Source of the DNA: Streptomyces sp. MMBL 11-1
GTDB lineage: Bacteria > Actinomycetota > Actinomycetes > Streptomycetales > Streptomycetaceae
NCBI RefSeq assembly: GCF_028622875.1
Contig: NZ_CP117709.1
Span: forward strand, 682,001-746,000
Direction of reading: 5' to 3'
Length of the DNA stretch: 64,000 bases
Part shown: positions 1 through 64,000 of the stretch, in pieces
How positions within the stretch are numbered: the stretch's first letter is position 1
How the letters are laid out: each line of letters opens with the position of its first letter
Position numbers and translations under genes: made by a program
The notes under the pieces: model-generated
Seen by the model: only the letters and a program-made list of their open reading frames with translations
What the model was told of the DNA's origin: nothing
Database searches by the model: none

Positions 1-4
1 CGGC

Positions 5-1009
5 GTGCCCACGACCGTGGACCGGGGGCGCTTCCCGGACGCCGTGACCCCCTGGGAGGACCCGGCCTGGCGGGCGGAGACCCTCGCCTGGGTGACCGAG
101 GGCCTCGCCGCCCACGGGCTGACGGAGACGGGCTCCCGGAAGGTGCGTCTGCGTCCCTGGTCGGTGCTGGTGCGGCTGACCGTCGAGGGGCCGACGACCG
201 TGTGGTTCAAGGCCGTTCCGCCCTCCGCGGCGTTCGAGGCGGGGCTCACCCAGGCTCTGGCGCGCTGGGTCCCGGAGCGGGTGCTAGCCCCGCTCGCCGT
301 CGAGGCTCCACGCGGCTGGACGCTCACCCCGGACGGCGGCCCGGTGCTGTGGGACGTGCTGGAAGGACGCGAAGGAGGGGCCGTCGACCCCCGGTACTGG
401 GAGGAGCCGCTGCGCCAGTACGCCGCGATGCAGCGGGCGCTGACCCCGTACGCGGACGCGATCGAGGCGCTCGGCGTGCCGACGGCCCGGCCGCGCGCCC
501 TGCCGGCGCTGTTCGACCGGCTGGTCGCGGAGAACACCACGCTGACCCGGGAGGACCGGGCGGCGCTGGAGGGACTGCGGCCCCGGGTGGCGGACTGGTG
601 CGAGGAGCTGGCGTCGTCGGGGGTGGCGGACTCGCTGGACCACGCCGATCTGCACGAGAAGCAGCTCTTCGCGCCCGTGGAGGGCCGGTACGCGTTCTTC
701 GACTGGGGCGACGCGCTGGTCGGGCATCCGTTCTCCAGTCTGCTGGTGCCCGCCCTCGCGGCCCGTGAGCGCTGCGGCCCCGAGGTGCTGCCCCGGCTGC
801 GCGACGCCTATCTGGAGCCGTGGACCGGCGGGGGCGTCACGACGGCCGGGTTGCGGCGCTCGGTGAGCCTGGCGTGGCGGCTGGCGCCGCTCGGCCGGGC
901 CGCCTCGTGGGGGCGGATGTTCCCCGTACCGCCGGGTGGGCCGGCCGTGCCGGGGGACGCCGAGGCCGCCCACTGGCTGCGGGAGCTGTCGGTCGCCCCG
1001 CCCCTGTGA
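5..1009 (+). CDS. aminoglycoside phosphotransferase-family (APH/kinase fold) protein, possibly 5'-truncated
   Basis: The 334-residue product has a protein-kinase-like APH fold. HADLHEKQL (about residues 214-222) is the catalytic-loop position of the H-x-D-x-H type, and FFDWGDALVGHPF (about 230-242) matches the metal-binding DFG-like segment with the trailing HP-F of the APH family. The substrate cannot be read from sequence; many Streptomyces members of this family are not resistance enzymes. The frame is open to the left window edge, so GTG at 5 is only the first visible start and the true N-terminus may lie outside. No neighbour informs its role. Confidence 0.75.
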   Translation: MPTTVDRGRFPDAVTPWEDPAWRAETLAWVTEGLAAHGLTETGSRKVRLRPWSVLVRLTVEGPTTVWFKAVPPSAAFEAGLTQALARWVPERVLAPLAVEAPRGWTLTPDGGPVLWDVLEGREGGAVDPRYWEEPLRQYAAMQRALTPYADAIEALGVPTARPRALPALFDRLVAENTTLTREDRAALEGLRPRVADWCEELASSGVADSLDHADLHEKQLFAPVEGRYAFFDWGDALVGHPFSSLLVPALAARERCGPEVLPRLRDAYLEPWTGGGVTTAGLRRSVSLAWRLAPLGRAASWGRMFPVPPGGPAVPGDAEAAHWLRELSVAPPL

Positions 1010-1135
1010 GCGGCCCCCGTTCACCCCTGTCAGGAGGCGGATGCCGGGGCGTCCGGTTAAGGATGAGAAGTGAATCACCCGGTAAACGGGGCAGGCGAGC
1101 GCAGAACCACGCAAGCCCGAGAAGGGACGCAGACC

Positions 1136-2497
1136 GTGGCACCACCCAGGATTCTCGTCGTCGGCGCCGGTTTCGCAGGCGTTGAGTGCGTACGCCGCCT
1201 GGAGCGCAGGCTCGCTCCGGGAGAGGCCCGGATCACGCTCGTCACACCGTTCTCCTACCAGCTCTACCTGCCACTGCTCCCCCAGGTGGCCTCCGGAGTG
1301 CTCACACCCCAGTCCGTCGCGGTGTCGCTGCGCCGCAGCAGCCGCCACCGGACCCGGATCGTGCCGGGCGGGGCGATCGGCGTGGACACGCAAGCGAAGG
1401 TCTGTGTGATCCGGAAGATCACGGACGAGATCGTCAACGAGCCGTACGACTACATCGTGCTGGCGGCGGGCAGCGTCACCCGGACCTTCGACATCCCCGG
1501 GCTGCTGGACAACGCCCGCGGGATGAAGACGCTGGCCGAGGCCGCCTACGTCCGGGACCACGTCATCGCCCAGCTGGATCTGGCGGACGCCAGTCACGAC
1601 GAGGCCGAGCGGGCCTCCCGGCTCCAGTTCGTGGTGGTCGGCGGCGGTTACGCGGGCACCGAGACGGCCGCCTGCCTCCAGCGGCTGACCACCAGCGCGG
1701 TCCGGCACTATCCACGGCTGGACCCGCGGCTGATCAAGTGGCACCTGATCGACATCGCGCCCAAGCTGATGCCGGAGCTGGGCGACAAGCTGGGGCAGGC
1801 CGCCCTGGAGGTGCTCCGCAAGCGGAACATCGAGGTGTCGCTCGGGGTCTCGATCGCGAAGGCGGGACCGGAGGAGGTCACGTTCACCGACGGCCGGGTG
1901 CTGCCCTGCCGGACCCTGATCTGGACCGCCGGAGTGGCCGCCAGCCCGCTGATCGCCACCCTCGGCGCGGAGACCGTACGCGGCCGGCTCGCGGTGACAC
2001 CGCAGCTGAACCTGCCGGGCGCGGACGGGGTGTTCTCGCTCGGTGACGCGGCGGCGGTACCCGACCTGGCGAAGGGCGACGGGGCGGTCTGCCCGCCCAC
2101 CGCGCAGCACGCGCTGCGCCAGGGCAAGGTCCTGGCGGACAACCTGATCGCCTCGCTGCGCCATCAGCCGCTCCGGGACTACGTGCACAAGGATCTGGGG
2201 CTCGTCGTGGACCTCGGCGGCAAGGACGCCGTGTCCAAGCCGCTGGGCATCGAGCTGCGCGGGCTGCCCGCGCAGGCGGTGGCGCGCGGCTACCACTGGT
2301 CGGCGCTGCGGACGAACGTCGCCAAGACCCGGGTGATGACGAACTGGATGTTGAACGCGGTCGCCGGGGACGACTTCGTCCGGACCGGGTTCCAGTCCCG
2401 CAAGCCGGCGACGCTGCGGGACTTCGAGTACACGGACGTCTATCTGACGCCGGAGCAGATCAAGGAGCACACGGCGGCGACGGTCATCGAGCACTGA
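1136..2497 (+). CDS. ndh: type II NADH dehydrogenase (NDH-2-like FAD oxidoreductase)
   Basis: This 453-residue flavoprotein probably passes electrons from NADH to menaquinone at the inner face of the membrane without pumping protons. The N-terminal RILVVGAGFAGVE (FAD ADP-binding fold) and a second Rossmann motif VVVGGGYAGTE near residue 165 bind FAD and NAD(P)H. The segment GVFSLGDAA near residue 300 is the conserved FAD-flavin contact of the family. I chose GTG at 1136 because the FAD fold starts there and a GAAGGGA ribosome site lies about 10 bases upstream. The open frame extends back to 1070, but that part has no family similarity. Confidence 0.9.
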   Translation: MAPPRILVVGAGFAGVECVRRLERRLAPGEARITLVTPFSYQLYLPLLPQVASGVLTPQSVAVSLRRSSRHRTRIVPGGAIGVDTQAKVCVIRKITDEIVNEPYDYIVLAAGSVTRTFDIPGLLDNARGMKTLAEAAYVRDHVIAQLDLADASHDEAERASRLQFVVVGGGYAGTETAACLQRLTTSAVRHYPRLDPRLIKWHLIDIAPKLMPELGDKLGQAALEVLRKRNIEVSLGVSIAKAGPEEVTFTDGRVLPCRTLIWTAGVAASPLIATLGAETVRGRLAVTPQLNLPGADGVFSLGDAAAVPDLAKGDGAVCPPTAQHALRQGKVLADNLIASLRHQPLRDYVHKDLGLVVDLGGKDAVSKPLGIELRGLPAQAVARGYHWSALRTNVAKTRVMTNWMLNAVAGDDFVRTGFQSRKPATLRDFEYTDVYLTPEQIKEHTAATVIEH

Positions 2498-2517
2498 GCG
2501 GTCGGCCGTGCGCCGTC

Positions 2518-2550
2518 CGAGCGCGTCCCGGATGCCCCGGGGCGCGCTCG
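2518..2550. terminator. convergent hairpin between ndh and the DNA ligase
   Basis: CGAGCGCG (2518-2525) pairs with CGCGCTCG (2543-2550) around a 17-base loop. It sits in the 54-base gap between two converging genes, so it may end both transcripts. There is no T-tract, as is usual in Streptomyces. Confidence 0.45.
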
Positions 2551-2551
2551 C

Positions 2552-4087
2552 TCACGGCTGCCGGGACAGGACCGTCTCCACGGTGTCCGCCTCCTGCGCG
2601 GTCTTGTCCTCCCGGTAGCGCAGGACGCGGGCGAACCGGAGGGTGACCCCGGCCGGGTAGCGGGTGGAGCGCTGGAGGCCGTCGTAGGCGATCTCGACGA
2701 CGAGCTCCGGGCGTACCGTGACGACGTGGCCGTCGTCGTCGGTCGCCAGCTCCCCCAGCCGCTCGGTCTGCCAGTCCAGCAGGGCGTCCGTGAGCCCCTT
2801 GAAGGTCTTGCCGAGCATCGCGAACGTACCGTCGGGCCGGCGGGCGCCCAGGTGCAGGTTGGAGAGTTTGCCGGTGCGCCGGCCGCTGCCCCGCTCGACG
2901 GCCAGCACCACGAGGTCCAGGGTGTGCACGGGCTTCACCTTCAGCCAGGACGCGCCCCGGCGGCCCGCGCTGTAGGCGGCGGCCAGGTCCTTGACGACGA
3001 CTCCCTCGTGACCGCGCTCCAGGGTGTCGGCGAGGAACGCGTCGGCCGCCGCGCGGGCCCCCGGGTCATCCGGATCTGCGACGAGGGCGCGCCGGACCCG
3101 CAGGTTCTCGGGGAGGAGCCGGACCAGCGCGGCGTGGCGGTCGGTGAGGGGCCGGTCGAGCAGGTCCTCGTCGCCGACGAGGAGGGCGTCGAAGAAGACC
3201 GGGACGACGGGCACGTGCGCAGCGGCTCCGGCCACGTCCCGCCGTGAGCCCACCCGGGAGGCGGTCTCCTGGAACGGCCGGGGCCTGCCGTCCTCCCCCA
3301 GGGCGATCAGCTCACCGTCGAGGACGAAACGGCCCGCGTCGAGCGCGGCGACGGCGGTGACCAGTTCGGGCAGCCGGTCGGTGATGTCGTCGAGGGTCCG
3401 GGTGTAGGCGCGGATCCGGTCGCCGTCCCGGTGGACCTGTACCCGGATGCCGTCGAGCTTCTCCTCGACCGCGCACGGGCCCAGCTTGTCGAGTGCCTCG
3501 CCCACCGAGGCGGCGGTGTGCGCCAGCATCGGCTGGACGGGCCGCCCGATGGTGAGGCGGAAGCCGGCGAGCGCCGCGGGGCCGTCGGCGAGGAGGACCC
3601 TGGCGACCTCCTGGAGCGATCCGGCGAGCATCACGGCGCGCCGGACGTCGGCGGGCGGTGCCCCGGCGGCGTGGGCCAGGGCGTCGGCGGCGACGGCGTC
3701 CAGGGCCCCCTGGCGTACCTCGCCGGTGAGCAGGGCCCGCAGGAAGCGCTGCTCGTCGGCGGTGGCGGCGGCGAACAGGGCGCGCAGCCGCTCCTGGCGC
3801 AGGGCCTGGGACCCGGGGCCGGAGATGGCGGCGAGGGCGGTCAGCTCGGCGTCGACACCGGTGACGGTGAGCGTGGGCTCGAGGGCGGGTTCCACCGGGT
3901 CGCCCAGGCTCCGCCGGCCGACGCCGATGCGGCCCTGGGGCAGCCGCCCGGCGAGGTACGGGATGACGACGGGGACGTCCTCGGGTCCGGCGTCCCGGAA
4001 GAGGCCGGCGAGGAGCGCCGTCTTGCGGGACCGGGCGGAGGTGGCAGCGACCTCCAGGGACACCTGGGCGAGCTCGGCGAGCAGCAT
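2552..4087 (-). CDS. ligB: ATP-dependent DNA ligase (LigB type)
   Basis: This 511-residue enzyme seals nicks in DNA using ATP, in addition to the NAD-dependent replicative ligase expected elsewhere. An N-terminal DNA-binding domain covers about residues 1-190. The adenylation domain has EEKLDGIRVQVH near residue 208, whose lysine accepts AMP. Nucleotidyltransferase motif V (SWLKVKP) lies near residue 380 and is followed by an OB-fold domain. Length matches Mycobacterium LigB (about 510 residues). It probably acts in repair rather than replication. It stands alone, converging on ndh. Start ATG 4087 begins the conserved N-terminus (MLLAELAQVS). Confidence 0.9.
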   Translation of the reverse strand: MLLAELAQVSLEVAATSARSRKTALLAGLFRDAGPEDVPVVIPYLAGRLPQGRIGVGRRSLGDPVEPALEPTLTVTGVDAELTALAAISGPGSQALRQERLRALFAAATADEQRFLRALLTGEVRQGALDAVAADALAHAAGAPPADVRRAVMLAGSLQEVARVLLADGPAALAGFRLTIGRPVQPMLAHTAASVGEALDKLGPCAVEEKLDGIRVQVHRDGDRIRAYTRTLDDITDRLPELVTAVAALDAGRFVLDGELIALGEDGRPRPFQETASRVGSRRDVAGAAAHVPVVPVFFDALLVGDEDLLDRPLTDRHAALVRLLPENLRVRRALVADPDDPGARAAADAFLADTLERGHEGVVVKDLAAAYSAGRRGASWLKVKPVHTLDLVVLAVERGSGRRTGKLSNLHLGARRPDGTFAMLGKTFKGLTDALLDWQTERLGELATDDDGHVVTVRPELVVEIAYDGLQRSTRYPAGVTLRFARVLRYREDKTAQEADTVETVLSRQP

Positions 4088-4140
4088 GCTGCCATGGTGC
4101 TACGGAGCGGAGCGCGTCGCCCGCCCACGGCCTTCGGGCG

Positions 4141-4932
4141 TCATATGTAGTTGAGGGCGGCTGCCCCGCCCACTCCCCCGAGGACCATGAAGGCCGGCAT
4201 CAGCACCTTCATCTCCACCCAGCTGCCGGCCCGGAAGCGCATGAACTTGGGAGGGCCGAGCGGGTACCAGCGCTTGCGGCCGATCGGTATGGGCCACAGG
4301 ATCGGGCAGCCGGAGACGGTCAGCGCGTCACCGATGTCGTGGACCAGTGCGCCGAGCACGATGGGCAGGCCGAGCCACAGGTACTCCTGGCCGGGGGCGT
4401 CGAAGAGCCAGCCGGCCCCGTTGCCCGGCTGGTCCAGGACGCCGGCGAGGATCCAGGCGCTGGTGGCGCCGAGCAGCCAGACCAGGACGTCGCTGGAGAC
4501 CCGGGCGGCCCGCCACAGCAGGCCCTCGACCGCGAGCACCAGGTGGACGAAGAGGATCGCGAGCACGGCCCAGCGCCCTCCGAAGACCGCCGCGGCGGAA
4601 CAGCCGCCGCCGACCAGGACGGCCCAGAGCCAGGTGTGGGTCAGCGTCCGGTGGCCGCCGGTGCGGCGGGGGTCGGCGGCGCTCCTGGTGGCCTTGTAGA
4701 CGGCGAAGGAGAGCTTGTCGACGATCTCGCAGAGGGCTTTGGAGACGGGTCCGAAGGCGCGCGAGATGGTCGCGGACTTGTGGTCGAGGTCGGGGGCGAG
4801 GGCGGCGCCCGCGCAGATCAGCGCTCCCACGACGAGGACGGGCCAGGGCATCGTGTGGCCCGCGGCGGCGGCCGCCGCGCCCACCCCCAGCCAGGCCGCT
4901 GCCCCTGACAGAGAGTGTGCCGGTCCCATCAT
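4141..4932 (-). CDS. membrane-bound metal-dependent hydrolase, YdjM/DUF457 type
   Basis: The product is 263 residues, with several hydrophobic helices and the family's histidine and aspartate motifs: GPAHSLSGAAAW at the N-terminus, ALAPDLDHK near residue 45, and GGHRTLTHTW near residue 90. These are characteristic of integral-membrane YdjM-like proteins whose reaction is poorly defined. The downstream LGALVHDIGDALTVSGCPI also fits. I chose the ATG pair at 4932/4929, since residues encoded upstream to 5061 are not family-like. It is divergent from the helicase gene and shares a 138-base intergenic region. Confidence 0.75.
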   Translation of the reverse strand: MMGPAHSLSGAAAWLGVGAAAAAAGHTMPWPVLVVGALICAGAALAPDLDHKSATISRAFGPVSKALCEIVDKLSFAVYKATRSAADPRRTGGHRTLTHTWLWAVLVGGGCSAAAVFGGRWAVLAILFVHLVLAVEGLLWRAARVSSDVLVWLLGATSAWILAGVLDQPGNGAGWLFDAPGQEYLWLGLPIVLGALVHDIGDALTVSGCPILWPIPIGRKRWYPLGPPKFMRFRAGSWVEMKVLMPAFMVLGGVGGAAALNYI

Positions 4933-4988
4933 GGTCTTTTCCCGCCCCCAGCGCTTCGTCCGCCCATCACCGGTACGGCGCGGGCAGG

Positions 4989-5017
4989 TTGACACCGCAG
5001 CGTATCGTCCGTGATCT
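4989..5017 (+). promoter_or_regulatory. possible sigma-70-type promoter of the helicase gene
   Basis: A perfect TTGACA (4989-4994) is followed after 17 bases by TGATCT (5012-5017), a poor -10. It lies about 55 bases before the GTG start at 5071, in the divergent gap. This is motif reading only. Confidence 0.35.
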
Positions 5018-5070
5018 TCGTGCCGTCCGCCGGTTCCCTCATCCGGGCGGAAGACAGGCAAGATGGGGGC

Positions 5071-7584
5071 GTGACCCTCATCGACCAGCTGCCTAAGACC
5101 CCCGACCCGGACGCCCTCTTCGAGGCCTTCTCGTCATGGACCGAGACCCAGGGCATCACCCTTTATCCGGCTCAGGAGGAGGCGCTGATCGAGGTGGTCT
5201 CCGGGGCGAACGTGATCCTTTCCACCCCGACCGGCTCGGGCAAGAGCCTGGTGGCGGCGGCCGCGCACTTCACCGCGCTGGCACAGGACAAGGTCACCTT
5301 CTACACGGCGCCGATCAAGGCGCTGGTGTCGGAGAAGTTCTTCGACCTGTGCAAGCTCTTCGGCACCGAGAACGTCGGCATGCTCACCGGCGACGCCTCG
5401 GTCAACGCGGACGCCCCGGTGATCTGCTGTACGGCAGAGGTGCTGGCCTCCATCGCGCTGCGCGACGGCAAGTACGCCGACATCGGCCAGGTCGTGATGG
5501 ACGAGTTCCACTTCTACGCGGAGCCGGACCGGGGCTGGGCCTGGCAGATCCCGCTGCTGGAGCTGCCGCAGGCCCAGTTCGTGCTGATGTCGGCGACGCT
5601 CGGCGACGTCACGATGTTCGAGAGGGATCTGACCCGGCGTACCGGCCGCCCCACCTCCGTGGTGCGTTCCGCGACCCGTCCGGTGCCGCTCAGCTACGAG
5701 TACCGCTTCACACCGATCACCGAGACGCTGACCGAGCTGCTGGACACCCGGCAGTCGCCGGTCTACATCGTGCACTTCACGCAGGCCGCGGCCGTCGAGC
5801 GGGCCCAGTCGCTGATGAGCATCAACATGTGCACGAAGGAGGAGAAGGAGAGGATCGCCGACATGATCGGCGGCTTCCGCTTCACCACCAAGTTCGGCCA
5901 GAACCTCTCCCGTTACGTGCGCCACGGCATCGGGGTGCACCACGCGGGGATGCTGCCCAAGTACCGCCGCCTGGTGGAGAAGCTGGCCCAGGCGGGTCTG
6001 CTGAAGGTGATCTGCGGTACGGACACGCTCGGCGTAGGCGTCAACGTGCCCATCCGTACGGTGCTGTTCACGGCGCTCACCAAGTACGACGGCACCCGGG
6101 TGCGGACCCTGCGCGCGCGGGAGTTCCACCAGATCGCGGGCCGGGCCGGGCGGGCCGGGTTCGACACGGCCGGCTTCGTCGTGGCGCAGGCGCCCGAGCA
6201 CGTCATCGAGAACGAGAAGAACGTGAAGAAGGCGGGCGACGACCCGAAGAAGAAGCGCAAGGTGGTCCGCAAGAAGGCCCCGGAGGGCTTCGTCGCCTGG
6301 TCGGAGACCACCTTCGACAAGCTGATCACCTCCGATCCCGAGCCGCTGAACTCCCGCTTCCGGGTGACCCACACGATGCTGCTCGCGGTGATCGCGCGTC
6401 CGGGCAACGCGTTCGAGGCGATGCGGCATCTGCTGGAGGACAACCACGAACCGCGCCGGGCCCAGCTGCGGCACATCCGGCGGGCGATCGCCATCTACCG
6501 CTCGCTGCTGGACGGCGGGGTGGTGGAGCGGTTGGAGACGCCGGACGCCGAGGGCCGGATCGTCCGTCTGACGGTCGACCTCCAGCAGGACTTCGCGCTG
6601 AACCAGCCGCTCTCCACGTTCGCGCTGGCCGCGTTCGACCTGCTGGACGCCGAATCCCCTTCGTACGCGCTGGACATGGTCTCGGTCGTCGAGTCGACGC
6701 TGGACGATCCCCGGCAGATCCTCGCCGCGCAGCAGAACAAGGCGCGCGGCGAGGCCGTGGGGCAGATGAAGGCGGACGGGGTCGAGTACGAGGAGCGGAT
6801 GGAACTGCTCCAGGACGTCACCTACCCGAAGCCGCTGAGCGAGCTGCTGTGGCACGCCTACGACGTGTACCGCACGAGCCATCCGTGGGTGAACGACCAC
6901 CCGGTGTCGCCGAAGTCGGTGATCCGGGACATGTTCGAGCGGGCCATGACCTTCACGGAGTTCACCTCGCACTACGAGCTGGCCCGGACCGAGGGCATCG
7001 TGCTGCGGTATCTGGCGAGCGCGTACAAGGCGCTGGAGCACACGATCCCGGACGACGTGAAGTCGGAGGACCTCCAGGACCTGATCTCCTGGCTCGGCGA
7101 GATGGTGCGCCAGGTGGACTCCAGCCTGCTGGACGAGTGGGAGCAGCTGGCCAACCCCGAGGTGGAGACCGCCGAGCAGGCCCAGGAGAAGGCGGACGAG
7201 GTCAAGCCGGTCACGGCCAACACCCGCGCCTTCCGGGTGCTGGTGCGCAACGCGATGTTCCGCCGGGTGGAGCTGGCCGCGCTGGACCGGGCGGGCGCGC
7301 TGGGCGAGCTGGACGGCGACTCCGGGTGGGACGAGGACGCGTGGGGCGAGGCGCTGGACGCGTACTGGGACGCGCACGAGGAGATCGGGACCGGTCCCGA
7401 CGCGCGCGGTCCGAAGCTGCTGAAGATCGAGGAGGACCCGGCGCACGGGCTGTGGCGGGTCTGGCAGGCGTTCGCCGACCCGGCGGGCGATCACGACTGG
7501 GGCATCCAGGCCGAGGTGGATCTCGCGGCGTCCGACGAGGAGGGCCGGGCGGTCGTCCGGGTCACCGAGGTCGGTCAGCTGTGA
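5071..7584 (+). CDS. DEAD/DEAH-box superfamily 2 helicase (DUF3516 type)
   Basis: This 837-residue SF2 helicase probably unwinds RNA or DNA-RNA hybrids with ATP. The visible motifs are Walker A STPTGSGKS (about residue 51), motif II VMDEFHFY (about 145, a DEFH box), motif III LMSATLGD (about 172), and motif VI QIAGRAGRAGFD (about 353). A lysine-rich linker (DDPKKKRKVV, about 391) precedes a long DUF3516-type C-terminal region. Homologues occur across actinobacteria, and the cellular target is not known from sequence. GTG 5071 is preferred over the upstream ATG at 5011 because the family starts with TLIDQLPKTPDPD and a purine-rich GATGGGGG precedes it. tesB follows after 34 bases. Confidence 0.85.
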   Translation: MTLIDQLPKTPDPDALFEAFSSWTETQGITLYPAQEEALIEVVSGANVILSTPTGSGKSLVAAAAHFTALAQDKVTFYTAPIKALVSEKFFDLCKLFGTENVGMLTGDASVNADAPVICCTAEVLASIALRDGKYADIGQVVMDEFHFYAEPDRGWAWQIPLLELPQAQFVLMSATLGDVTMFERDLTRRTGRPTSVVRSATRPVPLSYEYRFTPITETLTELLDTRQSPVYIVHFTQAAAVERAQSLMSINMCTKEEKERIADMIGGFRFTTKFGQNLSRYVRHGIGVHHAGMLPKYRRLVEKLAQAGLLKVICGTDTLGVGVNVPIRTVLFTALTKYDGTRVRTLRAREFHQIAGRAGRAGFDTAGFVVAQAPEHVIENEKNVKKAGDDPKKKRKVVRKKAPEGFVAWSETTFDKLITSDPEPLNSRFRVTHTMLLAVIARPGNAFEAMRHLLEDNHEPRRAQLRHIRRAIAIYRSLLDGGVVERLETPDAEGRIVRLTVDLQQDFALNQPLSTFALAAFDLLDAESPSYALDMVSVVESTLDDPRQILAAQQNKARGEAVGQMKADGVEYEERMELLQDVTYPKPLSELLWHAYDVYRTSHPWVNDHPVSPKSVIRDMFERAMTFTEFTSHYELARTEGIVLRYLASAYKALEHTIPDDVKSEDLQDLISWLGEMVRQVDSSLLDEWEQLANPEVETAEQAQEKADEVKPVTANTRAFRVLVRNAMFRRVELAALDRAGALGELDGDSGWDEDAWGEALDAYWDAHEEIGTGPDARGPKLLKIEEDPAHGLWRVWQAFADPAGDHDWGIQAEVDLAASDEEGRAVVRVTEVGQL

Positions 7585-7618
7585 GGGCACCCCTGAGAGA
7601 CGAGTGGAGAGGTACGGC

Positions 7619-8494
7619 ATGACGAACCCGGCCGAGCGCCTGGTCGACCTGCTCGACCTGGAGCGGATCGAGGTCAACATCTTCCGCGGCCGCAGTCCCG
7701 AGGAGTCCCTGCAACGGGTCTTCGGCGGGCAGGTCGCGGGCCAGGCGCTGGTGGCTGCGGGCCGCACGACGGACGGGGAGCGGCCGGTGCACTCGCTGCA
7801 CGCCTACTTCCTGCGGCCGGGCCGTCCAGGAGTGCCGATCGTGTACCAGGTGGAGCGGGTGCGGGACGGCCGGTCCTTCACCACCCGGCGGGTGACGGCC
7901 GTCCAGGAGGGCCGGACGATCTTCAACCTGACGGCGTCGTTCCACCGCCCCGAGGAGGCGGGCTTCGAGCACCAGCTGCCGCCGGCCCGGATCGTCCCGG
8001 ACCCGGAGGAGCTGCCGACGGTCGCCGAGGAAGTGCGCGAGCACCTCGGCGTGCTGCCGGAGGCGCTGGAGCGGATGGCCCGGCGGCAGCCCTTCGACAT
8101 CCGTTACGTCGACCGGCTGCGCTGGACGAAGGACGAGATCAAGGACGCGGATCCGCGGAGCGCGGTGTGGATGCGGGCGGTGGGCCCGCTGGGCGACGAC
8201 CCGCTGGTGCACACCTGCGCGCTGACGTACGCGAGCGACATGACGCTGCTGGACGCGGTCCGCATCCCGGTGGAGCCGCTGTGGGGTCCGCGCGGCTTCG
8301 ACATGGCCTCGCTGGACCACGCGATGTGGTTCCACCGGCCGTTCCGGGCGGACGAGTGGTTCCTGTACGACCAGGAGTCGCCGATCGCCACGGGCGGCCG
8401 GGGGCTGGCGCGGGGCCGGATCTACGACCGTTCGGGTCAGCTGCTGGTGTCGGTGGTGCAGGAGGGGCTGTTCCGGCGGCTGACGAGCGACTAA
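7619..8494 (+). CDS. tesB: acyl-CoA thioesterase II
   Basis: This 291-residue protein is made of two fused hot-dog domains and hydrolyses acyl-CoA to free acid and CoA in the cytosol. RVFGGQVAGQALVAA (about residues 35-49) is the N-terminal hot-dog helix. The second domain has SLDHAMWFHRPFRADEW (about 228-244), which holds the catalytic aspartate region. Start ATG 7619 has GGAGAGG 7 bases upstream and gives the usual N-terminus; the frame opens slightly earlier at 7604. It may be co-transcribed with the helicase, since the gap is short. Its stop codon lies inside the left arm of a repeat element. Confidence 0.9.
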   Translation: MTNPAERLVDLLDLERIEVNIFRGRSPEESLQRVFGGQVAGQALVAAGRTTDGERPVHSLHAYFLRPGRPGVPIVYQVERVRDGRSFTTRRVTAVQEGRTIFNLTASFHRPEEAGFEHQLPPARIVPDPEELPTVAEEVREHLGVLPEALERMARRQPFDIRYVDRLRWTKDEIKDADPRSAVWMRAVGPLGDDPLVHTCALTYASDMTLLDAVRIPVEPLWGPRGFDMASLDHAMWFHRPFRADEWFLYDQESPIATGGRGLARGRIYDRSGQLLVSVVQEGLFRRLTSD

Positions 8495-8656
8495 GGGCTG
8501 TCCCGTAATTCCCGGTGGATAAGCGCGCGGCGTCAGATGCGGTGCATCGCAAGGCGGAGGGACGTCCGCATACTGGATGTATGTGGACGTTCCGACAACG
8601 CGGCGAGGTGCCGTAGCTGTCGTCGCGCGCCCGCCGGGAATTGCGGGACAGCCCTT
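8493..8656. repeat. MITE-like element with 26-bp terminal inverted repeats
   Basis: The left arm 8493-8518 (starting AAGGGCTGTCCCG) and right arm 8631-8656 (ending CGGGACAGCCCTT) match at 24 of 26 positions as inverted repeats. The element is 164 bp, has no coding capacity and abuts tesB so closely that the stop codon TAA (8492-8494) overlaps its edge. Sequences of this kind recur in Streptomyces genomes (recollection, not searched). A target-site duplication is not evident. It could act as a transcription terminator for tesB. Confidence 0.65.
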
Positions 8657-8667
8657 GGAGCACGGTT

Positions 8668-9081
8668 CTACGTGCCGGGCAGCGGGTCCTGGTCGACCTC
8701 GTGGCGGCGGGTGCGGATGTCCGGCGGCGCCGGGTGCAGCTTGGCGTCGCAGGACGGTCCGAGGCCGGCCCGGCGCGAGTCGGTCCCGGTGAGGGGCCGG
8801 CCGCAGAGGCGGCAGCGGACGAGGCGGCGGCCCCGGTGCTGCTCGCCTTCGTCGGCGGGGCCCGGGGCGGCGGCTCCGGCGGCACCGGGCAGCGGTTCGG
8901 GAAGGGCGTCGGGAATCTCCACACGCCGATCCTGCCAGTACGGCATCGCGGCCGGCGCCTTCGCCGGGGCGGTCCCGGGAGTCCCCGAGCCGGTCCCAGC
9001 AGCGCCGGAGAGGCTCTTCCGTCCCCGGTGTACCGCCTGGATGCCGACCTCGCGGCCGTCGGACAGCGCGTAGTCGGGCAC
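8668..9081 (-). CDS. small DUF6011-like zinc-finger protein
   Basis: This is a 137-residue hypothetical protein. Its one recognisable segment is near residues 89-118: VRCRLCGRPLTGTDSR followed by GLGPSCDAKLHP. This C-x2-C ... C knuckle, probably zinc-binding, resembles DUF6011. The N-terminal 85 residues are Pro/Ala/Gly-rich and of low complexity. GTG 9081 has GGAG about 7 bases upstream; an internal ATG at 8946 would give a shorter protein that keeps the domain. Function unknown; the knuckle suggests nucleic-acid or protein binding. Confidence 0.55.
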   Translation of the reverse strand: MPDYALSDGREVGIQAVHRGRKSLSGAAGTGSGTPGTAPAKAPAAMPYWQDRRVEIPDALPEPLPGAAGAAAPGPADEGEQHRGRRLVRCRLCGRPLTGTDSRRAGLGPSCDAKLHPAPPDIRTRRHEVDQDPLPGT

Positions 9082-9248
9082 TCCCGCTCCGGGTGCGCGA
9101 CGCGCGTCCGGGCGCCGGGACCGGGTCCCGCGCCCGGTTTGCCGAACGGGGGCGGGGCCGTGTTACTGGAGTGAGCCCCCGGGGCCCTCGGGGCCACCGG
9201 CCGGGTGAAGCGCCGTTCGACGGGGCCGGGAGCCGCGGAGGTACCGGA

Positions 9249-10214
9249 ATGGACATGATCCACATCCGCGCGGTGAGCCCGCCGGACCTGACCGACGAGG
9301 TCGTCGGCCTGCTCTCGGGCGACCCCTGCGTGCTCAATCTCATCGTCCAGCGCGATGTCGCGCGCCGTCCGGACGGCGACTCCATCGCCTGCGACGTGCT
9401 GACAGGGGCGGCGAACGACGTGCTGCACCGCTTGCGCGCCGTCCGGCTGGACCAGCGTGGATCCCTCGTCATCGAGCCGGTCGACATGGCCTTCTCCGGC
9501 GCCGCCACCGAAGGGGGACAGCGCGAGCTGGGGCCGCTGAGCCGGGCCCCGGTCTGGGAGCAGGTCGAGGCGCGCATCAGATCCGGCGGGCGGTACCCGC
9601 CGAGCTTCTTTCTCTATCTGGTCGTCGCCGGGCTGATCGGTTCGGTCGGCATCGTCACCAACTCGCAGATCCTGATCGTGGCGGCGATGGTCGTCGGGCC
9701 GGAGTACGGCGCCATCGTCAGCGTGGCGCTGGGGATCGACCGGGGCCATCGGGCCATGGTGCGCAGCGGGCTGGCCGCCATGGGGGCCGGTTTCCTCCTC
9801 ACCATCGTCACCACGTTCCTCTTCGCCCTCCTCGTCCGCGGTTTCGGGATGCAGTCGGAGGCCTTCGACCGGGGTCTGCGCCCCGTCTCCCATCTCATCA
9901 ACACACCGAACTTCTTCTCGGTCGCCGTCGCGACCCTGGCCGGGATCGTCGGGATCGTGTCACTCACCGAGGCCAGGAGCAGCGCCCTGCTCGGCGTGTT
10001 CATCTCCGTGACGACGATCCCGGCCGCGGCGGACATCGCCGTCTCCACGGCGTTCACCAGTTGGTCCGACGTACGGGGCTCGGCCATCCAGCTCGTGGTG
10101 AACATCCTGGTGCTGATCGTGGTGGGCACGGCCACGCTCAAGGCCCAGCGGGCGATCTGGCAACGGGTCGGACTCCGGCGTGACCGTGGCCGCCGACTCG
10201 CGGAAGAGGCCTGA
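9249..10214 (+). CDS. DUF389 family membrane protein
   Basis: This 321-residue protein has a soluble N-terminal part of about 115 residues (MIHIRAVSPPDLTDEVVGLL) followed by about six transmembrane helices. The helix-rich segment GLIGSVGIVTNSQILIVAAMVVGPEYG is the DUF389 hallmark. The role in the family is unsettled. ATG 9249 follows a GGAGG site (about 9238-9242); the frame opens at 9093 but the added stretch is low-complexity. The stop codon lies in a short tandem repeat (see 10209-10274). Confidence 0.75.
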   Translation: MDMIHIRAVSPPDLTDEVVGLLSGDPCVLNLIVQRDVARRPDGDSIACDVLTGAANDVLHRLRAVRLDQRGSLVIEPVDMAFSGAATEGGQRELGPLSRAPVWEQVEARIRSGGRYPPSFFLYLVVAGLIGSVGIVTNSQILIVAAMVVGPEYGAIVSVALGIDRGHRAMVRSGLAAMGAGFLLTIVTTFLFALLVRGFGMQSEAFDRGLRPVSHLINTPNFFSVAVATLAGIVGIVSLTEARSSALLGVFISVTTIPAAADIAVSTAFTSWSDVRGSAIQLVVNILVLIVVGTATLKAQRAIWQRVGLRRDRGRRLAEEA

Positions 10215-10274
10215 CGGACTGCCGTGGAGAGCCTGACGGGCTGCCGAAGAGACCTGACGTACTCCGGAAGGATC
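10209..10274 (+). repeat. tandem repeat, about 22 bp x 3, starting at the DUF389 stop codon
   Basis: Imperfect units start at 10209, 10231 and about 10252, each carrying the core CCTGACG. TGA occurs at 10212 (the real stop), 10234 and 10255. The array looks like a slippage duplication at the end of the gene. Confidence 0.6.
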
Positions 10275-10326
10275 ACCTCGGGGACCGGGAAGCCGCGGCG
10301 CCGCCGGGCCCCCGGGGCGGGGAGGC

Positions 10327-10440
10327 GTCTTCGACCGGGCGATCGCACGCTCGCGGAGTCGTACCCGGACCGCGACGAGTTCGATCAGCGGGCGCCGGCC
10401 GACGCGGTGGCCTCGGCGCGGCTGCCGGCGGACGTCCCGG
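10327..10440 (+). pseudogene. frameshifted C-terminal remnant of a DUF2252 protein
   Basis: The frame starting at 10327 encodes V-FDRAIA. Shifting frame at about 10350 gives LAESYPDRDEFDQRAPADAV, then ASARLPADV. Joined, this resembles the DUF2252 C-terminus, which typically reads FDRAI..FAE.YADQNERDY..L..AV..GRL. No start, ribosome site or upstream domain is visible, so this is a decayed relic. It accounts for part of the 395-base gap between the DUF389 and ClC genes; the rest shows nothing recognisable besides the tandem repeat. Confidence 0.45.
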
Positions 10441-10609
10441 GAGGCCGCGCGAACGGTCCTCCGGGGCCGGGCGGCTGACCTTCCGCACCGAAGGGCGTGT
10501 CCCCGGCGGTGGCCGGGCGTCCCGGTCCGCCGGTGCGTGGTATCCCGGCGTGAACCCGTGCCCCGCCCCCTTCCCCAGCCGGGGATCTTCACGCCGAGGA
10601 GTTCCACCT

Positions 10610-11947
10610 ATGCCGGCCACGTCTCCGGGCACACCCGTCGCGGCGCCGGAGGACCCGTACGCACCGGTCCGCACGCGCGGGTACGCGGGGCTGCTGCTGA
10701 TGGCGGCCGTTCTCGGGGTGCCGGTCTCCGCGGTCGCGTTCGGATTCCTGGCCCTGGTCTCGGAGCTCCAGTCGCTGACGTACACGGAGCTGCCGCGGGC
10801 GATGGGCTTCGAGGAGACGCCGTCGTGGTGGCCCGTACCGCTGCTCGGCGTCGCGGGTCTCCTGGTCGGCCTCACCATCCGCCGGCTGCCGGGCGGGGGC
10901 GGGCACCGGCCGGCGGACGGGCTGGTGTCCACCGGCGCCCCGGCCGCGGCGGATCTGCCCGGCATCGTCCTGGCGGCGCTGCTCTCGCTGGGTGCGGGCG
11001 CCGTGCTCGGGCCGGAAGCACCCCTGATCGCGCTGGGCGGCGGGCTGGCCGTCTGGGCGGCGGGGCGCGTCAAAGGGGACCTGACACCGCGGGCGCGGTC
11101 CCTGGTCGGGGCCTCGGGGAGCTTCGCCGCGGTGAGCGCCCTGCTGGGATCCCCGCTGCTGGGCGCCTTCCTGCTGATGGAGGTGTCGGGGCTGGCCGGG
11201 CCGATGCTGGGCGTGGTGCTGGTCCCCGGGCTGCTCGCCGCGGGGATCGGCGCGCTGATGTTCACGGGGCTGGGTTCCTGGACGGGCCTGGGAACCTACT
11301 CGCTGACGTTGGGCGAGGTGCCGTCGCCGGCGCCCCCCGACATCGCGGGGTTCGGGTGGGCGCTGGTTCTCGGTGTCGTAGCCGCCTTCGCCGGCGCGGG
11401 CATCCGCCGGCTCTCGCTGGCTCTGCGGGATCGCGTGGAGCGGCGGACGGTGGTGGCCACGGCGGTGATGGGGCTGGTCATCGGCGGGCTCGCGCTGGCG
11501 TACGCCGAGACGTCCGGCAAGGACGGTTCCGAGGTGCTGTATTCGGGTGAGCACGAGCTGGGCCATCTCCTGTCCGGGAGCGCGGGGTATTCGGTCGGTG
11601 CGCTGGTCCTGCTCATCGTCTGCAAGTCCTTCGCCTACTGCGCCTCGTTGAGCTGTTTCCGGGGCGGCCCCGTCTTTCCCGCGATGTTCGTGGGCGCGGT
11701 GGGGGGCATCGCGCTGTCCCATCTGCCGGGTCTGGATCTCACCGCGGGGTTCGCGATGGGCGTCGGGGCCATGTGCGTGGCGATGCTGCGGCTGCCGATG
11801 ACCTCGGTGCTCCTGGCGACGCTCCTGCTGGGCAAGGAAGGTCTCACCGTGATGCCCCTGGTGATCGTGTCGGTGGTGGTGGCGTACGTGGTCACCCTCC
11901 GGTTGACACCGGCGCCGGTCGCCGGACCGCGGCCGGAGACCGGGTGA
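10610..11947 (+). CDS. ClC-family chloride channel/antiporter
   Basis: This 445-residue integral membrane protein has about ten hydrophobic helices. AGAVLGPEAPLIALGGG (about residue 123) corresponds to the ClC G-K/R-E-G-P region, with the gating-glutamate position kept as GPEAP. FRGGPVFPAMFVG (about 348) corresponds to the G-x-F-x-P motif that lines the anion pore. No CBS domains follow. ATG 10610 has GAGGAG about 8 bases upstream; the frame opens at 10550 but those residues are not membrane-like. It probably moves chloride across the plasma membrane, perhaps coupled to protons. Confidence 0.85.
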   Translation: MPATSPGTPVAAPEDPYAPVRTRGYAGLLLMAAVLGVPVSAVAFGFLALVSELQSLTYTELPRAMGFEETPSWWPVPLLGVAGLLVGLTIRRLPGGGGHRPADGLVSTGAPAAADLPGIVLAALLSLGAGAVLGPEAPLIALGGGLAVWAAGRVKGDLTPRARSLVGASGSFAAVSALLGSPLLGAFLLMEVSGLAGPMLGVVLVPGLLAAGIGALMFTGLGSWTGLGTYSLTLGEVPSPAPPDIAGFGWALVLGVVAAFAGAGIRRLSLALRDRVERRTVVATAVMGLVIGGLALAYAETSGKDGSEVLYSGEHELGHLLSGSAGYSVGALVLLIVCKSFAYCASLSCFRGGPVFPAMFVGAVGGIALSHLPGLDLTAGFAMGVGAMCVAMLRLPMTSVLLATLLLGKEGLTVMPLVIVSVVVAYVVTLRLTPAPVAGPRPETG

Positions 11948-12111
11948 CCTCACGCGCGCCCGGTGTCGGGCGGCGCGTCCGGGTAGGGGAGGGAGACCGT
12001 GGGAAATGACGTTTCGCCGGGGTGGAGCACCCGTGCACCCTGGAGGAAAGAGCCTCCGCCGCGGGCCGTACGGTGCCTTGCGACCCCTGCCCTGTGAAAG
12101 GACCCCCGCGC

Positions 12112-12636
12112 ATGACCGAGATCGTCCATGTGTCCGCTCCCGAGCTGGTCACGTACGCCGACGACCTGGCCGGCCTCCTGGCCGAGACCGTCGACGAGGG
12201 GTCCTCGGTGGGCTTCCTCGCCCCGTTGGACCGGGAGACGGCCGCCGCCTGGTGGCGCGAGCGGGCCGGCGACGTGGAGACGGGGCGGATCGGCATCTGG
12301 ATCGCACGTGAGGGCGGTCGGGTCTCCGGGACGATCGCCCTGGTCCGCGCTCCGCTGCCCAACGCCCGGCATCGCGCGGAGGTCGCCAAGCTCATGGTCC
12401 GGCCCTCCGCGCGCGGCCAGGGGCTCGGCGGGGCTCTGCTGTCCGCGGTCGAGGCGTACGCGGCGACCGAGGGCATCACACTGCTGATCCTGGACACCGA
12501 GAGCGGCAGCCTGGCCGAGCAGGTCTACTGCCGGGCGGGCTGGACGAAGGTCGGGAGTGTGCCGGGATACGCGGCGGATCCGGCGGGCAGCCTCAAGCCG
12601 ACCACTTTCTACTACAAGGAGCTCGCCGCTCCGTGA
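12112..12636 (+). CDS. GNAT-family N-acetyltransferase
   Basis: The 174-residue product has the GNAT acetyl-CoA loop VRPSARGQGLGGALL (about residues 98-112), preceded by the beta strand AEVAKLMV, and ends with YCRAGWTKVGSVPGY, the family's C-terminal strand. The acetyl acceptor is unknown. ATG 12112 has GAAAGGA about 9 bases upstream; an in-frame ATG at 12022 would add 30 non-conserved residues. The glutathione peroxidase gene follows after 50 bases and may be co-transcribed. Confidence 0.8.
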   Translation: MTEIVHVSAPELVTYADDLAGLLAETVDEGSSVGFLAPLDRETAAAWWRERAGDVETGRIGIWIAREGGRVSGTIALVRAPLPNARHRAEVAKLMVRPSARGQGLGGALLSAVEAYAATEGITLLILDTESGSLAEQVYCRAGWTKVGSVPGYAADPAGSLKPTTFYYKELAAP

Positions 12637-12686
12637 GCGGCGGGCGGCACCATGGGCACCACCACGCACTGATCAGGGAGAGTTTC

Positions 12687-13175
12687 ATGACGCTGCACGA
12701 CATTCCGCTGCGCACCCTCGCGGGCGAGCCGACCACACTGGGCGCGTACAGCGGCCGGGCCGTCCTCTTGGTGAACGTGGCCTCCAAGTGCGGTCTCACT
12801 CCGCAGTACGAGGGCCTGGAGCGGCTGCAGCAGAACTACGGGGACCGGGGCCTGACCGTGCTCGGCGTCCCGTGCAACCAGTTCGCCGGGCAGGAGCCGG
12901 GCAGCGCGGAGGAGATCCAGACCTTCTGCTCGACGACGTACGGGGTCACCTTCCCGCTGCTGGAGAAGATCGACGTCAACGGTGCGGACCGGCACCCGCT
13001 GTACGTGGAGCTGACGAAGCTGGCGGACGCGGACGGGGAGGCCGGGGACGTCCAGTGGAACTTCGAGAAGTTCCTCATCTCGCCGGCCGGTGAGCCGGTG
13101 GCCCGGCTCCGTCCGCGCTCCGAGCCCGAGGCCACGGAGGTCGTGGCGGCGATCGAGGCGCAGCTGCCGGGCTGA
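12687..13175 (+). CDS. glutathione peroxidase-family thiol peroxidase
   Basis: This 162-residue cytosolic peroxidase reduces hydroperoxides. All three family motifs are present: VNVASKCGLTPQYEGLE with the peroxidatic cysteine near residue 36, VLGVPCNQFAGQEPG near residue 64 with the catalytic glutamine, and WNFEKFLI near residue 124 with the catalytic tryptophan. The active residue is cysteine, not selenocysteine. Streptomyces lacks glutathione, so the reductant is probably thioredoxin or mycothiol (inference). ATG 12687 follows AGGGAG. Confidence 0.9.
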   Translation: MTLHDIPLRTLAGEPTTLGAYSGRAVLLVNVASKCGLTPQYEGLERLQQNYGDRGLTVLGVPCNQFAGQEPGSAEEIQTFCSTTYGVTFPLLEKIDVNGADRHPLYVELTKLADADGEAGDVQWNFEKFLISPAGEPVARLRPRSEPEATEVVAAIEAQLPG

Positions 13176-13235
13176 GCACGGGGACGGGGGCGGTCCGGGA
13201 CCCGTACGTTCCGGACCGCACCCGTCCTGTCGCGG

Positions 13236-13312
13236 CTAGGGCGTGTTTCGAAAGTATCGTCGTCCGCCCGGAGGGCGGGCCGAGCAGGCGAGAATTTCGA
13301 AACACGCCCTAG
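13236..13312. repeat. 77-bp perfect-ended inverted repeat, also a likely bidirectional terminator
   Basis: The left arm CTAGGGCGTGTTTCGAAA (13236-13253) is the exact inverse of 13295-13312 (18/18). An inner CCGCCC/GGGCGG hairpin lies near 13264-13279. The element sits between the converging peroxidase and acyl-CoA dehydrogenase genes and contains the TAG stop codon of the latter (13309-13311). It may be a tiny MITE used as a terminator. Confidence 0.65.
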
Positions 13313-14535
13313 CGGATCGGCATGCCCGACAGCGTGCGGGCGATCACCAGGCGCTGGATCTCGCTGGTGCCCTCGAAGATGGTGTAGATGGCCGCGTCGC
13401 GGTGCATGCGCTCGACCGGGTACTCACGGGTGAAGCCGTTGCCGCCGAGGATCTGGATCGCCTGCGCGGTGACGTCCCGGGCGGTCTCGCTCGCGTACAG
13501 CTTCGACATGGAGCCCTCGGCCGAGGTGAACGGCTTTCCGGTGGCGGCCATCCAGGAGGCGCGCCAGACCAGCAGCCGGGCCGCGTCGATCCGGGTGCGC
13601 ATGTCGGCGAGCTGGAAGGCGATGCCCTGGTTGTCGATGATCGGGCGGCCGAACTGGCTGCGGGTCCTCGCGTAGTCGAGGGCGACCTCGTAGGCCGCGC
13701 GGGCGGTGCCCACGGCCATGGCGCCGACGGCGGGGCGGGAGGCCTCGAAGGTGGCCATCGCCGCGTTCTTGACGCGCTCGCCGCCGGCCCTGGCGCGCTC
13801 CCGCGCCCGGGCGAGGCGCTCGTCGAGCTTCTCCTTGCCGCCGAGCAGGCAGTGTCCGGGGACGCGGACGTCCTCCAGGACCACCTCGGCGGTGTGGGAG
13901 GCGCGGATGCCGTGCTTCTTGAACTTCTGGCCCTGGGAGAGGCCGGGGGTGTTCGGCGGCACGATGAAGGAGGCGTGGCCCTTGGAGCCGATGTCGGGGT
14001 CGACGACGGCGACGACGACGTGGACATTGGCTATGCCGCCGTTGGTCGCCCAGGTCTTGGTGCCGTTGAGGACCCACTCGTCCTTGGCCTCGTCGTAGAC
14101 GGCCCGGGTGCGCATCGAGGCGACGTCCGATCCGGCGTCGGGCTCGGAGGAGCAGAAGGCGGCGACCTTCACGTCGTCGGCGTCGCCGTACATCTGCGGG
14201 ATCCAGGTGCCGATCTGCTCCTCGGTGCCGTTGGCGAGGACGCCGACGGCCGCCAGGCCCGTACCGACGATCGACAGGGCGATGCCCGCGTCGCCCCAGA
14301 AGAGCTCTTCCATGGCCATGGGGATGCCGAGGCCCGTAGGGTCGAAGAACTGCTGGGCGTAGAAGTCCAGGGAGTAGATGCCGACCTTGGCCGCTTCCTG
14401 GATGACGGGCCAGGGCGTCTCCTCGCGCTCGTCCCACTCCGAGGCGGCGGGGCGGATGACGTCCGCGGCGAAGCCGTGGAGCCACTCCCTGACCTGCTTC
14501 TGGTCGTCGTTGAGATCGAGCGTGAACTCGGCCAT
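13309..14535 (-). CDS. acyl-CoA dehydrogenase
   Basis: This 408-residue FAD enzyme performs the first step of fatty-acid beta-oxidation, the alpha,beta-desaturation of an acyl-CoA. The N-terminal helical domain (DLNDDQKQVREWLHGFA), the middle beta domain (AAFCSSEPDAGSDV, about residues 125-138) and the C-terminal domain (QILGGNGFTREYPVERMHRD, about 360-379) are all recognisable, followed by IFEGTSEIQ, the FAD-adenine contact. ATG 14535 has GGAGGGG upstream; the few residues further up are unlikely. A divergent tetR gene and an operator-like inverted repeat suggest repression by that regulator. Confidence 0.9.
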   Translation of the reverse strand: MAEFTLDLNDDQKQVREWLHGFAADVIRPAASEWDEREETPWPVIQEAAKVGIYSLDFYAQQFFDPTGLGIPMAMEELFWGDAGIALSIVGTGLAAVGVLANGTEEQIGTWIPQMYGDADDVKVAAFCSSEPDAGSDVASMRTRAVYDEAKDEWVLNGTKTWATNGGIANVHVVVAVVDPDIGSKGHASFIVPPNTPGLSQGQKFKKHGIRASHTAEVVLEDVRVPGHCLLGGKEKLDERLARARERARAGGERVKNAAMATFEASRPAVGAMAVGTARAAYEVALDYARTRSQFGRPIIDNQGIAFQLADMRTRIDAARLLVWRASWMAATGKPFTSAEGSMSKLYASETARDVTAQAIQILGGNGFTREYPVERMHRDAAIYTIFEGTSEIQRLVIARTLSGMPIR

Positions 14536-14569
14536 GTTCCCCTCCAGGCACTGCGGCGAAAACCATATG

Positions 14570-14606
14570 TTACTTGCGGTAACCACAGTCTGTTACCGAC
14601 AAGTAG
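14570..14606. promoter_or_regulatory. TetR-type operator between the acyl-CoA dehydrogenase and tetR genes
   Basis: TTACTTGCGGTAAC (14570-14583) and GTTACCGACAAGTAG (14592-14606) are inverted copies apart from one inserted base and the outer base. They are separated by 8 bases. The site lies 35-71 bases before the dehydrogenase start, in the gap between divergent genes, where an autoregulating TetR repressor would bind. Confidence 0.65.
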
Positions 14607-14725
14607 GTACTGTCAACCATCACGGAGCCGATCAGGCGTCCGGCCTGCGGAGTGTTACGTTGCGCGGGCGTGCACAGGCAGAGGCGGTGCGACGGCACCA
14701 CGTGGCCAGGGGTGGGAGAGACGAC

Positions 14726-15388
14726 ATGGAGACCGCACGAAGCGCCGAGCGACAGCGGACCGCGGCCGAGCGCCGTCGCCGCGAGTTGCTGGAAGCGGCG
14801 GACCGGGTGGTGCTCAGGGACGGACCGCAGGCCTCGATGAACGCCATCGCCGCCGAGGCCGGGATCACCAAACCCATCCTCTACCGCCACTTCGGGGACA
14901 AGGGCGGCCTCTACCGCGCCCTCGCCAAGCGCCACACCGACGCACTGCTCAGCGCCCTGCGAGCCGCCCTGGACGCGCCCGCCGACCGGCGCGAGCGGGT
15001 GGAGTCCACGCTCGACACCTATCTCGCGGCGATCGAGGCCCGCCCGCAGGTCTACCGCTTCCTGATGCATCCCGCCGACGGTGCCGCCGCCGACACGGCC
15101 CCCTCCCCCGAGCAGGGCTTCGACGTCGGCCGGCACTCCGCCCCGCTGCTGCGCCGCCTCGGCGAGGAGCTGGGCCAGGTGATCGCCGAGCGGGTCGACC
15201 TGGGCCCGGACAGCGAGCAGACGGCACGCATCTGGGGGCACGGGATCGTGGGCATGATGCACGCCGCGGGCGACTGGTGGCTCGGCGACCGGCCCTGCTC
15301 CCGCGAACGGCTGGTGAGCAGCCTCGCCGATCTGCTGTGGGGCAGGCTCGCGGAGACGGGCGACCTCCAGGGCGGCCCGGGGTTCTGA
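14726..15388 (+). CDS. TetR-family transcriptional regulator, probably of fatty-acid oxidation
   Basis: This 220-residue repressor has an N-terminal helix-turn-helix of TetR type: AADRVVLRDGPQASMNAIAA and then EAGITKPILYRHFGDKGGLY (about residues 25-66). The all-helical C-terminal half would bind a ligand, perhaps an acyl-CoA given the divergent acyl-CoA dehydrogenase. ATG 14726 has GGGAGAG about 6 bases upstream, and everything upstream in frame is antisense to the dehydrogenase. The inverted repeat at 14570-14606 is the likely binding site. Confidence 0.85.
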   Translation: METARSAERQRTAAERRRRELLEAADRVVLRDGPQASMNAIAAEAGITKPILYRHFGDKGGLYRALAKRHTDALLSALRAALDAPADRRERVESTLDTYLAAIEARPQVYRFLMHPADGAAADTAPSPEQGFDVGRHSAPLLRRLGEELGQVIAERVDLGPDSEQTARIWGHGIVGMMHAAGDWWLGDRPCSRERLVSSLADLLWGRLAETGDLQGGPGF

Positions 15389-15417
15389 CCCGCGCGGTCG
15401 CCGGAGCGCGGCGGGGT

Positions 15418-15963
15418 TCAGTCCTTGCGCGCCCAGGGTGCGCGGCGCGCCGCGCGCAGCGCCCGGGTGCGCCGCAGCCCGGTCAGCCGGTCGGTGTAGA
15501 CCGTGCCCGCCAGGTGGTCGCACTCGTGCTGGAGGCACCGGGCGAACCACCCGGTCCCGGCGATCCGGACCGGCTCGCCGGTCATCGTCAGGCCCTCGAC
15601 GACCGCGTGGTCGAAGCGTTCCGTGCCCGCTTCCAGACCGGGAAGTGACAGACAGCCCTCCGGTCCGCGTACGGTGAGTCCGTCCGCCTCGACCAGTTCG
15701 GGATTGACCACGTGTCCCAGATGGCGGACATCGTCGTCGTCCGGGCAGTCGTAGACGAACACCTTGAGCGGGACGCCGATCTGATTGGCGGCGAGCCCGA
15801 CACCCTGTGCGGCGTACATCGTGGCGAACATGTCCTCGACCAGCCCCGCCAGCGACGGGCCGAAGTTCGTGACGTCCTCGCAGGCGCTGTGGAGCAACGG
15901 GTCGCCGAGCAGACTCATCTCACGGACGAGTCCGGAACTGCCGGGGATCGGGCGGTTTCGCAT
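15418..15963 (-). CDS. def: peptide deformylase
   Basis: This 181-residue metallo-hydrolase removes the N-formyl group from nascent proteins. All three signature motifs are intact: GVGLAANQIG (about residues 59-68), EGCLSLPG (about 101-108) with the metal-ligand cysteine, and QHECDHLAG (about 145-153) with two metal-ligand histidines and the catalytic glutamate. ATG 15963 fits family length; the ribosome site is weak. ATG 15918 (MSLLGDPLLH) is a possible shorter start. It is divergent from murT with a 114-base gap and converges on the tetR gene with only a 29-base gap. Confidence 0.9.
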   Translation of the reverse strand: MRNRPIPGSSGLVREMSLLGDPLLHSACEDVTNFGPSLAGLVEDMFATMYAAQGVGLAANQIGVPLKVFVYDCPDDDDVRHLGHVVNPELVEADGLTVRGPEGCLSLPGLEAGTERFDHAVVEGLTMTGEPVRIAGTGWFARCLQHECDHLAGTVYTDRLTGLRRTRALRAARRAPWARKD

Positions 15964-16077
15964 GGCGGCAAGGTTACGTTCCGCCGGGGGCGGGGAGTTC
16001 CCGTGGTGCCGCGGTGCGGTCGCCACGCCGGACATCGATAGGCTGGGCGCGGACCGATGCAAGGAGGATCTAGGACG

Positions 16078-17316
16078 ATGGCAGGCAACACGGAGCCGTT
16101 GTCGCCGCGGGCCAAACTGGCCGTGACGGCGGGCAAGGCCGCGGCGGCGGTGTCACGCGCCGCGGGGCGGGGCAGCGGATCGGTGATCGGCGGCCGGGTG
16201 GCGCTCAAACTCGACCCCGACCTGCTGGGGCGGCTGGCGCAGCACCTGGACGTGATCCTCGTGTCGGCGACGAACGGCAAGACGACCACCACACGGCTGA
16301 TCGCCGAGGCGCTGCGGGCCGCTGGGCCCGTCGTGTCGAACGCGCTCGGCGCGAACATGCCCGCGGGCATCACCTCGGCGCTGGCCGGCGGCTCGGACGC
16401 GAAGTTCGGCGTGATCGAGGTCGACGAGAAGTATCTGGCGGGTGTCGCGCGCGACACCACGCCCAAGGCGATCGCCCTGCTCAACCTCTCGCGCGACCAG
16501 CTGGACCGCGCGGCGGAGACCCGGATGATGGCCGAGCAGTGGCGCGAGGGCCTCTCCGGCTCGAAGGCCGTGGTCATCGCGAACGCGGACGACCCGCTGG
16601 TCGTCTGGGCGGCCTCCTCCTCGCCCAACGTGGTGTGGGTGGCGGCCGGTCAGGCGTGGAAGGACGACGCCTGGTCCTGCCCGTCCTGCGGCGGTGTGAT
16701 GCAGCGCCCGGGCGACGACTGGTTCTGCGGGCAGTGCGGCTTCCGCCGCCCCGCCCCGAGCTGGGCGCTGAACGGCGACTACGTCCTGGACCCGCACGGT
16801 TCGGCGTGGCCGATCCACCTTCAGCTGCCGGGCCGCGCGAACAAGGCGAACGCCACCAGTTCCGCCGCCGTCGCCGCCGTCTTCGGGGTGCCGCCGCAGG
16901 TCGCGCTGGAGCGGATGTACCAGGTGCAGGCGGTGGCCGGACGCTACGACGTCGTCACCTTCCAGAACCGTGAGCTGCGTCTGCTGCTGGCGAAGAACCC
17001 GGCCGGCTGGCTGGAGACGTTCTCGCTGATCGACCCGCCGCCGACGCCGGTGATCCTCTCGGTGAACGCGCGCGGCGCGGACGGCACGGACACCTCCTGG
17101 CTGTGGGACGTGGACTACACGCAGCTGGCGGGTCACCCGATCTTCGTGCTCGGCGACCGGAAGCTGGACCTCGCGGTCCGCCTCGAAGTGGCCGGTCTCG
17201 ACTTCCGGGTCTGCGAGACGCTCGACGAGGCCGTGCAGCACGCGCCGCCCGGCCGCATCGAGGTCATCGCCAACTACACCGCCTTCCAGGATCTGCGCCG
17301 TCGTGTCGGCAACTGA
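16078..17316 (+). CDS. murT: lipid II isoglutaminyl synthase, MurT subunit
   Basis: MurT (412 residues) is the Mur-ligase-like half of the MurT/GatD complex, which amidates the D-glutamate of lipid II to D-isoglutamine at the inner membrane. The ATP loop SATNGKTTTTRL sits near residue 64. A Mur-ligase central domain follows, interrupted by a zinc ribbon with CPSCGG and CGQCGF (about residues 201-224), as in characterised MurT. The C-terminal DUF1727 region includes VNARGADGTDTSWLWDVDY. ATG 16078 has a strong AAGGAGG upstream. gatD follows after 34 bases. Confidence 0.95.
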   Translation: MAGNTEPLSPRAKLAVTAGKAAAAVSRAAGRGSGSVIGGRVALKLDPDLLGRLAQHLDVILVSATNGKTTTTRLIAEALRAAGPVVSNALGANMPAGITSALAGGSDAKFGVIEVDEKYLAGVARDTTPKAIALLNLSRDQLDRAAETRMMAEQWREGLSGSKAVVIANADDPLVVWAASSSPNVVWVAAGQAWKDDAWSCPSCGGVMQRPGDDWFCGQCGFRRPAPSWALNGDYVLDPHGSAWPIHLQLPGRANKANATSSAAVAAVFGVPPQVALERMYQVQAVAGRYDVVTFQNRELRLLLAKNPAGWLETFSLIDPPPTPVILSVNARGADGTDTSWLWDVDYTQLAGHPIFVLGDRKLDLAVRLEVAGLDFRVCETLDEAVQHAPPGRIEVIANYTAFQDLRRRVGN

Positions 17317-17350
17317 CCCCGGCCCCGGCCACCTCCGGAGAGGACGAAGC

Positions 17351-18079
17351 ATGAGCAACAACGGTCTGCGTCTGGTCTGGGTCTACCCCGACCTGCTCAG
17401 CACCTACGGCGACCAGGGCAACGCCCTGGTCGTGGAGCGGCGCGCCCGCCAGCGCGGTCTGGACGTGCAGCGCGTCGACGTGCGCAGCGACCAGCCGGTG
17501 CCGACGTCCGGCGACATCTATCTGATCGGCGGCGGTGAGGACCGGCCGCAGCGCCTGGCGGCCGAGCGGCTGCGCCGCGACGGCGGGCTGAGCCGGGCCG
17601 CGTCCAACGGCGCGATCATCTTCTCGGTCTGCGCGGGCTACCAGATCCTCGGGCACGAGTTCGTCAACGACCTCGGTGAGCGCGAGGCCGGTCTCGGTCT
17701 GCTCGACGTGGTCTCCACCCGCGGCGAGGGCGCGCGGTGCGTCGGCGACGTACTGGCGGACATCGACCCGCACCTCGGGCTGCCGCCGCTGACCGGGTTC
17801 GAGAACCACCAGGGCGTCACCCATCTCGGCCCGACGGCCCGGCCGCTGGCCCGGGTGCAGTTCGGCCGCGGCAACGGCACCGGGGACGGCACGGAGGGCG
17901 CGTACAACGACACGGTCTTCGGGACGTACATGCACGGCCCCGTGCTGGCCCGCAACCCTCAGATCGCCGATCTGCTGCTGAAGCTGGCCCTCGACGTGAA
18001 CGCGCTGCCGCCCACCGACGACCGCTGGTACGAGGCGCTGCGCGCCGAGCGGATCGCCTCGGCGACCCAGCCCGCCTGA
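17351..18079 (+). CDS. gatD: lipid II isoglutaminyl synthase, glutaminase subunit GatD
   Basis: GatD (242 residues) supplies ammonia from glutamine to MurT. It is a class-I glutamine amidotransferase-like fold: IYLIGGGEDRPQ near residue 57, the nucleophile elbow FSVCAGYQILG near residue 92 (catalytic Cys), and TYMHGPVL near residue 193 (catalytic His). ATG 17351 has GGAGAGGA upstream. It forms an operon with murT. The stop codon is the first part of a 35-bp tandem duplication that carries two hairpins. Confidence 0.95.
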   Translation: MSNNGLRLVWVYPDLLSTYGDQGNALVVERRARQRGLDVQRVDVRSDQPVPTSGDIYLIGGGEDRPQRLAAERLRRDGGLSRAASNGAIIFSVCAGYQILGHEFVNDLGEREAGLGLLDVVSTRGEGARCVGDVLADIDPHLGLPPLTGFENHQGVTHLGPTARPLARVQFGRGNGTGDGTEGAYNDTVFGTYMHGPVLARNPQIADLLLKLALDVNALPPTDDRWYEALRAERIASATQPA

Positions 18080-18145
18080 GGCTCTTTCCGCTCGCCTGAG
18101 CGGGGTCCGTCTGAGGCGTTTTCCGCTCGGTTGAGCGGAGTCCAG
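18076..18145 (+). terminator. tandem 35-bp repeat with two hairpins after gatD
   Basis: Units 18076-18110 and 18111-18145 are about 80% identical. Each contains CCGCTC-N4-GAGCGG (18088-18103 and 18123-18138). Unit 1 includes the gatD stop codon (18077-18079). The tandem hairpins are a likely terminator for murT-gatD. Confidence 0.6.
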
Positions 18146-18254
18146 CAGGCGGACGGCCGGTTCGGTCCCGCCACCCTGCGCCGGTAGGGTGGCGGGGATC
18201 CAACCGGACGACGTGGTCCGGTCGTCGACTTAACGTTGCAAAGGTTTCCGGGCC

Positions 18255-19280
18255 ATGCGCATTGGCGTACTCACCTCCGGCGGCGACTGCCCCGGCCTCA
18301 ACGCCGTCATCCGTTCCGTCGTGCACCGCGCGGTGGTGGACCACGGCGACGAGGTCATCGGCTTCCACGACGGCTGGAAGGGCCTGCTGGAGTGCGACTA
18401 CCGCAAGCTCGACCTTGACGCGGTGGGCGGCATCCTGGCCCGCGGCGGCACGATCCTCGGTTCCTCCCGGGTCCAGCCCGCGCATCTGCGCGACGGCGTG
18501 GAGCGCGCCCGCGGCCATGTCGCGGACCTCGGCCTGGACGCCATCATCCCGATCGGCGGCGAGGGCACCCTCAAGGCCGCGAACCTCCTCTCCGAGGCCG
18601 GTCTCCCGATCGTCGGCGTCCCCAAGACCATCGACAACGACATAGCCTCCACCGACGTCACCTTCGGCTTCGACACCGCCGTCGGCGTCGCCACCGAGGC
18701 GCTGGACCGGCTGAAGACCACCGCCGAGTCGCACCAGCGGGTGCTGATCGTCGAGGTCATGGGCCGGCACACCGGCTGGATCGCCCTGCACTCCGGCATG
18801 GCCGCCGGAGCCCACGCCATCGTGGTGCCCGAGCGCCCGTTCGACATAGACGAGCTGACCGAGCTGGTCGGCAAGCGCTTCTCGGCGGGCAAGAAGTTCG
18901 CCATCGTGGTGGTCGCCGAGGGCGCGAAGCCACGCGCGGGCTCCATGCAGTTCGAGCAGGGCGTCAAGGACATCTACGGTCACGAGCGGTTCGCCGGGGT
19001 GGCCACGCAGCTCTCCGGGGAGCTGGAGCAGCGGCTCGGCAAGGAGGCCCGTCCGGTCATCCTCGGCCACGTCCAGCGCGGCGGCACGCCCACCGCGTAC
19101 GACCGGGTCCTGGCGACCCGGTTCGGCTGGCACGCGGTGGAGGCGGCGCACCGGGGCGAGTTCGGGATGCTGACCGCGCTGCGCGGCACCGACATCGTGA
19201 TGGTCCCGCTGGGCGAGGCCGTCGAGACGCTGAAGACGGTCCCCGCCGAGCGGTACGCCGAGGCGGAGTGCGTGCTGTAG
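18255..19280 (+). CDS. pfkA: 6-phosphofructokinase, Gly104/Lys124 type
   Basis: This 341-residue glycolytic enzyme phosphorylates fructose 6-phosphate to the 1,6-bisphosphate. Motifs are LTSGGDCPGLNA (residues 6-17), IIPIGGEGTLKAA (about 95-107), VPKTIDNDI (about 122-130, with the catalytic Asp of TIDND), and VEVMGRHTGWIA (about 169-180). In E. coli numbering the position that selects ATP is Gly (GGEG), while the other discriminating position is Lys (PKTID), as in PPi-type and actinomycete enzymes. ATP dependence is therefore most likely, with unusual allostery. ATG 18255 has a weak AAAGG site. Confidence 0.9.
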   Translation: MRIGVLTSGGDCPGLNAVIRSVVHRAVVDHGDEVIGFHDGWKGLLECDYRKLDLDAVGGILARGGTILGSSRVQPAHLRDGVERARGHVADLGLDAIIPIGGEGTLKAANLLSEAGLPIVGVPKTIDNDIASTDVTFGFDTAVGVATEALDRLKTTAESHQRVLIVEVMGRHTGWIALHSGMAAGAHAIVVPERPFDIDELTELVGKRFSAGKKFAIVVVAEGAKPRAGSMQFEQGVKDIYGHERFAGVATQLSGELEQRLGKEARPVILGHVQRGGTPTAYDRVLATRFGWHAVEAAHRGEFGMLTALRGTDIVMVPLGEAVETLKTVPAERYAEAECVL

Positions 19281-19293
19281 CGACGTGCCGTCC

Positions 19294-19333
19294 AGAACTG
19301 CCCCCGGCCGCAACCGCGGCCGGGGGCAGTTCT
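19294..19333 (+). terminator. strong pfkA terminator hairpin
   Basis: AGAACTGCCCCCGGCCGC (19294-19311) pairs perfectly, over 18 bp, with 19316-19333 around the loop AACC. It lies 14 bases after the pfkA stop. There is no T-tract. Confidence 0.85.
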
Positions 19334-19390
19334 ACTCTGGACCGGACAACCGGCACGAAACGGGGACGTGTCCCCATCGGGAGCGAACAG

Positions 19391-20341
19391 ATGGATCACA
19401 GCGGGCACGGCATGAACATGGACCTGCCGCCGTTCACGCTGGGGCGGGGGCTGGAGCTCTCCGTCGACCCGTTCTTCCTGACCGGCTGCGTCCTGGCGCT
19501 CGCCCTGTACGGGTACGGCGTGGTGCGGCTGCGTCGGCGCGGGGACGGCTGGCCGGTGAACCGGATCGTGTTCTTCACCGTGGGCGTGCTGAGCATCGCG
19601 CTGGTCATGTGCACCAAGCTCAACGACTACGGCATGGTCATGTTCAGCGTGCACATGGTGCAGCACATGGTGATCAGCATGCTGTCGCCGATCCTGCTGC
19701 TGCTGGGCGCCCCGGTGACGCTGGCGCTGCGGGCGCTGCCGCCCGCCGGGGGCGGGCGGACCGGGCCGCGCGAGCTGCTGCTGAAGCTGCTGCACAGCCG
19801 GTACATGAAGATCATCTCGCATCCGGTGTTCACGATCCCGCTGTTCATCGCGAGCCTCTACGCGCTGTACTTCACGCCGATCTTCGACTTCCTGATGAGC
19901 TCGAAGCCGGGCCACATCGGGATGATGGTGCACTTCCTCGCCGTCGGCCTGGTCTTCTTCTGGCCGATCATGGGCGTGGACCCTGGCCCGCACCGGCCCG
20001 GGTATCTGATGCGGATGCTGGAACTGTTCGCCGGGATGCCCTTCCACGCGTTCTTCGGGATCGCGCTGATGATGGCGTCGACGCCGATGGTGGAGACGTA
20101 CCAGAACCCGCCGGCCTCGCTCGGCATCGACGCGCTGAGCGACCAGAACTGGGCGGGCGGCATCGCCTGGGCGTTCAGCGAGATCCCCTCCGTGCTGGTG
20201 CTGATCGCGCTGGTCTTCCAGTGGTACCGCTCCGAGCAGCGCACCGCGCGGCGCACGGACCGGGCGGCGGACCGCGACGGTGACAAGGAGCTGGCGGCGT
20301 ACAACGCCTATCTCGCGTCTTTGCAGGCGCGCGGACAGTAG
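19391..20341 (+). CDS. CtaG-like cytochrome c oxidase assembly membrane protein
   Basis: This 316-residue integral membrane protein has about seven helices of the CtaG/caa3 assembly family, which helps insert copper into cytochrome oxidase. The His/Met-rich start MDHSGHGMNM could bind copper. Conserved helix residues include MVMFSVHMVQHMVISMLSP (about residues 83-101) and FAGMPFHAFFGIALMM (about 214-229). ATG 19391 has GGGAGCG about 6 bases upstream. The gap to pfkA holds a perfect terminator, so it has its own promoter. A short membrane-protein gene follows after 66 bases. Confidence 0.8.
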   Translation: MDHSGHGMNMDLPPFTLGRGLELSVDPFFLTGCVLALALYGYGVVRLRRRGDGWPVNRIVFFTVGVLSIALVMCTKLNDYGMVMFSVHMVQHMVISMLSPILLLLGAPVTLALRALPPAGGGRTGPRELLLKLLHSRYMKIISHPVFTIPLFIASLYALYFTPIFDFLMSSKPGHIGMMVHFLAVGLVFFWPIMGVDPGPHRPGYLMRMLELFAGMPFHAFFGIALMMASTPMVETYQNPPASLGIDALSDQNWAGGIAWAFSEIPSVLVLIALVFQWYRSEQRTARRTDRAADRDGDKELAAYNAYLASLQARGQ

Positions 20342-20407
20342 CGCGGAGGGCGCGTACGGGGTGACCATGGGGGCAACGGCCGCGCGGCCGACGAGGAGCG
20401 TGCGCGC

Positions 20408-20566
20408 ATGTCCGGATCGACAAAGACCATGGGATACATGACCGGCGGTGCCCTGATCGCGGTGACCGCGTACACGGTGGCGCTGGGAAGCAGTGGCTGG
20501 CTCTGGTTCGGCTGGGTGGTGCTGGGGCTGTGCACCCTCGGCATGCTGGCCACCCAGGACACCTGA
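20408..20566 (+). CDS. 52-residue membrane protein
   Basis: The short frame translates to a protein starting MSGSTKTMGYMTGGALIAVT. It has two hydrophobic segments (ALIAVTAYTVAL; WLWFGWVVLGLCTLGML) and ends in ATQDT. GAGGAGCG lies about 6 bases before ATG 20408. It follows the CtaG-like gene by 66 bases in the same direction and may belong to its operon. Function unknown. The coding call rests on the good ribosome site, the membrane character and the position between a gene and a hairpin. Confidence 0.65.
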   Translation: MSGSTKTMGYMTGGALIAVTAYTVALGSSGWLWFGWVVLGLCTLGMLATQDT

Positions 20567-20672
20567 CCGTCACGGCGGGTGACCGCCAGGACGCCCGACC
20601 GCCGTGGGCGGGTGACCGGGCCTGACGGGCCCGGAGGCGGGTACGAGTCGGGAGACCGGTTCGCCACGGTCG

Positions 20673-20719
20673 CATGCTGGTGCCGGGGGCCTACGCTGCA
20701 GGCCCCCGGCACCAGCATG
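20673..20719 (+). terminator. 20-bp perfect hairpin
   Basis: CATGCTGGTGCCGGGGGCCT (20673-20692) pairs exactly with 20700-20719 over a 7-base loop. It separates the CtaG/small-protein unit from the acyltransferase gene. Confidence 0.8.
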
Positions 20720-20768
20720 ATCCAGTACAGGCCTGAACCGCCCCGGCAGAGCGAGGTGCACCCGCAAG

Positions 20769-21485
20769 GTGTTCTATTACATCCTGAAATATGTCGTGCT
20801 GGGGCCCGTACTGCGGCTGCTGTTCCGGCCCCGGACCGAGGGCCTGGAGAACATTCCTACGGACGGCGCGGCGATCGTCGCGGGCAACCACCTCTCCTTC
20901 TCCGACCATTTTCTGATGCCGGCCATCATCAAGCGCCGCATCACCTTCCTCGCGAAGGCCGAGTACTTCACGGGCCCGGGGATCAAGGGCCGGCTCACCG
21001 CGGCCTTCTTCCGCAGCGCGGGGCAGATCCCGGTGGACCGTTCCGGCAAGGACGCCGGACAGGCGGCCATCCGCGAGGGGCTCGGCGTCCTGGGCAGGGG
21101 CGAGCTGCTGGGGATCTACCCGGAGGGCACCCGCTCGCACGACGGCCGTCTCTACAAGGGCAAGGTCGGGGTCGCGGTGATGGCGATCACCGCGCGGGTC
21201 CCGGTGGTTCCCTGTGCCATGGTCGGCACCTTCGAGATCCAGCCGCCCGGCCAGGTCGTGCCGAAGATCAAACGGGTCGCGATCCGCTTCGGCGAGCCGC
21301 TGGACTTCTCCCGCTACGCGGGCATGGAGAACCAGAAGGCCGCGATCCGGGCCGTGACGGACGAGATCATGTACGCGATCCTCGAACTCTCCGGCCAGGA
21401 GTACGTGGACGAGTACGCGGCCAAGGTGAAGGCGGCCGAGCAGGAGGCCGCGCCGCCGAGGAAGTTCCCCAAGCTGCGACGCTGA
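20769..21485 (+). CDS. 1-acyl-sn-glycerol-3-phosphate acyltransferase (PlsC-like)
   Basis: This 238-residue membrane-associated acyltransferase transfers a fatty acyl group to lysophosphatidate or a similar acceptor in phospholipid synthesis. The H-x4-D catalytic motif is NHLSFSD (about residues 40-46), the EGTRS substrate motif is YPEGTRSHDG (about 117-126), and an N-terminal hydrophobic helix is present. The GTG start at 20769 gives the family's usual N-terminus (FYYILKYVVLGPVLRLLFRP). No second gene is clearly linked. Confidence 0.85.
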   Translation: MFYYILKYVVLGPVLRLLFRPRTEGLENIPTDGAAIVAGNHLSFSDHFLMPAIIKRRITFLAKAEYFTGPGIKGRLTAAFFRSAGQIPVDRSGKDAGQAAIREGLGVLGRGELLGIYPEGTRSHDGRLYKGKVGVAVMAITARVPVVPCAMVGTFEIQPPGQVVPKIKRVAIRFGEPLDFSRYAGMENQKAAIRAVTDEIMYAILELSGQEYVDEYAAKVKAAEQEAAPPRKFPKLRR

Positions 21486-21549
21486 GCGCGAATACGCCAC
21501 CGGCAGAGCACCCTCGTCCCGGCGGGCCCGCTCCCCTAGCGTCGGGATC

Positions 21550-22611
21550 ATGAGCAGAGGACACGCATGGGTGCTGGGTGCGACGGGCCAGATCGGGCGG
21601 GCCGCGGTGCGGGCGCTGGCCGCGGACGGCTGGGAGGTCACCGCGGCCTCGCGCGGTGGTGGCCGGGACGAGGGATGGGAGGGATGGGACGCCGGGGTCC
21701 GGGCGGTGACGCTCGACCGGGACGAAGAGGGGTCGCTCGGCCGGGCGCTGGGCGACGGCTGTGACGTGCTGGTCGACATGGTGGCGTTCGGCGGCGCGCA
21801 CGCCCGGCAGCTGACGGGGCTGGCCGGCCGGATCGGATCGGCCGTCGTGATCTCCAGCGGGGCGGTGTACGAGGACGACCGGGGCCGCAGCTTCGACACA
21901 CAGGCTTCCGTCGACGGTTTCCCCCGCTATCCGGTGCCGCTGTCGGAGACCCAGCCCACGGTGGCGCCGGGGGACGCCACGTACGGGACGCGGAAGGTCC
22001 TGCTGGAGCGGGAGCTGCTGGCGGCGGGCGACGCACTGCCGGTGACGCTGCTGCGGGCGGGCGCGGTCCACGGCCCGTACTGCCGCACCCCGCGCGAGCT
22101 GTTCGTGGTGAAGCGGCTGCTCGACGGGCGCCGGCGCCGGGTGTTCGCGTACGGCGGGGAGAGCCGCTTCCACCCGGTCCATGTGTCCAACGCGGCGGAG
22201 CTGATCCGGCTGGCCGCCCGGCGGCCGGGATCCCGTGTGCTGAACGCGGCGGACCCCCAGGCGCCCACGGTCGCGGAGATCGCGTCGGCGATCGACGACG
22301 TGCTCGGGCGGGAGACGGAGACGGTGCTGATCGACGGCCCTTCCCCGGAGGGGCAGGTCGGAGTGACCCCGTGGAGCGGCGGCCACCCCGTGGTCTACGA
22401 CATGACGGCCGCCGAGGAACAGCTCGGGTACCGCCCGGTGACCGGGTACGCGGAGTCGCTGCCGGAAACGGTCGAGTGGCTCGCCGGAGAGCTGGCGGAG
22501 CGCGACTGGCGGGAGGCGTTCCCGAAGATGCTGCGCAATTACGGCGCATGGCTCTTCGACTACGCGGCGGAGGACGCCTGGCTGGAGGCGTACGACCGGG
22601 GGCGGCGCTGA
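21550..22611 (+). CDS. NAD-dependent epimerase/reductase (extended SDR)
   Basis: This 353-residue Rossmann-fold enzyme has GATGQIGRAAVRAL (residues 10-23, nucleotide binding). VVISSGAVYE (about 99-108) holds the catalytic serine strand, and YGTRK (about 143-147) is the YxxxK catalytic pair. C-terminal substrate-binding elements resemble sugar-nucleotide epimerases, but the substrate is not identifiable. ATG 21550 is the only good start; its ribosome site is weak. It converges on tap. Confidence 0.8.
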   Translation: MSRGHAWVLGATGQIGRAAVRALAADGWEVTAASRGGGRDEGWEGWDAGVRAVTLDRDEEGSLGRALGDGCDVLVDMVAFGGAHARQLTGLAGRIGSAVVISSGAVYEDDRGRSFDTQASVDGFPRYPVPLSETQPTVAPGDATYGTRKVLLERELLAAGDALPVTLLRAGAVHGPYCRTPRELFVVKRLLDGRRRRVFAYGGESRFHPVHVSNAAELIRLAARRPGSRVLNAADPQAPTVAEIASAIDDVLGRETETVLIDGPSPEGQVGVTPWSGGHPVVYDMTAAEEQLGYRPVTGYAESLPETVEWLAGELAERDWREAFPKMLRNYGAWLFDYAAEDAWLEAYDRGRR

Positions 22612-22624
22612 GCGGCCCCCGGTC
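22594..22624. terminator. convergent hairpin between the epimerase and tap
   Basis: GACCGGGGG (22594-22602) pairs with CCCCCGGTC (22616-22624). The stem includes the last codons of the epimerase gene, and the stop codon is in the loop. Confidence 0.6.
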
Positions 22625-22642
22625 GGGCGCCTCCTGGGTGGT

Positions 22643-24226
22643 CTACGGCTTCGGTGCGGCGTGCGGGGCGCACGTCACATCGCGCCGGTCGGTCTCCCCG
22701 GTGAGCAGGTAGGTGTCCACCCGCTCGTTGACGCAGGGGTTGACCAGTCCGGTGACGCCGTGGGACCCGGCGTCCTTCTCGGTGATGAGCCGCGAGCCCT
22801 TGAACCGCTTGTGCAGCTCGACGGCGCCCTGGTACGGGGTGGCGGCGTCGCGGGTGGACTGCACGATGAGGACCGGCGGCAGGCCCTTGCCGGACCTCAC
22901 GTCCAGCGGGGTCCGCTGCTTGGCCGGCCAGGTGGCGCAGGGCAGGTTCATCCAGGCGTTGGGCCACGTCATGAACGGGTACTTCTCGTGGAGCCGAGTG
23001 TTGTCCCGGTCCCAGGTACGCCAGTCGGTGGGCCACTTGGCGTCGGCGCACTCGACGGCGTTGTAGACCGCGTTGCCGTTCTCGGCGGCGGCGTTGCCCG
23101 CGAGGTCGCTCATGTCGGGGGCGGCGGCGTCGACCAGGGCCTGGGTGTCACCGGCCCGGTAGGCGCTCCAGGTCTTGGCCGTGGGGGCCCAGGCGGAGTC
23201 GTAGTACGGCGCACCCTGGAAGAAGCCGATGAGCTCGGCGGGCCCGACGACGCCCCCGATGGGGTCCTTCTTGGCGGCTGCCCGCAGCTCCAGCCAGGCC
23301 TTCTCGACCTTCTGCGGGGTGTCGCCGATGCCGTAGACGGAGTCGTGCTTCGCCACCCACGCCTTCCAGTCGTCCCAGCGTGTCTGGAAGGCGATGTCCT
23401 GGTTGAGGTTCGCCCGGTACCAGATGTTCTTCCGCGACGGGTCGACCACGCTGTCGACGACCATGCGCCGGACGTGGGTCGGGAAGAGGGTGCCGTAGAC
23501 GGCGCCCAGGTAGGTGCCGTAGGAGACGCCGAGGAAGTTGAGCTTCTTCTCCCCGAGCGCGGCCCGGATGACGTCGAGGTCGCGTGCCGTGTTCGGCGTC
23601 GTCATGTGCGGCAGCATCGCGCCGCTGCGCTCGCCGCACCCCTCGGCGTACTCGCGGGCCAGTTTGCGCTGGGCGCGCTTGTCGGCCTCGCTGTCGGGGA
23701 CCGGGTCGGCCTTGGGGGCCTTGACGAACTCCTGCGGGTCGACGCAGGAGATGGGGGCCGAGTGGCCGACGCCGCGCGGGTCGAAGCCGACGAAGTCGTA
23801 CGCCTTCGAGGTCTTCGTCCAGAGCGGGTTCCTGGCGGTGACCCGGGCGGGGAAGCGCAGTCCCGAACCGCCGGGGCCGCCCGGGTTGTAGAGCAGTGCG
23901 CCCTGGCGCTCGCCCTTCGTGCCGGTGCTGACGTGCCGGTCGACGGCGAGCTTGATCTTCTTGCCGTTCGGCCGGGCGTAGTCGAGCGGCACGGTGACCC
24001 AGCCGCACTGGATGGGGGCGGCCAGGCCCCAGTCCTCCGGGCAGTCCTGCCAGTCGATCCCGGCGTTCGCCGCCCGGTGCGCCGCGACGGCGGCGCCGCG
24101 AGCCTCCGCGTCGCCCCGGCCGTGATGGCGGCCGTCGGCGCCGGCGGCGGGTGCTGCCATCGCCCCCGCCATGAGCGTGCCCGCGACGAGAGCCCCGGCC
24201 GAACCGAGCACCGTTGTGCGTATCAC
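22643..24226 (-). CDS. tap: secreted tripeptidyl aminopeptidase (alpha/beta hydrolase)
   Basis: This 527-residue exported serine peptidase probably releases tripeptides from protein N-termini outside the cell, as Streptomyces Tap does. It has a Sec-type signal (MIRTTVLGSAGALVAGTLMA, then an AxA cleavage region). The oxyanion loop is LLYNPGGPGGSG, the nucleophile elbow is LGVSYGTYLGA (Ser near residue 232), the acid is in QSTRDAATPY, and the catalytic His is in DAGSHGVTG near the C-terminus. CVNERVDTYLLTG is the TAP-like C-terminal signature. GTG 24226 has a strong GGGGGAGG ribosome site. Confidence 0.9.
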   Translation of the reverse strand: MIRTTVLGSAGALVAGTLMAGAMAAPAAGADGRHHGRGDAEARGAAVAAHRAANAGIDWQDCPEDWGLAAPIQCGWVTVPLDYARPNGKKIKLAVDRHVSTGTKGERQGALLYNPGGPGGSGLRFPARVTARNPLWTKTSKAYDFVGFDPRGVGHSAPISCVDPQEFVKAPKADPVPDSEADKRAQRKLAREYAEGCGERSGAMLPHMTTPNTARDLDVIRAALGEKKLNFLGVSYGTYLGAVYGTLFPTHVRRMVVDSVVDPSRKNIWYRANLNQDIAFQTRWDDWKAWVAKHDSVYGIGDTPQKVEKAWLELRAAAKKDPIGGVVGPAELIGFFQGAPYYDSAWAPTAKTWSAYRAGDTQALVDAAAPDMSDLAGNAAAENGNAVYNAVECADAKWPTDWRTWDRDNTRLHEKYPFMTWPNAWMNLPCATWPAKQRTPLDVRSGKGLPPVLIVQSTRDAATPYQGAVELHKRFKGSRLITEKDAGSHGVTGLVNPCVNERVDTYLLTGETDRRDVTCAPHAAPKP

Positions 24227-24379
24227 GTGGAACCTCCCCCTTCATCCGATCCGCCGCCGAAGGCGACGTGGTCATCGGTACGTCGCGGGGATCCTTTCGT
24301 CAGTGGGGCGCCCGGGCCAGGGCGTACACCTGTTTCTTTACCGAACCCATAACCGGTGAAGGGGGTTCGCTGAGCGGAC

Positions 24380-25165
24380 TCAGCCGGTGTGGTCCGTCCT
24401 CAGCCCGTCCAGCAGCTCGCGCATGGCGTCGTCCAGGATCCCGCGCAGCAGGCGGGCGTCGGCGGCCACGGCGGTGACCAGAACGGCGGGGCCGGCGAGC
24501 GGGGTGAGCGCGGCGGTGGGCCCGAGGAGGCGCGCGGGGAGGGGGGCGTCCTCGAAGGCCGGGTCGGCGAGGAGCAGTTGGCCGACGGCCCGGTGGCCGC
24601 CGAGGACGGCGGGGCCGTCCCAGCCGGCGGGGGCGCCGGGCCCGTAGGCCAGTCGCTGGTCCAGGAGCGGGCGGCTCGCCCGGTGGACGGTGAGCCGGGT
24701 GGTGAGCCCGCCGGTGGGCTCGCCGTGCCGGCCGAGGATCTGCTCCTCACGCAGCAGCAGGCGTGCGGTGGGGGCGAGTCGGACCCGGGTGGCCTGGTGG
24801 AGGTGGCTGCCGTGGGCGGAGACGAGCTGTTCGGGAAGCCAGTGCAGCACGGCCCCCTCCCCCACGCCCAGGTCCACGGTGTACGTGGACGGTTCCGTGT
24901 CCTCCCGCGGGCCGGGCAGGGCTACGGTGGCCGCCGCCGCGTCCACGGTGAGGCGCGCCCCGTCCGCGATGTCCGCCTCGATCGTCAGCCGGTCGCCGTT
25001 GAGCGGGGCGCTCATCGCGCCGACGACGGTGACCCGGGCGTACGCGGTGTGCGGCGAGCGGGTGCGGCGCAGGGCGAGCGGGCCGTCGCTGACCAGGACG
25101 GGCAGGGCGGTCCCGCCCCGCCCGTCGGGCTCGGCCCGGAGCCGGGCCGTCGCGCGGACGTTCAC
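24380..25165 (-). CDS. ureD: urease accessory protein UreD
   Basis: UreD (261 residues) forms the scaffold on apo-urease through which UreF and UreG deliver nickel. The sequence from [20 protein letters not shown] to [18 protein letters not shown] is the UreD beta-rich core. Similarity is weak in general for UreD, but the position and the motif [16 protein letters not shown] support the call. GTG 25165 overlaps the ureG stop by 4 bases (GTGA), indicating translational coupling. It is the last gene of the operon. Confidence 0.9.
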
Positions 25166-25839
25166 GCGGCCCAGGCGGCGAGCCGCGCCCGCACCCAGTC
25201 GGCGACCGGTCCGACGCCCTCGGCCGAGGTCAGGGAGGTGAAGGCGACGGGGAGTTCGCCGCGCTGCTTCTTGGCGTCGAGGGCCATCCGCTCCAGGTCG
25301 GAGCCGACGTAGGGGGCGAGGTCGGTCTTGTTGATGACCAGGAGGTCGGCGGTGGTGACGCCGGGGCCGCCCTTGCGCGGGATGTCGTCGCCGCCCGCGA
25401 CGTCGATGACGAAGACCTGCGCGTCGACCAGTCCTTTGGAGAAGGTGGCGGTGAGGTTGTCGCCGCCGGACTCGACGAGGATGAGGTCGAGCGGTCCGAC
25501 CGCGTCCTCCAGGTCCTCGACGGCTTCGAGATTGGCGGAGATGTCGTCGCGGATCGCGGTGTGCGGGCAGGCGCCGGTCTCGACGGCCTGGATCCGCTCG
25601 GGCGGCAGGACCGCGTTGCGCAGCAGGAAGGCGGCGTCCTCCTGGGTGTAGATGTCGTTGGTGACGACGGCGATGGACAGGCGGTCGCGCAGTTCGCGGC
25701 AGAGGGCGGCGACGGTGGCCGTCTTGCCGGAGCCGACGGGGCCGCCGAGGCCGATGCGCAGGGCGCGCCGGGTGCCGTCGGGGCGGGTGGCGTCGGCGCT
25801 GACGGCGGCGGGGGCGTCGTGGGGGTGGCCGAGGTGCAT
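25162..25839 (-). CDS. ureG: urease accessory GTPase UreG
   Basis: UreG (225 residues) is the SIMIBI GTPase that hydrolyses GTP to drive nickel insertion. The Walker A motif [12 protein letters not shown] is near residue 32. The CPHT nickel-binding motif ([11 protein letters not shown]) is near residue 88, [11 protein letters not shown] is near residue 117 and [12 protein letters not shown] (guanine-specific NKxD) is near residue 168. The short His-containing start MHLGHPHD may store nickel. It lies 21 bases after ureF. Confidence 0.95.
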
Positions 25840-25860
25840 GGAGGCTCCTGTGGATGCGGG

Positions 25861-26523
25861 TTACGAGGCGAAGAGGCGGACCGGCCAGGCGGCGTGCGCC
25901 TCGGCGGTGATGTCGAGGAGCGGGGCCGAGGCGGCGGGCAGGGCGTCGATGCCCTGCCGGGCGGCCTCGGCGGCCTGTTCGGCGACCCGGTCCAGCTCGG
26001 GGGCGAGCCGGGCGAGTACGGCGGTGGCGTGGAAGGGGTCGAGGGAGAGGAGCCGGACGACGGCGGTGGCGGGTCCGCTGACGGTCTCGTACGCGACACA
26101 GTGGGCGGCGTCCACGGGGTCCAGGCCCGCCGACCGTGCGGTGAGCCCGAGGACGACCGGCTGGTGGGCGCCGCGCGGTCGGGCCGCCGCGAGCGCGTCC
26201 AGTTCGGGGCTCGGCCAGGTGGCGCGGGCGGCCCGCATCAGCTGCCGGCCCAGCTTGCGCGCGGTGGTCCGCAGGGCGGGCGAGGGTGTACGGGCGTCGG
26301 CGGCCTCGTCGAGGGCGATCGGGTCGAGGCCGTGGGCCGCCGCCGCGGCGAGGGCGGCGGCGGTGAGGCCCGACGTGTGCAGCCGGCCCCGGCAGAAGTC
26401 GGCGAGGGAGTCGGCGTCGCGGACACGGCCCCCGGCGACGGCCGGTTCGGCGCCGCCGGAGTGGGCGTGGCCACCGGCGGGGAACCGGCCGTCGGAGAGG
26501 ACGAGGAGAGCTGCGCGTGACAT
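25861..26523 (-). CDS. ureF: urease accessory protein UreF
   Basis: UreF (220 residues) is an all-helical activator that couples UreG to the UreD-urease complex. The start SRAALLVLSDGRFPAGGHAHSGG is the typical UreF N-terminus (LLQLSDSAFPVGGFAHS in relatives), and the helical C-terminus ends in AHAAWPVRLFAS. It follows ureC by 15 bases. Confidence 0.9.
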   Translation of the reverse strand: MSRAALLVLSDGRFPAGGHAHSGGAEPAVAGGRVRDADSLADFCRGRLHTSGLTAAALAAAAAHGLDPIALDEAADARTPSPALRTTARKLGRQLMRAARATWPSPELDALAAARPRGAHQPVVLGLTARSAGLDPVDAAHCVAYETVSGPATAVVRLLSLDPFHATAVLARLAPELDRVAEQAAEAARQGIDALPAASAPLLDITAEAHAAWPVRLFAS

Positions 26524-26538
26524 GACGGCGGCCGGCCC

Positions 26539-28260
26539 TCAGAAGAGGAAGTAACGCTGCGCCATGGGCAGTTCCGCCGCCGGGGCCGGCTCGACCGGAT
26601 CGCCGTCGATGGTGACGGCGAAGCTGTCGGGGTCGACGTGGACCCGGGGCAGGGCGTCGTTCTCCCGCATGTCCGCCTTGGTGACCCCCCGGGTGCTGGT
26701 GATCGGCACGAACCGCTTGTGCAGGGCGAGGCGTTCGGGCAGCCCGTCCTCGATGGCGGCAGTGGAGACGAAGTTGAACGAGCTGTGTGCGGCCGCTCGC
26801 CCCAGGGCGCCGAACATCGGCCGGGGCAGGACCGGTTGGGGCGTCGGGATGGAGGCGTTGGCGTCGCCCATCTGTGCGTGGGCGATCTGGCCGCCCTTGA
26901 TGACGGTCTGGGGCTTCACGCCGAAGAACGCCGGGTCCCAGAGGACGAGGTCGGCGAGCTTGCCGGTCTCCACCGAGCCGATCTCCCGGTCCAGTCCCTG
27001 CGCGACGGCCGGGTTGATGGTGTATTTGGCGACATAGCGACGGACCCGGTGGTTGTCGGCCCGCCCGTCCCCGGGCAGGGCTCCGCGCCGCTTCTTCATG
27101 ACGTGGGCGGTCTGCCAGGTCCGCAGGATCACCTCGCCGATCCGCCCCATGGCCTGGGAGTCCGAGGAGATGATCGAGATGGCCCCGAGGTCGTGCAGGA
27201 TGTCCTCGGCCGCGATGGTGGAGGGCCGGATCCGGGACTCCGCGAACGCCAGGTCCTCGGGGACGGTGGGGTTCAGGTGGTGGCAGACCATCAGCATGTC
27301 GAGGTGTTCCTCGATGGTGTTGACGGTGTGCGGCCGGGTGGGGTTGGTCGAGCTGGGCAGGACGTAGGGCTCGGAGACCACGCTGATGATGTCGGGGGCG
27401 TGCCCGCCGCCCGCCCCCTCGGTGTGGTACGCGTGGATCGTCCGGCCGGCGATGGCGGCGAGGGTGTCGGCGACGAACCCGGCCTCGTTGAGGGTGTCCG
27501 TGTGGATGGCGAGCTGTGCGCCCGTCCGCTCGCAGACGGTGAGGCAGGCGTCGATGACGGCGGGCGTCGCGCCCCAGTCCTCGTGGATCTTGAATCCCAG
27601 GGCGCCGCCGCGCAGTTGGGAGTGCATGGCCTCCTGCGACATCGTGTTGCCCTTGCCGAGCAACCCGATGTTGACCGGGAAGGTCTCCAGCGCCTCGAAC
27701 ATCCGGGCCAGGTGCCAGGGCCCCGGGGTGATGGTGGTGGCCTTGGTGCCCTCGGCGGGTCCCGTGCCGCCGCCGACGAGGGTGGTGATGCCGCTGGAGA
27801 GCGCCTGGTCGATGAGGGTGGGTGAGATGAAGTGGACGTGGGCGTCGACCGCCCCGGCCGTGAGCAGCTTCCCGTTGCCCGCGATGATCTCGGTCTCCGG
27901 GCCGATCACCAGGTCGGGGTGGACGCCGTCCATGGTGTCCGGGTTCCCGGCCTTGCCGATGCCGGTGATCCGGCCGTCCCGGATGCCGATGTCGGCCTTG
28001 ACGACGCCCCAGTGGTCGATGACGACGGCCCCGGTGATGACGGTGTCGGGCGCGCCCTCGGCCCGGGTGGTGCGGGCCTGCCCCATCGACTCGCGGATCA
28101 CCTTGCCGCCGCCGAACACCGCCTCGTCGCCCGCGTGTCCGGGGCCGCCCGAGCGGTCCTCCTCGATCTCGACGAGCAGATCGGTGTCGGCGAGCCGGAT
28201 CCGGTCGCCGGTGGTGGGTCCGAAGAGATCGGCGTACACGGCTCTCTTGAGGTCAGGCAT
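26539..28260 (-). CDS. ureC: urease alpha subunit
   Basis: UreC (573 residues) carries the nickel centre that hydrolyses urea to ammonia and carbamate. The nickel-ligand HVHF lies near residue 138. The carbamylated-lysine segment [13 protein letters not shown] is near residue 216, [11 protein letters not shown] near 246, and the mobile flap [22 protein letters not shown] near 317, with the catalytic His. Everything required for activity appears intact. ATG 28260 has GGAGGTGG upstream and overlaps the ureB end by 8 bases; GTG/ATG further up at 28269 is less likely. Confidence 0.97.
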
Positions 28261-28564
28261 CGAGACCACCTCCGGTTTCGCCGCGCAGGCCGGGGACGAC
28301 GCGGCGGCCGGTGAGGGGGACGAGTTCGACGTCGGCGGGGATGCCGGGTTCGAAGCGGACCGCCGTGCCGGCGGCGATGTTCAGCCGCAGCCCGTGGGCG
28401 GCGGCGCGGTCGAAGCGCAGTCCGGGGTTGGCCTCGGCGAAGTGGTAGTGGGAGCCGACCTGGACGGGGCGGTCGGCGGCGTTGAGGACGGTGAGGCGGG
28501 TGACCGTCCGCCCTGTGTTGAGGGGGATGTCCCCGTCCCCGTACAGGATCTCTCCGGGAATCAT
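28253..28564 (-). CDS. ureB: urease beta subunit
   Basis: UreB (103 residues) is the small structural subunit. [19 protein letters not shown] is the canonical start, and [20 protein letters not shown] contains the family signature. ATG 28564 follows GGGGAGG at 7 bases; the frame extends to 28594 but overlaps ureA. The gap to ureA is 13 bases. Confidence 0.95.
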
Positions 28565-28577
28565 CGGCGCCTCCCCG

Positions 28578-28880
<303 letters not shown>

Positions 28881-28937
28881 GCTTCCACCTCATCGTCTTC
28901 CGTCCGGCTCCGGCTCCGGACGCAGCGGGACCCTATC

Positions 28938-28962
28938 CCCGTTCAACAGTTCGTTGAACGGG
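28938..28962. promoter_or_regulatory. perfect inverted repeat upstream of ureA
   Basis: CCCGTTCAAC (28938-28947) and GTTGAACGGG (28953-28962) flank AGTTC. The site is 58-82 bases before the ureA start and downstream of the converging end of the TetR gene at 29018, which shares its direction. It could be an operator for urease control or a terminator of the TetR transcript. Confidence 0.5.
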
Positions 28963-29017
28963 AACGGCGCCTTCGCCACCAGGCATTGCACGTTAGGGCG
29001 GAAGTTTTTCCGTTGCG

Positions 29018-29638
29018 TTAACTGATCTTTTGCGGGTTCATGGCCATCAGCCCGCACAACCCGTTCTCCAGCACTTCGGGGCGTACGTCCCCGAAGAGCG
29101 CCTCCTGCACGATGAACCCCTGCGCCGTCGCGATCATCGTCCGCGCCACGTGGTCGCCGGGCACGTCGCCGCTCAGGATCCCGGCCGCGCGGTAGGCGTC
29201 GACAAGTTTCGTCCAGGCGACGCGCATGGTGGCGTAACCGTCGTCGAGCAGCGCGGCGAGCCGGGCGTCACGCAGCGTCTCGGACCAGAGCTGGACGACG
29301 AGCGCGGCGAAGGCGCGGCGCTCCAGCCCATGCACCTCCCCCGCGAGCACCCCGCCGAGCACCCGGCCGAGCAGCACGTCCGGGGTGGGCGGCGGCGTCA
29401 TGCGCGAGGCCTCCTCGAAGGCGCCGCGGATGACGGCGAAGGTCTCCTGCGTGATGGCCGCGATGATGTCCTCCTTGCCGGGGAAATAGCGGTAGACCGC
29501 CCCGGCGGACAGGCCCACCTCCTTGAGGACGTCCTGCATGGACGTGCCGTGGAATCCGTTGCGGGCAAAGCAGCGCGCCGCTCCGTCGAGGATCTGACGG
29601 CGACGGGCGTCGAGGTGTTCCTGGGATACGCGAGCCAT
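29018..29638 (-). CDS. TetR-family regulator of the divergent membrane protein
   Basis: This 206-residue repressor has its TetR helix-turn-helix in ILDGAARCFARNGFHGTSMQ and then EVGLSAGAVYRYFPGKEDII (about residues 15-58). The C-terminal half is helical and would bind an unknown ligand. ATG 29638 is preceded by a good -10 box only 7 bases away, so its mRNA may lack a leader. An operator-like sequence sits in the promoter spacer, which predicts autorepression and control of the divergent gene at 29766. The much longer open frame to 30511 is antisense to that gene. Confidence 0.85.
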   Translation of the reverse strand: MARVSQEHLDARRRQILDGAARCFARNGFHGTSMQDVLKEVGLSAGAVYRYFPGKEDIIAAITQETFAVIRGAFEEASRMTPPPTPDVLLGRVLGGVLAGEVHGLERRAFAALVVQLWSETLRDARLAALLDDGYATMRVAWTKLVDAYRAAGILSGDVPGDHVARTMIATAQGFIVQEALFGDVRPEVLENGLCGLMAMNPQKIS

Positions 29639-29645
29639 GGCCCCT

Positions 29646-29674
29646 AACCTAAAACGAACATTCATTCTTGACAA
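29646..29674 (-). promoter_or_regulatory. tetR promoter with operator in the spacer; predicted leaderless start
   Basis: On the minus strand TTGTCA (29669-29674) is followed by a 17-base spacer and TAGGTT (29646-29651). Seven bases then lead to the ATG at 29638. The spacer contains AGAATGAATGTTCGTTT. A related sequence, AAAACGAACGATCCTTCTC, recurs at 29710-29728, suggesting two operators. Confidence 0.6.
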
Positions 29675-29709
29675 TCCGACCCAGCGTGCCGACAGTGGGA
29701 ACAGGACAT

Positions 29710-29728
29710 AAAACGAACGATCCTTCTC
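29710..29728. promoter_or_regulatory. second copy of the TetR-type operator
   Basis: AAAACGAAC plus GATCCTTCTC parallels AAAACGAAC plus ATTCATTCTT at 29651-29670, in the same orientation, and lies 38 bases before the membrane-protein start. Confidence 0.45.
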
Positions 29729-29765
29729 TCTGGACTCTCCGTCGTCGCACGAATCGAGGCCTCTC

Positions 29766-30749
29766 ATGTCCACCGCACCCAACCGCCGCGCGGTGGCGGT
29801 GATCCTGCTGATCCCCCTGCTGGTGACGCTCGCCCTCTGGGCCTTCGCCTGGCCCGCCGCCCGGATCGCCCCGCACGACCTCCCGGTCGGGGTCGCGGGT
29901 CCGGCGTCGGCGGCCCAGCCGCTGGAACAGCACTTCGAGCAGCGTGACGGCGCGTTCGAGGTCCACCGCTTCGACGACGAGGCCGCCGCCCGCGCCGCGA
30001 TCGAGGAGCGGGCCGTATACGGAGCCGTCGTCGTCACCCCGCAGGGGCCGCACCTGCTCACCGCCTCGGCGGCGAGCCCCGTCGTCTCCCAGCTGCTGCG
30101 CGAGGCAGTGACGGCAACCGCTCCCGACGCCACCCAGGTCCGGGTCACCGATGTGGTCGCCGCGCCGCCCGGAGACCCCCGCGGCAGCGCACTCGGCGCG
30201 AGCGTCCTGCCCCTGGCCCTCGCGGGCATGGCGGCCGGAGCCGTCGTCACCCTGATCGGACTGCGCGGGGCGCGGGCCGCGGTGGCCCTCATCGGGTCGG
30301 CCGCCCTGGTGGGCCTCGCCGCCACAGCCGTGGCGCACAGCTGGCTCGGCGTGGTCACGGGCGACTGGTGGACGGAGGCGGGAGTGCTCGCGCTCACCGT
30401 GCTGGCCATCGGTTCGGCGGTGGCGGGGCTCGCCGCCCTGTTCGGGCCGCGCGGCGTCGGACTCGGCGCGCTGCTGATGGTCCTGCTGGGCAACCCCTTC
30501 TCCGGCGTCACCAGCGCACCGGAGCTGCTGCCCGAGCCCGTCGGTGCGATCGGCCAGTGGCTCCCGCCGGGCGCGGGCGGTTCGCTGCTCCGCTCGGTCG
30601 CCTTCTTCGACGGGAGCGCCGCGGGCGGCGCCGTGCTGACGCTCTCGCTATGGGCGCTGTTCGGCCTGGCGGCGGTGCTGTTCGCCCGCCCGGCGCCGAC
30701 GCCGGCCGAGCCGGCCGGACCCGTCCGCGAGCCGGTCCTGACCGGCTGA
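29766..30749 (+). CDS. ABC-2/YhgE-like multi-span membrane protein
   Basis: This 327-residue protein starts with one helix (VAVILLIPLLVTLALWAFAW). An extracytoplasmic domain of about 110 residues follows, then about five helices (from ASVLPLALAGMAAGAVVTLIG to the end). This plan (helix, outside domain, helix bundle) is that of DUF3533/YhgE-Pip or ABC-2 permease-like exporters. There is no ATPase gene beside it. It is divergent from a TetR repressor, a typical drug- or lipid-efflux arrangement. Substrate unknown. Confidence 0.65.
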   Translation: MSTAPNRRAVAVILLIPLLVTLALWAFAWPAARIAPHDLPVGVAGPASAAQPLEQHFEQRDGAFEVHRFDDEAAARAAIEERAVYGAVVVTPQGPHLLTASAASPVVSQLLREAVTATAPDATQVRVTDVVAAPPGDPRGSALGASVLPLALAGMAAGAVVTLIGLRGARAAVALIGSAALVGLAATAVAHSWLGVVTGDWWTEAGVLALTVLAIGSAVAGLAALFGPRGVGLGALLMVLLGNPFSGVTSAPELLPEPVGAIGQWLPPGAGGSLLRSVAFFDGSAAGGAVLTLSLWALFGLAAVLFARPAPTPAEPAGPVREPVLTG

Positions 30750-30769
30750 GCGCCGCGTCCGTAGCGCCG

Positions 30770-30810
30770 AGCCGGGCGCCCCCCCCTTTTCCTGGAGGGG
30801 GCGCCCGGCT
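30770..30810 (+). terminator. terminator of the membrane-protein gene
   Basis: AGCCGGGCGCCCCC (30770-30783) pairs over 14 bp with 30797-30810. The loop contains TTTT. It is close to the end of the antitoxin gene and may serve both strands. Confidence 0.8.
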
Positions 30811-30837
30811 TCGCGCTGTCCCGGGGCGGTCGGGGTC

Positions 30838-31122
30838 TCAGGCGTCCCGACCGTCGTGGGGGCGGTGCTCGGCGGCGATGCCGAACCTGCGCCGTTCGCC
30901 CTGAGCGGATGACGCGGAGTCGATCGAGGAGACCGAGCTGATCACCCGCTCCTCGGCGGCGGTTTCCTCCGCTTCCAGTCGTTGCAGGTCAGCGGCGGAA
31001 ACCAACGCGACGAGCGGCTTGCCGTGACGCGTCACCACGACACGTTCACCGCCGTAGACAACACGGTTGATCAGTTCGGCGAGCTCCGCCCGTGCTTGCG
31101 TCACCGGAATCTCGTAGGCCAT
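30838..31122 (-). CDS. orphan Phd/YefM-family antitoxin or repressor
   Basis: This 94-residue protein begins [20 protein letters not shown], then [20 protein letters not shown], the Phd/YefM DNA-binding and dimer domain. The tail (about residues 55-94) is polar and probably disordered, the region that wraps a toxin in true antitoxins. No RelE, YoeB or Doc toxin gene is adjacent, so it may act only as a repressor. It is divergent from the clpP-like gene with TGTACA-type repeats between them. ATG 31122 lies 7 bases after a near-consensus TATGAT; ATG 31134 is an alternative. Confidence 0.75.
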
Positions 31123-31129
31123 AGTCCCC

Positions 31130-31158
31130 ATCATAACCTTCTGTACGTCCTGTACATT
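31130..31158. promoter_or_regulatory. TGTACA-type operator and -10 box between yefM-like and clpP-like genes
   Basis: TGTACG (31142-31147) and TGTACA (31151-31156) are spaced by 3 bases; TGTACA is the core recognised by YefM-type proteins in other bacteria. On the minus strand TATGAT (31130-31135) lies 7 bases before the ATG at 31122, so the repeats would overlap the -35 region of the antitoxin promoter. Confidence 0.55.
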
Positions 31159-31207
31159 TTTTACGGACGGAGAGAAGGCCGGTCAGCTCCAGGAGAGAGG
31201 CACCGCC

Positions 31208-31813
31208 ATGATCCGCCCCGCCGCCCGCTACGTACTGCCGGAGTTCACCGAGCGCACCGCGACCGGAACCCGGACCCTGGACCCGTACTCCAAGCTGCTG
31301 TCCGAGCGGATCGTCTTCCTCGGGAGCCCGATCGACGACATCGCCGCGAGCGACCTCATCGCCCAGCTCATGTACCTGGAGCACGCCGATCCGGACCGGC
31401 CCCTGTCGCTCTACATCAACTCCCCCGGCGGCACGTTCCAGGCGATGGCGGCGGTCTACGACACGATGCGGTTCCTGACCTGCGAGGTGGAGACCTTCTG
31501 CCTGGGGCAGGCGGGCTCCTATGCGGCGGCCCTGCTGGCCGCCGGGGCGAAGGGGCGCCGACATGCGCTGCCCGGCGCGCGGGTAGTCATCCAGCAGCCC
31601 GCGATGGAGGAGCCGATGCGGGGCCAGCCGTCCGACCTGGAGATCCACGCGCGCGAACTGGTGCGCACCCGCGAGATGTTCGCGGCCATGCTGGTCCGGC
31701 ACACGGGCCGGACCGCGGAGCAGATCACCGCCGACATCGAGCGCGACACCATCCTCGACGCCCATGCCGCCCTCGCCCACGGGCTGGTCGACCACGTCGT
31801 GGACAGCCGCTGA
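31208..31813 (+). CDS. ClpP-family protein with the catalytic histidine replaced by glutamine
   Basis: This 201-residue protein has the ClpP fold from [19 protein letters not shown] through [20 protein letters not shown]. The nucleophile serine is present in [14 protein letters not shown] (about residue 104). The segment that normally reads RVLIHQP is RVVIQQPAM (codons at about 31581-31607), so the catalytic His is Gln. The Asp position ([19 protein letters not shown]) is kept. It could be inactive, like ClpR, and act within mixed ClpP rings, or it could be a repurposed scaffold. ATG 31208 has AGGAGAG upstream. A small gene follows after 37 bases. Confidence 0.85.
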
Positions 31814-31850
31814 CTCTCCCGGCCGCCGTACGACGCGAGGTGAAACGCCG

Positions 31851-32156
31851 ATGGAGCCACCCGACTTCCCGCCCCTGCCCGCACTGACCCGCGCCGAGGG
31901 CGAGTTCGTCGACTGCTATCTGGCCGTGCTCGACCAGGTGGGCCGGATCAACCCGGCCCATGGCAGCGACACCTACAGCGCCCTGCGGGCGGCCCAGGCC
32001 CTCGCCTCCCGGGCGGCGGCCCTGCGCGACGCCCTGGCCGTGATGCACGAGCGCGGCGAATCGCGGATCCACGCCGCCACCCTGGCGCGGGCGCTGCGCG
32101 TCCTGGACGGGGAGCGCCGGGCGGGCCGGATCGCGATGCCGCCGCCCGCGAACTGA
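31851..32156 (+). CDS. small helical protein linked to the ClpP-like gene
   Basis: This 101-residue protein of no recognised family is rich in Ala and Arg and predicted mostly helical (LTRAEGEFVDCYLAVLDQVG; ALRAAQALASRAAALRDALA; AATLARALRVLDGERRAGR). It has no signal or membrane segment. ATG 31851 has GAGGTGA about 8 bases upstream, and the 37-base gap suggests an operon with the ClpP-like gene. It may be an adaptor or partner of that protein (inference from position only). Confidence 0.6.
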   Translation: MEPPDFPPLPALTRAEGEFVDCYLAVLDQVGRINPAHGSDTYSALRAAQALASRAAALRDALAVMHERGESRIHAATLARALRVLDGERRAGRIAMPPPAN

Positions 32157-32544
32157 CCTGCTCCACGCGCGGGGAACGCCCTACGCGAGCGGATCGGCCG
32201 GCCCCGCGCGCGACACGCCCGGCGTCGGAACCGATTCGCCTCGCTCGTTCGGCGTAGGAGATCACCCGCGCGAGCGACGGCTCAACTTGCGTTCGGCGCG
32301 TGGCCCGTACTCGAAATGCGCCCTTTCGTCGCTGGTACGAGGGTGTGCGCCCGGCTCTTCGGCGAGCACGAATCCGGCCTGTCCACCCGAATGGATCAGT
32401 GGTGAGGAGACTCACAAACCGCCGTTTCGGCTCGGAATTCCGGCACCGGGTGAGTCAAGATCCCTGGGACGACAAGCCCCCGCCACCGCGGCGGGGCGGT
32501 CCGGGCGGACGCCGAGTCCTGCCGCCGCCCGGATGACTGGTCGA
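32157..32544. other. 388-base stretch without a supported gene
   Basis: Short frames here have no family features. The stretch probably carries the promoter and leader start for the riboswitch-controlled hydrolase gene. No clear -35/-10 pair or terminator for the upstream operon could be assigned. Confidence 0.5.
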
Positions 32545-32692
32545 CAGGAGTGGATCGGCAGGAGTGGAGGACCCGAGCACAACGGGCCGACCGGGAGACC
32601 GGGAGGCCCTCGGGGTGAAGCCGCGACAGCGGCCGGGCAACTTCGCCAGCCCGAACCCGACAGGTCATCCTTCACAGGCGGCTGACGAAGGG
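32545..32692 (+). promoter_or_regulatory. c-di-AMP riboswitch (ydaO/yuaA class)
   Basis: Conserved blocks are visible in order. GGAGTGGAGGACCCGAGCAC is near 32561, CTCGGGGTGAAGCCGC near 32610, and GGGCAACTTCGCCAGCCC near 32635. CCGAACCCGACAGGTCATCC is at 32651-32670 and CAGGCGGCTGACGAAGGG at 32675-32692. These are the hallmark segments of the ydaO aptamer as found before Streptomyces cell-wall hydrolase genes. The final block overlaps the ribosome site GAAGGG, so c-di-AMP probably lowers expression of the hydrolase. Boundaries are approximate. Confidence 0.85.
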
Positions 32693-32698
32693 TTGCGC

Positions 32699-33169
32699 AT
32701 GTCTGCGCAGGTTCATGTCCCGTCTCTGTTCGCCCGGGTCGGTACGGCCTCGGTACTCACCCTGGCCGTGACGTCCACGATGCTGGCGCCCGGTCTGGTG
32801 AGCGATGCCGAGGCCGCCTCCCACTCGACGAAGGCCCTGAAGGTCGCCGCGTCGAAGAAGGGGGCTCCCTACAAGTACGGAGCGGCCGGTCCCAGCCGCT
32901 TCGACTGTTCGGGGCTGACGGTCTATTCGTTCAAGAAGGCCGGCAAGAAGCTTCCCCGCACGGCACAGCAGCAGTACAACAAGACCCGCCACATCGGGAA
33001 GTCGCAGCGCAAACGCGGCGACCTCGTCTTCTTCCATTCCGGGCGCAGCGTCTACCACGTGGGCATCTACGCCGGGGCCGGGAAGATCTGGCACTCCCCC
33101 AAATCGGGGGACGTGGTGAGACTGGCCAAAATCTGGTCCAAGAGCGTCTGGTACGGACGGGTCCGCTGA
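32699..33169 (+). CDS. secreted NlpC/P60 cell-wall endopeptidase
   Basis: This 156-residue exported peptidoglycan hydrolase has a signal peptide (FARVGTASVLTLAVTSTMLA) that cleaves near DAEAAS. The NlpC/P60 domain shows YKYGAAGPSRFDCSGLTVYS (catalytic Cys near residue 72), GDLVFFHSG, VYHVGIYAG (catalytic His near residue 120) and KIWHSP. The lack of extra domains suggests a small soluble lytic factor. ATG 32699 follows GAAGGG at the 3' edge of the c-di-AMP riboswitch, which gates its expression, presumably in step with growth or germination. Confidence 0.9.
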   Translation: MSAQVHVPSLFARVGTASVLTLAVTSTMLAPGLVSDAEAASHSTKALKVAASKKGAPYKYGAAGPSRFDCSGLTVYSFKKAGKKLPRTAQQQYNKTRHIGKSQRKRGDLVFFHSGRSVYHVGIYAGAGKIWHSPKSGDVVRLAKIWSKSVWYGRVR

Positions 33170-33220
33170 CCCCTCGACCGGACGCTCTTTCCGTGCGGGC
33201 GGCCCGGGTCCCCCTTTCCG

Positions 33221-33253
33221 CGCGGGCGGCCCGGGCCCTCGGGGCCGCCCGCG
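33221..33253. terminator. convergent terminator hairpin
   Basis: CGCGGGCGGCCC (33221-33232) pairs with GGGCCGCCCGCG (33242-33253). It lies between the converging NlpC/P60 and LysE genes. Confidence 0.75.
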
Positions 33254-33267
33254 ACATCCGCGGCGGC

Positions 33268-33933
33268 TCAACGCAGCAGGGCGCCGGTCACCAAGGCCAG
33301 CCCCAGACCGGTGAGCGCCACACCGCTGCCGCCCTCGATGGCGCGGGCGGTACGCGGGCGGCGCAGCCACCGGCCCAGCCGGTCCACGAGCAGGGCGACG
33401 GCCGGGAACCAGATCAGCGCCAGCACCACCACGAGGGCCGCGAGCAGCAGGGTCCTGGGCAGCGGCGGCCGGCCGTGGGGCACGAACTGCGGCAGCAGGC
33501 TGAGGAAGAGGACCGGGGCCTTCGGGTTGAGCGCGTTGGTCAGGAACCCCTGGCGCAGCGCGCGTCCGAACGACCCGGGCACGGGCCGCCCCGGCTCGCC
33601 CTCGCCCTTGTCCGTACCGGAGGGGGAGCCGGAGCTGTCCCGTGAGGGCCGGCGGCGGATCGCGTACAGCGCGCTGACTCCGAGGTGGAGCACGTACGCG
33701 CCGCCGAGCAGCTGGACGGTACGGAAGAGGACCGGCATCGTCACCAGCACGGCGGCGAGCCCGGCGACCGCGAGCGCGGTATGCACCAGCAGCCCTCCGG
33801 CGACGCCGAGCGCGGTGGCCAGGCCGGCGGTGCGCGAGGCCAGGGCGTTGCGTACGACGACGGTGAAGTCGGCGCCGGGCAGCGCGACCATACCGGCGGC
33901 GACCCCGGTGAAGGCGATCAGTTGTGCGTCCAT
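33268..33933 (-). CDS. LysE/RhtB-family amino-acid exporter
   Basis: This 221-residue membrane protein has about six helices. FTGVAAGMVALPGADFTVVV at the start and FLTNALNPKAPVLFLSLLPQ (about residues 128-147) are LysE/RhtB signatures. It exports amino acids or derivatives; the substrate is not determinable. A charged loop around residues 96-122 (SRDSSGSPSGTDKGEGE) is longer than usual. It is divergent from a LysR gene that likely controls it. Confidence 0.85.
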   Translation of the reverse strand: MDAQLIAFTGVAAGMVALPGADFTVVVRNALASRTAGLATALGVAGGLLVHTALAVAGLAAVLVTMPVLFRTVQLLGGAYVLHLGVSALYAIRRRPSRDSSGSPSGTDKGEGEPGRPVPGSFGRALRQGFLTNALNPKAPVLFLSLLPQFVPHGRPPLPRTLLLAALVVVLALIWFPAVALLVDRLGRWLRRPRTARAIEGGSGVALTGLGLALVTGALLR

Positions 33934-33956
33934 GCGTCCACCCTGGACCGGCGGAG

Positions 33957-33997
33957 CCTTTAGCGTGTACTTGCAATCTTCTGGGTCTGCCTAAAGG
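33957..33997. promoter_or_regulatory. LysR-type inverted repeat between lysE and lysR genes
   Basis: CCTTTAG (33957-33963) and CTAAAGG (33991-33997) are perfect inverted copies spaced by 27 bases. A TTGCAA palindrome (33971-33976) lies between them, all within the 72-base divergent gap. Confidence 0.5.
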
Positions 33998-34005
33998 AAC
34001 GCTTC

Positions 34006-34947
34006 ATGTACGACCCGACACGGCTCGCGGCACTCGTGGCGGTCGCGGAGGCCGGATCGATCACCCGGGCCGCCGCCCGCCTGGGCTACACGGCGCCCGC
34101 GCTCTCCCAGCAGCTGGCCAAGCTGGAGCGGGAGGCGGGGGCGGCCCTGTTGGTGCGTCACCATCGCGGGGCGCGGCTGACGGCGGCGGGCGAGCTGCTG
34201 GCGGGCCGGGCCCGGCGGGTCCTGGACGAGCTGGACCAGGCGCGGCACGAGCTGGCGCGGCTGGCCGGACTCTCGGGTGGCAGGCTGCGGGTGGGGACGT
34301 TCACCACGGCCGGGATCCATCTGCTGCCGCCGGTCCTGAGTGCGTTCCGGCGCGCCCATCCGGAGGTCGAGCTGGCCGTCGCCGACTACGAACCGCCCGG
34401 CGGGATCGCCGCGGTGGTCGCGGGCGAGGTGGACCTCGCCCTGACCCATGCCTACGAACCGGCGACGGCCGGCCCCCCGCCGGTGGGCGTTCTCGTCGAA
34501 CCCCTGCTGGTCGAGGAGCTGGTGCTGGTCACCTCGGTGGGCCACCGGCTCTCCGAGGGCACCGGACGGCTGCCGGTCGGCGAGCTGGCGGGGCGGCCGC
34601 TGATCAGCAGCGCGCCCACCCATCCGCCCCGGCGCGGGGTCGAGAGGGCGCTCGCCGAGGCCGGGGCGACGCCCGCGGTGGTCTGCGAGTCACCCGGGTA
34701 CGCGCTGGTGTGCGCGCTGGTCAGCGCGGGTCTCGGGGTGGCGGTGGTGCCGGAGATGGTCGCCTCGATGGCGACGGCCCCGCTGTCGGTCCGGCGGCTG
34801 GAGCCCGCCTCGTTCCGCCGGACCATCTCGGTCGTGCACCGGGGCGACCGTTCGACCGCGGCGGCCGCGACGCTGCTCGCGCTGCTGCGCGGCGGTTTCG
34901 GCCGCGGGAGCACGGCCCCGTCCGCGAACCGGCCGTCGGCGGGCTGA
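34006..34947 (+). CDS. LysR-family transcriptional regulator
   Basis: This 313-residue activator has the LysR helix-turn-helix AGSITRAAARLGYTAPALSQ (about residues 16-35) and then QLAKLEREAGAALLVRH. The substrate-binding domain starts near residue 92 (LRVGTFTTAGIHLLPPVL). It probably senses the exported amino acid and activates the divergent lysE-type gene (inference from the pairing). ATG 34006 is the natural start, with AAAGGAACG just upstream. Confidence 0.85.
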   Translation: MYDPTRLAALVAVAEAGSITRAAARLGYTAPALSQQLAKLEREAGAALLVRHHRGARLTAAGELLAGRARRVLDELDQARHELARLAGLSGGRLRVGTFTTAGIHLLPPVLSAFRRAHPEVELAVADYEPPGGIAAVVAGEVDLALTHAYEPATAGPPPVGVLVEPLLVEELVLVTSVGHRLSEGTGRLPVGELAGRPLISSAPTHPPRRGVERALAEAGATPAVVCESPGYALVCALVSAGLGVAVVPEMVASMATAPLSVRRLEPASFRRTISVVHRGDRSTAAAATLLALLRGGFGRGSTAPSANRPSAG

Positions 34948-35004
34948 CCGGCACCTGTCCGATCAGCCCACGGGGCACCGGCGGGGCGGACCCCGGCCCC
35001 ACTG

Positions 35005-35508
35005 TCAGCGCTGCACCGGAACGCCCCAGGGGAGGGCGATCCAGACCGTCTTGCCGCCCTCGGCGGTCGGGGTCACCTGGAGCCGCCCGCCGCGCTCCTT
35101 GGCCAGCGCCCGGATGATGACCATGCCCCGGCCGTTGTCCTGCCGTACGGCGGCGGGCAGCCGCTGGGGCCAGCGGGGGTGACTGTCCGTGACACCGAGA
35201 TACAGCTCCTCGTCGCGTTCGAGGCGCAGATCCACGGTGAAGGTGGGTGACTGGCCGAACGTGTGCTGAACGGCGTTGGTGGCCAGCTCCGAGATGATCA
35301 GGCGGATGGTGTCGGCGAACTCGGTGTCTTCGGGCAGGCCCCACTGGGCCAGGGTCCTGGCGACATGTCTGCGGGCCGATGAGACCGACACCGGATCGGT
35401 CGGCAGAGTGACGGTTGCTTCCTGATGGTCTGCCATGGCGACGCCGTCCCTTTCCCGCCCTGGGCGACCGGCGGCCGGCCAGGATTGTGCTTCGCGCCAG
35501 ATTGCCAT
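35005..35508 (-). CDS. anti-sigma-like ATPase (HATPase_c) of a WhiJ-type cluster
   Basis: The 167-residue protein has a GHKL ATPase domain: IISELATNAVQHTFG (N-box), LYLGVTDSHPRWPQRLP (G1-like), and DNGRGMVIIRALAKERGG (G2 region). These serine kinase/anti-sigma-like proteins accompany DUF5753 regulators in Streptomyces. I chose ATG 35508, with AGGGAG 9 bases upstream; ATG 35436 (MADHQEATVTL) is a plausible shorter start. It is divergent from the XRE regulator across a 163-base gap that holds a palindrome. Confidence 0.75.
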   Translation of the reverse strand: MAIWREAQSWPAAGRPGRERDGVAMADHQEATVTLPTDPVSVSSARRHVARTLAQWGLPEDTEFADTIRLIISELATNAVQHTFGQSPTFTVDLRLERDEELYLGVTDSHPRWPQRLPAAVRQDNGRGMVIIRALAKERGGRLQVTPTAEGGKTVWIALPWGVPVQR

Positions 35509-35541
35509 TGATGCAGCTCCCTGTAACGGCGTTCGGCCAAG

Positions 35542-35551
35542 ATATGCATAT
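35542..35551. promoter_or_regulatory. palindrome ATATGCATAT in the ATPase/XRE divergent gap
   Basis: This perfect 10-bp AT-rich palindrome stands out in GC-rich DNA and is flanked by further symmetry (AGAT/ATCT-like). It is a candidate operator for the XRE/DUF5753 protein. Confidence 0.45.
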
Positions 35552-35671
35552 ATCTGTCGCTCGAAGCGGTGAATTCGGGGCTCTCGCGGCGTGGGCGGAC
35601 GGCACACTGACCCCTCTGCGGGCCGGTTCCGGTGACGGACCGGCCCTTCCCCACAGCAGAAGGAGACCCGC

Positions 35672-36526
35672 ATGCTGCACGGCCCCGTCGTCCGACGGCG
35701 CAAGCTCGGCGAGGAGCTGCGAAGTCTGCGCCACGCCTCCGGGCTGACCAGCCGGGACGCGGCGCGGCTGCTCGGCTGGCACCAGTCGAAGGTGAGCCGC
35801 ATCGAGACCGGCGCGAGCGGGGTGACGCCCGCCGACGTGTCACTGCTGCTGGACGTCTACGCGGTGCGCGACACCCAGTTGCGCTCCCTGCTCGAAGTCC
35901 TCGCGGGATCGGCGGGTGGCGGCGGTGCGGGCTGGTGGCACGCCTACCGGGGGCTGATCCCACCGCAGTACCGCGACTTCATCAGCCTGGAGTCGCAGGC
36001 CAGTACGGTCCGGACGCTGGAGACCTCGGTGGTACCGGGACTTCTCCAGACCGCGGGGTACGCACGGGCCGTGACCCGCGCCTCGCTGGACGGGTTACCG
36101 GCCGGCCGGCTCGACTCCCTGGTGGAGGTCCGGCTGACCCGCCAGCGGGTCCTGCGCGCGAACCCGCCGCTGCGCTTCACCGCCGTGCTGGACGAGGCGG
36201 TGCTCCACCGCGAGGTGGGCGGGCCGGAGGTGATGCGAGACCAGTTGCAGCATCTGCGACAGGTGGCCCAACTCCCGCATGTGCAGTTGCAGTTGCTGCC
36301 GTTCTCGGCCGGCGGCTATGTCGGCCTCACCGGCCCTTTCGTTATTTTCTCCTTTCCGAACATTTCTGATCTGGATGTGGTCGTTCTTGACCACTTGACG
36401 AGTAGCCTCTATCTGGAGCGGAAAGAAGACCTCGACGCGTACAGCTCGGCCTTCCGTTCCTTGCAGGCACACGCGCTGTCGCCAGAACGCTCGCTGGACC
36501 TCATCACCGAGATCGGACGCAGCTAA
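35672..36526 (+). CDS. XRE-family regulator with DUF5753 domain (WhiJ-like)
   Basis: This 284-residue regulator has an N-terminal XRE helix-turn-helix (LRHASGLTSRDAARLLGWHQ and then SKVSRIETG, about residues 18-47). The DUF5753 domain covers about residues 95-275 (LETSVVPGLLQTAGYARAV; FTAVLDEAVLHREVGG). Paralogues in Streptomyces control development in partnership with small DUF397 proteins. ATG 35672 has AGAAGGAG about 7 bases upstream. The DUF397 gene follows after 9 bases. Confidence 0.85.
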   Translation: MLHGPVVRRRKLGEELRSLRHASGLTSRDAARLLGWHQSKVSRIETGASGVTPADVSLLLDVYAVRDTQLRSLLEVLAGSAGGGGAGWWHAYRGLIPPQYRDFISLESQASTVRTLETSVVPGLLQTAGYARAVTRASLDGLPAGRLDSLVEVRLTRQRVLRANPPLRFTAVLDEAVLHREVGGPEVMRDQLQHLRQVAQLPHVQLQLLPFSAGGYVGLTGPFVIFSFPNISDLDVVVLDHLTSSLYLERKEDLDAYSSAFRSLQAHALSPERSLDLITEIGRS

Positions 36527-36535
36527 GGGGCCGCC

Positions 36536-36793
36536 ATGTCAGACCGTCTCCCACTGCCCGCCGCACCCCCGCGGTCAACCGCGCCGCCCGCTCCGCACTG
36601 GCGGCGCAGCAGCCACTCCACCGGGATGAACAACTGCGTGGAGACCGCGCGGTTCGGCGGCGCACTGCTCGCCGTACGCGACTCGAAGAACGTGGACCGA
36701 CCGCCGCTGCGCTTCTCGCCGGCGGCCTGGAGCACGTTCGTGGCCGGACTCGGCCCGCACGGAACCGGACCGCACGGAACCGGACCGCACTGA
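36536..36793 (+). CDS. DUF397 protein with a PHGTG repeat tail
   Basis: The 85-residue partner of the preceding regulator has the DUF397 core [17 protein letters not shown], then [26 protein letters not shown] (split here as the conserved RDSK and W-x-F positions). The tail reads [13 protein letters not shown], encoded by a 15-bp tandem repeat. The stop TGA is a one-base variant of GGA in the third repeat unit. Possible role: modulating DNA binding of the DUF5753 protein. Confidence 0.8.
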
Positions 36794-36826
36794 ACCGGTT
36801 CGCACGGATCCGGTTCGCACCGGATC
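36755..36826 (+). repeat. 15-bp tandem repeat, about 5 copies, across the DUF397 stop codon
   Basis: Units CCGCACGGAACCGGA at 36755 and 36770 are identical. Diverging units start at 36785, 36800 and 36815. The period is 5 codons, so unit changes stay in frame. Unit 3 has GGA changed to TGA, giving the stop. Confidence 0.8.
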
Positions 36827-37985
36827 AGCTGACCCGGGCGTCCGCCTGCCGGGGAGCGGTGGCCAGGACCGTGGCCACCGCGGTCGCGATCTGCTCCTCG
36901 GTCAGGTCGGCCCGCGCCGTCAGCCGCAGCCGCGAGACGCCGTCCGGTACCGACGGCGGGCGGAAGCAGCCCACCGCCATCCCGGCCGCCCGGCAGTCGG
37001 CCGCCCAGCGCACCGCCGCGTCCGCCGAGGGCGCCCGGACGGAGACGACGGCAGCGTCGGGCCGGACCGTCCTCAGCTCCGCGGCGGTGAACCGGGTGAA
37101 CAGCGCGGTGGCCACCTCCCGGGCGCGGTCGGCCCGTTCGGGCTCCCGGCGCAGCACCCCGAGGGCGCCGAGCGCGCCGCCCACCGCCGCCGGGGCGAGT
37201 CCGGTGTCGAAGATGAACGTACGGGCCGTGTTGACCAGGTGGTCGATGACCCGGGCGGGGCCCAGGACCGCCCCGCCCTGACTGCCGAGGGACTTGGACA
37301 GGGTGAGCGTGGCCACGATCCCGTCGCCGCCCGCCAGCCGGGCCGCGGCGAGCGCGCCGCGGCCGCCGGCGCCCAGCACTCCGAGGCCGTGGGCGTCGTC
37401 GACCAGCAGGGCGGCGTTCGCGGAGCGACAGACCTCGGCCAGTCCGGGGAGCGGGGCGGCGTCGCCGTCGACGGAGAACACCGAGTCGGTGACCGCGAGG
37501 GCCCGCCCGTCGTGCGCCCGCAGGGCCTTCCCGAACGCCTCCGGGTCGGCATGGGCGACGACGGCGGTCTCGGCGCGGGAGAGCCGGCAACCGTCCACGA
37601 TCGAGGCGTGGTTGCCCGCGTCGGAGACGATGAGCGAGCCGTGCCCGGTCAGCGCGGTCAGCGCGGCGAGATTGGCCGCGTACCCGGAGGAGAACACGAG
37701 GGCCGCCTCGAAACCGCAGAACGCGGCGAGCTCCCGTTCGAGTTCGGCATGCAGGGCGGTGGAGCCGGTGACCAGGCGCGACCCGGTCGCTCCGGCGCCC
37801 CACCGCCGCGCGGCGGCGGCCGCGGCGGCCGTGACCTCCGGATGCCGGGTGAGGCCCAGATAGTCGTTGCTCGCGAGGTCCAGCAGCTCCGGCTCGGCGC
37901 CGCGCGGACGCAGGGCGCGTACGAGTCCGGCGGCGGCCCGGCCGCGGGCCTCGGCGTCGATCCAGTCGAACGGGGCGAAGGACAT
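36825..37985 (-). CDS. bioF: 8-amino-7-oxononanoate synthase
   Basis: This 386-residue PLP enzyme condenses pimeloyl thioester with alanine in biotin synthesis. The motifs are [17 protein letters not shown] near the N-terminus, [34 protein letters not shown] (Asp contacting the PLP ring) and [13 protein letters not shown] (Schiff-base Lys near residue 229). ATG 37985 has GGGGA about 9 bases upstream; residues encoded upstream to 38069 are not family-like. It is divergent from bioB-bioA-bioD. Confidence 0.93.
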
Positions 37986-38098
37986 GGGGCGGTCCCCTTG
38001 GGTAGGCGGGCCATCGGCGGGCGGCTCCGCGCGGACGGTCCGGTGCGGAGTCCCTTTGTAGGCAGCCAACAGACCCTAGCCGGGTGCGCAGCAGGTCA

Positions 38099-38120
38099 GG
38101 GTGTGGCAATACACACACCC
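38099..38120. promoter_or_regulatory. inverted repeat in the bioF/bioB divergent gap
   Basis: GGGTGTG (38099-38105) and CACACCC (38114-38120) are perfect inverted copies with an 8-base spacer GCAATACA. It is 114 bases from bioF and 67 from bioB, a good place for shared control of biotin synthesis. It does not match a site I know for BirA or BioQ. Confidence 0.5.
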
Positions 38121-38186
38121 TCGCACGGGTCTCCTGTCTGGTTCCTCCTTGGCTGGAGGCGGTGCCGTAAGCGAGGATCATCTTCC

Positions 38187-39458
38187 ATGGACCTGCTGAA
38201 CACGCTGGTGGACAAGGGACTGCGGCGCGAACTGCCGACCCGCGAAGAAGCGCTCGCCGTACTGGCGACCTCCGACGACGAGCTGCTCGACGTGGTGGCC
38301 GCCGCCGGGAAGGTGCGCCGTCAGTGGTTCGGGCGGCGCGTCAAGCTCAACTACCTGGTCAACCTCAAGTCGGGGCTCTGCCCCGAGGACTGCTCCTACT
38401 GCTCGCAGCGGCTCGGCTCGAAGGCCGGGATCCTCAAGTACACCTGGCTGAAGCCGGACGAGGCGTCCAGGGCCGCCGCCGCCGGAGTGGCGGGCGGCGC
38501 CAAGCGGGTCTGCCTGGTCGCGAGCGGGCGCGGCCCGACGGACCGGGACGTCGACCGGGTCTCGAAGACCATCGAGGCGATCAAGGAGGAGAACGAGGGC
38601 ATCGAGGTCTGCGCCTGCCTCGGTCTTCTCTCCGACGGGCAGGCCGACCGGCTGCGTTCGGCGGGCGCCGACGCGTACAACCACAACCTCAACACGTCCG
38701 AGGAGACGTACGGGGCGATCACCACCACCCACACGTACGCGGACCGGGTGGAGACCGTGCAGCAGGCCCAGGCCGCCGGGCTCTCGGCGTGTTCCGGGCT
38801 GATCGCCGGGATGGGCGAGAGCGACAAGGACCTGGTCGACGTCGTGTTCGCGCTGCGGGACCTGGACCCGGACTCGGTGCCGGTGAACTTCCTGATCCCG
38901 TTCGAGGGAACACCGCTCGCCAAGGAGTGGAACCTCACCCCGCAGCGCTGCCTGCGCATTCTGGCGATGGTCCGCTTCGTCTGCCCCGACGTCGAAGTGC
39001 GGCTCGCGGGGGGCCGTGAGGTGCACCTGCGCTCGATGCAGCCACTGGCGCTCCACCTGGTCAACTCCATCTTCCTGGGCGACTACCTGACGAGCGAGGG
39101 CCAGGCCGGCCAGACCGACCTGGACATGATCGCGGACGCCGGTTTCGAGGTGGAGGGCGCGGGCACGACGACGCTGCCGCGTCACCGGGCCGACGCCCTC
39201 GGCGGCTGCGGCACGCAGGACGCCACGGCGGGGGCCGGCTGCGGATCGCACGACACCGCCGGAACCGCGGGCTGCGGTTCCCACGGAGGCGGCGGGGGCT
39301 GCGGGCCGTGCGGTGGCCACGGGGAGCAGGAGCAGGAGCCGGTGGGCGCCGCGGAGAGCGCGACGGCTTCGCGTACGGACGCCAACGGAGCGGCCCGCAC
39401 CGATCTGGTGGCGGTCCGCCGTCGCGGTGCGGGAACGGACCTCGCGCCCAATGCCTGA
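38187..39458 (+). CDS. bioB: biotin synthase with a Cys/Gly/His-rich C-terminal tail
   Basis: This radical-SAM enzyme inserts sulfur into dethiobiotin. It is 423 residues, against about 320-350 for typical BioB. The SAM cluster motif is CPEDCSYC (about residues 66-73), followed by [31 protein letters not shown] and [13 protein letters not shown]. The final 85 or so residues are an unusual tail with repeated GCG-x-H segments ([38 protein letters not shown]), which could hold metal or an Fe-S cluster. ATG 38187 gives the family start. It overlaps bioA by 8 bases. Confidence 0.93.
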
Positions 39459-40803
39459 AGCACCTGCCGCCGAGGTCACCGGGCACTCCGGGCCCGCGGC
39501 TCCGAAGCCGTACGCCCCCGACGAACTGCGGGCACTGGACCGCGCGCACGTCTGGCACCCGTACGGTCCGATGCCGGGCCGTCAGGAGCCGCTGGTCGTG
39601 GAGTCGGCCTCCGGCGTACGGCTCCGGCTCGCCGAACCCGTCGAGGGGCAGCGCGAGCTGGTGGACGGCATGTCCTCCTGGTGGTCGGCGGTGCACGGCT
39701 ACAACCACCCGGTCCTCAACGAGGCCGCGCGCGGCCAGCTGGACCGGATGAGCCATGTGATGTTCGGCGGGCTCACCCATGAGCCCGCGGTCCGGCTGGC
39801 GACCCGGCTGGTGGAGATCACCCCCGGGCCGCTCCAGCACGTCTTCCTCGCCGACTCGGGGTCCGTCTCCGTGGAGGTCGCGGTCAAGATGTGCCTCCAG
39901 TTCTGGCGTTCGCTCGGGCGTCCGTCCAAGCAACGGCTGCTGACCTGGCGCGGGGGCTATCACGGGGACACCTGGCAGCCGATGTCGGTGTGCGACCCGG
40001 AGGGCGGAATGCACGGGCTGTGGTCGGGGGCCCTGCCCCGGCAGGTCTTCGCCGACGCCCCGCCGGACGGTTTCGACGCCGAGCCGGACCCGGCCTACGT
40101 GACGCGTCTGCGGGAGCTGATCGCCGAGCACGCCCACGAGCTCGCCGCGGTCATCGTGGAGCCGGTGGTACAGGGGGCCGGCGGGATGCGGTTCCACTCC
40201 CCCGCCTATCTGCGGGTGCTGCGCGAGGCCTGCGACGCGTACGACGTGCTGCTGGTCCTCGACGAGATCGCGACCGGTTTCGGGCGTACGGGCAAGCTCT
40301 TCGCCGCCGGGCACGCCGGGATCTCGCCGGATGTCATGTGCGTCGGCAAGGCCTTGACCGGTGGTTATCTCACGATGGCGGCGACGCTGTGCACCACCCG
40401 GGTGGCCGAGGGCATCTCCAGCGGCGACGTTCCGGTGCTGGCGCACGGACCGACGTTCATGGGCAACCCGCTGGCCGCGTCGGTGGCCTCGGCCTCCGTG
40501 GACCTGCTGCTCGGCCAGGACTGGGAGGGCGAGGTGGCGCGGATCGGCGCGGGCCTGCGCTCCGGGCTCGGGCGCGCCGCGGACCTCGCCGGAGTGGTGG
40601 ACGTACGCGTCCTGGGCGCGATCGGGGTCGTCCAGCTCGACCACGAGGTGGACATGGCGGCGGCGACCCGCGCGGCCGTGCGCGAGGGCGTCTGGCTGCG
40701 GCCGTTCCGCGATCTCGTCTACACGATGCCGCCGTACGTCACGGGGGACGAGGACGTGGCGCGGATCTGCCGGGCCGTGTGCGCCGCGGCACGGGAGGGC
40801 TGA
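39451..40803 (+). CDS. bioA: adenosylmethionine-8-amino-7-oxononanoate aminotransferase
   Basis: This 450-residue PLP class-III aminotransferase converts the BioF product to 7,8-diaminopelargonate with S-adenosylmethionine as amino donor. The sequence shows VWHPYGPM and [16 protein letters not shown] near the N-terminus, [13 protein letters not shown] (about residue 131), [16 protein letters not shown] (PLP Asp), and [17 protein letters not shown] (Schiff-base Lys). ATG 39451 overlaps the bioB stop, implying coupled translation. bioD follows after 6 bases. Confidence 0.95.
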
Positions 40804-40809
40804 GCCGGT

Positions 40810-41502
40810 ATGTCGACGATCCTGGTGGTGTCCGGTACGGGCACGGAGATCGGCAAGACGGTGGTGACCGCCGCCGTGGCGGCCACCGCGCGGGGCCGCG
40901 GGGTCGCGGTGCTCAAGCCCGCGCAGACCGGGCTCGGCCCCGGGGAGCCGGGCGATGCCGCCGAGGCCGCGCGCCTGGCGGGGAGCCATGTGACGGCGGT
41001 CGAACTGGCCCGATTTCCGGAGCCGTTGGCTCCGGCCACGGCCGCCCGGCGGGCGGGGCTCGCGCCCGTGCGGCCGTACGAGGTCGCCGAGGCCGCGGAG
41101 AAGCTGGCCACCGAGCACGACCTCGTGCTGGTGGAGGGTGCGGGCGGGCTGCTCGTACGGTTCGACGACGAGGGCGGCACGCTCGCGGACGCGGCCCGTC
41201 TGCTGTCCGCGCCGGTACTGCTGGTGGCCCCCGCGGGCCTGGGCACGCTGAACGCCACCGCGCTGACGGCCGAGGCGCTGCGGAACCGGGGGCTGAGCTG
41301 CCGGGGCGTCGTGATCGGCAGCATGCCTGCGGAGCCTGACCTCGCGTCCCGCTGCAACATCGAGGACCTGCCGGTGGTGGCCGGTGCACCCCTGCTCGGC
41401 GCGGTACCGGCCGGCGCGGGTTCGCTGCCGGGCGCCGTCTTCGCGGCGCGCGCGCCGGGCTGGCTGGCTCCGGAGCTCGGAGGGACCTGGGCCACGCGCT
41501 GA
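40810..41502 (+). CDS. bioD: dethiobiotin synthetase
   Basis: This 230-residue ATP-dependent carboxylase closes the ureido ring. It has an N-terminal P-loop [17 protein letters not shown] (residues 6-22), [17 protein letters not shown], and [14 protein letters not shown] (about residues 109-122). It is the last gene of the bioB-A-D unit. Together with bioF it supplies the last four steps of biotin synthesis; no bioC or bioH is seen here. Confidence 0.95.
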
Positions 41503-41628
41503 CGGGGCCCGCCGAGGGGCGTTCGGGCGGCCTCGATGATTCCCGCCGGGGCGATCCGGGGGAGAATCGTGGAGGAACGTCACGTCCGCCCCTCACGCGT
41601 CACGTCCACTCCTCAGCGGAGGTCCGTC

Positions 41629-42309
41629 ATGCAGCCGCGCAGCAGGAAGCTTCCCCGGGACGCCGTGCACCACCCGGTCTTCGCCCGCTTCTACGCACGG
41701 GTGAGCGTGACCGCCGACCGGAAGGGCGGCATCGCCGCGTACCGCGAGGAGCTTCTGTCGGGGCTCTCCGGCCGGGTCATCGAGATCGGCGCCGGGAACG
41801 GGCTGAACTTCGCCCACTACCCCGGTGCCGTCTCGGAGGTCGTGGCGCTGGAGCCGGAACGCTCGCTGCGGCAGCTCGCCGCCCGCTCCGCCCTGCGCGC
41901 GGAGGTGCCGGTGGATGTGGTGCCGGGGGCGGCCGAGGCGTTGCCGGTCAAGAGCGAGGCCTTCGACGGGGCGGTGGCGTCCCTGGTCCTGTGCACCGTA
42001 CGGGATGTGCCCCGGGCGCTCGCCGAGATCAAACGGGTCCTGCGGCCGGGCGGCGAACTGCGGTTCTTCGAGCACGGGACCGCGCCGGGCGGCCGGGCGC
42101 TGGCCACCGCGCAGCGGGTGGCCGACCGGACCCTGTGGCCGCTCCTCTTCGGCGGCTGCCACACGGCCCGGGACCCGCTGGCCGCGATCGCGGCGGCGGG
42201 CTTCGAGATGGGCGCGTACCGCAGGCTGCGGATCCCGGAGACGGGCCTCCAGGTGCCCTCCTCCCCGTGTGTCCTGGGCGTGGCGCGCAAGCCGTTCACC
42301 GAGGACTGA
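41629..42309 (+). CDS. class I SAM-dependent methyltransferase
   Basis: This 226-residue methyltransferase has motif I VIEIGAGNGLNFAHYP (about residues 46-61), an acidic residue after ALEPERS (motif II), and LPVKSEAFDGAVASLVLCTV plus EIKRVLRPGGELRFFEHG (post-I and motif III). It resembles UbiE/METTL7-like enzymes; the substrate is unknown. ATG 41629 has GGAGG about 7 bases upstream. It follows bioD by 126 bases and is probably a separate unit. Confidence 0.8.
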   Translation: MQPRSRKLPRDAVHHPVFARFYARVSVTADRKGGIAAYREELLSGLSGRVIEIGAGNGLNFAHYPGAVSEVVALEPERSLRQLAARSALRAEVPVDVVPGAAEALPVKSEAFDGAVASLVLCTVRDVPRALAEIKRVLRPGGELRFFEHGTAPGGRALATAQRVADRTLWPLLFGGCHTARDPLAAIAAAGFEMGAYRRLRIPETGLQVPSSPCVLGVARKPFTED

Positions 42310-42379
42310 GGACGGAGCCGGATCGCGAGGTGGTGCGCCCGGTCAGCCGTGGCGCGCTCTGCCCGGTCTGCCGCGGGGC

Positions 42380-42432
42380 GTTCCGCCGGGCCTGGCGTGG
42401 ATGTTCCGCCGGGCCTGGCGTGGGGTGTTCCG
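42380..42432 (+). repeat. 23-bp tandem repeat (2.3 copies)
   Basis: Units 42380-42402 and 42403-42425 differ only at the last two bases, and a partial third follows. The repeat is non-coding, between the methyltransferase and the Fic-like gene. Confidence 0.7.
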
Positions 42433-42440
42433 CCCGTGTC

Positions 42441-42812
42441 TCATACGCTCCACCGCCGCAGCTCGTCGGCGATGGCCCGCACGTCCGCCTTGCCCTGCTT
42501 CACGAGCAGCGCCAGATCGCGGACCTGCTCGGGCGAGGTGATGACCTTGAGCCCGGAGGCGACGAGGTAGCCGTACGCGACGGCCGAGGCGAACATCGCG
42601 TTGGAGTGTTCGAGTGCGGGCACATGCAGCAGCAGCTGCAACAGGGCGGCCGCCCGTGCGTGCGGGTCGCTGTAGACCGCGCTGCCGAAGATCTCCGCGT
42701 CGTGCCGTGCGACAGCGGCGACGAGCGCACCCCAGTCGACGACCTGCGGGTCTCCGGGCGTCTTGTGCTCGGCGACCATGAGCAACCAGGAAAGGTCGAT
42801 CCGAAGATTCAA
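42441..42812 (-). CDS. degenerate Fic-like toxin component
   Basis: This 123-residue protein is of the type annotated in Streptomyces as a Fic/Doc-family toxin (recollection). The catalytic-loop position, normally HPFxxGNGR, reads HVPALEHSNAMF (about residues 77-88). It keeps the His and Asn but loses both glycines and the terminal Arg, so AMP- or phospho-transfer seems unlikely. The start TTG 42812 overlaps the antitoxin stop in TTGA, so the two genes are translationally coupled. Confidence 0.65.
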   Translation of the reverse strand: MNLRIDLSWLLMVAEHKTPGDPQVVDWGALVAAVARHDAEIFGSAVYSDPHARAAALLQLLLHVPALEHSNAMFASAVAYGYLVASGLKVITSPEQVRDLALLVKQGKADVRAIADELRRWSV

Positions 42813-43036
42813 CGGGTGCCTTCGCGCTCCGGGCCGAACTCCTCGGCGAACACCGACTCGTACTGCTTCATGAAGTCGGCCGCGGCCTCGACGAAGGTGT
42901 GTCCCACCTCGCCCGCGTCCTGCTGGACGAGTTCCTCTATGTAGCGGTTCACGCTCATCCCCCTCTGGAGCGCGCGCTGTCGCGCGGCCTCGGCGGTGGC
43001 CTCGTCCACTCGAACGTTCAGCTGTGTCTTGGGCAC
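42809..43036 (-). CDS. ribbon-helix-helix antitoxin
   Basis: The 75-residue protein begins MPKTQLNVRVDEATAEAARQ, then RALQRGMSVNRYIEELVQQD, a MetJ/Arc-type ribbon-helix-helix fold. The acidic tail (KQYESVFAEEFGPERE) would bind the partner. GTG 43036 is the first gene of the pair, and palindromes centred on CTAG lie just upstream, fitting autorepression. Confidence 0.8.
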   Translation of the reverse strand: MPKTQLNVRVDEATAEAARQRALQRGMSVNRYIEELVQQDAGEVGHTFVEAAADFMKQYESVFAEEFGPEREGTR

Positions 43037-43043
43037 CCGACCA

Positions 43044-43066
43044 CGCTAGCGCGGCCGTGCTAGCAC
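43044..43066. promoter_or_regulatory. paired CTAG-centred palindromes upstream of the RHH antitoxin
   Basis: CGCTAGCG (43044-43051) and GTGCTAGCAC (43057-43066) are perfect palindromes with centres 14 bases apart, 8-30 bases before the antitoxin start. This is a likely operator for the RHH dimer pair. Confidence 0.55.
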
Positions 43067-43139
43067 CGGCAAGAGGAGCGTCGGCCGCACGGTGAAACAC
43101 GATCGACGCCCGGTCGCGGCGGATGGTGGGATGGCCGAC

Positions 43140-43565
43140 ATGAACGATCTTTCGATACGGACCGCGACCCCGGCCGACCTGGACGAGGTACTCGCCTTCT
43201 GGAAGGTGGCCGCTGAGGGCACCAGCATCAGCGACGACGAGGACGGGGTCGCACGGCTGGTGGAACGGGACCCCGGCGCCTTGATTCTCGCGGTGCGGGA
43301 GGGGGCGCTGGCGGGCACCGTCATCGCGGGCTTCGACGGCTGGCGCTGCCATCTCTACCGGCTCGCGGTCCACCCGGACCAGCGGCGCCGAGGCGTGGGC
43401 GGCGCCCTCCTGGCGGCGGCCGAGGAACGGTTCGTCGCACTGGGCGGGCGGCGCGCCGACGCCATGGTCCTCGACCGCAACACGTCGGCTCAGCAGGCGT
43501 GGCGCGCGGTGGGTTACGAGCCCGAGCCGCAGTGGAGCCGCTGGGTGAAGCACCTGACGGGCTGA
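43140..43565 (+). CDS. GNAT-family N-acetyltransferase
   Basis: This 141-residue enzyme starts MNDLSIRTATPADLDEVLAF and carries the acetyl-CoA loop LAVHPDQRRRGVGGALLAAA (about residues 79-98). GGRRADAMVLDRNTSAQQAW and GYEPEPQWSRWVK complete the fold. The acceptor is unknown. ATG 43140 has GTGGGA about 9 bases upstream; ATG 43131 is adjacent but its ribosome site would be too close. Confidence 0.8.
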   Translation: MNDLSIRTATPADLDEVLAFWKVAAEGTSISDDEDGVARLVERDPGALILAVREGALAGTVIAGFDGWRCHLYRLAVHPDQRRRGVGGALLAAAEERFVALGGRRADAMVLDRNTSAQQAWRAVGYEPEPQWSRWVKHLTG

Positions 43566-43802
43566 GGGGAAGGTACGGCAGGCGCTGAGGCACTGGTGCG
43601 GACGGCGGTCTCCGACCGGTACGGCGGACATGGAAGCGGTAGGCGGAGCGCTGCTGGGCAGACGCCCTACGATGACATGCCCTCCGTCACCCCCTGCCGA
43701 AAGGTGTGAGCGTCCGTCCATGGGCGAACCTCCCAGTAGCCGATTCCGCCGACACCGCGCGGTCCCCCCGCCCCTGCCCGATCATGGGACGGAGGTGAAC
43801 CG

Positions 43803-45140
43803 ATGACCGAAGTGCTTCTGCTGCTCGTCGCGCTGCTGCTCTGCGTCGCCTGCGGCGCGTTCGTCGCGGCGGAGTTCTCCCTGACCACGGTGGAGCGCAG
43901 CGAGCTCGAACGGGCTGTCGAGCGGGGCGACCGAGGTGCCGCGAGCGCGCTCAAGGCCGTCCGGAGCCTCACCTTCCAGCTCTCGGGCGCCCAGCTCGGC
44001 ATCACCGTCACCAATCTGGTGATCGGCATGCTCTCCGAGCCGTCCATCGCCAAGCTGATCCGCGGCCCCGTCGAGGCGGCGGGGCTGCCTCCCGCCGCGG
44101 CGTCCACCCTGGCACTCGCCCTCGGCACGGCGCTGTCCACGGTGGTCCTGATGGTGGTCGGCGAGCTGGTCCCGAAGAACTGGGCGATCTCCTCCCCGCT
44201 CGCCGTGGCCAAGGCGGTGGCGACACCGCAACGAGGGTTCACCGCGCTGTTCCGGCCCTTCATCAGCCACCTCAACAACACGGCCAACCGGATCGTGCGC
44301 CGCTTCGGTCTGGAACCGACCGAGGAGCTGGCCTCCGCCCGCAGTCCGCAGGAGCTGGTGGCGCTGGCCCGGCACTCCGCCAGGACGGGTGCGCTGGAGG
44401 CGGACACGGCCGAACTGTTCGTCCGCACGCTGAACCTCTCCGAGCTGACCGCGGAGAACGTGATGACGCCGCGCGTGCAGGTGACCGCGCTGGAGCTGCA
44501 CGCGACGGCCGAGGACGTCGCCAACGCCACGCGTGCGACCGGGCTGTCCCGCTTCCCCGTCTACCGGGGCAGTCTGGACACCGTGGTCGGCGTGGCCCAC
44601 ATCAAGGACGTACTGGCGATCCCCGCCGACCGGCGGCCCCGCACCCGCGTGGCGGAACTGCTGCGCGAACCCCTGCTCGTGCCGGAGACGCTCACCGTGG
44701 ACCGGCTGCTGGACCGGCTGTCCGGAAGGCTCGCCATGGCCGTGGTGATCGACGAGTACGGCGGGACGGCGGGGGTCGCGACACTGGAGGACATCGTGGA
44801 GGAAGTCGTCGGCGAGGTCCGGGACGAGCACGATCCGCACGAGACGCCCGACCTCGCCGCCGCCGGTGAGGACGCCGACGGGCGGACCCTGTGGTCGGCC
44901 GACGGGGCGGCGCGCACCGACCAGCTCCGCAGGATCGGCCTGCGGGTGCCGGACGGACCCTACGAGACCCTCGCGGGGCTGATCGCCGCCGAGATCGGAC
45001 GGATCCCGACGGTGGACGACAGCGTCGAGCTGGAAGGATGGCGGATCGACGTGGTCGACGCCTCGGGCCGCCGGGCCGCGCGGGCTCTGCTGCACGCCCC
45101 GCTGCCGGAATCCGAGGACCGGACGGAGGGCGAGCGGTGA
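43803..45140 (+). CDS. CNNM/HlyC-CorC-like membrane protein with CBS domains (first of pair)
   Basis: The 445-residue protein has a DUF21 transmembrane domain (about residues 1-150: LLVALLLCVACGAFVAAEFS; QLSGAQLGITVTNLVIGML; VVGELVPKNWA). A CBS pair follows (about 215-335, with VMTPRVQVTALEL, GLSRFPVYRG, VIDEYGGTAGVATLEDIVEE), then a CorC_HlyC domain at the end. CNNM relatives handle Mg or other divalent cations. ATG 43803 has GGAGGTG upstream. The next gene starts inside its stop codon. Confidence 0.85.
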   Translation: MTEVLLLLVALLLCVACGAFVAAEFSLTTVERSELERAVERGDRGAASALKAVRSLTFQLSGAQLGITVTNLVIGMLSEPSIAKLIRGPVEAAGLPPAAASTLALALGTALSTVVLMVVGELVPKNWAISSPLAVAKAVATPQRGFTALFRPFISHLNNTANRIVRRFGLEPTEELASARSPQELVALARHSARTGALEADTAELFVRTLNLSELTAENVMTPRVQVTALELHATAEDVANATRATGLSRFPVYRGSLDTVVGVAHIKDVLAIPADRRPRTRVAELLREPLLVPETLTVDRLLDRLSGRLAMAVVIDEYGGTAGVATLEDIVEEVVGEVRDEHDPHETPDLAAAGEDADGRTLWSADGAARTDQLRRIGLRVPDGPYETLAGLIAAEIGRIPTVDDSVELEGWRIDVVDASGRRAARALLHAPLPESEDRTEGER

Positions 45141-46156
45141 TCGTTCTCCAGCTCTTCATCGGCCTGCTGATGATCGCGGTGAACGCCTTCTTCGTGGGAG
45201 CCGAGTTCGCCCTGATCTCCGTGCGTCGCAGCCAGATCGAGCCGGAGGCCGAAGCCGGGCACAAGCGGGCCCGCAGCGTCATCTGGGGCCTGGAACACGT
45301 CTCCGCGCTCCTGGCCGCAGCGCAGCTCGGCATCACCCTCAGCACCCTGGTGCTGGGCATCGCCGCCGAACCGGCCATCGCGCATGTGCTGGAGCCGATG
45401 TTCGACGCCGTGGGCGTGCCGCACGGGCTGGTCCACCCGCTGTCGTTCGTCATCGCGCTGGGTGTGGCCACCTACCTGCACATGCTGCTGGGTGAGATGG
45501 TCCCGAAGAACATCGCTCTGGCCGAGCCCGCGCGGAGCGCCTTGCTGCTGGGCCCGCCGCTGGTCGCCATGGCCCGCGCCCTGCGGCCGGTGATCTTCGC
45601 GATCAACGCGTTCGCGAACGCCCTGCTCAAGTTGTTGCGGGTGGAGACGAGGGACGAGGTGTCCGCGACCTTCTCGGACGACGAACTGGCCCGGATGGTG
45701 CAGGACGCCGGGGACGCGGGACTGGTCGACGACCGCTCCGCGCAGCGCCTCCACCACGCCCTGGAGCTGGGCCGTCGCCCGGTGCGGGACGTGGCGATGC
45801 CGGTCGGCCAGGTGCTGTACGCGAGGGTCGGCACGACACCGGAGGAGCTGGAGCGGCTCTCCTCCGAGTCCGGCTTCTCGCGCTTCCCGGTGATGGACAG
45901 CGAGCAGCGCTTCCTCGGCTACCTCCATGTGAAGGACGCGCTGGACGCGACGCCCCGGGACGTTCCCTTCCCGGTGACGGCGATGCGGCCGATCGCCCGC
46001 GTCCGGGCGGCGACCCCGCTGGACGACGTGCTCACCGCTCTGCGGCGCAGCCGTACCCACCTGGCGGCCGTCCTCGACGACGACGGCCGACTGGCCGGCA
46101 TGGTCACGATGGAGGACGTGCTCCGCGAACTCGTCGGACGGCCGCAGTCCCGCTGA
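45137..46156 (+). CDS. CNNM-like membrane protein with CBS domains (second of pair)
   Basis: This 339-residue paralogue of the preceding protein has a DUF21 domain (MIVLQLFIGLLMIAVNAFFV; AAAQLGITLSTLVLGIA; LGEMVPKNIALAEP) and a CBS pair (about residues 205-330; DVAMPVGQVLYARV, SGFSRFPVMDS, MVTMEDVLRELVG). It lacks the C-terminal CorC_HlyC domain. GTG 45137 overlaps the first gene's stop (GTGA), so the two may form a hetero-oligomer made in equal amounts. Confidence 0.85.
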   Translation: MIVLQLFIGLLMIAVNAFFVGAEFALISVRRSQIEPEAEAGHKRARSVIWGLEHVSALLAAAQLGITLSTLVLGIAAEPAIAHVLEPMFDAVGVPHGLVHPLSFVIALGVATYLHMLLGEMVPKNIALAEPARSALLLGPPLVAMARALRPVIFAINAFANALLKLLRVETRDEVSATFSDDELARMVQDAGDAGLVDDRSAQRLHHALELGRRPVRDVAMPVGQVLYARVGTTPEELERLSSESGFSRFPVMDSEQRFLGYLHVKDALDATPRDVPFPVTAMRPIARVRAATPLDDVLTALRRSRTHLAAVLDDDGRLAGMVTMEDVLRELVGRPQSR

Positions 46157-46172
46157 TCCGCCGGTTCCACAA

Positions 46173-46209
46173 CCCGCGGCCGGGCCCGTTCGGCGGGCCG
46201 GGCCGCGGG
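46173..46209 (+). terminator. terminator after the CNNM pair
   Basis: CCCGCGGCCGGGCCC (46173-46187) pairs with 46195-46209, with one mismatch in 15. Confidence 0.75.
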
Positions 46210-46233
46210 CCGTCGCGGTAGGATCACCGGGCC

Positions 46234-47133
46234 ATGGAATTGAATGCCTCCTACACCAGTCTCGTCGCGGTCGGCGACTCGTTCACCGAGGGCATGTCGG
46301 ATCTGCTCGCCGACGGCACGTACCGGGGCTGGGCCGACGTCCTCGCCTCCCGGCTGGCTGCCCGGGTCCCCGGTGACCGGTCCGCCGGCGGCCGTTCTCC
46401 CGGTTTCCGGTACGCCAACCTCGCGGTGCGCGGGAAGCTCATCGGCCAGATCGTCGACGAGCAGGTGGACGCGGCGGCCGCGCTCCAGGCCGATGTGGTG
46501 ACGCTCGTCGGCGGGCTCAACGACACGTTGCGCCCGAAGTGCGACATGGGCATGGTCAAGGGGCGGCTGGAAGAGGCAGTGGAACGCCTGGCCCCCTCCT
46601 GCGAGCGACTCGTCCTGATGCGCAGCCCCGCCCGCAACGGCCCGGTGCTGGAGCGGTTCCGGCCCCGTATGGAGGAACTGTTCACCCTGGTCGACGACCT
46701 GGCCGCCCGGCACGGGGCCACGGTGGTCGACCTCTACAGCGCACCGTCGCTCAGCGATCCCCGCATGTGGGACGTGGACCGGCTGCACCTGAACGCCGAG
46801 GGCCACCGGCGCGTCGCCGAGGCCGTCTGGCAGGCGCTGGGGCTTCCGGCCGAGCTCGACTGGTGGACGCCGGTCCCCGCGACCGCGCCGCCGCGTTGGG
46901 CCTCCCGACGGACCGAGGACATCCGCTTCGCCCGCCGACACCTGGCCCCGTGGATCGGGCGGCGGCTCACCGGCCGCTCCTCCGGCGACGGACGCTCCGG
47001 AGCGCAGTTCGACGCCGTGACGGGCCAGGCCTTCTGGATCACGCCCGCGGACGCCGAGAGGCCCGGTCCGGTGACGGGGTGGCGCCGGGCGGTTTCACCC
47101 GACGCGACGGTGATCACCACCGAGGCCGACTGA
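46234..47133 (+). CDS. SGNH/GDSL hydrolase
   Basis: This 299-residue cytosolic esterase-like protein shows all SGNH blocks: VAVGDSFTEGM (Ser near residue 16, block I), ANLAVRGKLI (block II Gly region), LVGGLNDTLRP (block III Asn) and DVDRLHLNAEGHRRVA (Asp/His block V). It has no signal peptide, so it probably acts inside the cell. A C-terminal extension of about 90 residues (from WWTPVP) is not part of the fold. The stop codon lies in a 19-bp tandem repeat. Confidence 0.85.
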   Translation: MELNASYTSLVAVGDSFTEGMSDLLADGTYRGWADVLASRLAARVPGDRSAGGRSPGFRYANLAVRGKLIGQIVDEQVDAAAALQADVVTLVGGLNDTLRPKCDMGMVKGRLEEAVERLAPSCERLVLMRSPARNGPVLERFRPRMEELFTLVDDLAARHGATVVDLYSAPSLSDPRMWDVDRLHLNAEGHRRVAEAVWQALGLPAELDWWTPVPATAPPRWASRRTEDIRFARRHLAPWIGRRLTGRSSGDGRSGAQFDAVTGQAFWITPADAERPGPVTGWRRAVSPDATVITTEAD

Positions 47134-47181
47134 GTTCACGGCGGCCGACTGAGCTCATGGCGGCCGACCGAACGCACCGCG
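47125..47181 (+). repeat. 19-bp tandem repeat x3 across the SGNH hydrolase stop
   Basis: Units at 47125, 47144 and 47163 share GCCGAC at their start. The first two have TGA next; in the third it is CGA. The first TGA (47131-47133) is the real stop. Confidence 0.7.
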
Positions 47182-47255
47182 GCGACCGGGGCCTCCGGGT
47201 GCTCTCGTAGCAAGCCACAAACAAGGGCGCGTCGCTGGCCTGCACAAACCGCCAG

Positions 47256-47261
47256 TAGAAT
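47256..47261 (+). promoter_or_regulatory. -10 box of purB; predicted leaderless start
   Basis: TAGAAT lies 8 bases before GTG 47270, and no purine-rich ribosome site is present between them. A -35 box is not clear. Confidence 0.45.
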
Positions 47262-47269
47262 CCCTTTAC

Positions 47270-48712
47270 GTGACTGCTGTGTCTGCGAAGCCTCGCATCC
47301 CCAATGTCCTGGCCGGCCGCTACGCCTCTGCGGAGCTGGCCGTCCTCTGGTCCCCCGAGCAGAAGGTGAAGCTGGAGCGTCAGCTGTGGCTGGCGGTGCT
47401 GCGCGCTCAGAAGGACCTCGGGATCGAGGTGCCCGATGCGGCGCTGGCCGACTACGAGCGTGTGCTGGACCAGGTGGACCTGGCCTCGATCGCCGAGCGC
47501 GAGAAGATCACCCGGCATGACGTGAAGGCCCGGATCGAGGAGTTCAACGCCCTCGCCGGTCATGAGCAGGTCCACAAGGGCATGACCTCCCGGGACCTGA
47601 CGGAGAACGTCGAGCAGCTGCAGATCCGCCTTTCGCTGGAGCTGATGCGCGACCGCACCGTGGCCGTTCTGGCCCGGCTCGGCAGGCTCGCGGCGGAGTA
47701 CCGCGAGCTCGTCATCGCCGGACGCTCGCACAATGTGGCCGCGCAGGCGACGACGCTGGGCAAGCGCTTCGCGACCGCCGCCGACGAGCTGCTGGTCGCC
47801 CACGGCCGCCTGGAGGACCTCCTCTCCCGCTACCCGCTGCGGGGCATCAAGGGCCCGGTCGGCACGGCGCAGGACATGCTGGACCTGCTCGGCGGCGACG
47901 CGGGCAAGCTCGCCGACCTGGAACAGCGCATCGCCGGACATCTCGGCTTCGCCGAGGCGTTCACCTCTGTCGGTCAGGTCTATCCCCGGTCGCTCGACTA
48001 CGACGTGGTCACCGCTCTGGTGCAGCTCGCCGCGGCGCCTTCCTCGGTGGCGAAGACCATCCGGCTGATGGCCGGCCACGAGCTGGTGACCGAGGGCTTC
48101 AAGCCCGGCCAGGTCGGCTCGTCCGCGATGCCGCACAAGATGAACACGCGCTCCTGCGAGCGGGTGAACGGGCTGATGGTGATCCTGCGTGGCTACGCCT
48201 CGATGACCGGCGAGCTGGCGGGCGACCAGTGGAACGAGGGCGACGTGTCCTGTTCCGTGGTCCGCCGGGTGGCGCTCCCGGACGCGTTCTTCGCGTTCGA
48301 CGGCCTCCTGGAGACCTTCCTGACGGTGCTGGACGAGTTCGGCGCGTTCCCGGCGGTCGTGGCGCGCGAGCTGGACCGCTACCTTCCGTTCCTGGCCACC
48401 ACCAAGGTTCTGATGGGCGCCGTACGCGCCGGGGTGGGCCGCGAGGTGGCGCACGAGGCGATCAAGGAGAACGCGGTCGCCTCCGCCCTCGCGATGCGGG
48501 AGCAGGGCGCCGAGCGCAACGAACTGCTCGACAAGCTCGCCGCGGACGAGCGGATCCCGCTGGACCGCGCGCAGCTGGACGAGCTGATGGCCGACAAGCT
48601 CTCGTTCACGGGTGCCGCCGGCGACCAGGTCTCGTCGCTGGTCTCCCGCATCGAGGAGATCGTCCAGCAGTACCCCGAGGCCGCGAAGTACACCCCCGGC
48701 TCGATCCTCTGA
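47270..48712 (+). CDS. purB: adenylosuccinate lyase
   Basis: This 480-residue fumarase/aspartase-superfamily enzyme acts twice in purine synthesis, on SAICAR and on adenylosuccinate. The first conserved region shows HEQVHKGMTSRDLTENVEQL, with catalytic His and the TS pair. The middle has AGRSHNVAAQATTLGKRF, and the signature GSSAMPHKMNTRSCERVNG lies near residue 285, with the catalytic Ser in the flexible loop. GTG 47270 lacks a ribosome site; a TAGAAT box 8 bases upstream suggests a leaderless message. The DNA glycosylase gene follows after 19 bases. Confidence 0.95.
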   Translation: MTAVSAKPRIPNVLAGRYASAELAVLWSPEQKVKLERQLWLAVLRAQKDLGIEVPDAALADYERVLDQVDLASIAEREKITRHDVKARIEEFNALAGHEQVHKGMTSRDLTENVEQLQIRLSLELMRDRTVAVLARLGRLAAEYRELVIAGRSHNVAAQATTLGKRFATAADELLVAHGRLEDLLSRYPLRGIKGPVGTAQDMLDLLGGDAGKLADLEQRIAGHLGFAEAFTSVGQVYPRSLDYDVVTALVQLAAAPSSVAKTIRLMAGHELVTEGFKPGQVGSSAMPHKMNTRSCERVNGLMVILRGYASMTGELAGDQWNEGDVSCSVVRRVALPDAFFAFDGLLETFLTVLDEFGAFPAVVARELDRYLPFLATTKVLMGAVRAGVGREVAHEAIKENAVASALAMREQGAERNELLDKLAADERIPLDRAQLDELMADKLSFTGAAGDQVSSLVSRIEEIVQQYPEAAKYTPGSIL

Positions 48713-48731
48713 CCGGCCTCGCCCTCACCGT

Positions 48732-49313
48732 ATGACCCCCGAAGAGCTGAGCGCCGCCCGTGACCGCATCGTCCCCGATGTGGCCGCGGGCGGTCTGCGC
48801 GTGCTCTTCTGCGGCATCAACCCGAGCCTGATGACCGCGGCGACGGGCCACCATTTCGCTCACCCCGGAAACCGGTTCTGGCCGGTGCTGCACCGCTCGG
48901 GTTTCACACCCCGGCAGCTCCGTCCGTCGGAGCAGGCCGAGCTGCTCGGTCTCGGACTGGGCATCACCAACGTGGTGGCGCGGGCCACGGCCCGGGCCGA
49001 CGAGCTCACCGCGGACGAGTTCAGGGCGGGCGGGGCCCATCTGACGGCCAAGGTCGAACTGCTCACCCCCCGGTGGCTCGCGGTGGTAGGGATCACCGCC
49101 TACCGCACCGCCTTCGGGGAACCCCGGGCCCGGATCGGCCCCCAGGACCGCACGGTCGGCGGCGCCCGCGTGTGGGCCCTTCCCAACCCCAGCGGCCTCA
49201 ACGCCCACTGGACGGTCCAGAGCATGGCCGAGGAGTTCGCCCGCCTCCGGGACGCCCTGCCCACCCCGCCCCCGGCCGACCGGCCCGCCCCCGGCCCGGC
49301 CTCGGCCGACTGA
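48732..49313 (+). CDS. mug: mismatch-specific uracil/thymine-DNA glycosylase (Mug type)
   Basis: This 193-residue repair enzyme removes uracil or thymine from G:U and G:T mispairs. FCGINPSLMTAATGHHFAHP contains the GINPS catalytic loop, GNRFWPVLHRSGFTP follows it, and LPNPSGLNAHW near residue 160 is the DNA-intercalation/minor-groove loop. The Pro-rich tail after about residue 178 is not part of the fold. ATG 48732 is 19 bases after purB; the ribosome site is poor, so translation may depend on purB read-through. Confidence 0.9.
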   Translation: MTPEELSAARDRIVPDVAAGGLRVLFCGINPSLMTAATGHHFAHPGNRFWPVLHRSGFTPRQLRPSEQAELLGLGLGITNVVARATARADELTADEFRAGGAHLTAKVELLTPRWLAVVGITAYRTAFGEPRARIGPQDRTVGGARVWALPNPSGLNAHWTVQSMAEEFARLRDALPTPPPADRPAPGPASAD

Positions 49314-49347
49314 GCGGCCCTGCCCGCACGCCTCGGCCCCCCGGGCC

Positions 49348-50085
49348 TCACGCGTCCCGGTTGCGGACCGCCCACCAGCCCGCCAGGAGCGCTGCCGCCG
49401 CCCACAGGGCGGTCACCGCCAGGCCGGCCCACGGCCCCGGACCGTCTTCCGGATTCTGGTGCAACACCACCTGACCCGCGCGGTCGGGCAGGTATCTCAC
49501 CACCGCCGACGCGACGTCCACGAACACGAAGGGAACGATCAGGAAGAACGGTATGAGCAGGCCGAGCACCGCCACCGCGCTGCGCAGGAGCGCCGTGAGA
49601 CCCGCCGCGAGCAGCGCCATCAGCGCGAGATAGATCCCCCCTCCGAAGGCGGCACGCAGCACCCCGGGGTGTCCCAGACCGATCGCGTGCTCCCCCAGGA
49701 AGAGCTGACCGACCAGGAACGCCGCGAAGGTGGTCACCAGCCCGACGACGAGTGCTGACCCGCCGATCGCCGTCATCTTCGCCGCGTAGAAGAGGGAGCG
49801 GCGGGGAACCGCGGCGAGCGACAGGCGCAGGGCTCCGTTGAGGAACTCGGAGGAGACCGCGGTCGCGCCGAACGCGACGGCCGCGATCTGCCCGAAGTTC
49901 AGGGCGAAGAAAGCGTTGAGGAGCGCGTCGGACCCGGGCTGCTCCGCCTGCTCCTGGCCGACGGTCCCCAGGATGAGCACGGTGATGGTGAGGGTGGTGG
50001 CGAGGATGGCCAGCAGGGAGCCGCAGATCGACGGTATCGACCTGATCTTGATCCACTCGGAGTGGAGAACTGCCGTCAGGGTCAT
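49348..50085 (-). CDS. ABC-2 type transporter permease
   Basis: This 245-residue membrane protein has about six helices (LLAILATTLTITVLILGTVG; AALLAGWWAVRNR at the end). The plan is that of the ABC-2 permeases which pair with drug or lantibiotic-type ATPases. ATG 50085 has AGGAGG 7 bases upstream; GTG 50091 would sit too close to it. The ATPase gene immediately precedes it, with its stop at 50088-50090. Substrate unknown. Confidence 0.85.
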   Translation of the reverse strand: MTLTAVLHSEWIKIRSIPSICGSLLAILATTLTITVLILGTVGQEQAEQPGSDALLNAFFALNFGQIAAVAFGATAVSSEFLNGALRLSLAAVPRRSLFYAAKMTAIGGSALVVGLVTTFAAFLVGQLFLGEHAIGLGHPGVLRAAFGGGIYLALMALLAAGLTALLRSAVAVLGLLIPFFLIVPFVFVDVASAVVRYLPDRAGQVVLHQNPEDGPGPWAGLAVTALWAAAALLAGWWAVRNRDA

Positions 50086-50087
50086 GA

Positions 50088-51020
50088 TCACGCCTCCTGG
50101 CGGTCGCGGGTGGCCGAGGCGGCGAATGGGGTGTCGGCCGCCGTGAGGTCGAGGTAGGCCTGCTCCAACGTGGCGCGCTCATCGCCCAGTTCGAGCAGGG
50201 GAATCCCTCCGTCGGCGGCGATCGCGCCGACCTCCTCCGCTGTGACGCCGTCGATCGCCCAGCGGCCGTCCTCGTCCTGCACTCCGGTCAGGCCCTTGGA
50301 GGTCAGCGCCGAGTGGAGCCTGCTTGGCTCGGTCGTTCGCAGGCGCACCCGGGGGCGGCTGCGCGAGTCGAGGAACTGCTTCATCGGCATATCGGCGAGC
50401 AGGCGGCCCCGGCCGAGCACCACGAGGTGGTCGGCGAAGGAGGCGGTCTCGTTCATGAGGTGGCTGGAGACCAGTACCGTCCGGCCCTCGCGGGCGAGCC
50501 GCTTCATGAGTTCGCGGATCCAGATGATGCCTTCGGGATCCAGCCCGTTCGACGGCTCGTCGAGCAAGACCACCTGCGGGTCCCCGAGCAGGGCGGCCGC
50601 GATGCCCAGGCGCTGGCGCATGCCGAGGGAGAAGGACTTGATCCGCCGCGCACCCATGTCGCCGAGCCCGGTCTCCTCCAGCACGGCCCTCACCCGCGAC
50701 AGGGGTATCCCGTTGCTCGCGGCGAGTGCCGACAGATGGCCGCGCGGAGTGCGCGAGCCGTGGGCGGCTTGGGCGTCGAGCAGTGCGCCGACGGTACGCA
50801 AGGGCTCGTCGAGCTGGGCGTAGGGCCTCCCGCCGATCGTGGCCGAGCCACCGGTCGGCCGGTCCAGGCCGAGCACGAGACGCATGGTCGTGGACTTGCC
50901 GGCGCCGTTGGGGCCGAGGAAGCCGGTGACCCTGCCCGGTCGAACGCGGAAGCTGAGGCGGTCCACCGCACGGGTGGTTCCGTACTCCTTGGAGAGCTCG
51001 TGGACGTCGATGCTGGTCAT
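50088..51020 (-). CDS. ABC transporter ATP-binding protein
   Basis: This 310-residue ATPase has Walker A FLGPNGAGKSTTMRLVLG (about residues 34-51) and the signature FSLGMRQRLGIA in LSGGQ position (about 131). Walker B VVLLDEPSNGLDPEG is near residue 151 and the H-loop SSHLMNE near 187. It drives the downstream permease. ATG 51020 is preceded by GGGGAC. It is divergent from the sensor kinase, which probably controls the transporter, a common actinomycete layout for antibiotic or peptide stress response. Confidence 0.9.
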   Translation of the reverse strand: MTSIDVHELSKEYGTTRAVDRLSFRVRPGRVTGFLGPNGAGKSTTMRLVLGLDRPTGGSATIGGRPYAQLDEPLRTVGALLDAQAAHGSRTPRGHLSALAASNGIPLSRVRAVLEETGLGDMGARRIKSFSLGMRQRLGIAAALLGDPQVVLLDEPSNGLDPEGIIWIRELMKRLAREGRTVLVSSHLMNETASFADHLVVLGRGRLLADMPMKQFLDSRSRPRVRLRTTEPSRLHSALTSKGLTGVQDEDGRWAIDGVTAEEVGAIAADGGIPLLELGDERATLEQAYLDLTAADTPFAASATRDRQEA

Positions 51021-51128
51021 GTCCCCGAGCCTGGCCGATGCGCCGGGCGCCCCGCCTCCCCCGCCGGCGGGGTTCGTCTCCCTCTCACGGGGGAGCCGGT
51101 CCGCCCGGCCCGCTGGGACGATGGGGAC

Positions 51129-52322
51129 ATGCACCGCATCCTCACCCCGCTGACCAGCGCGGTCACTTACAGCCGCTGGTTGCACATGCTCGTTCCGGCC
51201 GCCGCGGCCAGCGTGTGGTTCTACATCTCCGACGATTACTGGATGCCCCTGCTCTTCGCGGTGCCCGTGGGCCTCGTTCCCGCGATGCGGCTCGAGGAGG
51301 GCCTGCAGGCGCAGTTGCTGCTGACTCCGTCCGAGCGTGGGCAGCCCGACGCCTCCATAGCGGTCGCCTCCTCGGCGAGTTGGGCGGAGCGATGGCGGAC
51401 CGTGCTCTGGCTGGAGGTGCGGCTCCTGATCTCGGCCGCGGCGATCATGGCGCTCTGGCTGCCCGTGGCTTCGATCGAGCTCGTCCTGTCGGCGACGGGC
51501 AGGCCTCCGGGCGGGCTGGTCGAGGGCATGAGCCCGCACTGGTGGAACGCGCTGCTCGCACCGCTGCCGCTCGTTCCACTTCTCGTTCTGGTGGTGCTCG
51601 GGGGCCGGCTCAGTACAGCGGCCGCCCGGCGGCTGCTGGGCCCGTCGCCGACGGACCGGCTGAGCGTGCTGGAGGAGCTGACCGAGCAGTTGTTGGAGCG
51701 TAATCGCATGGCGCGGGAGCTGCACGACTCCATCGGTCACGCACTGACGGTGGCGGTGGTGCAGGCCGGTGCGGCGCGGACGGCGAACGATCCGGCGTTC
51801 ACCGAACGGGCTCTGGCCGCCATCGAGGAGACGGGGCGCGATGCGCTGGAGGACCTGGAGCGGGTGCTGCGGGTGCTGCGTGAATCCGGCACGCCCGTGA
51901 GCAGGCGGCCGACGCTGCGGGAGGCGGAGCGGCTGCTGGACTCCGCGCGGAGTTCCGGGGCGAAGGTGGATGCGCGGGTGTCGGGGGATCTCGGTCTGGT
52001 GCCGGCGCCGGTTTCGCGGGAGGGGTATCGGATTCTTCAGGAGAGTCTCACCAATGTGCTCCGTCACGCGGGGCCGGTACCCATCCGGGTGAGCATCACG
52101 GTGGCCGACGGGCGGCTGGAGCTGGGGGTGGACAATCCGCTCTCCGGAGCGGCCGGTCTGCCGGGGAGCGGCAGTGGGCTGCGCGGTATGCGGGAGCGTG
52201 CCGCGTTGCTGGGCGGAAAGGCGCGGATGGAGTCGCGGGAGGGCGAGTGGCGGGTGTGCGTGAGCCTTCCTCTGGACGGCATACGCTGGTCGAATGCCCT
52301 TCACCGTTCTTCTGGTCGATGA
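51129..52322 (+). CDS. two-component sensor histidine kinase (HisKA_3/NarL type)
   Basis: The 397-residue kinase has about four N-terminal helices (about residues 15-165: MLVPAAAASVWFYI; PLVPLLVLVVLGG). The dimerisation/phospho-acceptor helix follows as RNRMARELHDSIGHALTVAV (His near residue 199), and the HATPase domain is at the end (ILQESLTNVLRHAG; GSGSGLRGMRERAALLGG). ATG 51129 follows GGGGAC. It overlaps the response regulator gene by 29 bases. Confidence 0.9.
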   Translation: MHRILTPLTSAVTYSRWLHMLVPAAAASVWFYISDDYWMPLLFAVPVGLVPAMRLEEGLQAQLLLTPSERGQPDASIAVASSASWAERWRTVLWLEVRLLISAAAIMALWLPVASIELVLSATGRPPGGLVEGMSPHWWNALLAPLPLVPLLVLVVLGGRLSTAAARRLLGPSPTDRLSVLEELTEQLLERNRMARELHDSIGHALTVAVVQAGAARTANDPAFTERALAAIEETGRDALEDLERVLRVLRESGTPVSRRPTLREAERLLDSARSSGAKVDARVSGDLGLVPAPVSREGYRILQESLTNVLRHAGPVPIRVSITVADGRLELGVDNPLSGAAGLPGSGSGLRGMRERAALLGGKARMESREGEWRVCVSLPLDGIRWSNALHRSSGR

Positions 52323-52944
52323 CGAGCCCCTGGTGCGCGCCGGTCTGCGCGCTGTGCTGGAGGCCCAGCACGATATCGAGGTGGTGGGCGAGGCGGGGGA
52401 CGGGGCCGCGGTCATCCCCCTGGTGAACCGGTTGCGGCCCGATGTGGTGGCGATGGATGTGCGGATGCCGCTGATGGACGGGATCGAGGCGACCCGGCTG
52501 GTGCTGCGTACGGTGCCGGATCCCCCGAAGATCCTGGTGGTGACGACGTTCGAGAACGACGAGTACGTGTATGAGGCGTTGAGGGCGGGGGCCGACGGAT
52601 TTCTGCTCAAGCGCGCCAGGCCCGCGGAGATCGTGCACGCCGTGCGTCTGGTGGCCGAGGGGGAGTCCCTGCTGTTCCCCGCGGCGGTCCGGCAGCTCGC
52701 CGCCGAGTACGGGACGGAGCGAGCACGGGCCGCTCTCGACCGGGCGGCGCTCACCGAGCGCGAGGCCGCGGTGCTCCGGTTGATGGCCCGGGGCCTGTCG
52801 AACGCGGAGATCGCGGCCACCCTGGTCGTCGGGACGGAGACGGTGAAGTCCCATGTCAGCTCGGTCCTGGCGAAGTTGGGGGCCAGGGATCGCACCCAGG
52901 CGGTCATCGCCGCGTACGAGTCCGGGTTCGTCGCTCCGGGGTGA
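52294..52944 (+). CDS. NarL/LuxR-type response regulator
   Basis: This 216-residue regulator has a receiver domain with LLVDDEPLVRAGL and phospho-acceptor Asp in VVAMDVRMPLMDG (about residue 54), plus a switch threonine in VVTTF. The LuxR helix-turn-helix TEREAAVLRLMARGLSNAEI then AATLVVGTETVKSHVSS is near residues 150-190. It is translationally overlapped with its kinase. Likely target: the divergent ABC transporter. Confidence 0.92.
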   Translation: MPFTVLLVDDEPLVRAGLRAVLEAQHDIEVVGEAGDGAAVIPLVNRLRPDVVAMDVRMPLMDGIEATRLVLRTVPDPPKILVVTTFENDEYVYEALRAGADGFLLKRARPAEIVHAVRLVAEGESLLFPAAVRQLAAEYGTERARAALDRAALTEREAAVLRLMARGLSNAEIAATLVVGTETVKSHVSSVLAKLGARDRTQAVIAAYESGFVAPG

Positions 52945-53044
52945 TCCAGGTTGCGGCTCTGTACCGGCTTCCCACGCTGCTCGCAGGGCTCCCGGCCAGC
53001 GAGTACGATCCGGCAGACATGCGCACGAGCTGGGAGGACATACC

Positions 53045-54202
53045 GTGGGCCGGCTGACCGGTGGGGACCCGTCGCTGTTGCGACGGATCAATTCCGCGGT
53101 AGTTCTGCATGCCCTGAGAGGGGCCGGCGCGCCGACGCTGACGGACCTGACGCGGATCACGGGGCTGTCCCGGCCGACCGTCGAAGGGGTTGTCGAGGGG
53201 CTGTTCGAAGCGGGTCTCGTGGTCGAGGCCCTGCCCGACGAGAGCGAGGCACGGCGCCAGGGGCGCCCTGCCCGGAGGTTCCGTTTCCGGGCCGAGGCGG
53301 GGCATCTCCTCGGGGTGGAGATCGGTCCGCACCGGGTGTCGGCGCTCATCTCGGGGCTCGACGGCCGGATCGTCGGGGCGGGTTCCCGCGCGGTGTCGGA
53401 GAGTGCGGGCGCGGACGACCGGCTCGACCAGGTCCGGGCCGTCATCGCGGACGTACTGCGACGTACCGGGGTGGCCCGGAGCAGTCTGCGTGCGGTCGGT
53501 GTGGGCAGTCCCGGGATCGTGGAGGCCGACGGCACCGTCCGACTGGGTACGGCGTTGCCGGGCTGGACCGGCCTCGCGCTCGGGGAGCGGCTTCGCCGTT
53601 CGTTCCGGTGTCCCGTGCTCGTCGAGAACGACGCCAACGCCGCCGCGGTGGCCGAGCACTGGAAGGGCGCGGCCACCGAATCCGACGATGTGGTCTTCGT
53701 GCTGGCGGGGCTGAGCCCCGGGGCGGGGTCCTTGATCGGGGGACGTCTGCACCGGGGGTTCGGCGGGGCCGCCGGGGAGATCGGCGCTCTGCACCTGCTG
53801 GGCAGGGACGTGACGCCGGAGCATCTGCTGTCGACGACGGACACGCCGCTGGACCCGCTGGACGAGCCCGCGGTGGCCGCGGTGTTCGCCAAGGCCCGGG
53901 AGGGCGACGCGGGGGCCCGGGCGGCGGTCGAGCGTTTCCTTCAGCGGCTGGTGCACGATGTGGCGGCGCTGGTGCTGGCGCTCGATCCGGAGCTGGTCGT
54001 GGTCGGTGGCTGGGCCGCCGGACTGGACGGGGTGCTGGAACCCCTGCGCAGGGAGCTGGCCCGCTACTGTCTGCGCCCGCCCCGGGTGACCCTGTCTCTG
54101 CTCGGGGAGGCCGCCGTCGCGACGGGGGCGTTGCGGCTCGCCCTGGATCACGTCGAGGAGCAGTTGTTCGCCGTCGAGGGAGCGGTGACGGCCCGCCGCT
54201 GA
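53045..54202 (+). CDS. ROK-family transcriptional regulator
   Basis: The 385-residue ROK protein has an N-terminal winged helix (LLRRINSAVVLHALRGAGAP; TDLTRITGLSRPTVEGVVEG) and a sugar-kinase-like domain. The latter shows GVGSPGIVEADG, VENDANAAAVAEHW and GGAAGEIGALHLLG (ROK signature), though the typical C-x-C-G-x-x-G-C zinc site is not visible after it. It is probably a repressor of sugar genes. GTG 53045 has GGGAGG about 8 bases upstream. It converges on a GntR gene that may respond to related sugars. Confidence 0.85.
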   Translation: MGRLTGGDPSLLRRINSAVVLHALRGAGAPTLTDLTRITGLSRPTVEGVVEGLFEAGLVVEALPDESEARRQGRPARRFRFRAEAGHLLGVEIGPHRVSALISGLDGRIVGAGSRAVSESAGADDRLDQVRAVIADVLRRTGVARSSLRAVGVGSPGIVEADGTVRLGTALPGWTGLALGERLRRSFRCPVLVENDANAAAVAEHWKGAATESDDVVFVLAGLSPGAGSLIGGRLHRGFGGAAGEIGALHLLGRDVTPEHLLSTTDTPLDPLDEPAVAAVFAKAREGDAGARAAVERFLQRLVHDVAALVLALDPELVVVGGWAAGLDGVLEPLRRELARYCLRPPRVTLSLLGEAAVATGALRLALDHVEEQLFAVEGAVTARR

Positions 54203-54326
54203 CCGCGGCGAGGGGCCGGCGCACGGTCCACGTCGCGCGTGGGTGGGGTCCAGGCCCTGCCGGAGCCGGATCGCGCGGGAAGCGCGCCCGTCACCTCCCG
54301 GGGACGGGCGTACGCGGGAAAAGCGT

Positions 54327-54376
54327 GCGCCCGCCGCTTCTTCGGGAGCGGGAGTTCCCGAAGAAGCGGCGGGCGC
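54327..54376. terminator. 21-bp perfect hairpin between the ROK and GntR genes
   Basis: 54327-54347 (starting GCGCCCGCCGCTTC) pairs exactly with 54356-54376 across an 8-base loop. It is a bidirectional terminator for the converging genes. Confidence 0.85.
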
Positions 54377-54398
54377 GGGGCCGGGCGGGTCGGAGGCG

Positions 54399-55169
54399 TC
54401 AGGAGGCCTGGCGCTCCGGTTGTTCGTCGTGGCTGATCTCCAGCGCGCCGGAGTCCCCGAAGGTGAGCCGGCAGGTGTCGGCGCGGTAGGTGGCGACGGA
54501 CACGGCCGCCGTGCCGCCCGCGGTGAAGTAGCGGGTGGTGACGACGAGGACGGGGGCGCCGGGGAGCCGGTCCAGTTCCTTGGCGTCGTCCGCCCGCGCC
54601 GAGCCGAGCTCCACGGAGCGGTCCTGCCCCTGCAGTCCGAGCCGGTGCAGCTCACGGAGCACGCTCCTGGCGCGGACGGGGCCGGACGGGGCCTCGATGG
54701 CGGAGAGGTCGGGCACCGAGGAGGCGGGGATGTAGAGGAGTTCCGCCGCTACCGCCTGCCCCTGGGTGTCGCGGATACGGCGCACCACGTGCACCGGTTC
54801 GGTGGGATTCGTTTCGAGCATGGCGGCCACCGCCGCCGGGGCCTTGTCCATGGTGCTGTCGACCGGCTGCCAGGCCTCGCCGCTGACGCCGCCGGTCCAT
54901 TCGTGCTGGGCGGTGGAGACGGCGATGCCCACGCGCGGCGGGGCGACGGTCGTCCCGACACCACGGCGGCGCTGCAGTCTGCCTTCGAGTTCGAGTTGCT
55001 CCAGTGCCTGCCGGAGCGTGGCTCGCGCGACACCGAACCGCGCCGCGAGGTCTCGCTCGTTGGGCAGGATCTCCCCCACCGCAAAGTCCGAGTCGAGTGC
55101 CTCACTGAGCACGGTCTTGAGGTGCCAGTACTTCGGCTCCTGTACCGATTCCAGCTGCGTGGTCCCCAC
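54399..55169 (-). CDS. GntR/HutC-family regulator with UTRA domain
   Basis: The 256-residue regulator has the GntR winged helix GEILPNERDLAARFGVARAT then LRQALEQLELEGRLQRRRG (about residues 32-70). The UTRA ligand domain runs from about residue 95 (PVHVVRRIRDTQGQAVAAEL; LVVTTRYFTAGG). It is related in type to sugar-sensing regulators such as DasR but is not DasR itself. GTG 55169 has GGAGG 7 bases upstream. A promoter with a dre-like palindrome over its -35 box lies about 75-105 bases upstream. Confidence 0.85.
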   Translation of the reverse strand: MGTTQLESVQEPKYWHLKTVLSEALDSDFAVGEILPNERDLAARFGVARATLRQALEQLELEGRLQRRRGVGTTVAPPRVGIAVSTAQHEWTGGVSGEAWQPVDSTMDKAPAAVAAMLETNPTEPVHVVRRIRDTQGQAVAAELLYIPASSVPDLSAIEAPSGPVRARSVLRELHRLGLQGQDRSVELGSARADDAKELDRLPGAPVLVVTTRYFTAGGTAAVSVATYRADTCRLTFGDSGALEISHDEQPERQAS

Positions 55170-55241
55170 CCTGTCCTCCGCAATCGCCCAGCGTCTTTTT
55201 TCCGCGACGTTATTTATTAAAGGTTCCTGTCTTAAGTGGAG

Positions 55242-55276
55242 ACCCTAGGACGGCATACCCCCTTGGTCAAGACCAA
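55242..55276 (-). promoter_or_regulatory. gntR promoter overlapped by a GGTC-AA-GACC palindrome
   Basis: On the minus strand TTGACC (55265-55270) and TAGGGT (55242-55247) are separated by 17 bases. TTGGTC (55263-55268) and GACCAA (55271-55276) form a palindrome over the -35 box, close to the DasR-type dre consensus (TGGTCTAGACCA). Autorepression or sugar control is likely. Confidence 0.65.
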
Positions 55277-55455
55277 TCCTTATTCCGTAACGGAACGAAA
55301 CGGGACTCTGGCGCAGAGCGTTCACACGACGTTCGTGGTGCCGTGAGGCGAGCGCAGCACAAAGCCCCGCCATCGCGGTGAACGGCGGGGCTTCAACCAG
55401 GCGTGCCGCGGACCCGTGGGACGTCAGGGGCCGAGGTGGCGGGTGGCGCTTGTGG

Positions 55456-56340
55456 CTATACGACGGGCAGCCCGGAAAGCTTGTCCGGATTACGAATGAT
55501 ATAGGCGCATTGAATGAGACCTTGGCTGACTTCGATCTGAAAGACGGCGTCGGCCTTCCCCTCGACGGAGTAGACGGCGGCGGGTCCGCCGTTGAGCTCC
55601 ACGATGCGGATCTCCCCGTCCGGGCCGAGCTCCCGCGCCACCGCGATGAGGAAGCGGCCGACCTTGTCGGCGGTCTCGATGATCCGTCGCGGCGCCTTCG
55701 CCTTGCCACCGCCGTCGCTGACCAGCCGGACGTCCGGGGCGAGCAGCGCGAGCAGCTGCTCGATGCCACCCCCGGAGGCCGCGGCCAGAAAGCGCTCGGT
55801 GAGATCGCGGCGCTCGGCCGGGTCCACGTCGTAGCGCGGCTTTCGCTCCTCCACGTGCCGCCGGGCACGGCCGGCGAGCTGCCGGACGGCCGCCTCGGTG
55901 CGGTCCAGGGCGGTGGCGATCTCGGCGTACGGGAACCCGAAGGCCTCCCGGAGCACGAACACCGCGCGCTCCAGCGGCGAGAGCGATTCGAGGACGACCA
56001 GCACGGCGAGCGACACGGAGTCGGCGAGGACGACGCGCTCCGCGGTGTCGGGCACGCCGGGGCCGAATGCCGTGACCACCGGCTCCGGCAGCCAGGGCCC
56101 CGTGTACGACTCCCGTCGTGACCGCAGGTGCCGGAGCCGGTCGATGGCCAGTCGGGTGGTGATCCGCACCAGAAAGGCCCGCGGCTCCCGAATGTCGTCG
56201 CGCGCCGCCGCCGACCACCGCAGCCACGCCTCCTGGACCACGTCCTCGGCGTCGGCGACGCGACCGAGCATGCGATAGGCGACACCGGTGAGAACGGGTC
56301 GGTGTTCTTCGAAGAGCTCGGTCGCGGCGTCGACAGTCAT
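55456..56340 (-). CDS. ECF41-type sigma factor with C-terminal SnoaL-like domain
   Basis: The 294-residue sigma factor has region 2 (VAYRMLGRVADAEDVVQEAW) and region 4 (LSPLERAVFVLREAFGFPYA, EIATALDRTEAAVRQLAGRA). A fused SnoaL-like domain acts in this group as a built-in regulator. The ECF41 marker motifs WLPEP, DGGGK, NGGPA and NPDKL are all visible. ATG 56340 is the start. The usual neighbour of ECF41 is a carboxymuconolactone-decarboxylase/oxidoreductase/epimerase gene; here an alpha/beta hydrolase is divergent instead. Confidence 0.9.
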   Translation of the reverse strand: MTVDAATELFEEHRPVLTGVAYRMLGRVADAEDVVQEAWLRWSAAARDDIREPRAFLVRITTRLAIDRLRHLRSRRESYTGPWLPEPVVTAFGPGVPDTAERVVLADSVSLAVLVVLESLSPLERAVFVLREAFGFPYAEIATALDRTEAAVRQLAGRARRHVEERKPRYDVDPAERRDLTERFLAAASGGGIEQLLALLAPDVRLVSDGGGKAKAPRRIIETADKVGRFLIAVARELGPDGEIRIVELNGGPAAVYSVEGKADAVFQIEVSQGLIQCAYIIRNPDKLSGLPVV

Positions 56341-56463
56341 CGACCCATCCCAGCCCACCCGGTCACGCGCTGTCCAGCGGGAATCGCCGAGCCCCTTGAA
56401 CTACAAGCTACCCGACGGTAATTGTTGTTGACGAGATGTCTACCCACTCCAGGGAGCGGCAGC

Positions 56464-57294
56464 ATGACCACCACGGCCTCCTTCACCGTCGCGACGGCCG
56501 ACGGCCCCCGACCGGTCTCGGTCGCGTACGAACGGACCGGCTCGGGCGAACCGCTGCTGCTCCTCCACGGCATCGGGCACCATCTGAGGGCCTGGGACCC
56601 GGTGACACGGATCCTGGCCGCCGAGCGCCAGGTGATAACCGTGGACCTGCCCGGCTTCGGCACCTCGCCCGCGCTGCCGGACGGCGTTCCCTACGATCTC
56701 GCGACCGTCGGCCGCGTTCTCGGAGCCTTCTGCGCCGGACTCGGCCTGGACCGCCCCCATGTCGCCGGAAACTCACTGGGCGGTCTGCTCGCGCTGGAAC
56801 TGGGGCGCACCGGCCTGGTGCGGTCGGTGACCGCACTGTCCCCGGCGGGCTTCTGGACCGAGGCGGAACGGCGCTACGCCTTCGGCACCCTGCGGACGAT
56901 GCGCCGGAGCGCGCTGGCCCTGCCGGTGGGGCTGATCGAGCGCCTGTCGCGCAGCGCGGCCGGCCGGGCGGCCCTCACCAGCACCATCTACGCCCGGCCC
57001 GCCAGGCGTTCACCGGAGGCCGTCGTCGCCAAGACGCTCGCCCTGCGCGGAGCGACCGGCTTCCACGAGACGCTGAGGACCGGCAGGGGCCTGCTCTTCG
57101 GCGCCGATGTGAAGGGCGTCCCCGTCTCCGTCGCCTGGGGCACCCGCGACCGGATACTGCTGCGCAGGCAGGGGGTCCGCGCCAAGCGGGTGATCCCCGG
57201 CGCCCGGCTGGTGCGGCTGCCCGGCTGCGGACACGTCCCGATGAGCGACGACCCGGCCCTCGTGGCCCGCGTCATCCTGGACACCAGTCGCTGA
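56464..57294 (+). CDS. alpha/beta hydrolase
   Basis: This 276-residue cytosolic hydrolase has an oxyanion loop LLLLHGIGHHLRAWD (about residues 32-46), DLPGFGTSP, the nucleophile elbow VAGNSLGGLLALE (Ser near residue 103), and the acid in AWGTRDRILL. The catalytic His is in GCGHVPMSDDP near the C-terminus. Substrate unknown. ATG 56464 has GGGAGCG about 6 bases upstream. It is divergent from the ECF41 sigma factor and may be its target. Its end is overlapped by the run-on C-terminus of the converging EamA gene. Confidence 0.85.
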   Translation: MTTTASFTVATADGPRPVSVAYERTGSGEPLLLLHGIGHHLRAWDPVTRILAAERQVITVDLPGFGTSPALPDGVPYDLATVGRVLGAFCAGLGLDRPHVAGNSLGGLLALELGRTGLVRSVTALSPAGFWTEAERRYAFGTLRTMRRSALALPVGLIERLSRSAAGRAALTSTIYARPARRSPEAVVAKTLALRGATGFHETLRTGRGLLFGADVKGVPVSVAWGTRDRILLRRQGVRAKRVIPGARLVRLPGCGHVPMSDDPALVARVILDTSR

Positions 57295-58230
57295 GCCGCC
57301 TGGTCGGGGCCCCGGCGCCCCGACGGGGAGTCTCGCCCCGGCGGCCCCGCGCCGCCCGAGGACCCCGGAGCCGTACGCCACACCGGCACCGACCAGAAGA
57401 CTCCCCGCGCCCTGCGCGACGCCGTACGTCCCGGCTCCGACGAGAGGCGCGGTCAGGGCGGCGGAGACCGGGATCAGGCCCGAGAAGAGTGTGGCGCGTT
57501 CGGCTCCGATGCGCCGCATCCCGCTGTACCAGCAGACGAATCCGATCACGGTGACGACGACGGCCTGCCACAGCAAGGCCGCCGCCTCGCCGCCCGTCGG
57601 GAGGCGCAGGAACGACGTGCCGTCCATCAGCAGGCCGAGCAGCGCCGACTCGACGGCCGCGACGCCACAGACCGTCGCGGAGAGCAGCTTCGGGCCGAGG
57701 GGCCGCAGCACGGGAACGGCGAGGACCGCGAAGCCGACCTCGCCCGCGAGCGCTCCCACCGAGAACAGCACGCCCGCCAGGTCGGTGCGCCCCCAGCCCT
57801 GAACGGTGAACGCCCCGACGGCGACGAGCCCGGCCGCGTACAGCGTGACGCGGGACGGGCGGCGGCCGTCCAGCAGCGGGACGAGCACACCGACCACGAT
57901 CGGCGCACAGCCCACGAAGACGCCCGGAACGGCTGGTTCCGCCGACTGTTCGGCCGCCAGAACCGCCAGGTTGAACCCGACCATGCCGACGGCGGCGAGC
58001 AACGCGATCCGCACCCACTGACGGCGGGTGAGACGTCGGAGTCGCGCCGTCGTGGAGCCGGGGTCGCGCCGCAGGAACGGAACGAGCAGGAGCGCGGCGA
58101 GACCGTAGCGAAGGGCCTGTCCACCCGCGAACGGGTAGTCGCCGAGGACACTGTTGGCCGTGAAGGATGCCCCCACCAGCACGCACGCGAAGGCCGCGAG
58201 GAGGGCCCCGCGCAGAGAGGTTGCGTTCAT
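57010..58230 (-). CDS. EamA/DMT-family transporter with run-on C-terminus
   Basis: Residues 1 to about 300 form the ten-helix EamA exporter fold (two repeats; LLAAFACVLVGASFTANSVL; AVVVTVIGFVCWYSGMRRIG). The frame then continues about 100 residues in low-complexity sequence that is antisense to the hydrolase gene (285 bases of overlap). Either the natural stop was lost, or a frameshift near 57300 has displaced it. ATG 58230 lies 7 bases after a TAGCGT box with no ribosome site, suggesting a leaderless message. It is divergent from a MocR regulator by 47 bases. Confidence 0.75.
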   Translation of the reverse strand: MNATSLRGALLAAFACVLVGASFTANSVLGDYPFAGGQALRYGLAALLLVPFLRRDPGSTTARLRRLTRRQWVRIALLAAVGMVGFNLAVLAAEQSAEPAVPGVFVGCAPIVVGVLVPLLDGRRPSRVTLYAAGLVAVGAFTVQGWGRTDLAGVLFSVGALAGEVGFAVLAVPVLRPLGPKLLSATVCGVAAVESALLGLLMDGTSFLRLPTGGEAAALLWQAVVVTVIGFVCWYSGMRRIGAERATLFSGLIPVSAALTAPLVGAGTYGVAQGAGSLLVGAGVAYGSGVLGRRGAAGARLPVGAPGPRPGGSATGVQDDAGHEGRVVAHRDVSAAGQPHQPGAGDHPLGADPLPAQQYPVAGAPGDGDGDALHIGAEEQAPAGPQRLVEAGRSAQGERLGDDGLR

Positions 58231-58277
58231 GGGGTCGACGCTAGGGTCGGCGGCGGACCGGTTTAAGGTCCACTTCC
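58231..58277. promoter_or_regulatory. compact divergent promoter pair (EamA / MocR), both predicted leaderless
   Basis: Minus strand: a TAGCGT-type -10 (58238-58243) lies 7 bases from ATG 58230. Plus strand: TAAGGT (58264-58269) lies 8 bases from ATG 58278. GGACC (58256-58260) and GGTCC (58267-58271) form an inverted repeat over the plus-strand -10, a possible regulator site. Confidence 0.45.
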
Positions 58278-59783
58278 ATGACGTCTTCGGGGACCAATGC
58301 GCATCGTCCGTCGGCGGAACCCCTCTCTCCGGCGTGGGAGTTGCTGTTGCCCGCCGCTGCCGCGCCGGCCCGCGGACGGGGGCGCGCGCTCCGGGCCGCG
58401 CTGCGGGAGGCCGTCCGCTCCGGACGCCTCGCGGCCGGTACGCGACTGCCCTCCAGCCGTGAGCTCGCCGCCGACCTGGGAGTCTCGCGGGGGCTGGTCA
58501 CCGAGGCGTACGAGCAGCTCACCGCCGAGAGCTATCTGCGCAGCGGGCGCGGTGCGGGTACCTGGGTGAGCGAGGGCGTACGCGCCGCGCAGCGCCCCGT
58601 ACGCGACCGCGCGCCGCGCGCGGCCGGCGCGCTGGTGGACTTCCGGCCCGGCACCCCCGATCTGTCCCTCTTCCCGCGCAGCGCGTGGAGTGCCGCCCAG
58701 CGGGCGGTGTTCGATCGGCTGCCGCACGGCGCGCTGGGCTATCCCGATCCGCGCGGGCTGCCGGAGCTGCGCGAGGCCCTGGCCGGGCTGCTCGCCCGGC
58801 GCCGGGGCGTGGTGGCCGATCCGGAGCGGCTGGTGGTCTGCTCGGGGGTGGCCCAGGCGACGACCCTGCTCGGCTTCGTCCTCCGGGAGGAGGGCGTGGC
58901 CTCGGTCGGGGTGGAGGATCCGGGCAGCCCGGAACACGCCTCGCTGTTCGCGGCCACCGGCCTGGGCACGGTCCCTCTGCCCCTCGACGACGACGGCCTC
59001 GCCCTCGCGCCCCTGAAGCGCTCCGGGGTGCGCGCCGTCGTGACCACGCCGGCGCACCAGTTCCCCACCGGAATCGGATACTCCGCGCAGCGCCGCGGCG
59101 AGCTGCTCGACTGGGCGCGGGGCGCGGACGCCGTGATCATGGAGGACGACTACGACGGGGACTTCCGGTACGACCGGGCGCCGGTGGGAGCCTTGCAGGG
59201 GCTGGACCCCGAGCGGGTCGTGTACACCGGTTCCGTGAGCAAGTCGCTGGCCCCCGGCCTGCGGCTCGGCTGGTTGGTCGCCCCCGCCGCGCTCACCGAG
59301 CGGATCGTCGCCCGCAAACGGACCATGGATCTGGGCAACCCGGTGATCGACCAGGCCGTCCTGGCCGACTTCATCGTGCGCGGCGGCTACGACCGGCAGC
59401 TGCGGCGCTGCCAGCGGGCCTACCGGGAACGCCGGGACGCTCTGGTGTCCGCGCTCGACGAGCACTTCCCCGGCGCGACGGTCAGCGGTATCGCGGCGGG
59501 CCTGCACATCATCGCCCGACTGCCCGCGCGGTACGGCCCCGAGGAGGTCTTCCTGGAGCGGGCGGCCGGAGCGGGCATCGCGCTGCGGCCGCTGCGCGAC
59601 TGCGGAACGGCCGACTCCGAGGACGGCACCCTGCCCCTCGTCCTGGGCTACGCCCATCTCTCCCCCGGCGACATCGCCCGAGGGGTCGCCGCGCTGGCGG
59701 CCGCCGGCGTTCCGGCCGGTCCGTCCCCGGCCGACGCGCGCCGTTCACCCGGGGTTGGGGCTCCGGCCGCCGCGAGGCACTAG
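58278..59783 (+). CDS. MocR/PdxR-family regulator (GntR DNA-binding domain fused to aminotransferase fold)
   Basis: The 501-residue protein has a GntR winged helix at about residues 37-95 (REAVRSGRLAAGTRLPSSRE then LAADLGVSRGLVTEAYEQL) joined to a class-I aminotransferase-like domain. PLP residues are visible: GVAQATTLLGF, IMEDDYDGDFRYDR (Asp), and YTGSVSKSLAPGLRLGWLV (Schiff-base Lys near residue 325). Such regulators often control PLP or amino-acid/GABA genes. The divergent EamA exporter is the probable target. ATG 58278 has no ribosome site. Confidence 0.9.
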   Translation: MTSSGTNAHRPSAEPLSPAWELLLPAAAAPARGRGRALRAALREAVRSGRLAAGTRLPSSRELAADLGVSRGLVTEAYEQLTAESYLRSGRGAGTWVSEGVRAAQRPVRDRAPRAAGALVDFRPGTPDLSLFPRSAWSAAQRAVFDRLPHGALGYPDPRGLPELREALAGLLARRRGVVADPERLVVCSGVAQATTLLGFVLREEGVASVGVEDPGSPEHASLFAATGLGTVPLPLDDDGLALAPLKRSGVRAVVTTPAHQFPTGIGYSAQRRGELLDWARGADAVIMEDDYDGDFRYDRAPVGALQGLDPERVVYTGSVSKSLAPGLRLGWLVAPAALTERIVARKRTMDLGNPVIDQAVLADFIVRGGYDRQLRRCQRAYRERRDALVSALDEHFPGATVSGIAAGLHIIARLPARYGPEEVFLERAAGAGIALRPLRDCGTADSEDGTLPLVLGYAHLSPGDIARGVAALAAAGVPAGPSPADARRSPGVGAPAAARH

Positions 59784-59861
59784 GCATGGACGGAGACCGG
59801 CGCCGGTCCACGGCCTGCTCGCGAACGGCGCACCGCCCGCCCACCTCCCGGAGGCGCTTCG

Positions 59862-61454
59862 ATGTCCTACCGTCCGCACCGTTCGCGGGTTCCCTCGCCC
59901 GGCCGCCGTGCCGTCCTGCGCGGCTCGCTGATCGCCCCGGCGGCGGTCGCGCTCGCCCCCGCGACCGCTTCGGCCGCGCCCGCGCTGCACCTGGCGGGGC
60001 GGCCCGAGGCGTCCTGGGGCGTGCAGGTGGGCGGCGTGACCGCCTCGTCGGCGCTCCTGTGGGTGCGCTCGGACCGGCCGGCCCGGATGCTGGTGGAGAC
60101 CTCGGCGACCGAGTCGTTCAGACGGGTACGCAGGTGGTACGGGCCGTCGATCGGCCCCGGAACGGACTTCACCGGCACCACACCGCTGTACGGCCTGCCC
60201 GCGGGCGAGCAGGTGCACTACCGCGTGACGCTCGCGGATCCGGCCGATCCGCGCCGTACCGGCAGGCCGGTGTACGGAACGTTCCGTACCGCTCCGGCCC
60301 GGCGGCGCTCCGGGGTGCGGTTCCTCTGGTCGGGCGATATCGCGGGGCAGGGCTGGGGCATCAATGAGGACATCGGCGGCTACCGGGTGTACGAGGAGAT
60401 GCGCCGCCTGGACCCGGACTTCTTCCTGTGCAGCGGCGACAGCATCTACGCGGACGGCCCGCTGGAGGCGAGCGTGACGCTGCCGGACGGCCGGATCTGG
60501 CGCAACGTCATGACCGAGGAGAAGGCGAAGGTCGCCGAGACGCTGGACGAGTACCGGGGGAACTTCCGCTACAACCTGCTCGACCGGAACGTCCGCCGCT
60601 TCAACGCGCAGGTGCCCTCCGTCGTGCAGTGGGACGACCACGAGGTGCGCAACAACTGGTACCCCGGCCAGATCCTCGACGACGCGCGGTACACCGAGAA
60701 GAACGTGGACATCCTCGCGGCGCGCTCCGTGCGCGCCTTCCACGAGTACGTGCCGCTCGCGCCCTCGCACGGTTCCGGGCGTCGTTCGCGGATGTACCGG
60801 GTCGTCCACCACGGGCCGCTGCTCGACGTGTTCGTGCTCGACATGCGTTCGTACCGCAACGCCAACTCCCCGGGGCGGCAGGCCGACGACACGACGGGCA
60901 TCCTCGGCGCCGAGCAGGCGCGGTGGCTGCGGCGCTCGCTGGCCGCCTCCCGGGCGGAGTGGAAGGTGATCGCCGCCGACATGCCGCTCGGCCTCGTGGT
61001 CCCGGACGGCGCGACGGACTTCGAGGCGGTGGCACAGGGCGACCCCGGGGCCCCGCTCGGACGGGAACTCCAGATCGCCGAACTGCTCCGGTTCATCAAG
61101 CACCGCGGGATCACCGGCACCGTGTGGCTGACGGCCGACGTCCACTACACCTCGGCGCAGCACTACGTGCCGGAGCGGGCGGCGTTCAAGGACTTCGCAC
61201 CGTTCTGGGAGTTCGTGTCGGGGCCGCTGGCGGCGGGCGGCTTCCCGGCCAACGCCCTGGACGCCACCTTCGGCCCGGACCGGGTCTTCGTGCGGGCTCC
61301 CGACCGGGCCAACGTCTCGCCGATGGAGTCGCCCCAGTTCTTCGGTGAGGTGGAGATCGACGGCGACAGCGCGGAGCTGACGGTGCGTCTGCGGGCCGAG
61401 GGCGGGTCGGTGCTGTTCACCAAGGTGCTCCGGCCGGGCCGCGTCGGGCAGTGA
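59862..61454 (+). CDS. phoD: PhoD-family alkaline phosphatase, Tat-exported
   Basis: This 530-residue secreted phosphodiesterase/phosphatase has a twin-arginine signal (PGRRAVLRGSLIAPAAVALA) followed by an AxA site. It has a PhoD N-terminal fibronectin-like domain and a catalytic domain: FLCSGDSIYADGP (about residues 188-200), VPSVVQWDDHEVRNNW (about 249-264) and GTVWLTADVHYTSAQHYVP (about 421-439). These carry the metal ligands. ATG 59862 follows GGAGG. PHO-box control is expected in Streptomyces, but no clear direct-repeat PHO box was found in the 78-base upstream gap. Confidence 0.9.
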   Translation: MSYRPHRSRVPSPGRRAVLRGSLIAPAAVALAPATASAAPALHLAGRPEASWGVQVGGVTASSALLWVRSDRPARMLVETSATESFRRVRRWYGPSIGPGTDFTGTTPLYGLPAGEQVHYRVTLADPADPRRTGRPVYGTFRTAPARRRSGVRFLWSGDIAGQGWGINEDIGGYRVYEEMRRLDPDFFLCSGDSIYADGPLEASVTLPDGRIWRNVMTEEKAKVAETLDEYRGNFRYNLLDRNVRRFNAQVPSVVQWDDHEVRNNWYPGQILDDARYTEKNVDILAARSVRAFHEYVPLAPSHGSGRRSRMYRVVHHGPLLDVFVLDMRSYRNANSPGRQADDTTGILGAEQARWLRRSLAASRAEWKVIAADMPLGLVVPDGATDFEAVAQGDPGAPLGRELQIAELLRFIKHRGITGTVWLTADVHYTSAQHYVPERAAFKDFAPFWEFVSGPLAAGGFPANALDATFGPDRVFVRAPDRANVSPMESPQFFGEVEIDGDSAELTVRLRAEGGSVLFTKVLRPGRVGQ

Positions 61455-61567
61455 GCGGCGGTTCCCGGAATCTGGCCGAAAACGACGATAGGCGACCAGA
61501 TCAACACGTAACCCATCAGTCACAAAGCGTTCGTGACCAGGCAACACCGTTCGTTCACAGTGAGGAT

Positions 61568-63019
61568 ATGACTGATGTGACGTCCGCGAAGAGCGCCCAC
61601 CGTCCGCACCACTGGCGGCGGGACCTGATCGAACTGGCCGCCCTGTTCACCGCCGTGGCCGTGGCCGACGCCATCGCCAACCTGATCGGCCACCAGCCGG
61701 ACGGGCCCTACCTGCTCGTGGCGTCGGCGGTGGCGCTGGTGGCCACCGCCGCGTTCCACACCTGGTGGGCACGACGGCACAGTCACGCTCCCCCGTCCGG
61801 TGAGGGGGGCTCCGTACGGGACGGTGCGGACGCCGCGGCGCTCGGAGCGCGGGACGGCGCGGCGGGCGAGGCCCAGGGCGGCGGTGCGGGCGGGATCGAC
61901 CGCACCGAGGCGACCACGCTGTGGCGGATGCGGACGACCGTGCACGACGCCCCGGGCAGTCTGGCCGCGCTGTGCGTGGCCCTCGCCCGGCTCCGGGTGG
62001 ACATCCTCACCCTGGGGACCCACCCGCTCGCGCAGGGGACCGTCGACGAGTTCCTGCTGCGGGCCCCGGCCTCGCTCCAGGCGCGGGAGCTGTCACGGGA
62101 GATCGCGGCCGCCGGCGGCGCCTCCACGTGGATCGAGCGGGCGGACGCCCACGATCTGGTCGACATCCCGACCCGGGTGCTGTCGCTGGCCACGCGGACG
62201 GCGCTCGACGCGGCCGAGCTGCCGCTCGCCCTGCGCCAGTTGCTCGGCCGGTGCACCATCCACTCGCTTCCCGCCGTCTCCGTCACCGGACGCCCGACCG
62301 GGGAGAGCGCCCCGGTCGAGGGCGTACTGGAGGAGACGGTGATGCGGCTGCGGGACCCGTCCGGTGGGGTGATCTCCGTCGAGCGGCCCGGTCTGCCCTT
62401 CACCCCGACCGAGTTCGCGCGGGCGCGCGCCCTGGTCGAACTCGACGCCCGGCTGGGCCCGCGGCTGCCGCGCGGCAAGGACGTCCTCACCCTGCCCGAG
62501 GGCAACGAGATCACCGTGCGCCGCGCGGGCGGCGGCGATCTCGCCGCCGCCCGCGCCCTGCACGACCGCTGCTCGCGGCGCACCCTGGGCCTGCGCTACC
62601 ACGGCCCGGTCGCGGACGCGGACCGCTATCTCGACCACCTGCTGAGCCCTCGCTTCGGCCGCACCCTGGCGGCGCAGACGGCCTCCGGCAAGCTGGTGGC
62701 GCTGGGCCACCTCCTCTGGGACGGCGACGAGACCGAGGTCGCCCTCCTCGTCGAGGACGACTGGCAGCGCCGGGGCATCGGTTCCCAGCTGCTCGGCCGC
62801 CTGGTCGCTCTCGCCGTGGAGGCGGGCTGCGACAGCGTGTACGCGGTGACGCAGTCCCACAACACCGGCATGGTGGCGGCGATGCGCGCGCTGGAGCTGC
62901 CCCTCGACTACCAGATCGAGGAGGGCACGCTCGTCATCACCGCCCGGCTGACGGCCGACCGGCCGACGACTGAAGGGGCCGCTCGTCCGTCCGCGCCGGC
63001 GGAAGGGGCCCGTCGCTGA
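61568..63019 (+). CDS. membrane-anchored ACT-GNAT fusion protein
   Basis: The 483-residue protein has two N-terminal helices (ELAALFTAVAVADAIANLIG; YLLVASAVALVATAAFHTWW) and a Gly/Ala-rich linker. An ACT-like domain follows at about residues 117-185 (MRTTVHDAPGSLAALCVALA), then a middle region, and a GNAT domain at the end (VRRAGGGDLAAARALHDRCS; LLVEDDWQRRGIGSQLLGRL). The fusion suggests ligand-gated acetylation, perhaps of proteins, at the membrane. ATG 61568 has GAGG only 2 bases upstream; GTG 61577 would be better spaced. It overlaps the converging PLP gene by 83 bases. Confidence 0.8.
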   Translation: MTDVTSAKSAHRPHHWRRDLIELAALFTAVAVADAIANLIGHQPDGPYLLVASAVALVATAAFHTWWARRHSHAPPSGEGGSVRDGADAAALGARDGAAGEAQGGGAGGIDRTEATTLWRMRTTVHDAPGSLAALCVALARLRVDILTLGTHPLAQGTVDEFLLRAPASLQARELSREIAAAGGASTWIERADAHDLVDIPTRVLSLATRTALDAAELPLALRQLLGRCTIHSLPAVSVTGRPTGESAPVEGVLEETVMRLRDPSGGVISVERPGLPFTPTEFARARALVELDARLGPRLPRGKDVLTLPEGNEITVRRAGGGDLAAARALHDRCSRRTLGLRYHGPVADADRYLDHLLSPRFGRTLAAQTASGKLVALGHLLWDGDETEVALLVEDDWQRRGIGSQLLGRLVALAVEAGCDSVYAVTQSHNTGMVAAMRALELPLDYQIEEGTLVITARLTADRPTTEGAARPSAPAEGARR

Positions 63020-64000
63020 GCGCCTGGCACAGGTCCGCCCACAGGTCCTCGACGTCCTCCAGGCCGACCGACATCCGCAGCAGCCGGTCGCCGACACCGG
63101 ACGCCCGCCGGTCTCCCTCCTCCACGATGCGGTGACTGATGGAGGCCGGGTGCTGGATCAGCGAGTCCACGCTGCCGAGGCTGACGGCGGGCGTGATGAG
63201 CCGCACCCCGGAGATCACCCGGTGCGGGTCCCCGTACACCTCGAAGGAGATCATCGCGCCGCCGACGCGCGGGTAGTGCACCCGGGCGACGCGCGGGTCG
63301 GCGGTGAGCCTGCGGACCAGTTCGGCCGCGCTCGTCGAGGCCGCCCGTACGCGTACCGGGAGCGTGGACAGGCCGCGCAGCAGGAGGTAGCCGGCCAGTG
63401 GGTGCAGCACTCCGCCGGTGGCGAACCGGACCTGACGCAGTGTGGCGGCGAACTCCTCGTCGCAGGCGACGACGCCGCCCATGACGTCCCCGTGGCCGCC
63501 GAGGTACTTGGTGGCGCTGTGCAGGACGATCCGCGCGCCGTGTTCGACGGGACGCTGCAGGACGGGCGTGGCGAAGGTGTTGTCGACCAGCAGCGGGACG
63601 GTTCCGCAGGCGTGGGCGACGGCCCGGATGTCGATCTCGGCCAGCGTCGGGTTGGCCGGCGTCTCGACCATCACGAGCCCGGTGTCCGGGCGGATCGCGT
63701 CGGCGATGCCCGCCGGGTCGGTCCAGGTCACCTCGGTGCCCAGCAGCCCCGCGCCGAGCAGATGGTCGCTGCAGCCGTAGAGCGGGCGGACCGCGACGAC
63801 GTGGCGCAGTCCCTGGCTCGCGCGGGCGAGCAGGACCGCGGTCAGCGCCGCCATCCCGCTGGCGAAGGCGACGGCGCTCTCGGCGCCCTCCAGCCGGGCC
63901 AGCGCCGTCTCGAAGCGGCCCGTGGTGGGGTTGTCCAGCCGGGCGTAGACGGGCGGCCCGTCCGGGCGGGCCCCGGTGGTGGCGAAGGCGTCGATCCGCA
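62937..64000 (-). CDS. Cys/Met-metabolism PLP enzyme (cystathionine gamma-synthase/lyase type), cut by window end
   Basis: About 354 codons are visible; the N-terminus lies beyond the right edge, as the frame stays open through 63855-64000 ([28 protein letters not shown]). The family motifs are VKP-type [44 protein letters not shown] (PLP Asp), and [17 protein letters not shown] (Schiff-base Lys). [18 protein letters not shown] and [17 protein letters not shown] close the fold. Whether it is a synthase, lyase or methionine gamma-lyase cannot be told. The 3' end overlaps the ACT-GNAT gene by 83 bases tail to tail. Confidence 0.9.

What the first reader, a model, noticed from the sequence alone, without database searches (positions are those of the whole stretch)
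31208..32156. ClpP paralogue lacking the catalytic histidine, in an operon with an unknown helical protein
Seen: RVVIQQP where ClpP has RVxIHQP, with the serine (GQAGSYAA) and aspartate (ERD) positions kept. The change is not random decay, because the rest of the fold is intact. Known: ClpR-type subunits with incomplete triads sit in mixed ClpP rings. Inference: it may be a regulatory ring subunit or a non-proteolytic scaffold, with the 101-residue product as adaptor.
Basis: partly seen in the sequence, partly recalled or inferred. Interest (0 to 1): 0.75.

Follow-up and report, generated by a model that had tools for sequence, protein, structure and literature searches.

The report
Protease-dead ClpP5 with antitoxin-type switch
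In Streptomyces bacteria a spare subunit of the Clp protein-shredder has often lost its cutting residues while the rest of it stays conserved, and it sits beside a small helical partner gene and a DNA switch of the antitoxin type, so it is probably a structural or regulatory ring rather than a cutter.

Summary
Observation confirmed: 31208-31813 encodes a 201-aa ClpP with Gln129 for the catalytic His; Ser104 and Asp180 remain. It is the ClpP5-type, P2-like paralogue. The 120 best-listed relatives all carry Gln, so no sequencing error. But Gln is not fixed: of 116 distinct orthologues only 26 keep Ser-His-Asp, while dN/dS is 0.07-0.08 with or without it. Sampled controls: ClpP1 16/16, ClpP2 16/16 and ClpP3 33/33 intact; ClpP4 0/33. 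The 101-residue gene follows clpP5 in 114/116 loci but survives, under purifying selection, beside degenerate or missing clpP5 (11 of 12 loci examined), so it is not just a ClpP5 adaptor. Best reading: a Phd-controlled, proteolytically silent Clp ring plus a small helical protein. Assembly, silence and repression are inferred. Prior art notes one triad-lacking S. coelicolor clpP.

The parts
31208..31813 (+). clpP5-type ClpP paralogue, 201 aa, P2-like; S104, Q129 (for His), D180
31592..31594 (+). CAG codon (Gln129) in the catalytic-His position
   Evidence: sequence; alignment; Gln in all 120 best-listed relatives
31517..31519 (+). codon of the retained catalytic Ser104
31745..31747 (+). codon of the retained catalytic Asp180
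31851..32156 (+). HP: 101-aa protein, three main helices predicted (mean pLDDT 71.3); no Pfam, NCBIfam, PHROGs or PADLOC family at threshold, no confident PDB fold match
30838..31134 (-). divergent Phd/YefM-family gene (98 aa), no recognised toxin gene beside it
   Evidence: PF02604 5.9e-14, TIGR01552 9.2e-16; divergent in the loci where it was found; neighbours
31142..31156 (.). palindrome TGTACgtcctGTACA between the divergent genes, predicted Phd operator, followed by TTTTTTAC

Best explanation
The locus is a conserved Streptomyces module: an orphan Phd/YefM-family DNA-binding protein, its palindromic operator, a P2-type ClpP paralogue (ClpP5) and a small helical protein (HP). SHOWN by sequence: in this genome ClpP5 lacks the catalytic His; across the sampled orthologues its triad is eroded in many ways while the rest of the protein stays under purifying selection; the palindrome is nearly invariant and comes and goes with Phd. 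INFERRED: ClpP5 folds and assembles as a ClpP2-like heptameric ring that cannot hydrolyse, stacks on the catalytic ClpP1 ring (the only P1-type ring found in this genome) and serves as an alternative docking or gating ring, as ClpP2 does in the housekeeping ClpP1P2 core, where ClpP2's own catalysis is dispensable. Phd binds the palindrome and represses both directions; if Phd is labile, as related antitoxins are, the module is switched on when Phd is degraded. HP is co-expressed and probably acts on Clp proteins, but not on ClpP5 alone.
For: Triad tally in 116 distinct ClpP5s: 26 SHD, 90 broken; fewest changes on the tree: His column 20, Ser 13, Asp 7, intact/broken 10. dN/dS 0.082 in a triad-intact set against 0.070, 0.066, 0.083, 0.084 in triad-broken sets. 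Same pattern in the paralogous pair: ClpP3 33/33 SHD, ClpP4 0/33 (31 SGD, 1 SQD, 1 SAE; 32 loci from Streptomyces, one from another family); ClpP1 16/16, ClpP2 16/16 SHD. Published division of labour in Streptomyces: ClpP1 catalyses, ClpP2 docks the ATPases, ClpP2 Ser dispensable (PMC9765437, passages); ClpP2 catalysis non-essential in M. tuberculosis (PMC9067928, abstract and passages). The positions I take to correspond to those mutated in ClpP2 there (S94, Y96, Y116) are ClpP2-like in ClpP5: residue 67 Ser in 97/116, 69 Tyr in 116/116, 89 Phe or Tyr in 102/116. Own genome: three ClpP matches. Palindrome with 2 mismatches or fewer 116/116 upstream, 0/116 inside and 0/116 downstream; the exact 15-mer once in this genome (near-matches were not searched genome-wide); YefM sites have TGTACA cores (PMC7730913, PMC3303803, passages). 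Phd in 95 of 95 ClpP5-bearing genomes among 121 (hand count). In 12 further loci the site is present in the 7 with Phd and absent in the 5 without a close Phd.
Against: No experiment on ring assembly, docking or activity of this protein was found or possible. Conservation does not single out the surfaces the model needs: mean column entropy is 1.12 for eight pocket positions and 1.02 for residues 130-158 (the handle, numbering recalled) against 0.78 for the whole protein; only the N-terminal stretch 7-20 (0.37) is clearly better kept. Pocket residue 119 (E. coli F112 position, recalled) is His in 54 of 116, all triad-broken, where own ClpP2 has Met, which may weaken docking. ClpP5 dN/dS is 3 to 5 times that of ClpP2 (0.099 vs 0.021 in 7 matched genomes), and clpP5 is degenerate or absent in 11 genomes that keep HP, so it is dispensable in some lineages. 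26 of 116 ClpP5s keep the triad. In S. cattleya, ClpP1, 3, 4 and 5 of that paper's numbering each shortened RelB2 half-life with ClpX in E. coli (PMC4989188, passages); its numbering cannot be mapped to mine (its ClpP4 and ClpP5 have consecutive locus tags). The two GTAC cores here are 9 bp apart, not the 12 bp reported for YefM. HP model is of modest confidence and unmatched.
Confidence: 0.5

Rival explanations
1. ClpP5 is a gene on its way out: relaxed selection first erodes the triad, then the gene decays.
For: clpP5 incomplete, frameshifted or missing in 11 of 12 loci examined, out of 36 HP-positive genomes without a strong ClpP5 match; higher dN/dS than ClpP2; seven residues seen in the His column; pocket and handle more variable than the protein average.
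Against: dN/dS stays 0.07-0.08 after triad loss and equals that of triad-intact ClpP5; the frames of the 116 are open over the full domain; Gln in all 120 best-listed relatives; residues 7-20 and Arg179 (116 of 116) kept while the triad varies; palindrome kept.
Confidence: 0.23
2. ClpP5 is a poison or trap subunit: it enters ClpP1 or ClpP1P2 barrels and lowers or redirects proteolysis, with Ser-to-Ala forms acting as natural traps.
For: 24 of 116 ClpP5s have Ala for the nucleophile, the change made to inactivate ClpP1 and ClpP2 in PMC9765437 (passages); S. hawaiiensis ClpP(ADEP) shows that an extra ClpP can disrupt ADEP-activated ClpP1 complexes (PMC12607617, passages).
Against: No data on assembly; the Gln variant of this window keeps Ser.
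Confidence: 0.13
3. HP is a dedicated adaptor of ClpP5.
For: Follows clpP5 in 114 of 116 loci and 290 of 291 genomes (hand comparison).
Against: HP is open, with dN/dS 0.060, in 10 loci with degenerate or missing clpP5; HP relatives follow a ClpP2-like gene with intact triad in G058 and G016.
Confidence: 0.1
4. A toxin-antitoxin module: HP is the toxin of the Phd-family antitoxin and ClpP5 helps degrade the antitoxin.
For: Phd family; S. cattleya ClpPs shorten the half-life of the RelB2 antitoxin in E. coli (PMC4989188, passages).
Against: HP has no toxin-family match; five genomes keep HP but have no close Phd; genes are divergent, not one operon.
Confidence: 0.05
5. ClpP5 is still a protease with a non-standard triad (Ser-Gln-Asp or a rearranged base).
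For: Ser104 and Asp180 are kept here; Listeria ClpP1 with Asn for Asp aligns to an active triad in complex with ClpP2 (PMC9765437, passage).
Against: The His column holds Q, R, D, S, E and T as well as H, and 25 of 116 lack Ser.
Confidence: 0.06

Closest known systems
Streptomyces and mycobacterial ClpP2 (P2-type ring of ClpP1P2)
   Same: Closest by sequence (54.5% to own ClpP2, 38.9% to own ClpP1; best PDB relative M. tuberculosis ClpP2 5dzk, 1.5e-62); three pocket residues ClpP2-like; ClpP2 catalysis dispensable (PMC9765437; PMC9067928)
   Different: ClpP2 keeps Ser-His-Asp in 16/16 and dN/dS is 0.024; ClpP5 has lost the triad in 90/116 and has its own operon and putative regulator
Streptomyces ClpP4 (of the PopR-controlled clpP3-clpP4 operon)
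   Same: P2-type paralogue without the catalytic His (0 of 33 SHD)
   Different: Beside ClpP3 and, in print, PopR-controlled (PMC9765437, passages); His replaced by Gly in 31 of 33; ClpP5 has no P1-type gene in its operon
ClpR of cyanobacteria, plastids, apicoplasts
   Same: ClpP homologue without the catalytic triad (PMC7966870, passages)
   Different: Nearest relatives of ClpP5 by sequence are actinobacterial ClpP2s, not ClpR (no ClpR put in a tree); triad is eroding variably within one orthologous group
YefM/Phd antitoxins with autorepressed operons
   Same: Family domain and GTAC-core palindrome near the start of the gene
   Different: No recognised toxin beside it; divergent partner is a clp gene; core spacing 9 rather than 12 bp

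Membership tests
ClpP family (PF00574) | CLP_protease profile over the whole domain | tested here: met
   210.3 bits, cut-off 20.2
Active ClpP peptidase | Ser-His-Asp triad | tested here: not met
   S104-Q129-D180
NCBIfam TIGR00493 clpP equivalog | score over curated cut-off 308.6 | tested here: not met
   200.8 bits; of 11 families listed only NF009205 is over its cut-off (245.8 against 228)
ClpR-type subunit | lacks the catalytic triad in whole or part | tested here: met
   description of ClpR from PMC7966870, passages
ClpR-type subunit | built into a mixed ClpP/R core | not testable with these tools
   no assembly data
ClpR-type subunit | common descent with cyanobacterial/plastid ClpR | not tested
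   no ClpR sequences put in the tree; nearest by sequence are actinobacterial ClpP2s
Streptomyces ClpP5 | orthologous to proteins named subunit 5; not paired with another clpP gene | tested here: met
   P0036 (96% identical) is named 'subunit 5' by its source; the other two ClpP matches of the genome lie 1.6 Mb away
Type II toxin-antitoxin (Phd/YefM) | antitoxin domain | tested here: met
   PF02604, TIGR01552 over cut-off
Type II toxin-antitoxin (Phd/YefM) | cognate toxin gene in the same operon | tested here: not met
   the next ORF beyond phd is convergent and matches an ABC-2 transporter family, the one after is TetR-like; HP has no toxin-family match

The most novel reading that the evidence does not exclude
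The module is a Clp-capacity sensor: the labile Phd-family repressor is itself a Clp substrate, so a change in Clp proteolysis changes Phd level and resets a switch that swaps the P2-type docking ring (ClpP5 for ClpP2) and makes HP, a new class of small Clp effector acting also on the housekeeping core. Repeated loss of the triad then marks a ring selected for recognition only.
Probability: 0.2. Interest if true: 0.82.

Novelty: new variant of a known kind. Interest (0 to 1): 0.6.

Why it matters
Why some bacteria keep several ClpP rings is open. This locus gives a natural experiment: in the Streptomyces sampled, P1-type subunits keep the triad (ClpP1 16/16, ClpP3 32/32) while accessory P2-type ones have lost it (ClpP4 32/32, ClpP5 90/116), although housekeeping ClpP2 has not (16/16 intact). 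It supports division of labour inside the Clp barrel from evolution alone, names a small protein family (HP) with no recognised relative that is tied to clp genes, and suggests that an antitoxin-family protein has been recruited as regulator of a clp operon. All three are testable in laboratory Streptomyces. Prior art: d'Andrea et al. 2022 already name S. coelicolor among species with one clpP allele lacking residues critical for activity (PMC9067928, passage).

Tried and rejected
Sequencing error: rejected. Gln fixed in the orthologous group: rejected. Mere pseudogene: not supported for the full-length copies, though real decay exists elsewhere. HP as known family or fold: Pfam, NCBIfam, PHROGs and PADLOC gave nothing at threshold; AlphaFold2 mean pLDDT 71.3; Foldseek against PDB gave 172 matches with E up to 10, none at 0.001 or better. 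HP outside Streptomyces: 0 of 39 other-genus genomes; (order, 293 genomes) 3 of 9 genera, the two others in the same family. Link between an intact ClpP5 triad and presence of ClpP4: 11 of 13 against 4 of 33 (Fisher p 6e-6; 46 loci whose genomes lay in the range, 6 others left out; ClpP4 presence typed by hand), but the tree holds only 1 to 3 independent pairs, so this may be shared ancestry. Order of loss: Ser loss did not go with His loss in 6 independent pairs.

Literature, by listing unless said: ClpP5 plus Streptomyces 4 papers, passages of all four opened; ClpP5 plus Streptomyces plus catalytic triad 3 of the same; SCO1252, a locus tag recalled from memory, 0; ClpP3 plus ClpP4 plus Streptomyces 14, of which passages of the same four were opened; ClpP plus pseudoprotease 16, 15 listed, none on Streptomyces by title; ClpR plus ClpP plus catalytic triad plus inactive 15, two opened; antitoxin plus divergent plus clpP plus Streptomyces plus YefM 1, on S. 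aureus by title; orphan antitoxin plus transcription plus Phd 7, none on Streptomyces by title. No paper describing the Phd-ClpP5-HP module was seen in these; subscription journals are mostly not held.

Rows dropped and bias: 132 ClpP5 loci collapse to 116 distinct proteins, 16 duplicates dropped before tallies. The loci are the best-scoring matches of three searches (30, 22 new and 80 loci), so they lean towards ClpP5s close to the window and are not an even sample of the genus. The ClpP3/ClpP4 tally uses the 30 best of 96 matching genomes plus L140, L239 and L240; L240 is from another family of the order; L237 and L238, the same places as L241 and L243, were left out. G004's ClpP3 (L140) stands among P1-type proteins and again. 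The 12 HP-only loci were those whose places were printed with strong HP matches, out of 36 such genomes. HP dN/dS uses 10 of these 12 (L162, L167 left out).

Full report
CHECK. The window comes from a Streptomyces whose nearest named proteins are of the S. griseus/anulatus group (the genome itself is unnamed). It holds a 201-codon ClpP ORF at 31208-31813 and a 101-codon ORF 37 bases further on. Pfam CLP_protease matches at 2.8e-62. Against M. tuberculosis ClpP2, the best relative of solved structure (5dzk, 1.5e-62), the alignment runs without gaps and puts Gln opposite the catalytic His; Ser and Asp are kept. All 120 proteins listed (the best 120 of 7749 matches) have Gln at this place, so a sequencing error is excluded.

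WHICH CLPP. The own genome has three ClpP matches: adjacent clpP1-clpP2 and this one. The protein is 54.5% identical to its own ClpP2 and 38.9% to ClpP1; relatives are named ClpP, one of them 'subunit 5'. I call it ClpP5; the name rests on that label and on its standing apart from a second clpP gene. In 392 Streptomyces genomes 291 have a match at 1e-72 or better.

THE TRIAD ERODES, THE REST DOES NOT. I aligned 116 distinct ClpP5 proteins from 132 loci. Ser/His/Asp states: SQD 43, SHD 26, AQD 14, SRD 10, AHD 5, SDD 4, ASD 3, and eleven others once each. By column: Ser 91 S, 24 A, 1 P; His 61 Q, 31 H, 14 R, 4 D, 3 S, 2 E, 1 T; Asp 108 D, 8 others. On a tree built without these three columns the fewest changes are 20 (His column), 13 (Ser), 7 (Asp), 10 (triad intact or not), and 6 if the His column is read only as His or not (quick method, 49 of 114 inner branches weak, so the counts are approximate). 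The His column ranks 28th of 201 in entropy, Ser 85th, Asp 98th; the neighbour Gln130 is invariant; 46 positions are invariant. Codon models give dN/dS 0.082 for 16 triad-intact ClpP5s and 0.070, 0.066, 0.083 and 0.084 for four triad-broken sets (21, 10, 15 and 5 sequences); ClpP2 0.024 (16), ClpP1 0.040 (8); in seven matched genomes ClpP5 0.099 against ClpP2 0.021. So triad loss does not start decay, but ClpP5 is less constrained than ClpP2.

A RULE IN THE SAMPLE. Control sequences: ClpP1 16 of 16 SHD, ClpP2 16 of 16; two ClpP2-like second copies (L136, L138) and one further ClpP5 (L153) are SHD too, and the ClpP3 and ClpP4 of G004 are SHD and SQD. In clpP3-clpP4 pairs from 33 loci, ClpP3 is SHD in 33 of 33 and ClpP4 in 0 of 33 (31 SGD, 1 SQD, 1 SAE); 32 loci are Streptomyces, the SAE one is from another family. 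Thus P1-type partners keep catalysis and accessory P2-type partners tend to lose it. This fits experiments by others: in Streptomyces ClpP1 supplies the proteolysis, ClpP2 docks ClpX, ClpC1 and ClpC2, and a ClpP2 Ser-to-Ala change costs nothing (PMC9765437, passages); in M. tuberculosis ClpP2 catalysis is non-essential and ClpP2 is taken as a docking scaffold, and S. coelicolor is named there among species with one allele lacking critical residues (PMC9067928, abstract and passages). What seems new here is the recurrent and varied loss within one orthologous group and the P1/P2 contrast across ClpP1 to ClpP5; I saw no paper stating it in the listings or the passages opened.

THE 101-RESIDUE PROTEIN (HP). 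It follows clpP5 in 114 of 116 loci (none found beside L090 and L093). In the 392-genome sample HP is found in 326. Comparing the two printed lists by hand: 290 genomes have both, 1 has ClpP5 only (G264), 36 HP only, 65 neither. I looked at 12 of the 36, those with strong HP matches: full-length open clpP5 of 57% identity in one (L167); incomplete, frameshifted or absent clpP5 in eleven. In ten of these loci HP is open and its dN/dS is 0.060. In G058 and G016 an HP relative (50-57% identical, by alignment) follows a ClpP2-like gene with an intact triad, in a set phd - thioesterase-domain ORF (PF00975) - clpP - HP. HP therefore is tied to clp genes but does not need ClpP5. Its predicted fold is three main helices of modest confidence with no confident PDB match.

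THE SWITCH. Divergent from clpP5 lies a 98-aa Phd/YefM-family gene. The next ORF beyond it is convergent and matches an ABC-2 transporter family, so no toxin is recognised. Phd is within the fetched stretch in 104 of 116 loci, within 200 bp in 95. Between the genes lies TGTACGTCCTGTACA (31142-31156). With up to two mismatches it is upstream of clpP5 in 116 of 116 loci (exact in 90), and in 0 of 116 equal stretches inside and 0 of 116 downstream of the gene. In the own genome the general palindrome occurs nine times, this exact form once; near-matches were not searched genome-wide. Twelve loci have no Phd in the stretch but keep the site (exact in 11); six of these lie in searchable genomes and all six have a close Phd elsewhere, 1.7 to 17 kb off or on another contig (74-87% identical). 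Among the 12 HP-only loci the site is present in the seven with Phd (0-2 mismatches) and absent in the five whose genomes lack a close Phd (three without any match, two with weak matches of 2e-4 and 7e-4). In two (L161, L164) no clpP5 is found but Phd, site and HP remain. The two ClpP2-like modules carry the exact site too. In 121 genomes Phd is found in 99; by hand count all 95 ClpP5-bearing ones are among them, against 4 of the 26 others. YefM of E. coli and relatives binds paired palindromes with TGTACA cores 12 bp apart (PMC7730913, PMC3303803, passages); here the GTAC cores are 9 bp apart, so the geometry differs and binding is a prediction.

MECHANISM. I take ClpP5 here to be a silent P2-type ring that stacks on ClpP1, made under Phd control with HP. 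In favour: the N-terminal stretch (residues 7-20, mean entropy 0.37 against 0.78 overall), Arg179 (116/116), and three pocket residues that I take to match those needed for docking in ClpP2. Against: eight pocket positions taken together (1.12) and residues 130-158 (1.02) are more variable than the protein as a whole, and residue 119 is His in 54 of 116, all triad-broken. Steps not shown: assembly, docking, repression, Phd turnover, HP function.

VERDICT. Observation confirmed; interpretation partly supported; best filed as a new variant of a known kind (ClpP subunit with incomplete triad).

Noticed in passing
L140, L239-L270: ClpP4 of the clpP3-clpP4 pair lacks the catalytic His in 33 of 33 loci (31 Gly) while ClpP3 keeps the triad in 33 of 33.
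   Followed up: partly
L136 (1625-4093), L138 (3047-5409): Second module: phd divergent from a thioesterase-domain ORF (PF00975), a ClpP2-like gene with intact triad and an HP relative, with the same exact palindrome.
   Followed up: partly
L161, L164: No clpP5 is found but Phd, palindrome and HP remain side by side.
   Followed up: partly
L011, L024, L028, L047, L048, L050-L055, L085, L086, L088, L091, L098, L103, L105-L107, L109, L110, L114, L122: 24 of 116 ClpP5s have Ala for the catalytic Ser, the change used in the laboratory to inactivate ClpP.
   Followed up: no
L004-L055: ClpP5 keeps its triad mostly in genomes that also have ClpP4 (11 of 13 against 4 of 33), possibly shared ancestry.
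   Followed up: partly
L005, L010, L076, about 860 bp upstream of clpP5: A similar ORF of about 170 codons lies between Phd and clpP5 in these three; the palindrome stays next to clpP5.
   Followed up: no
window 32699-33169: NlpC/P60 cell-wall hydrolase gene downstream of HP (PF00877, 6.8e-27); link to the module not tested.
   Followed up: no
window 25861-28594: Urease genes on the minus strand: UreF, urease alpha and urease beta (Pfam).
   Followed up: no
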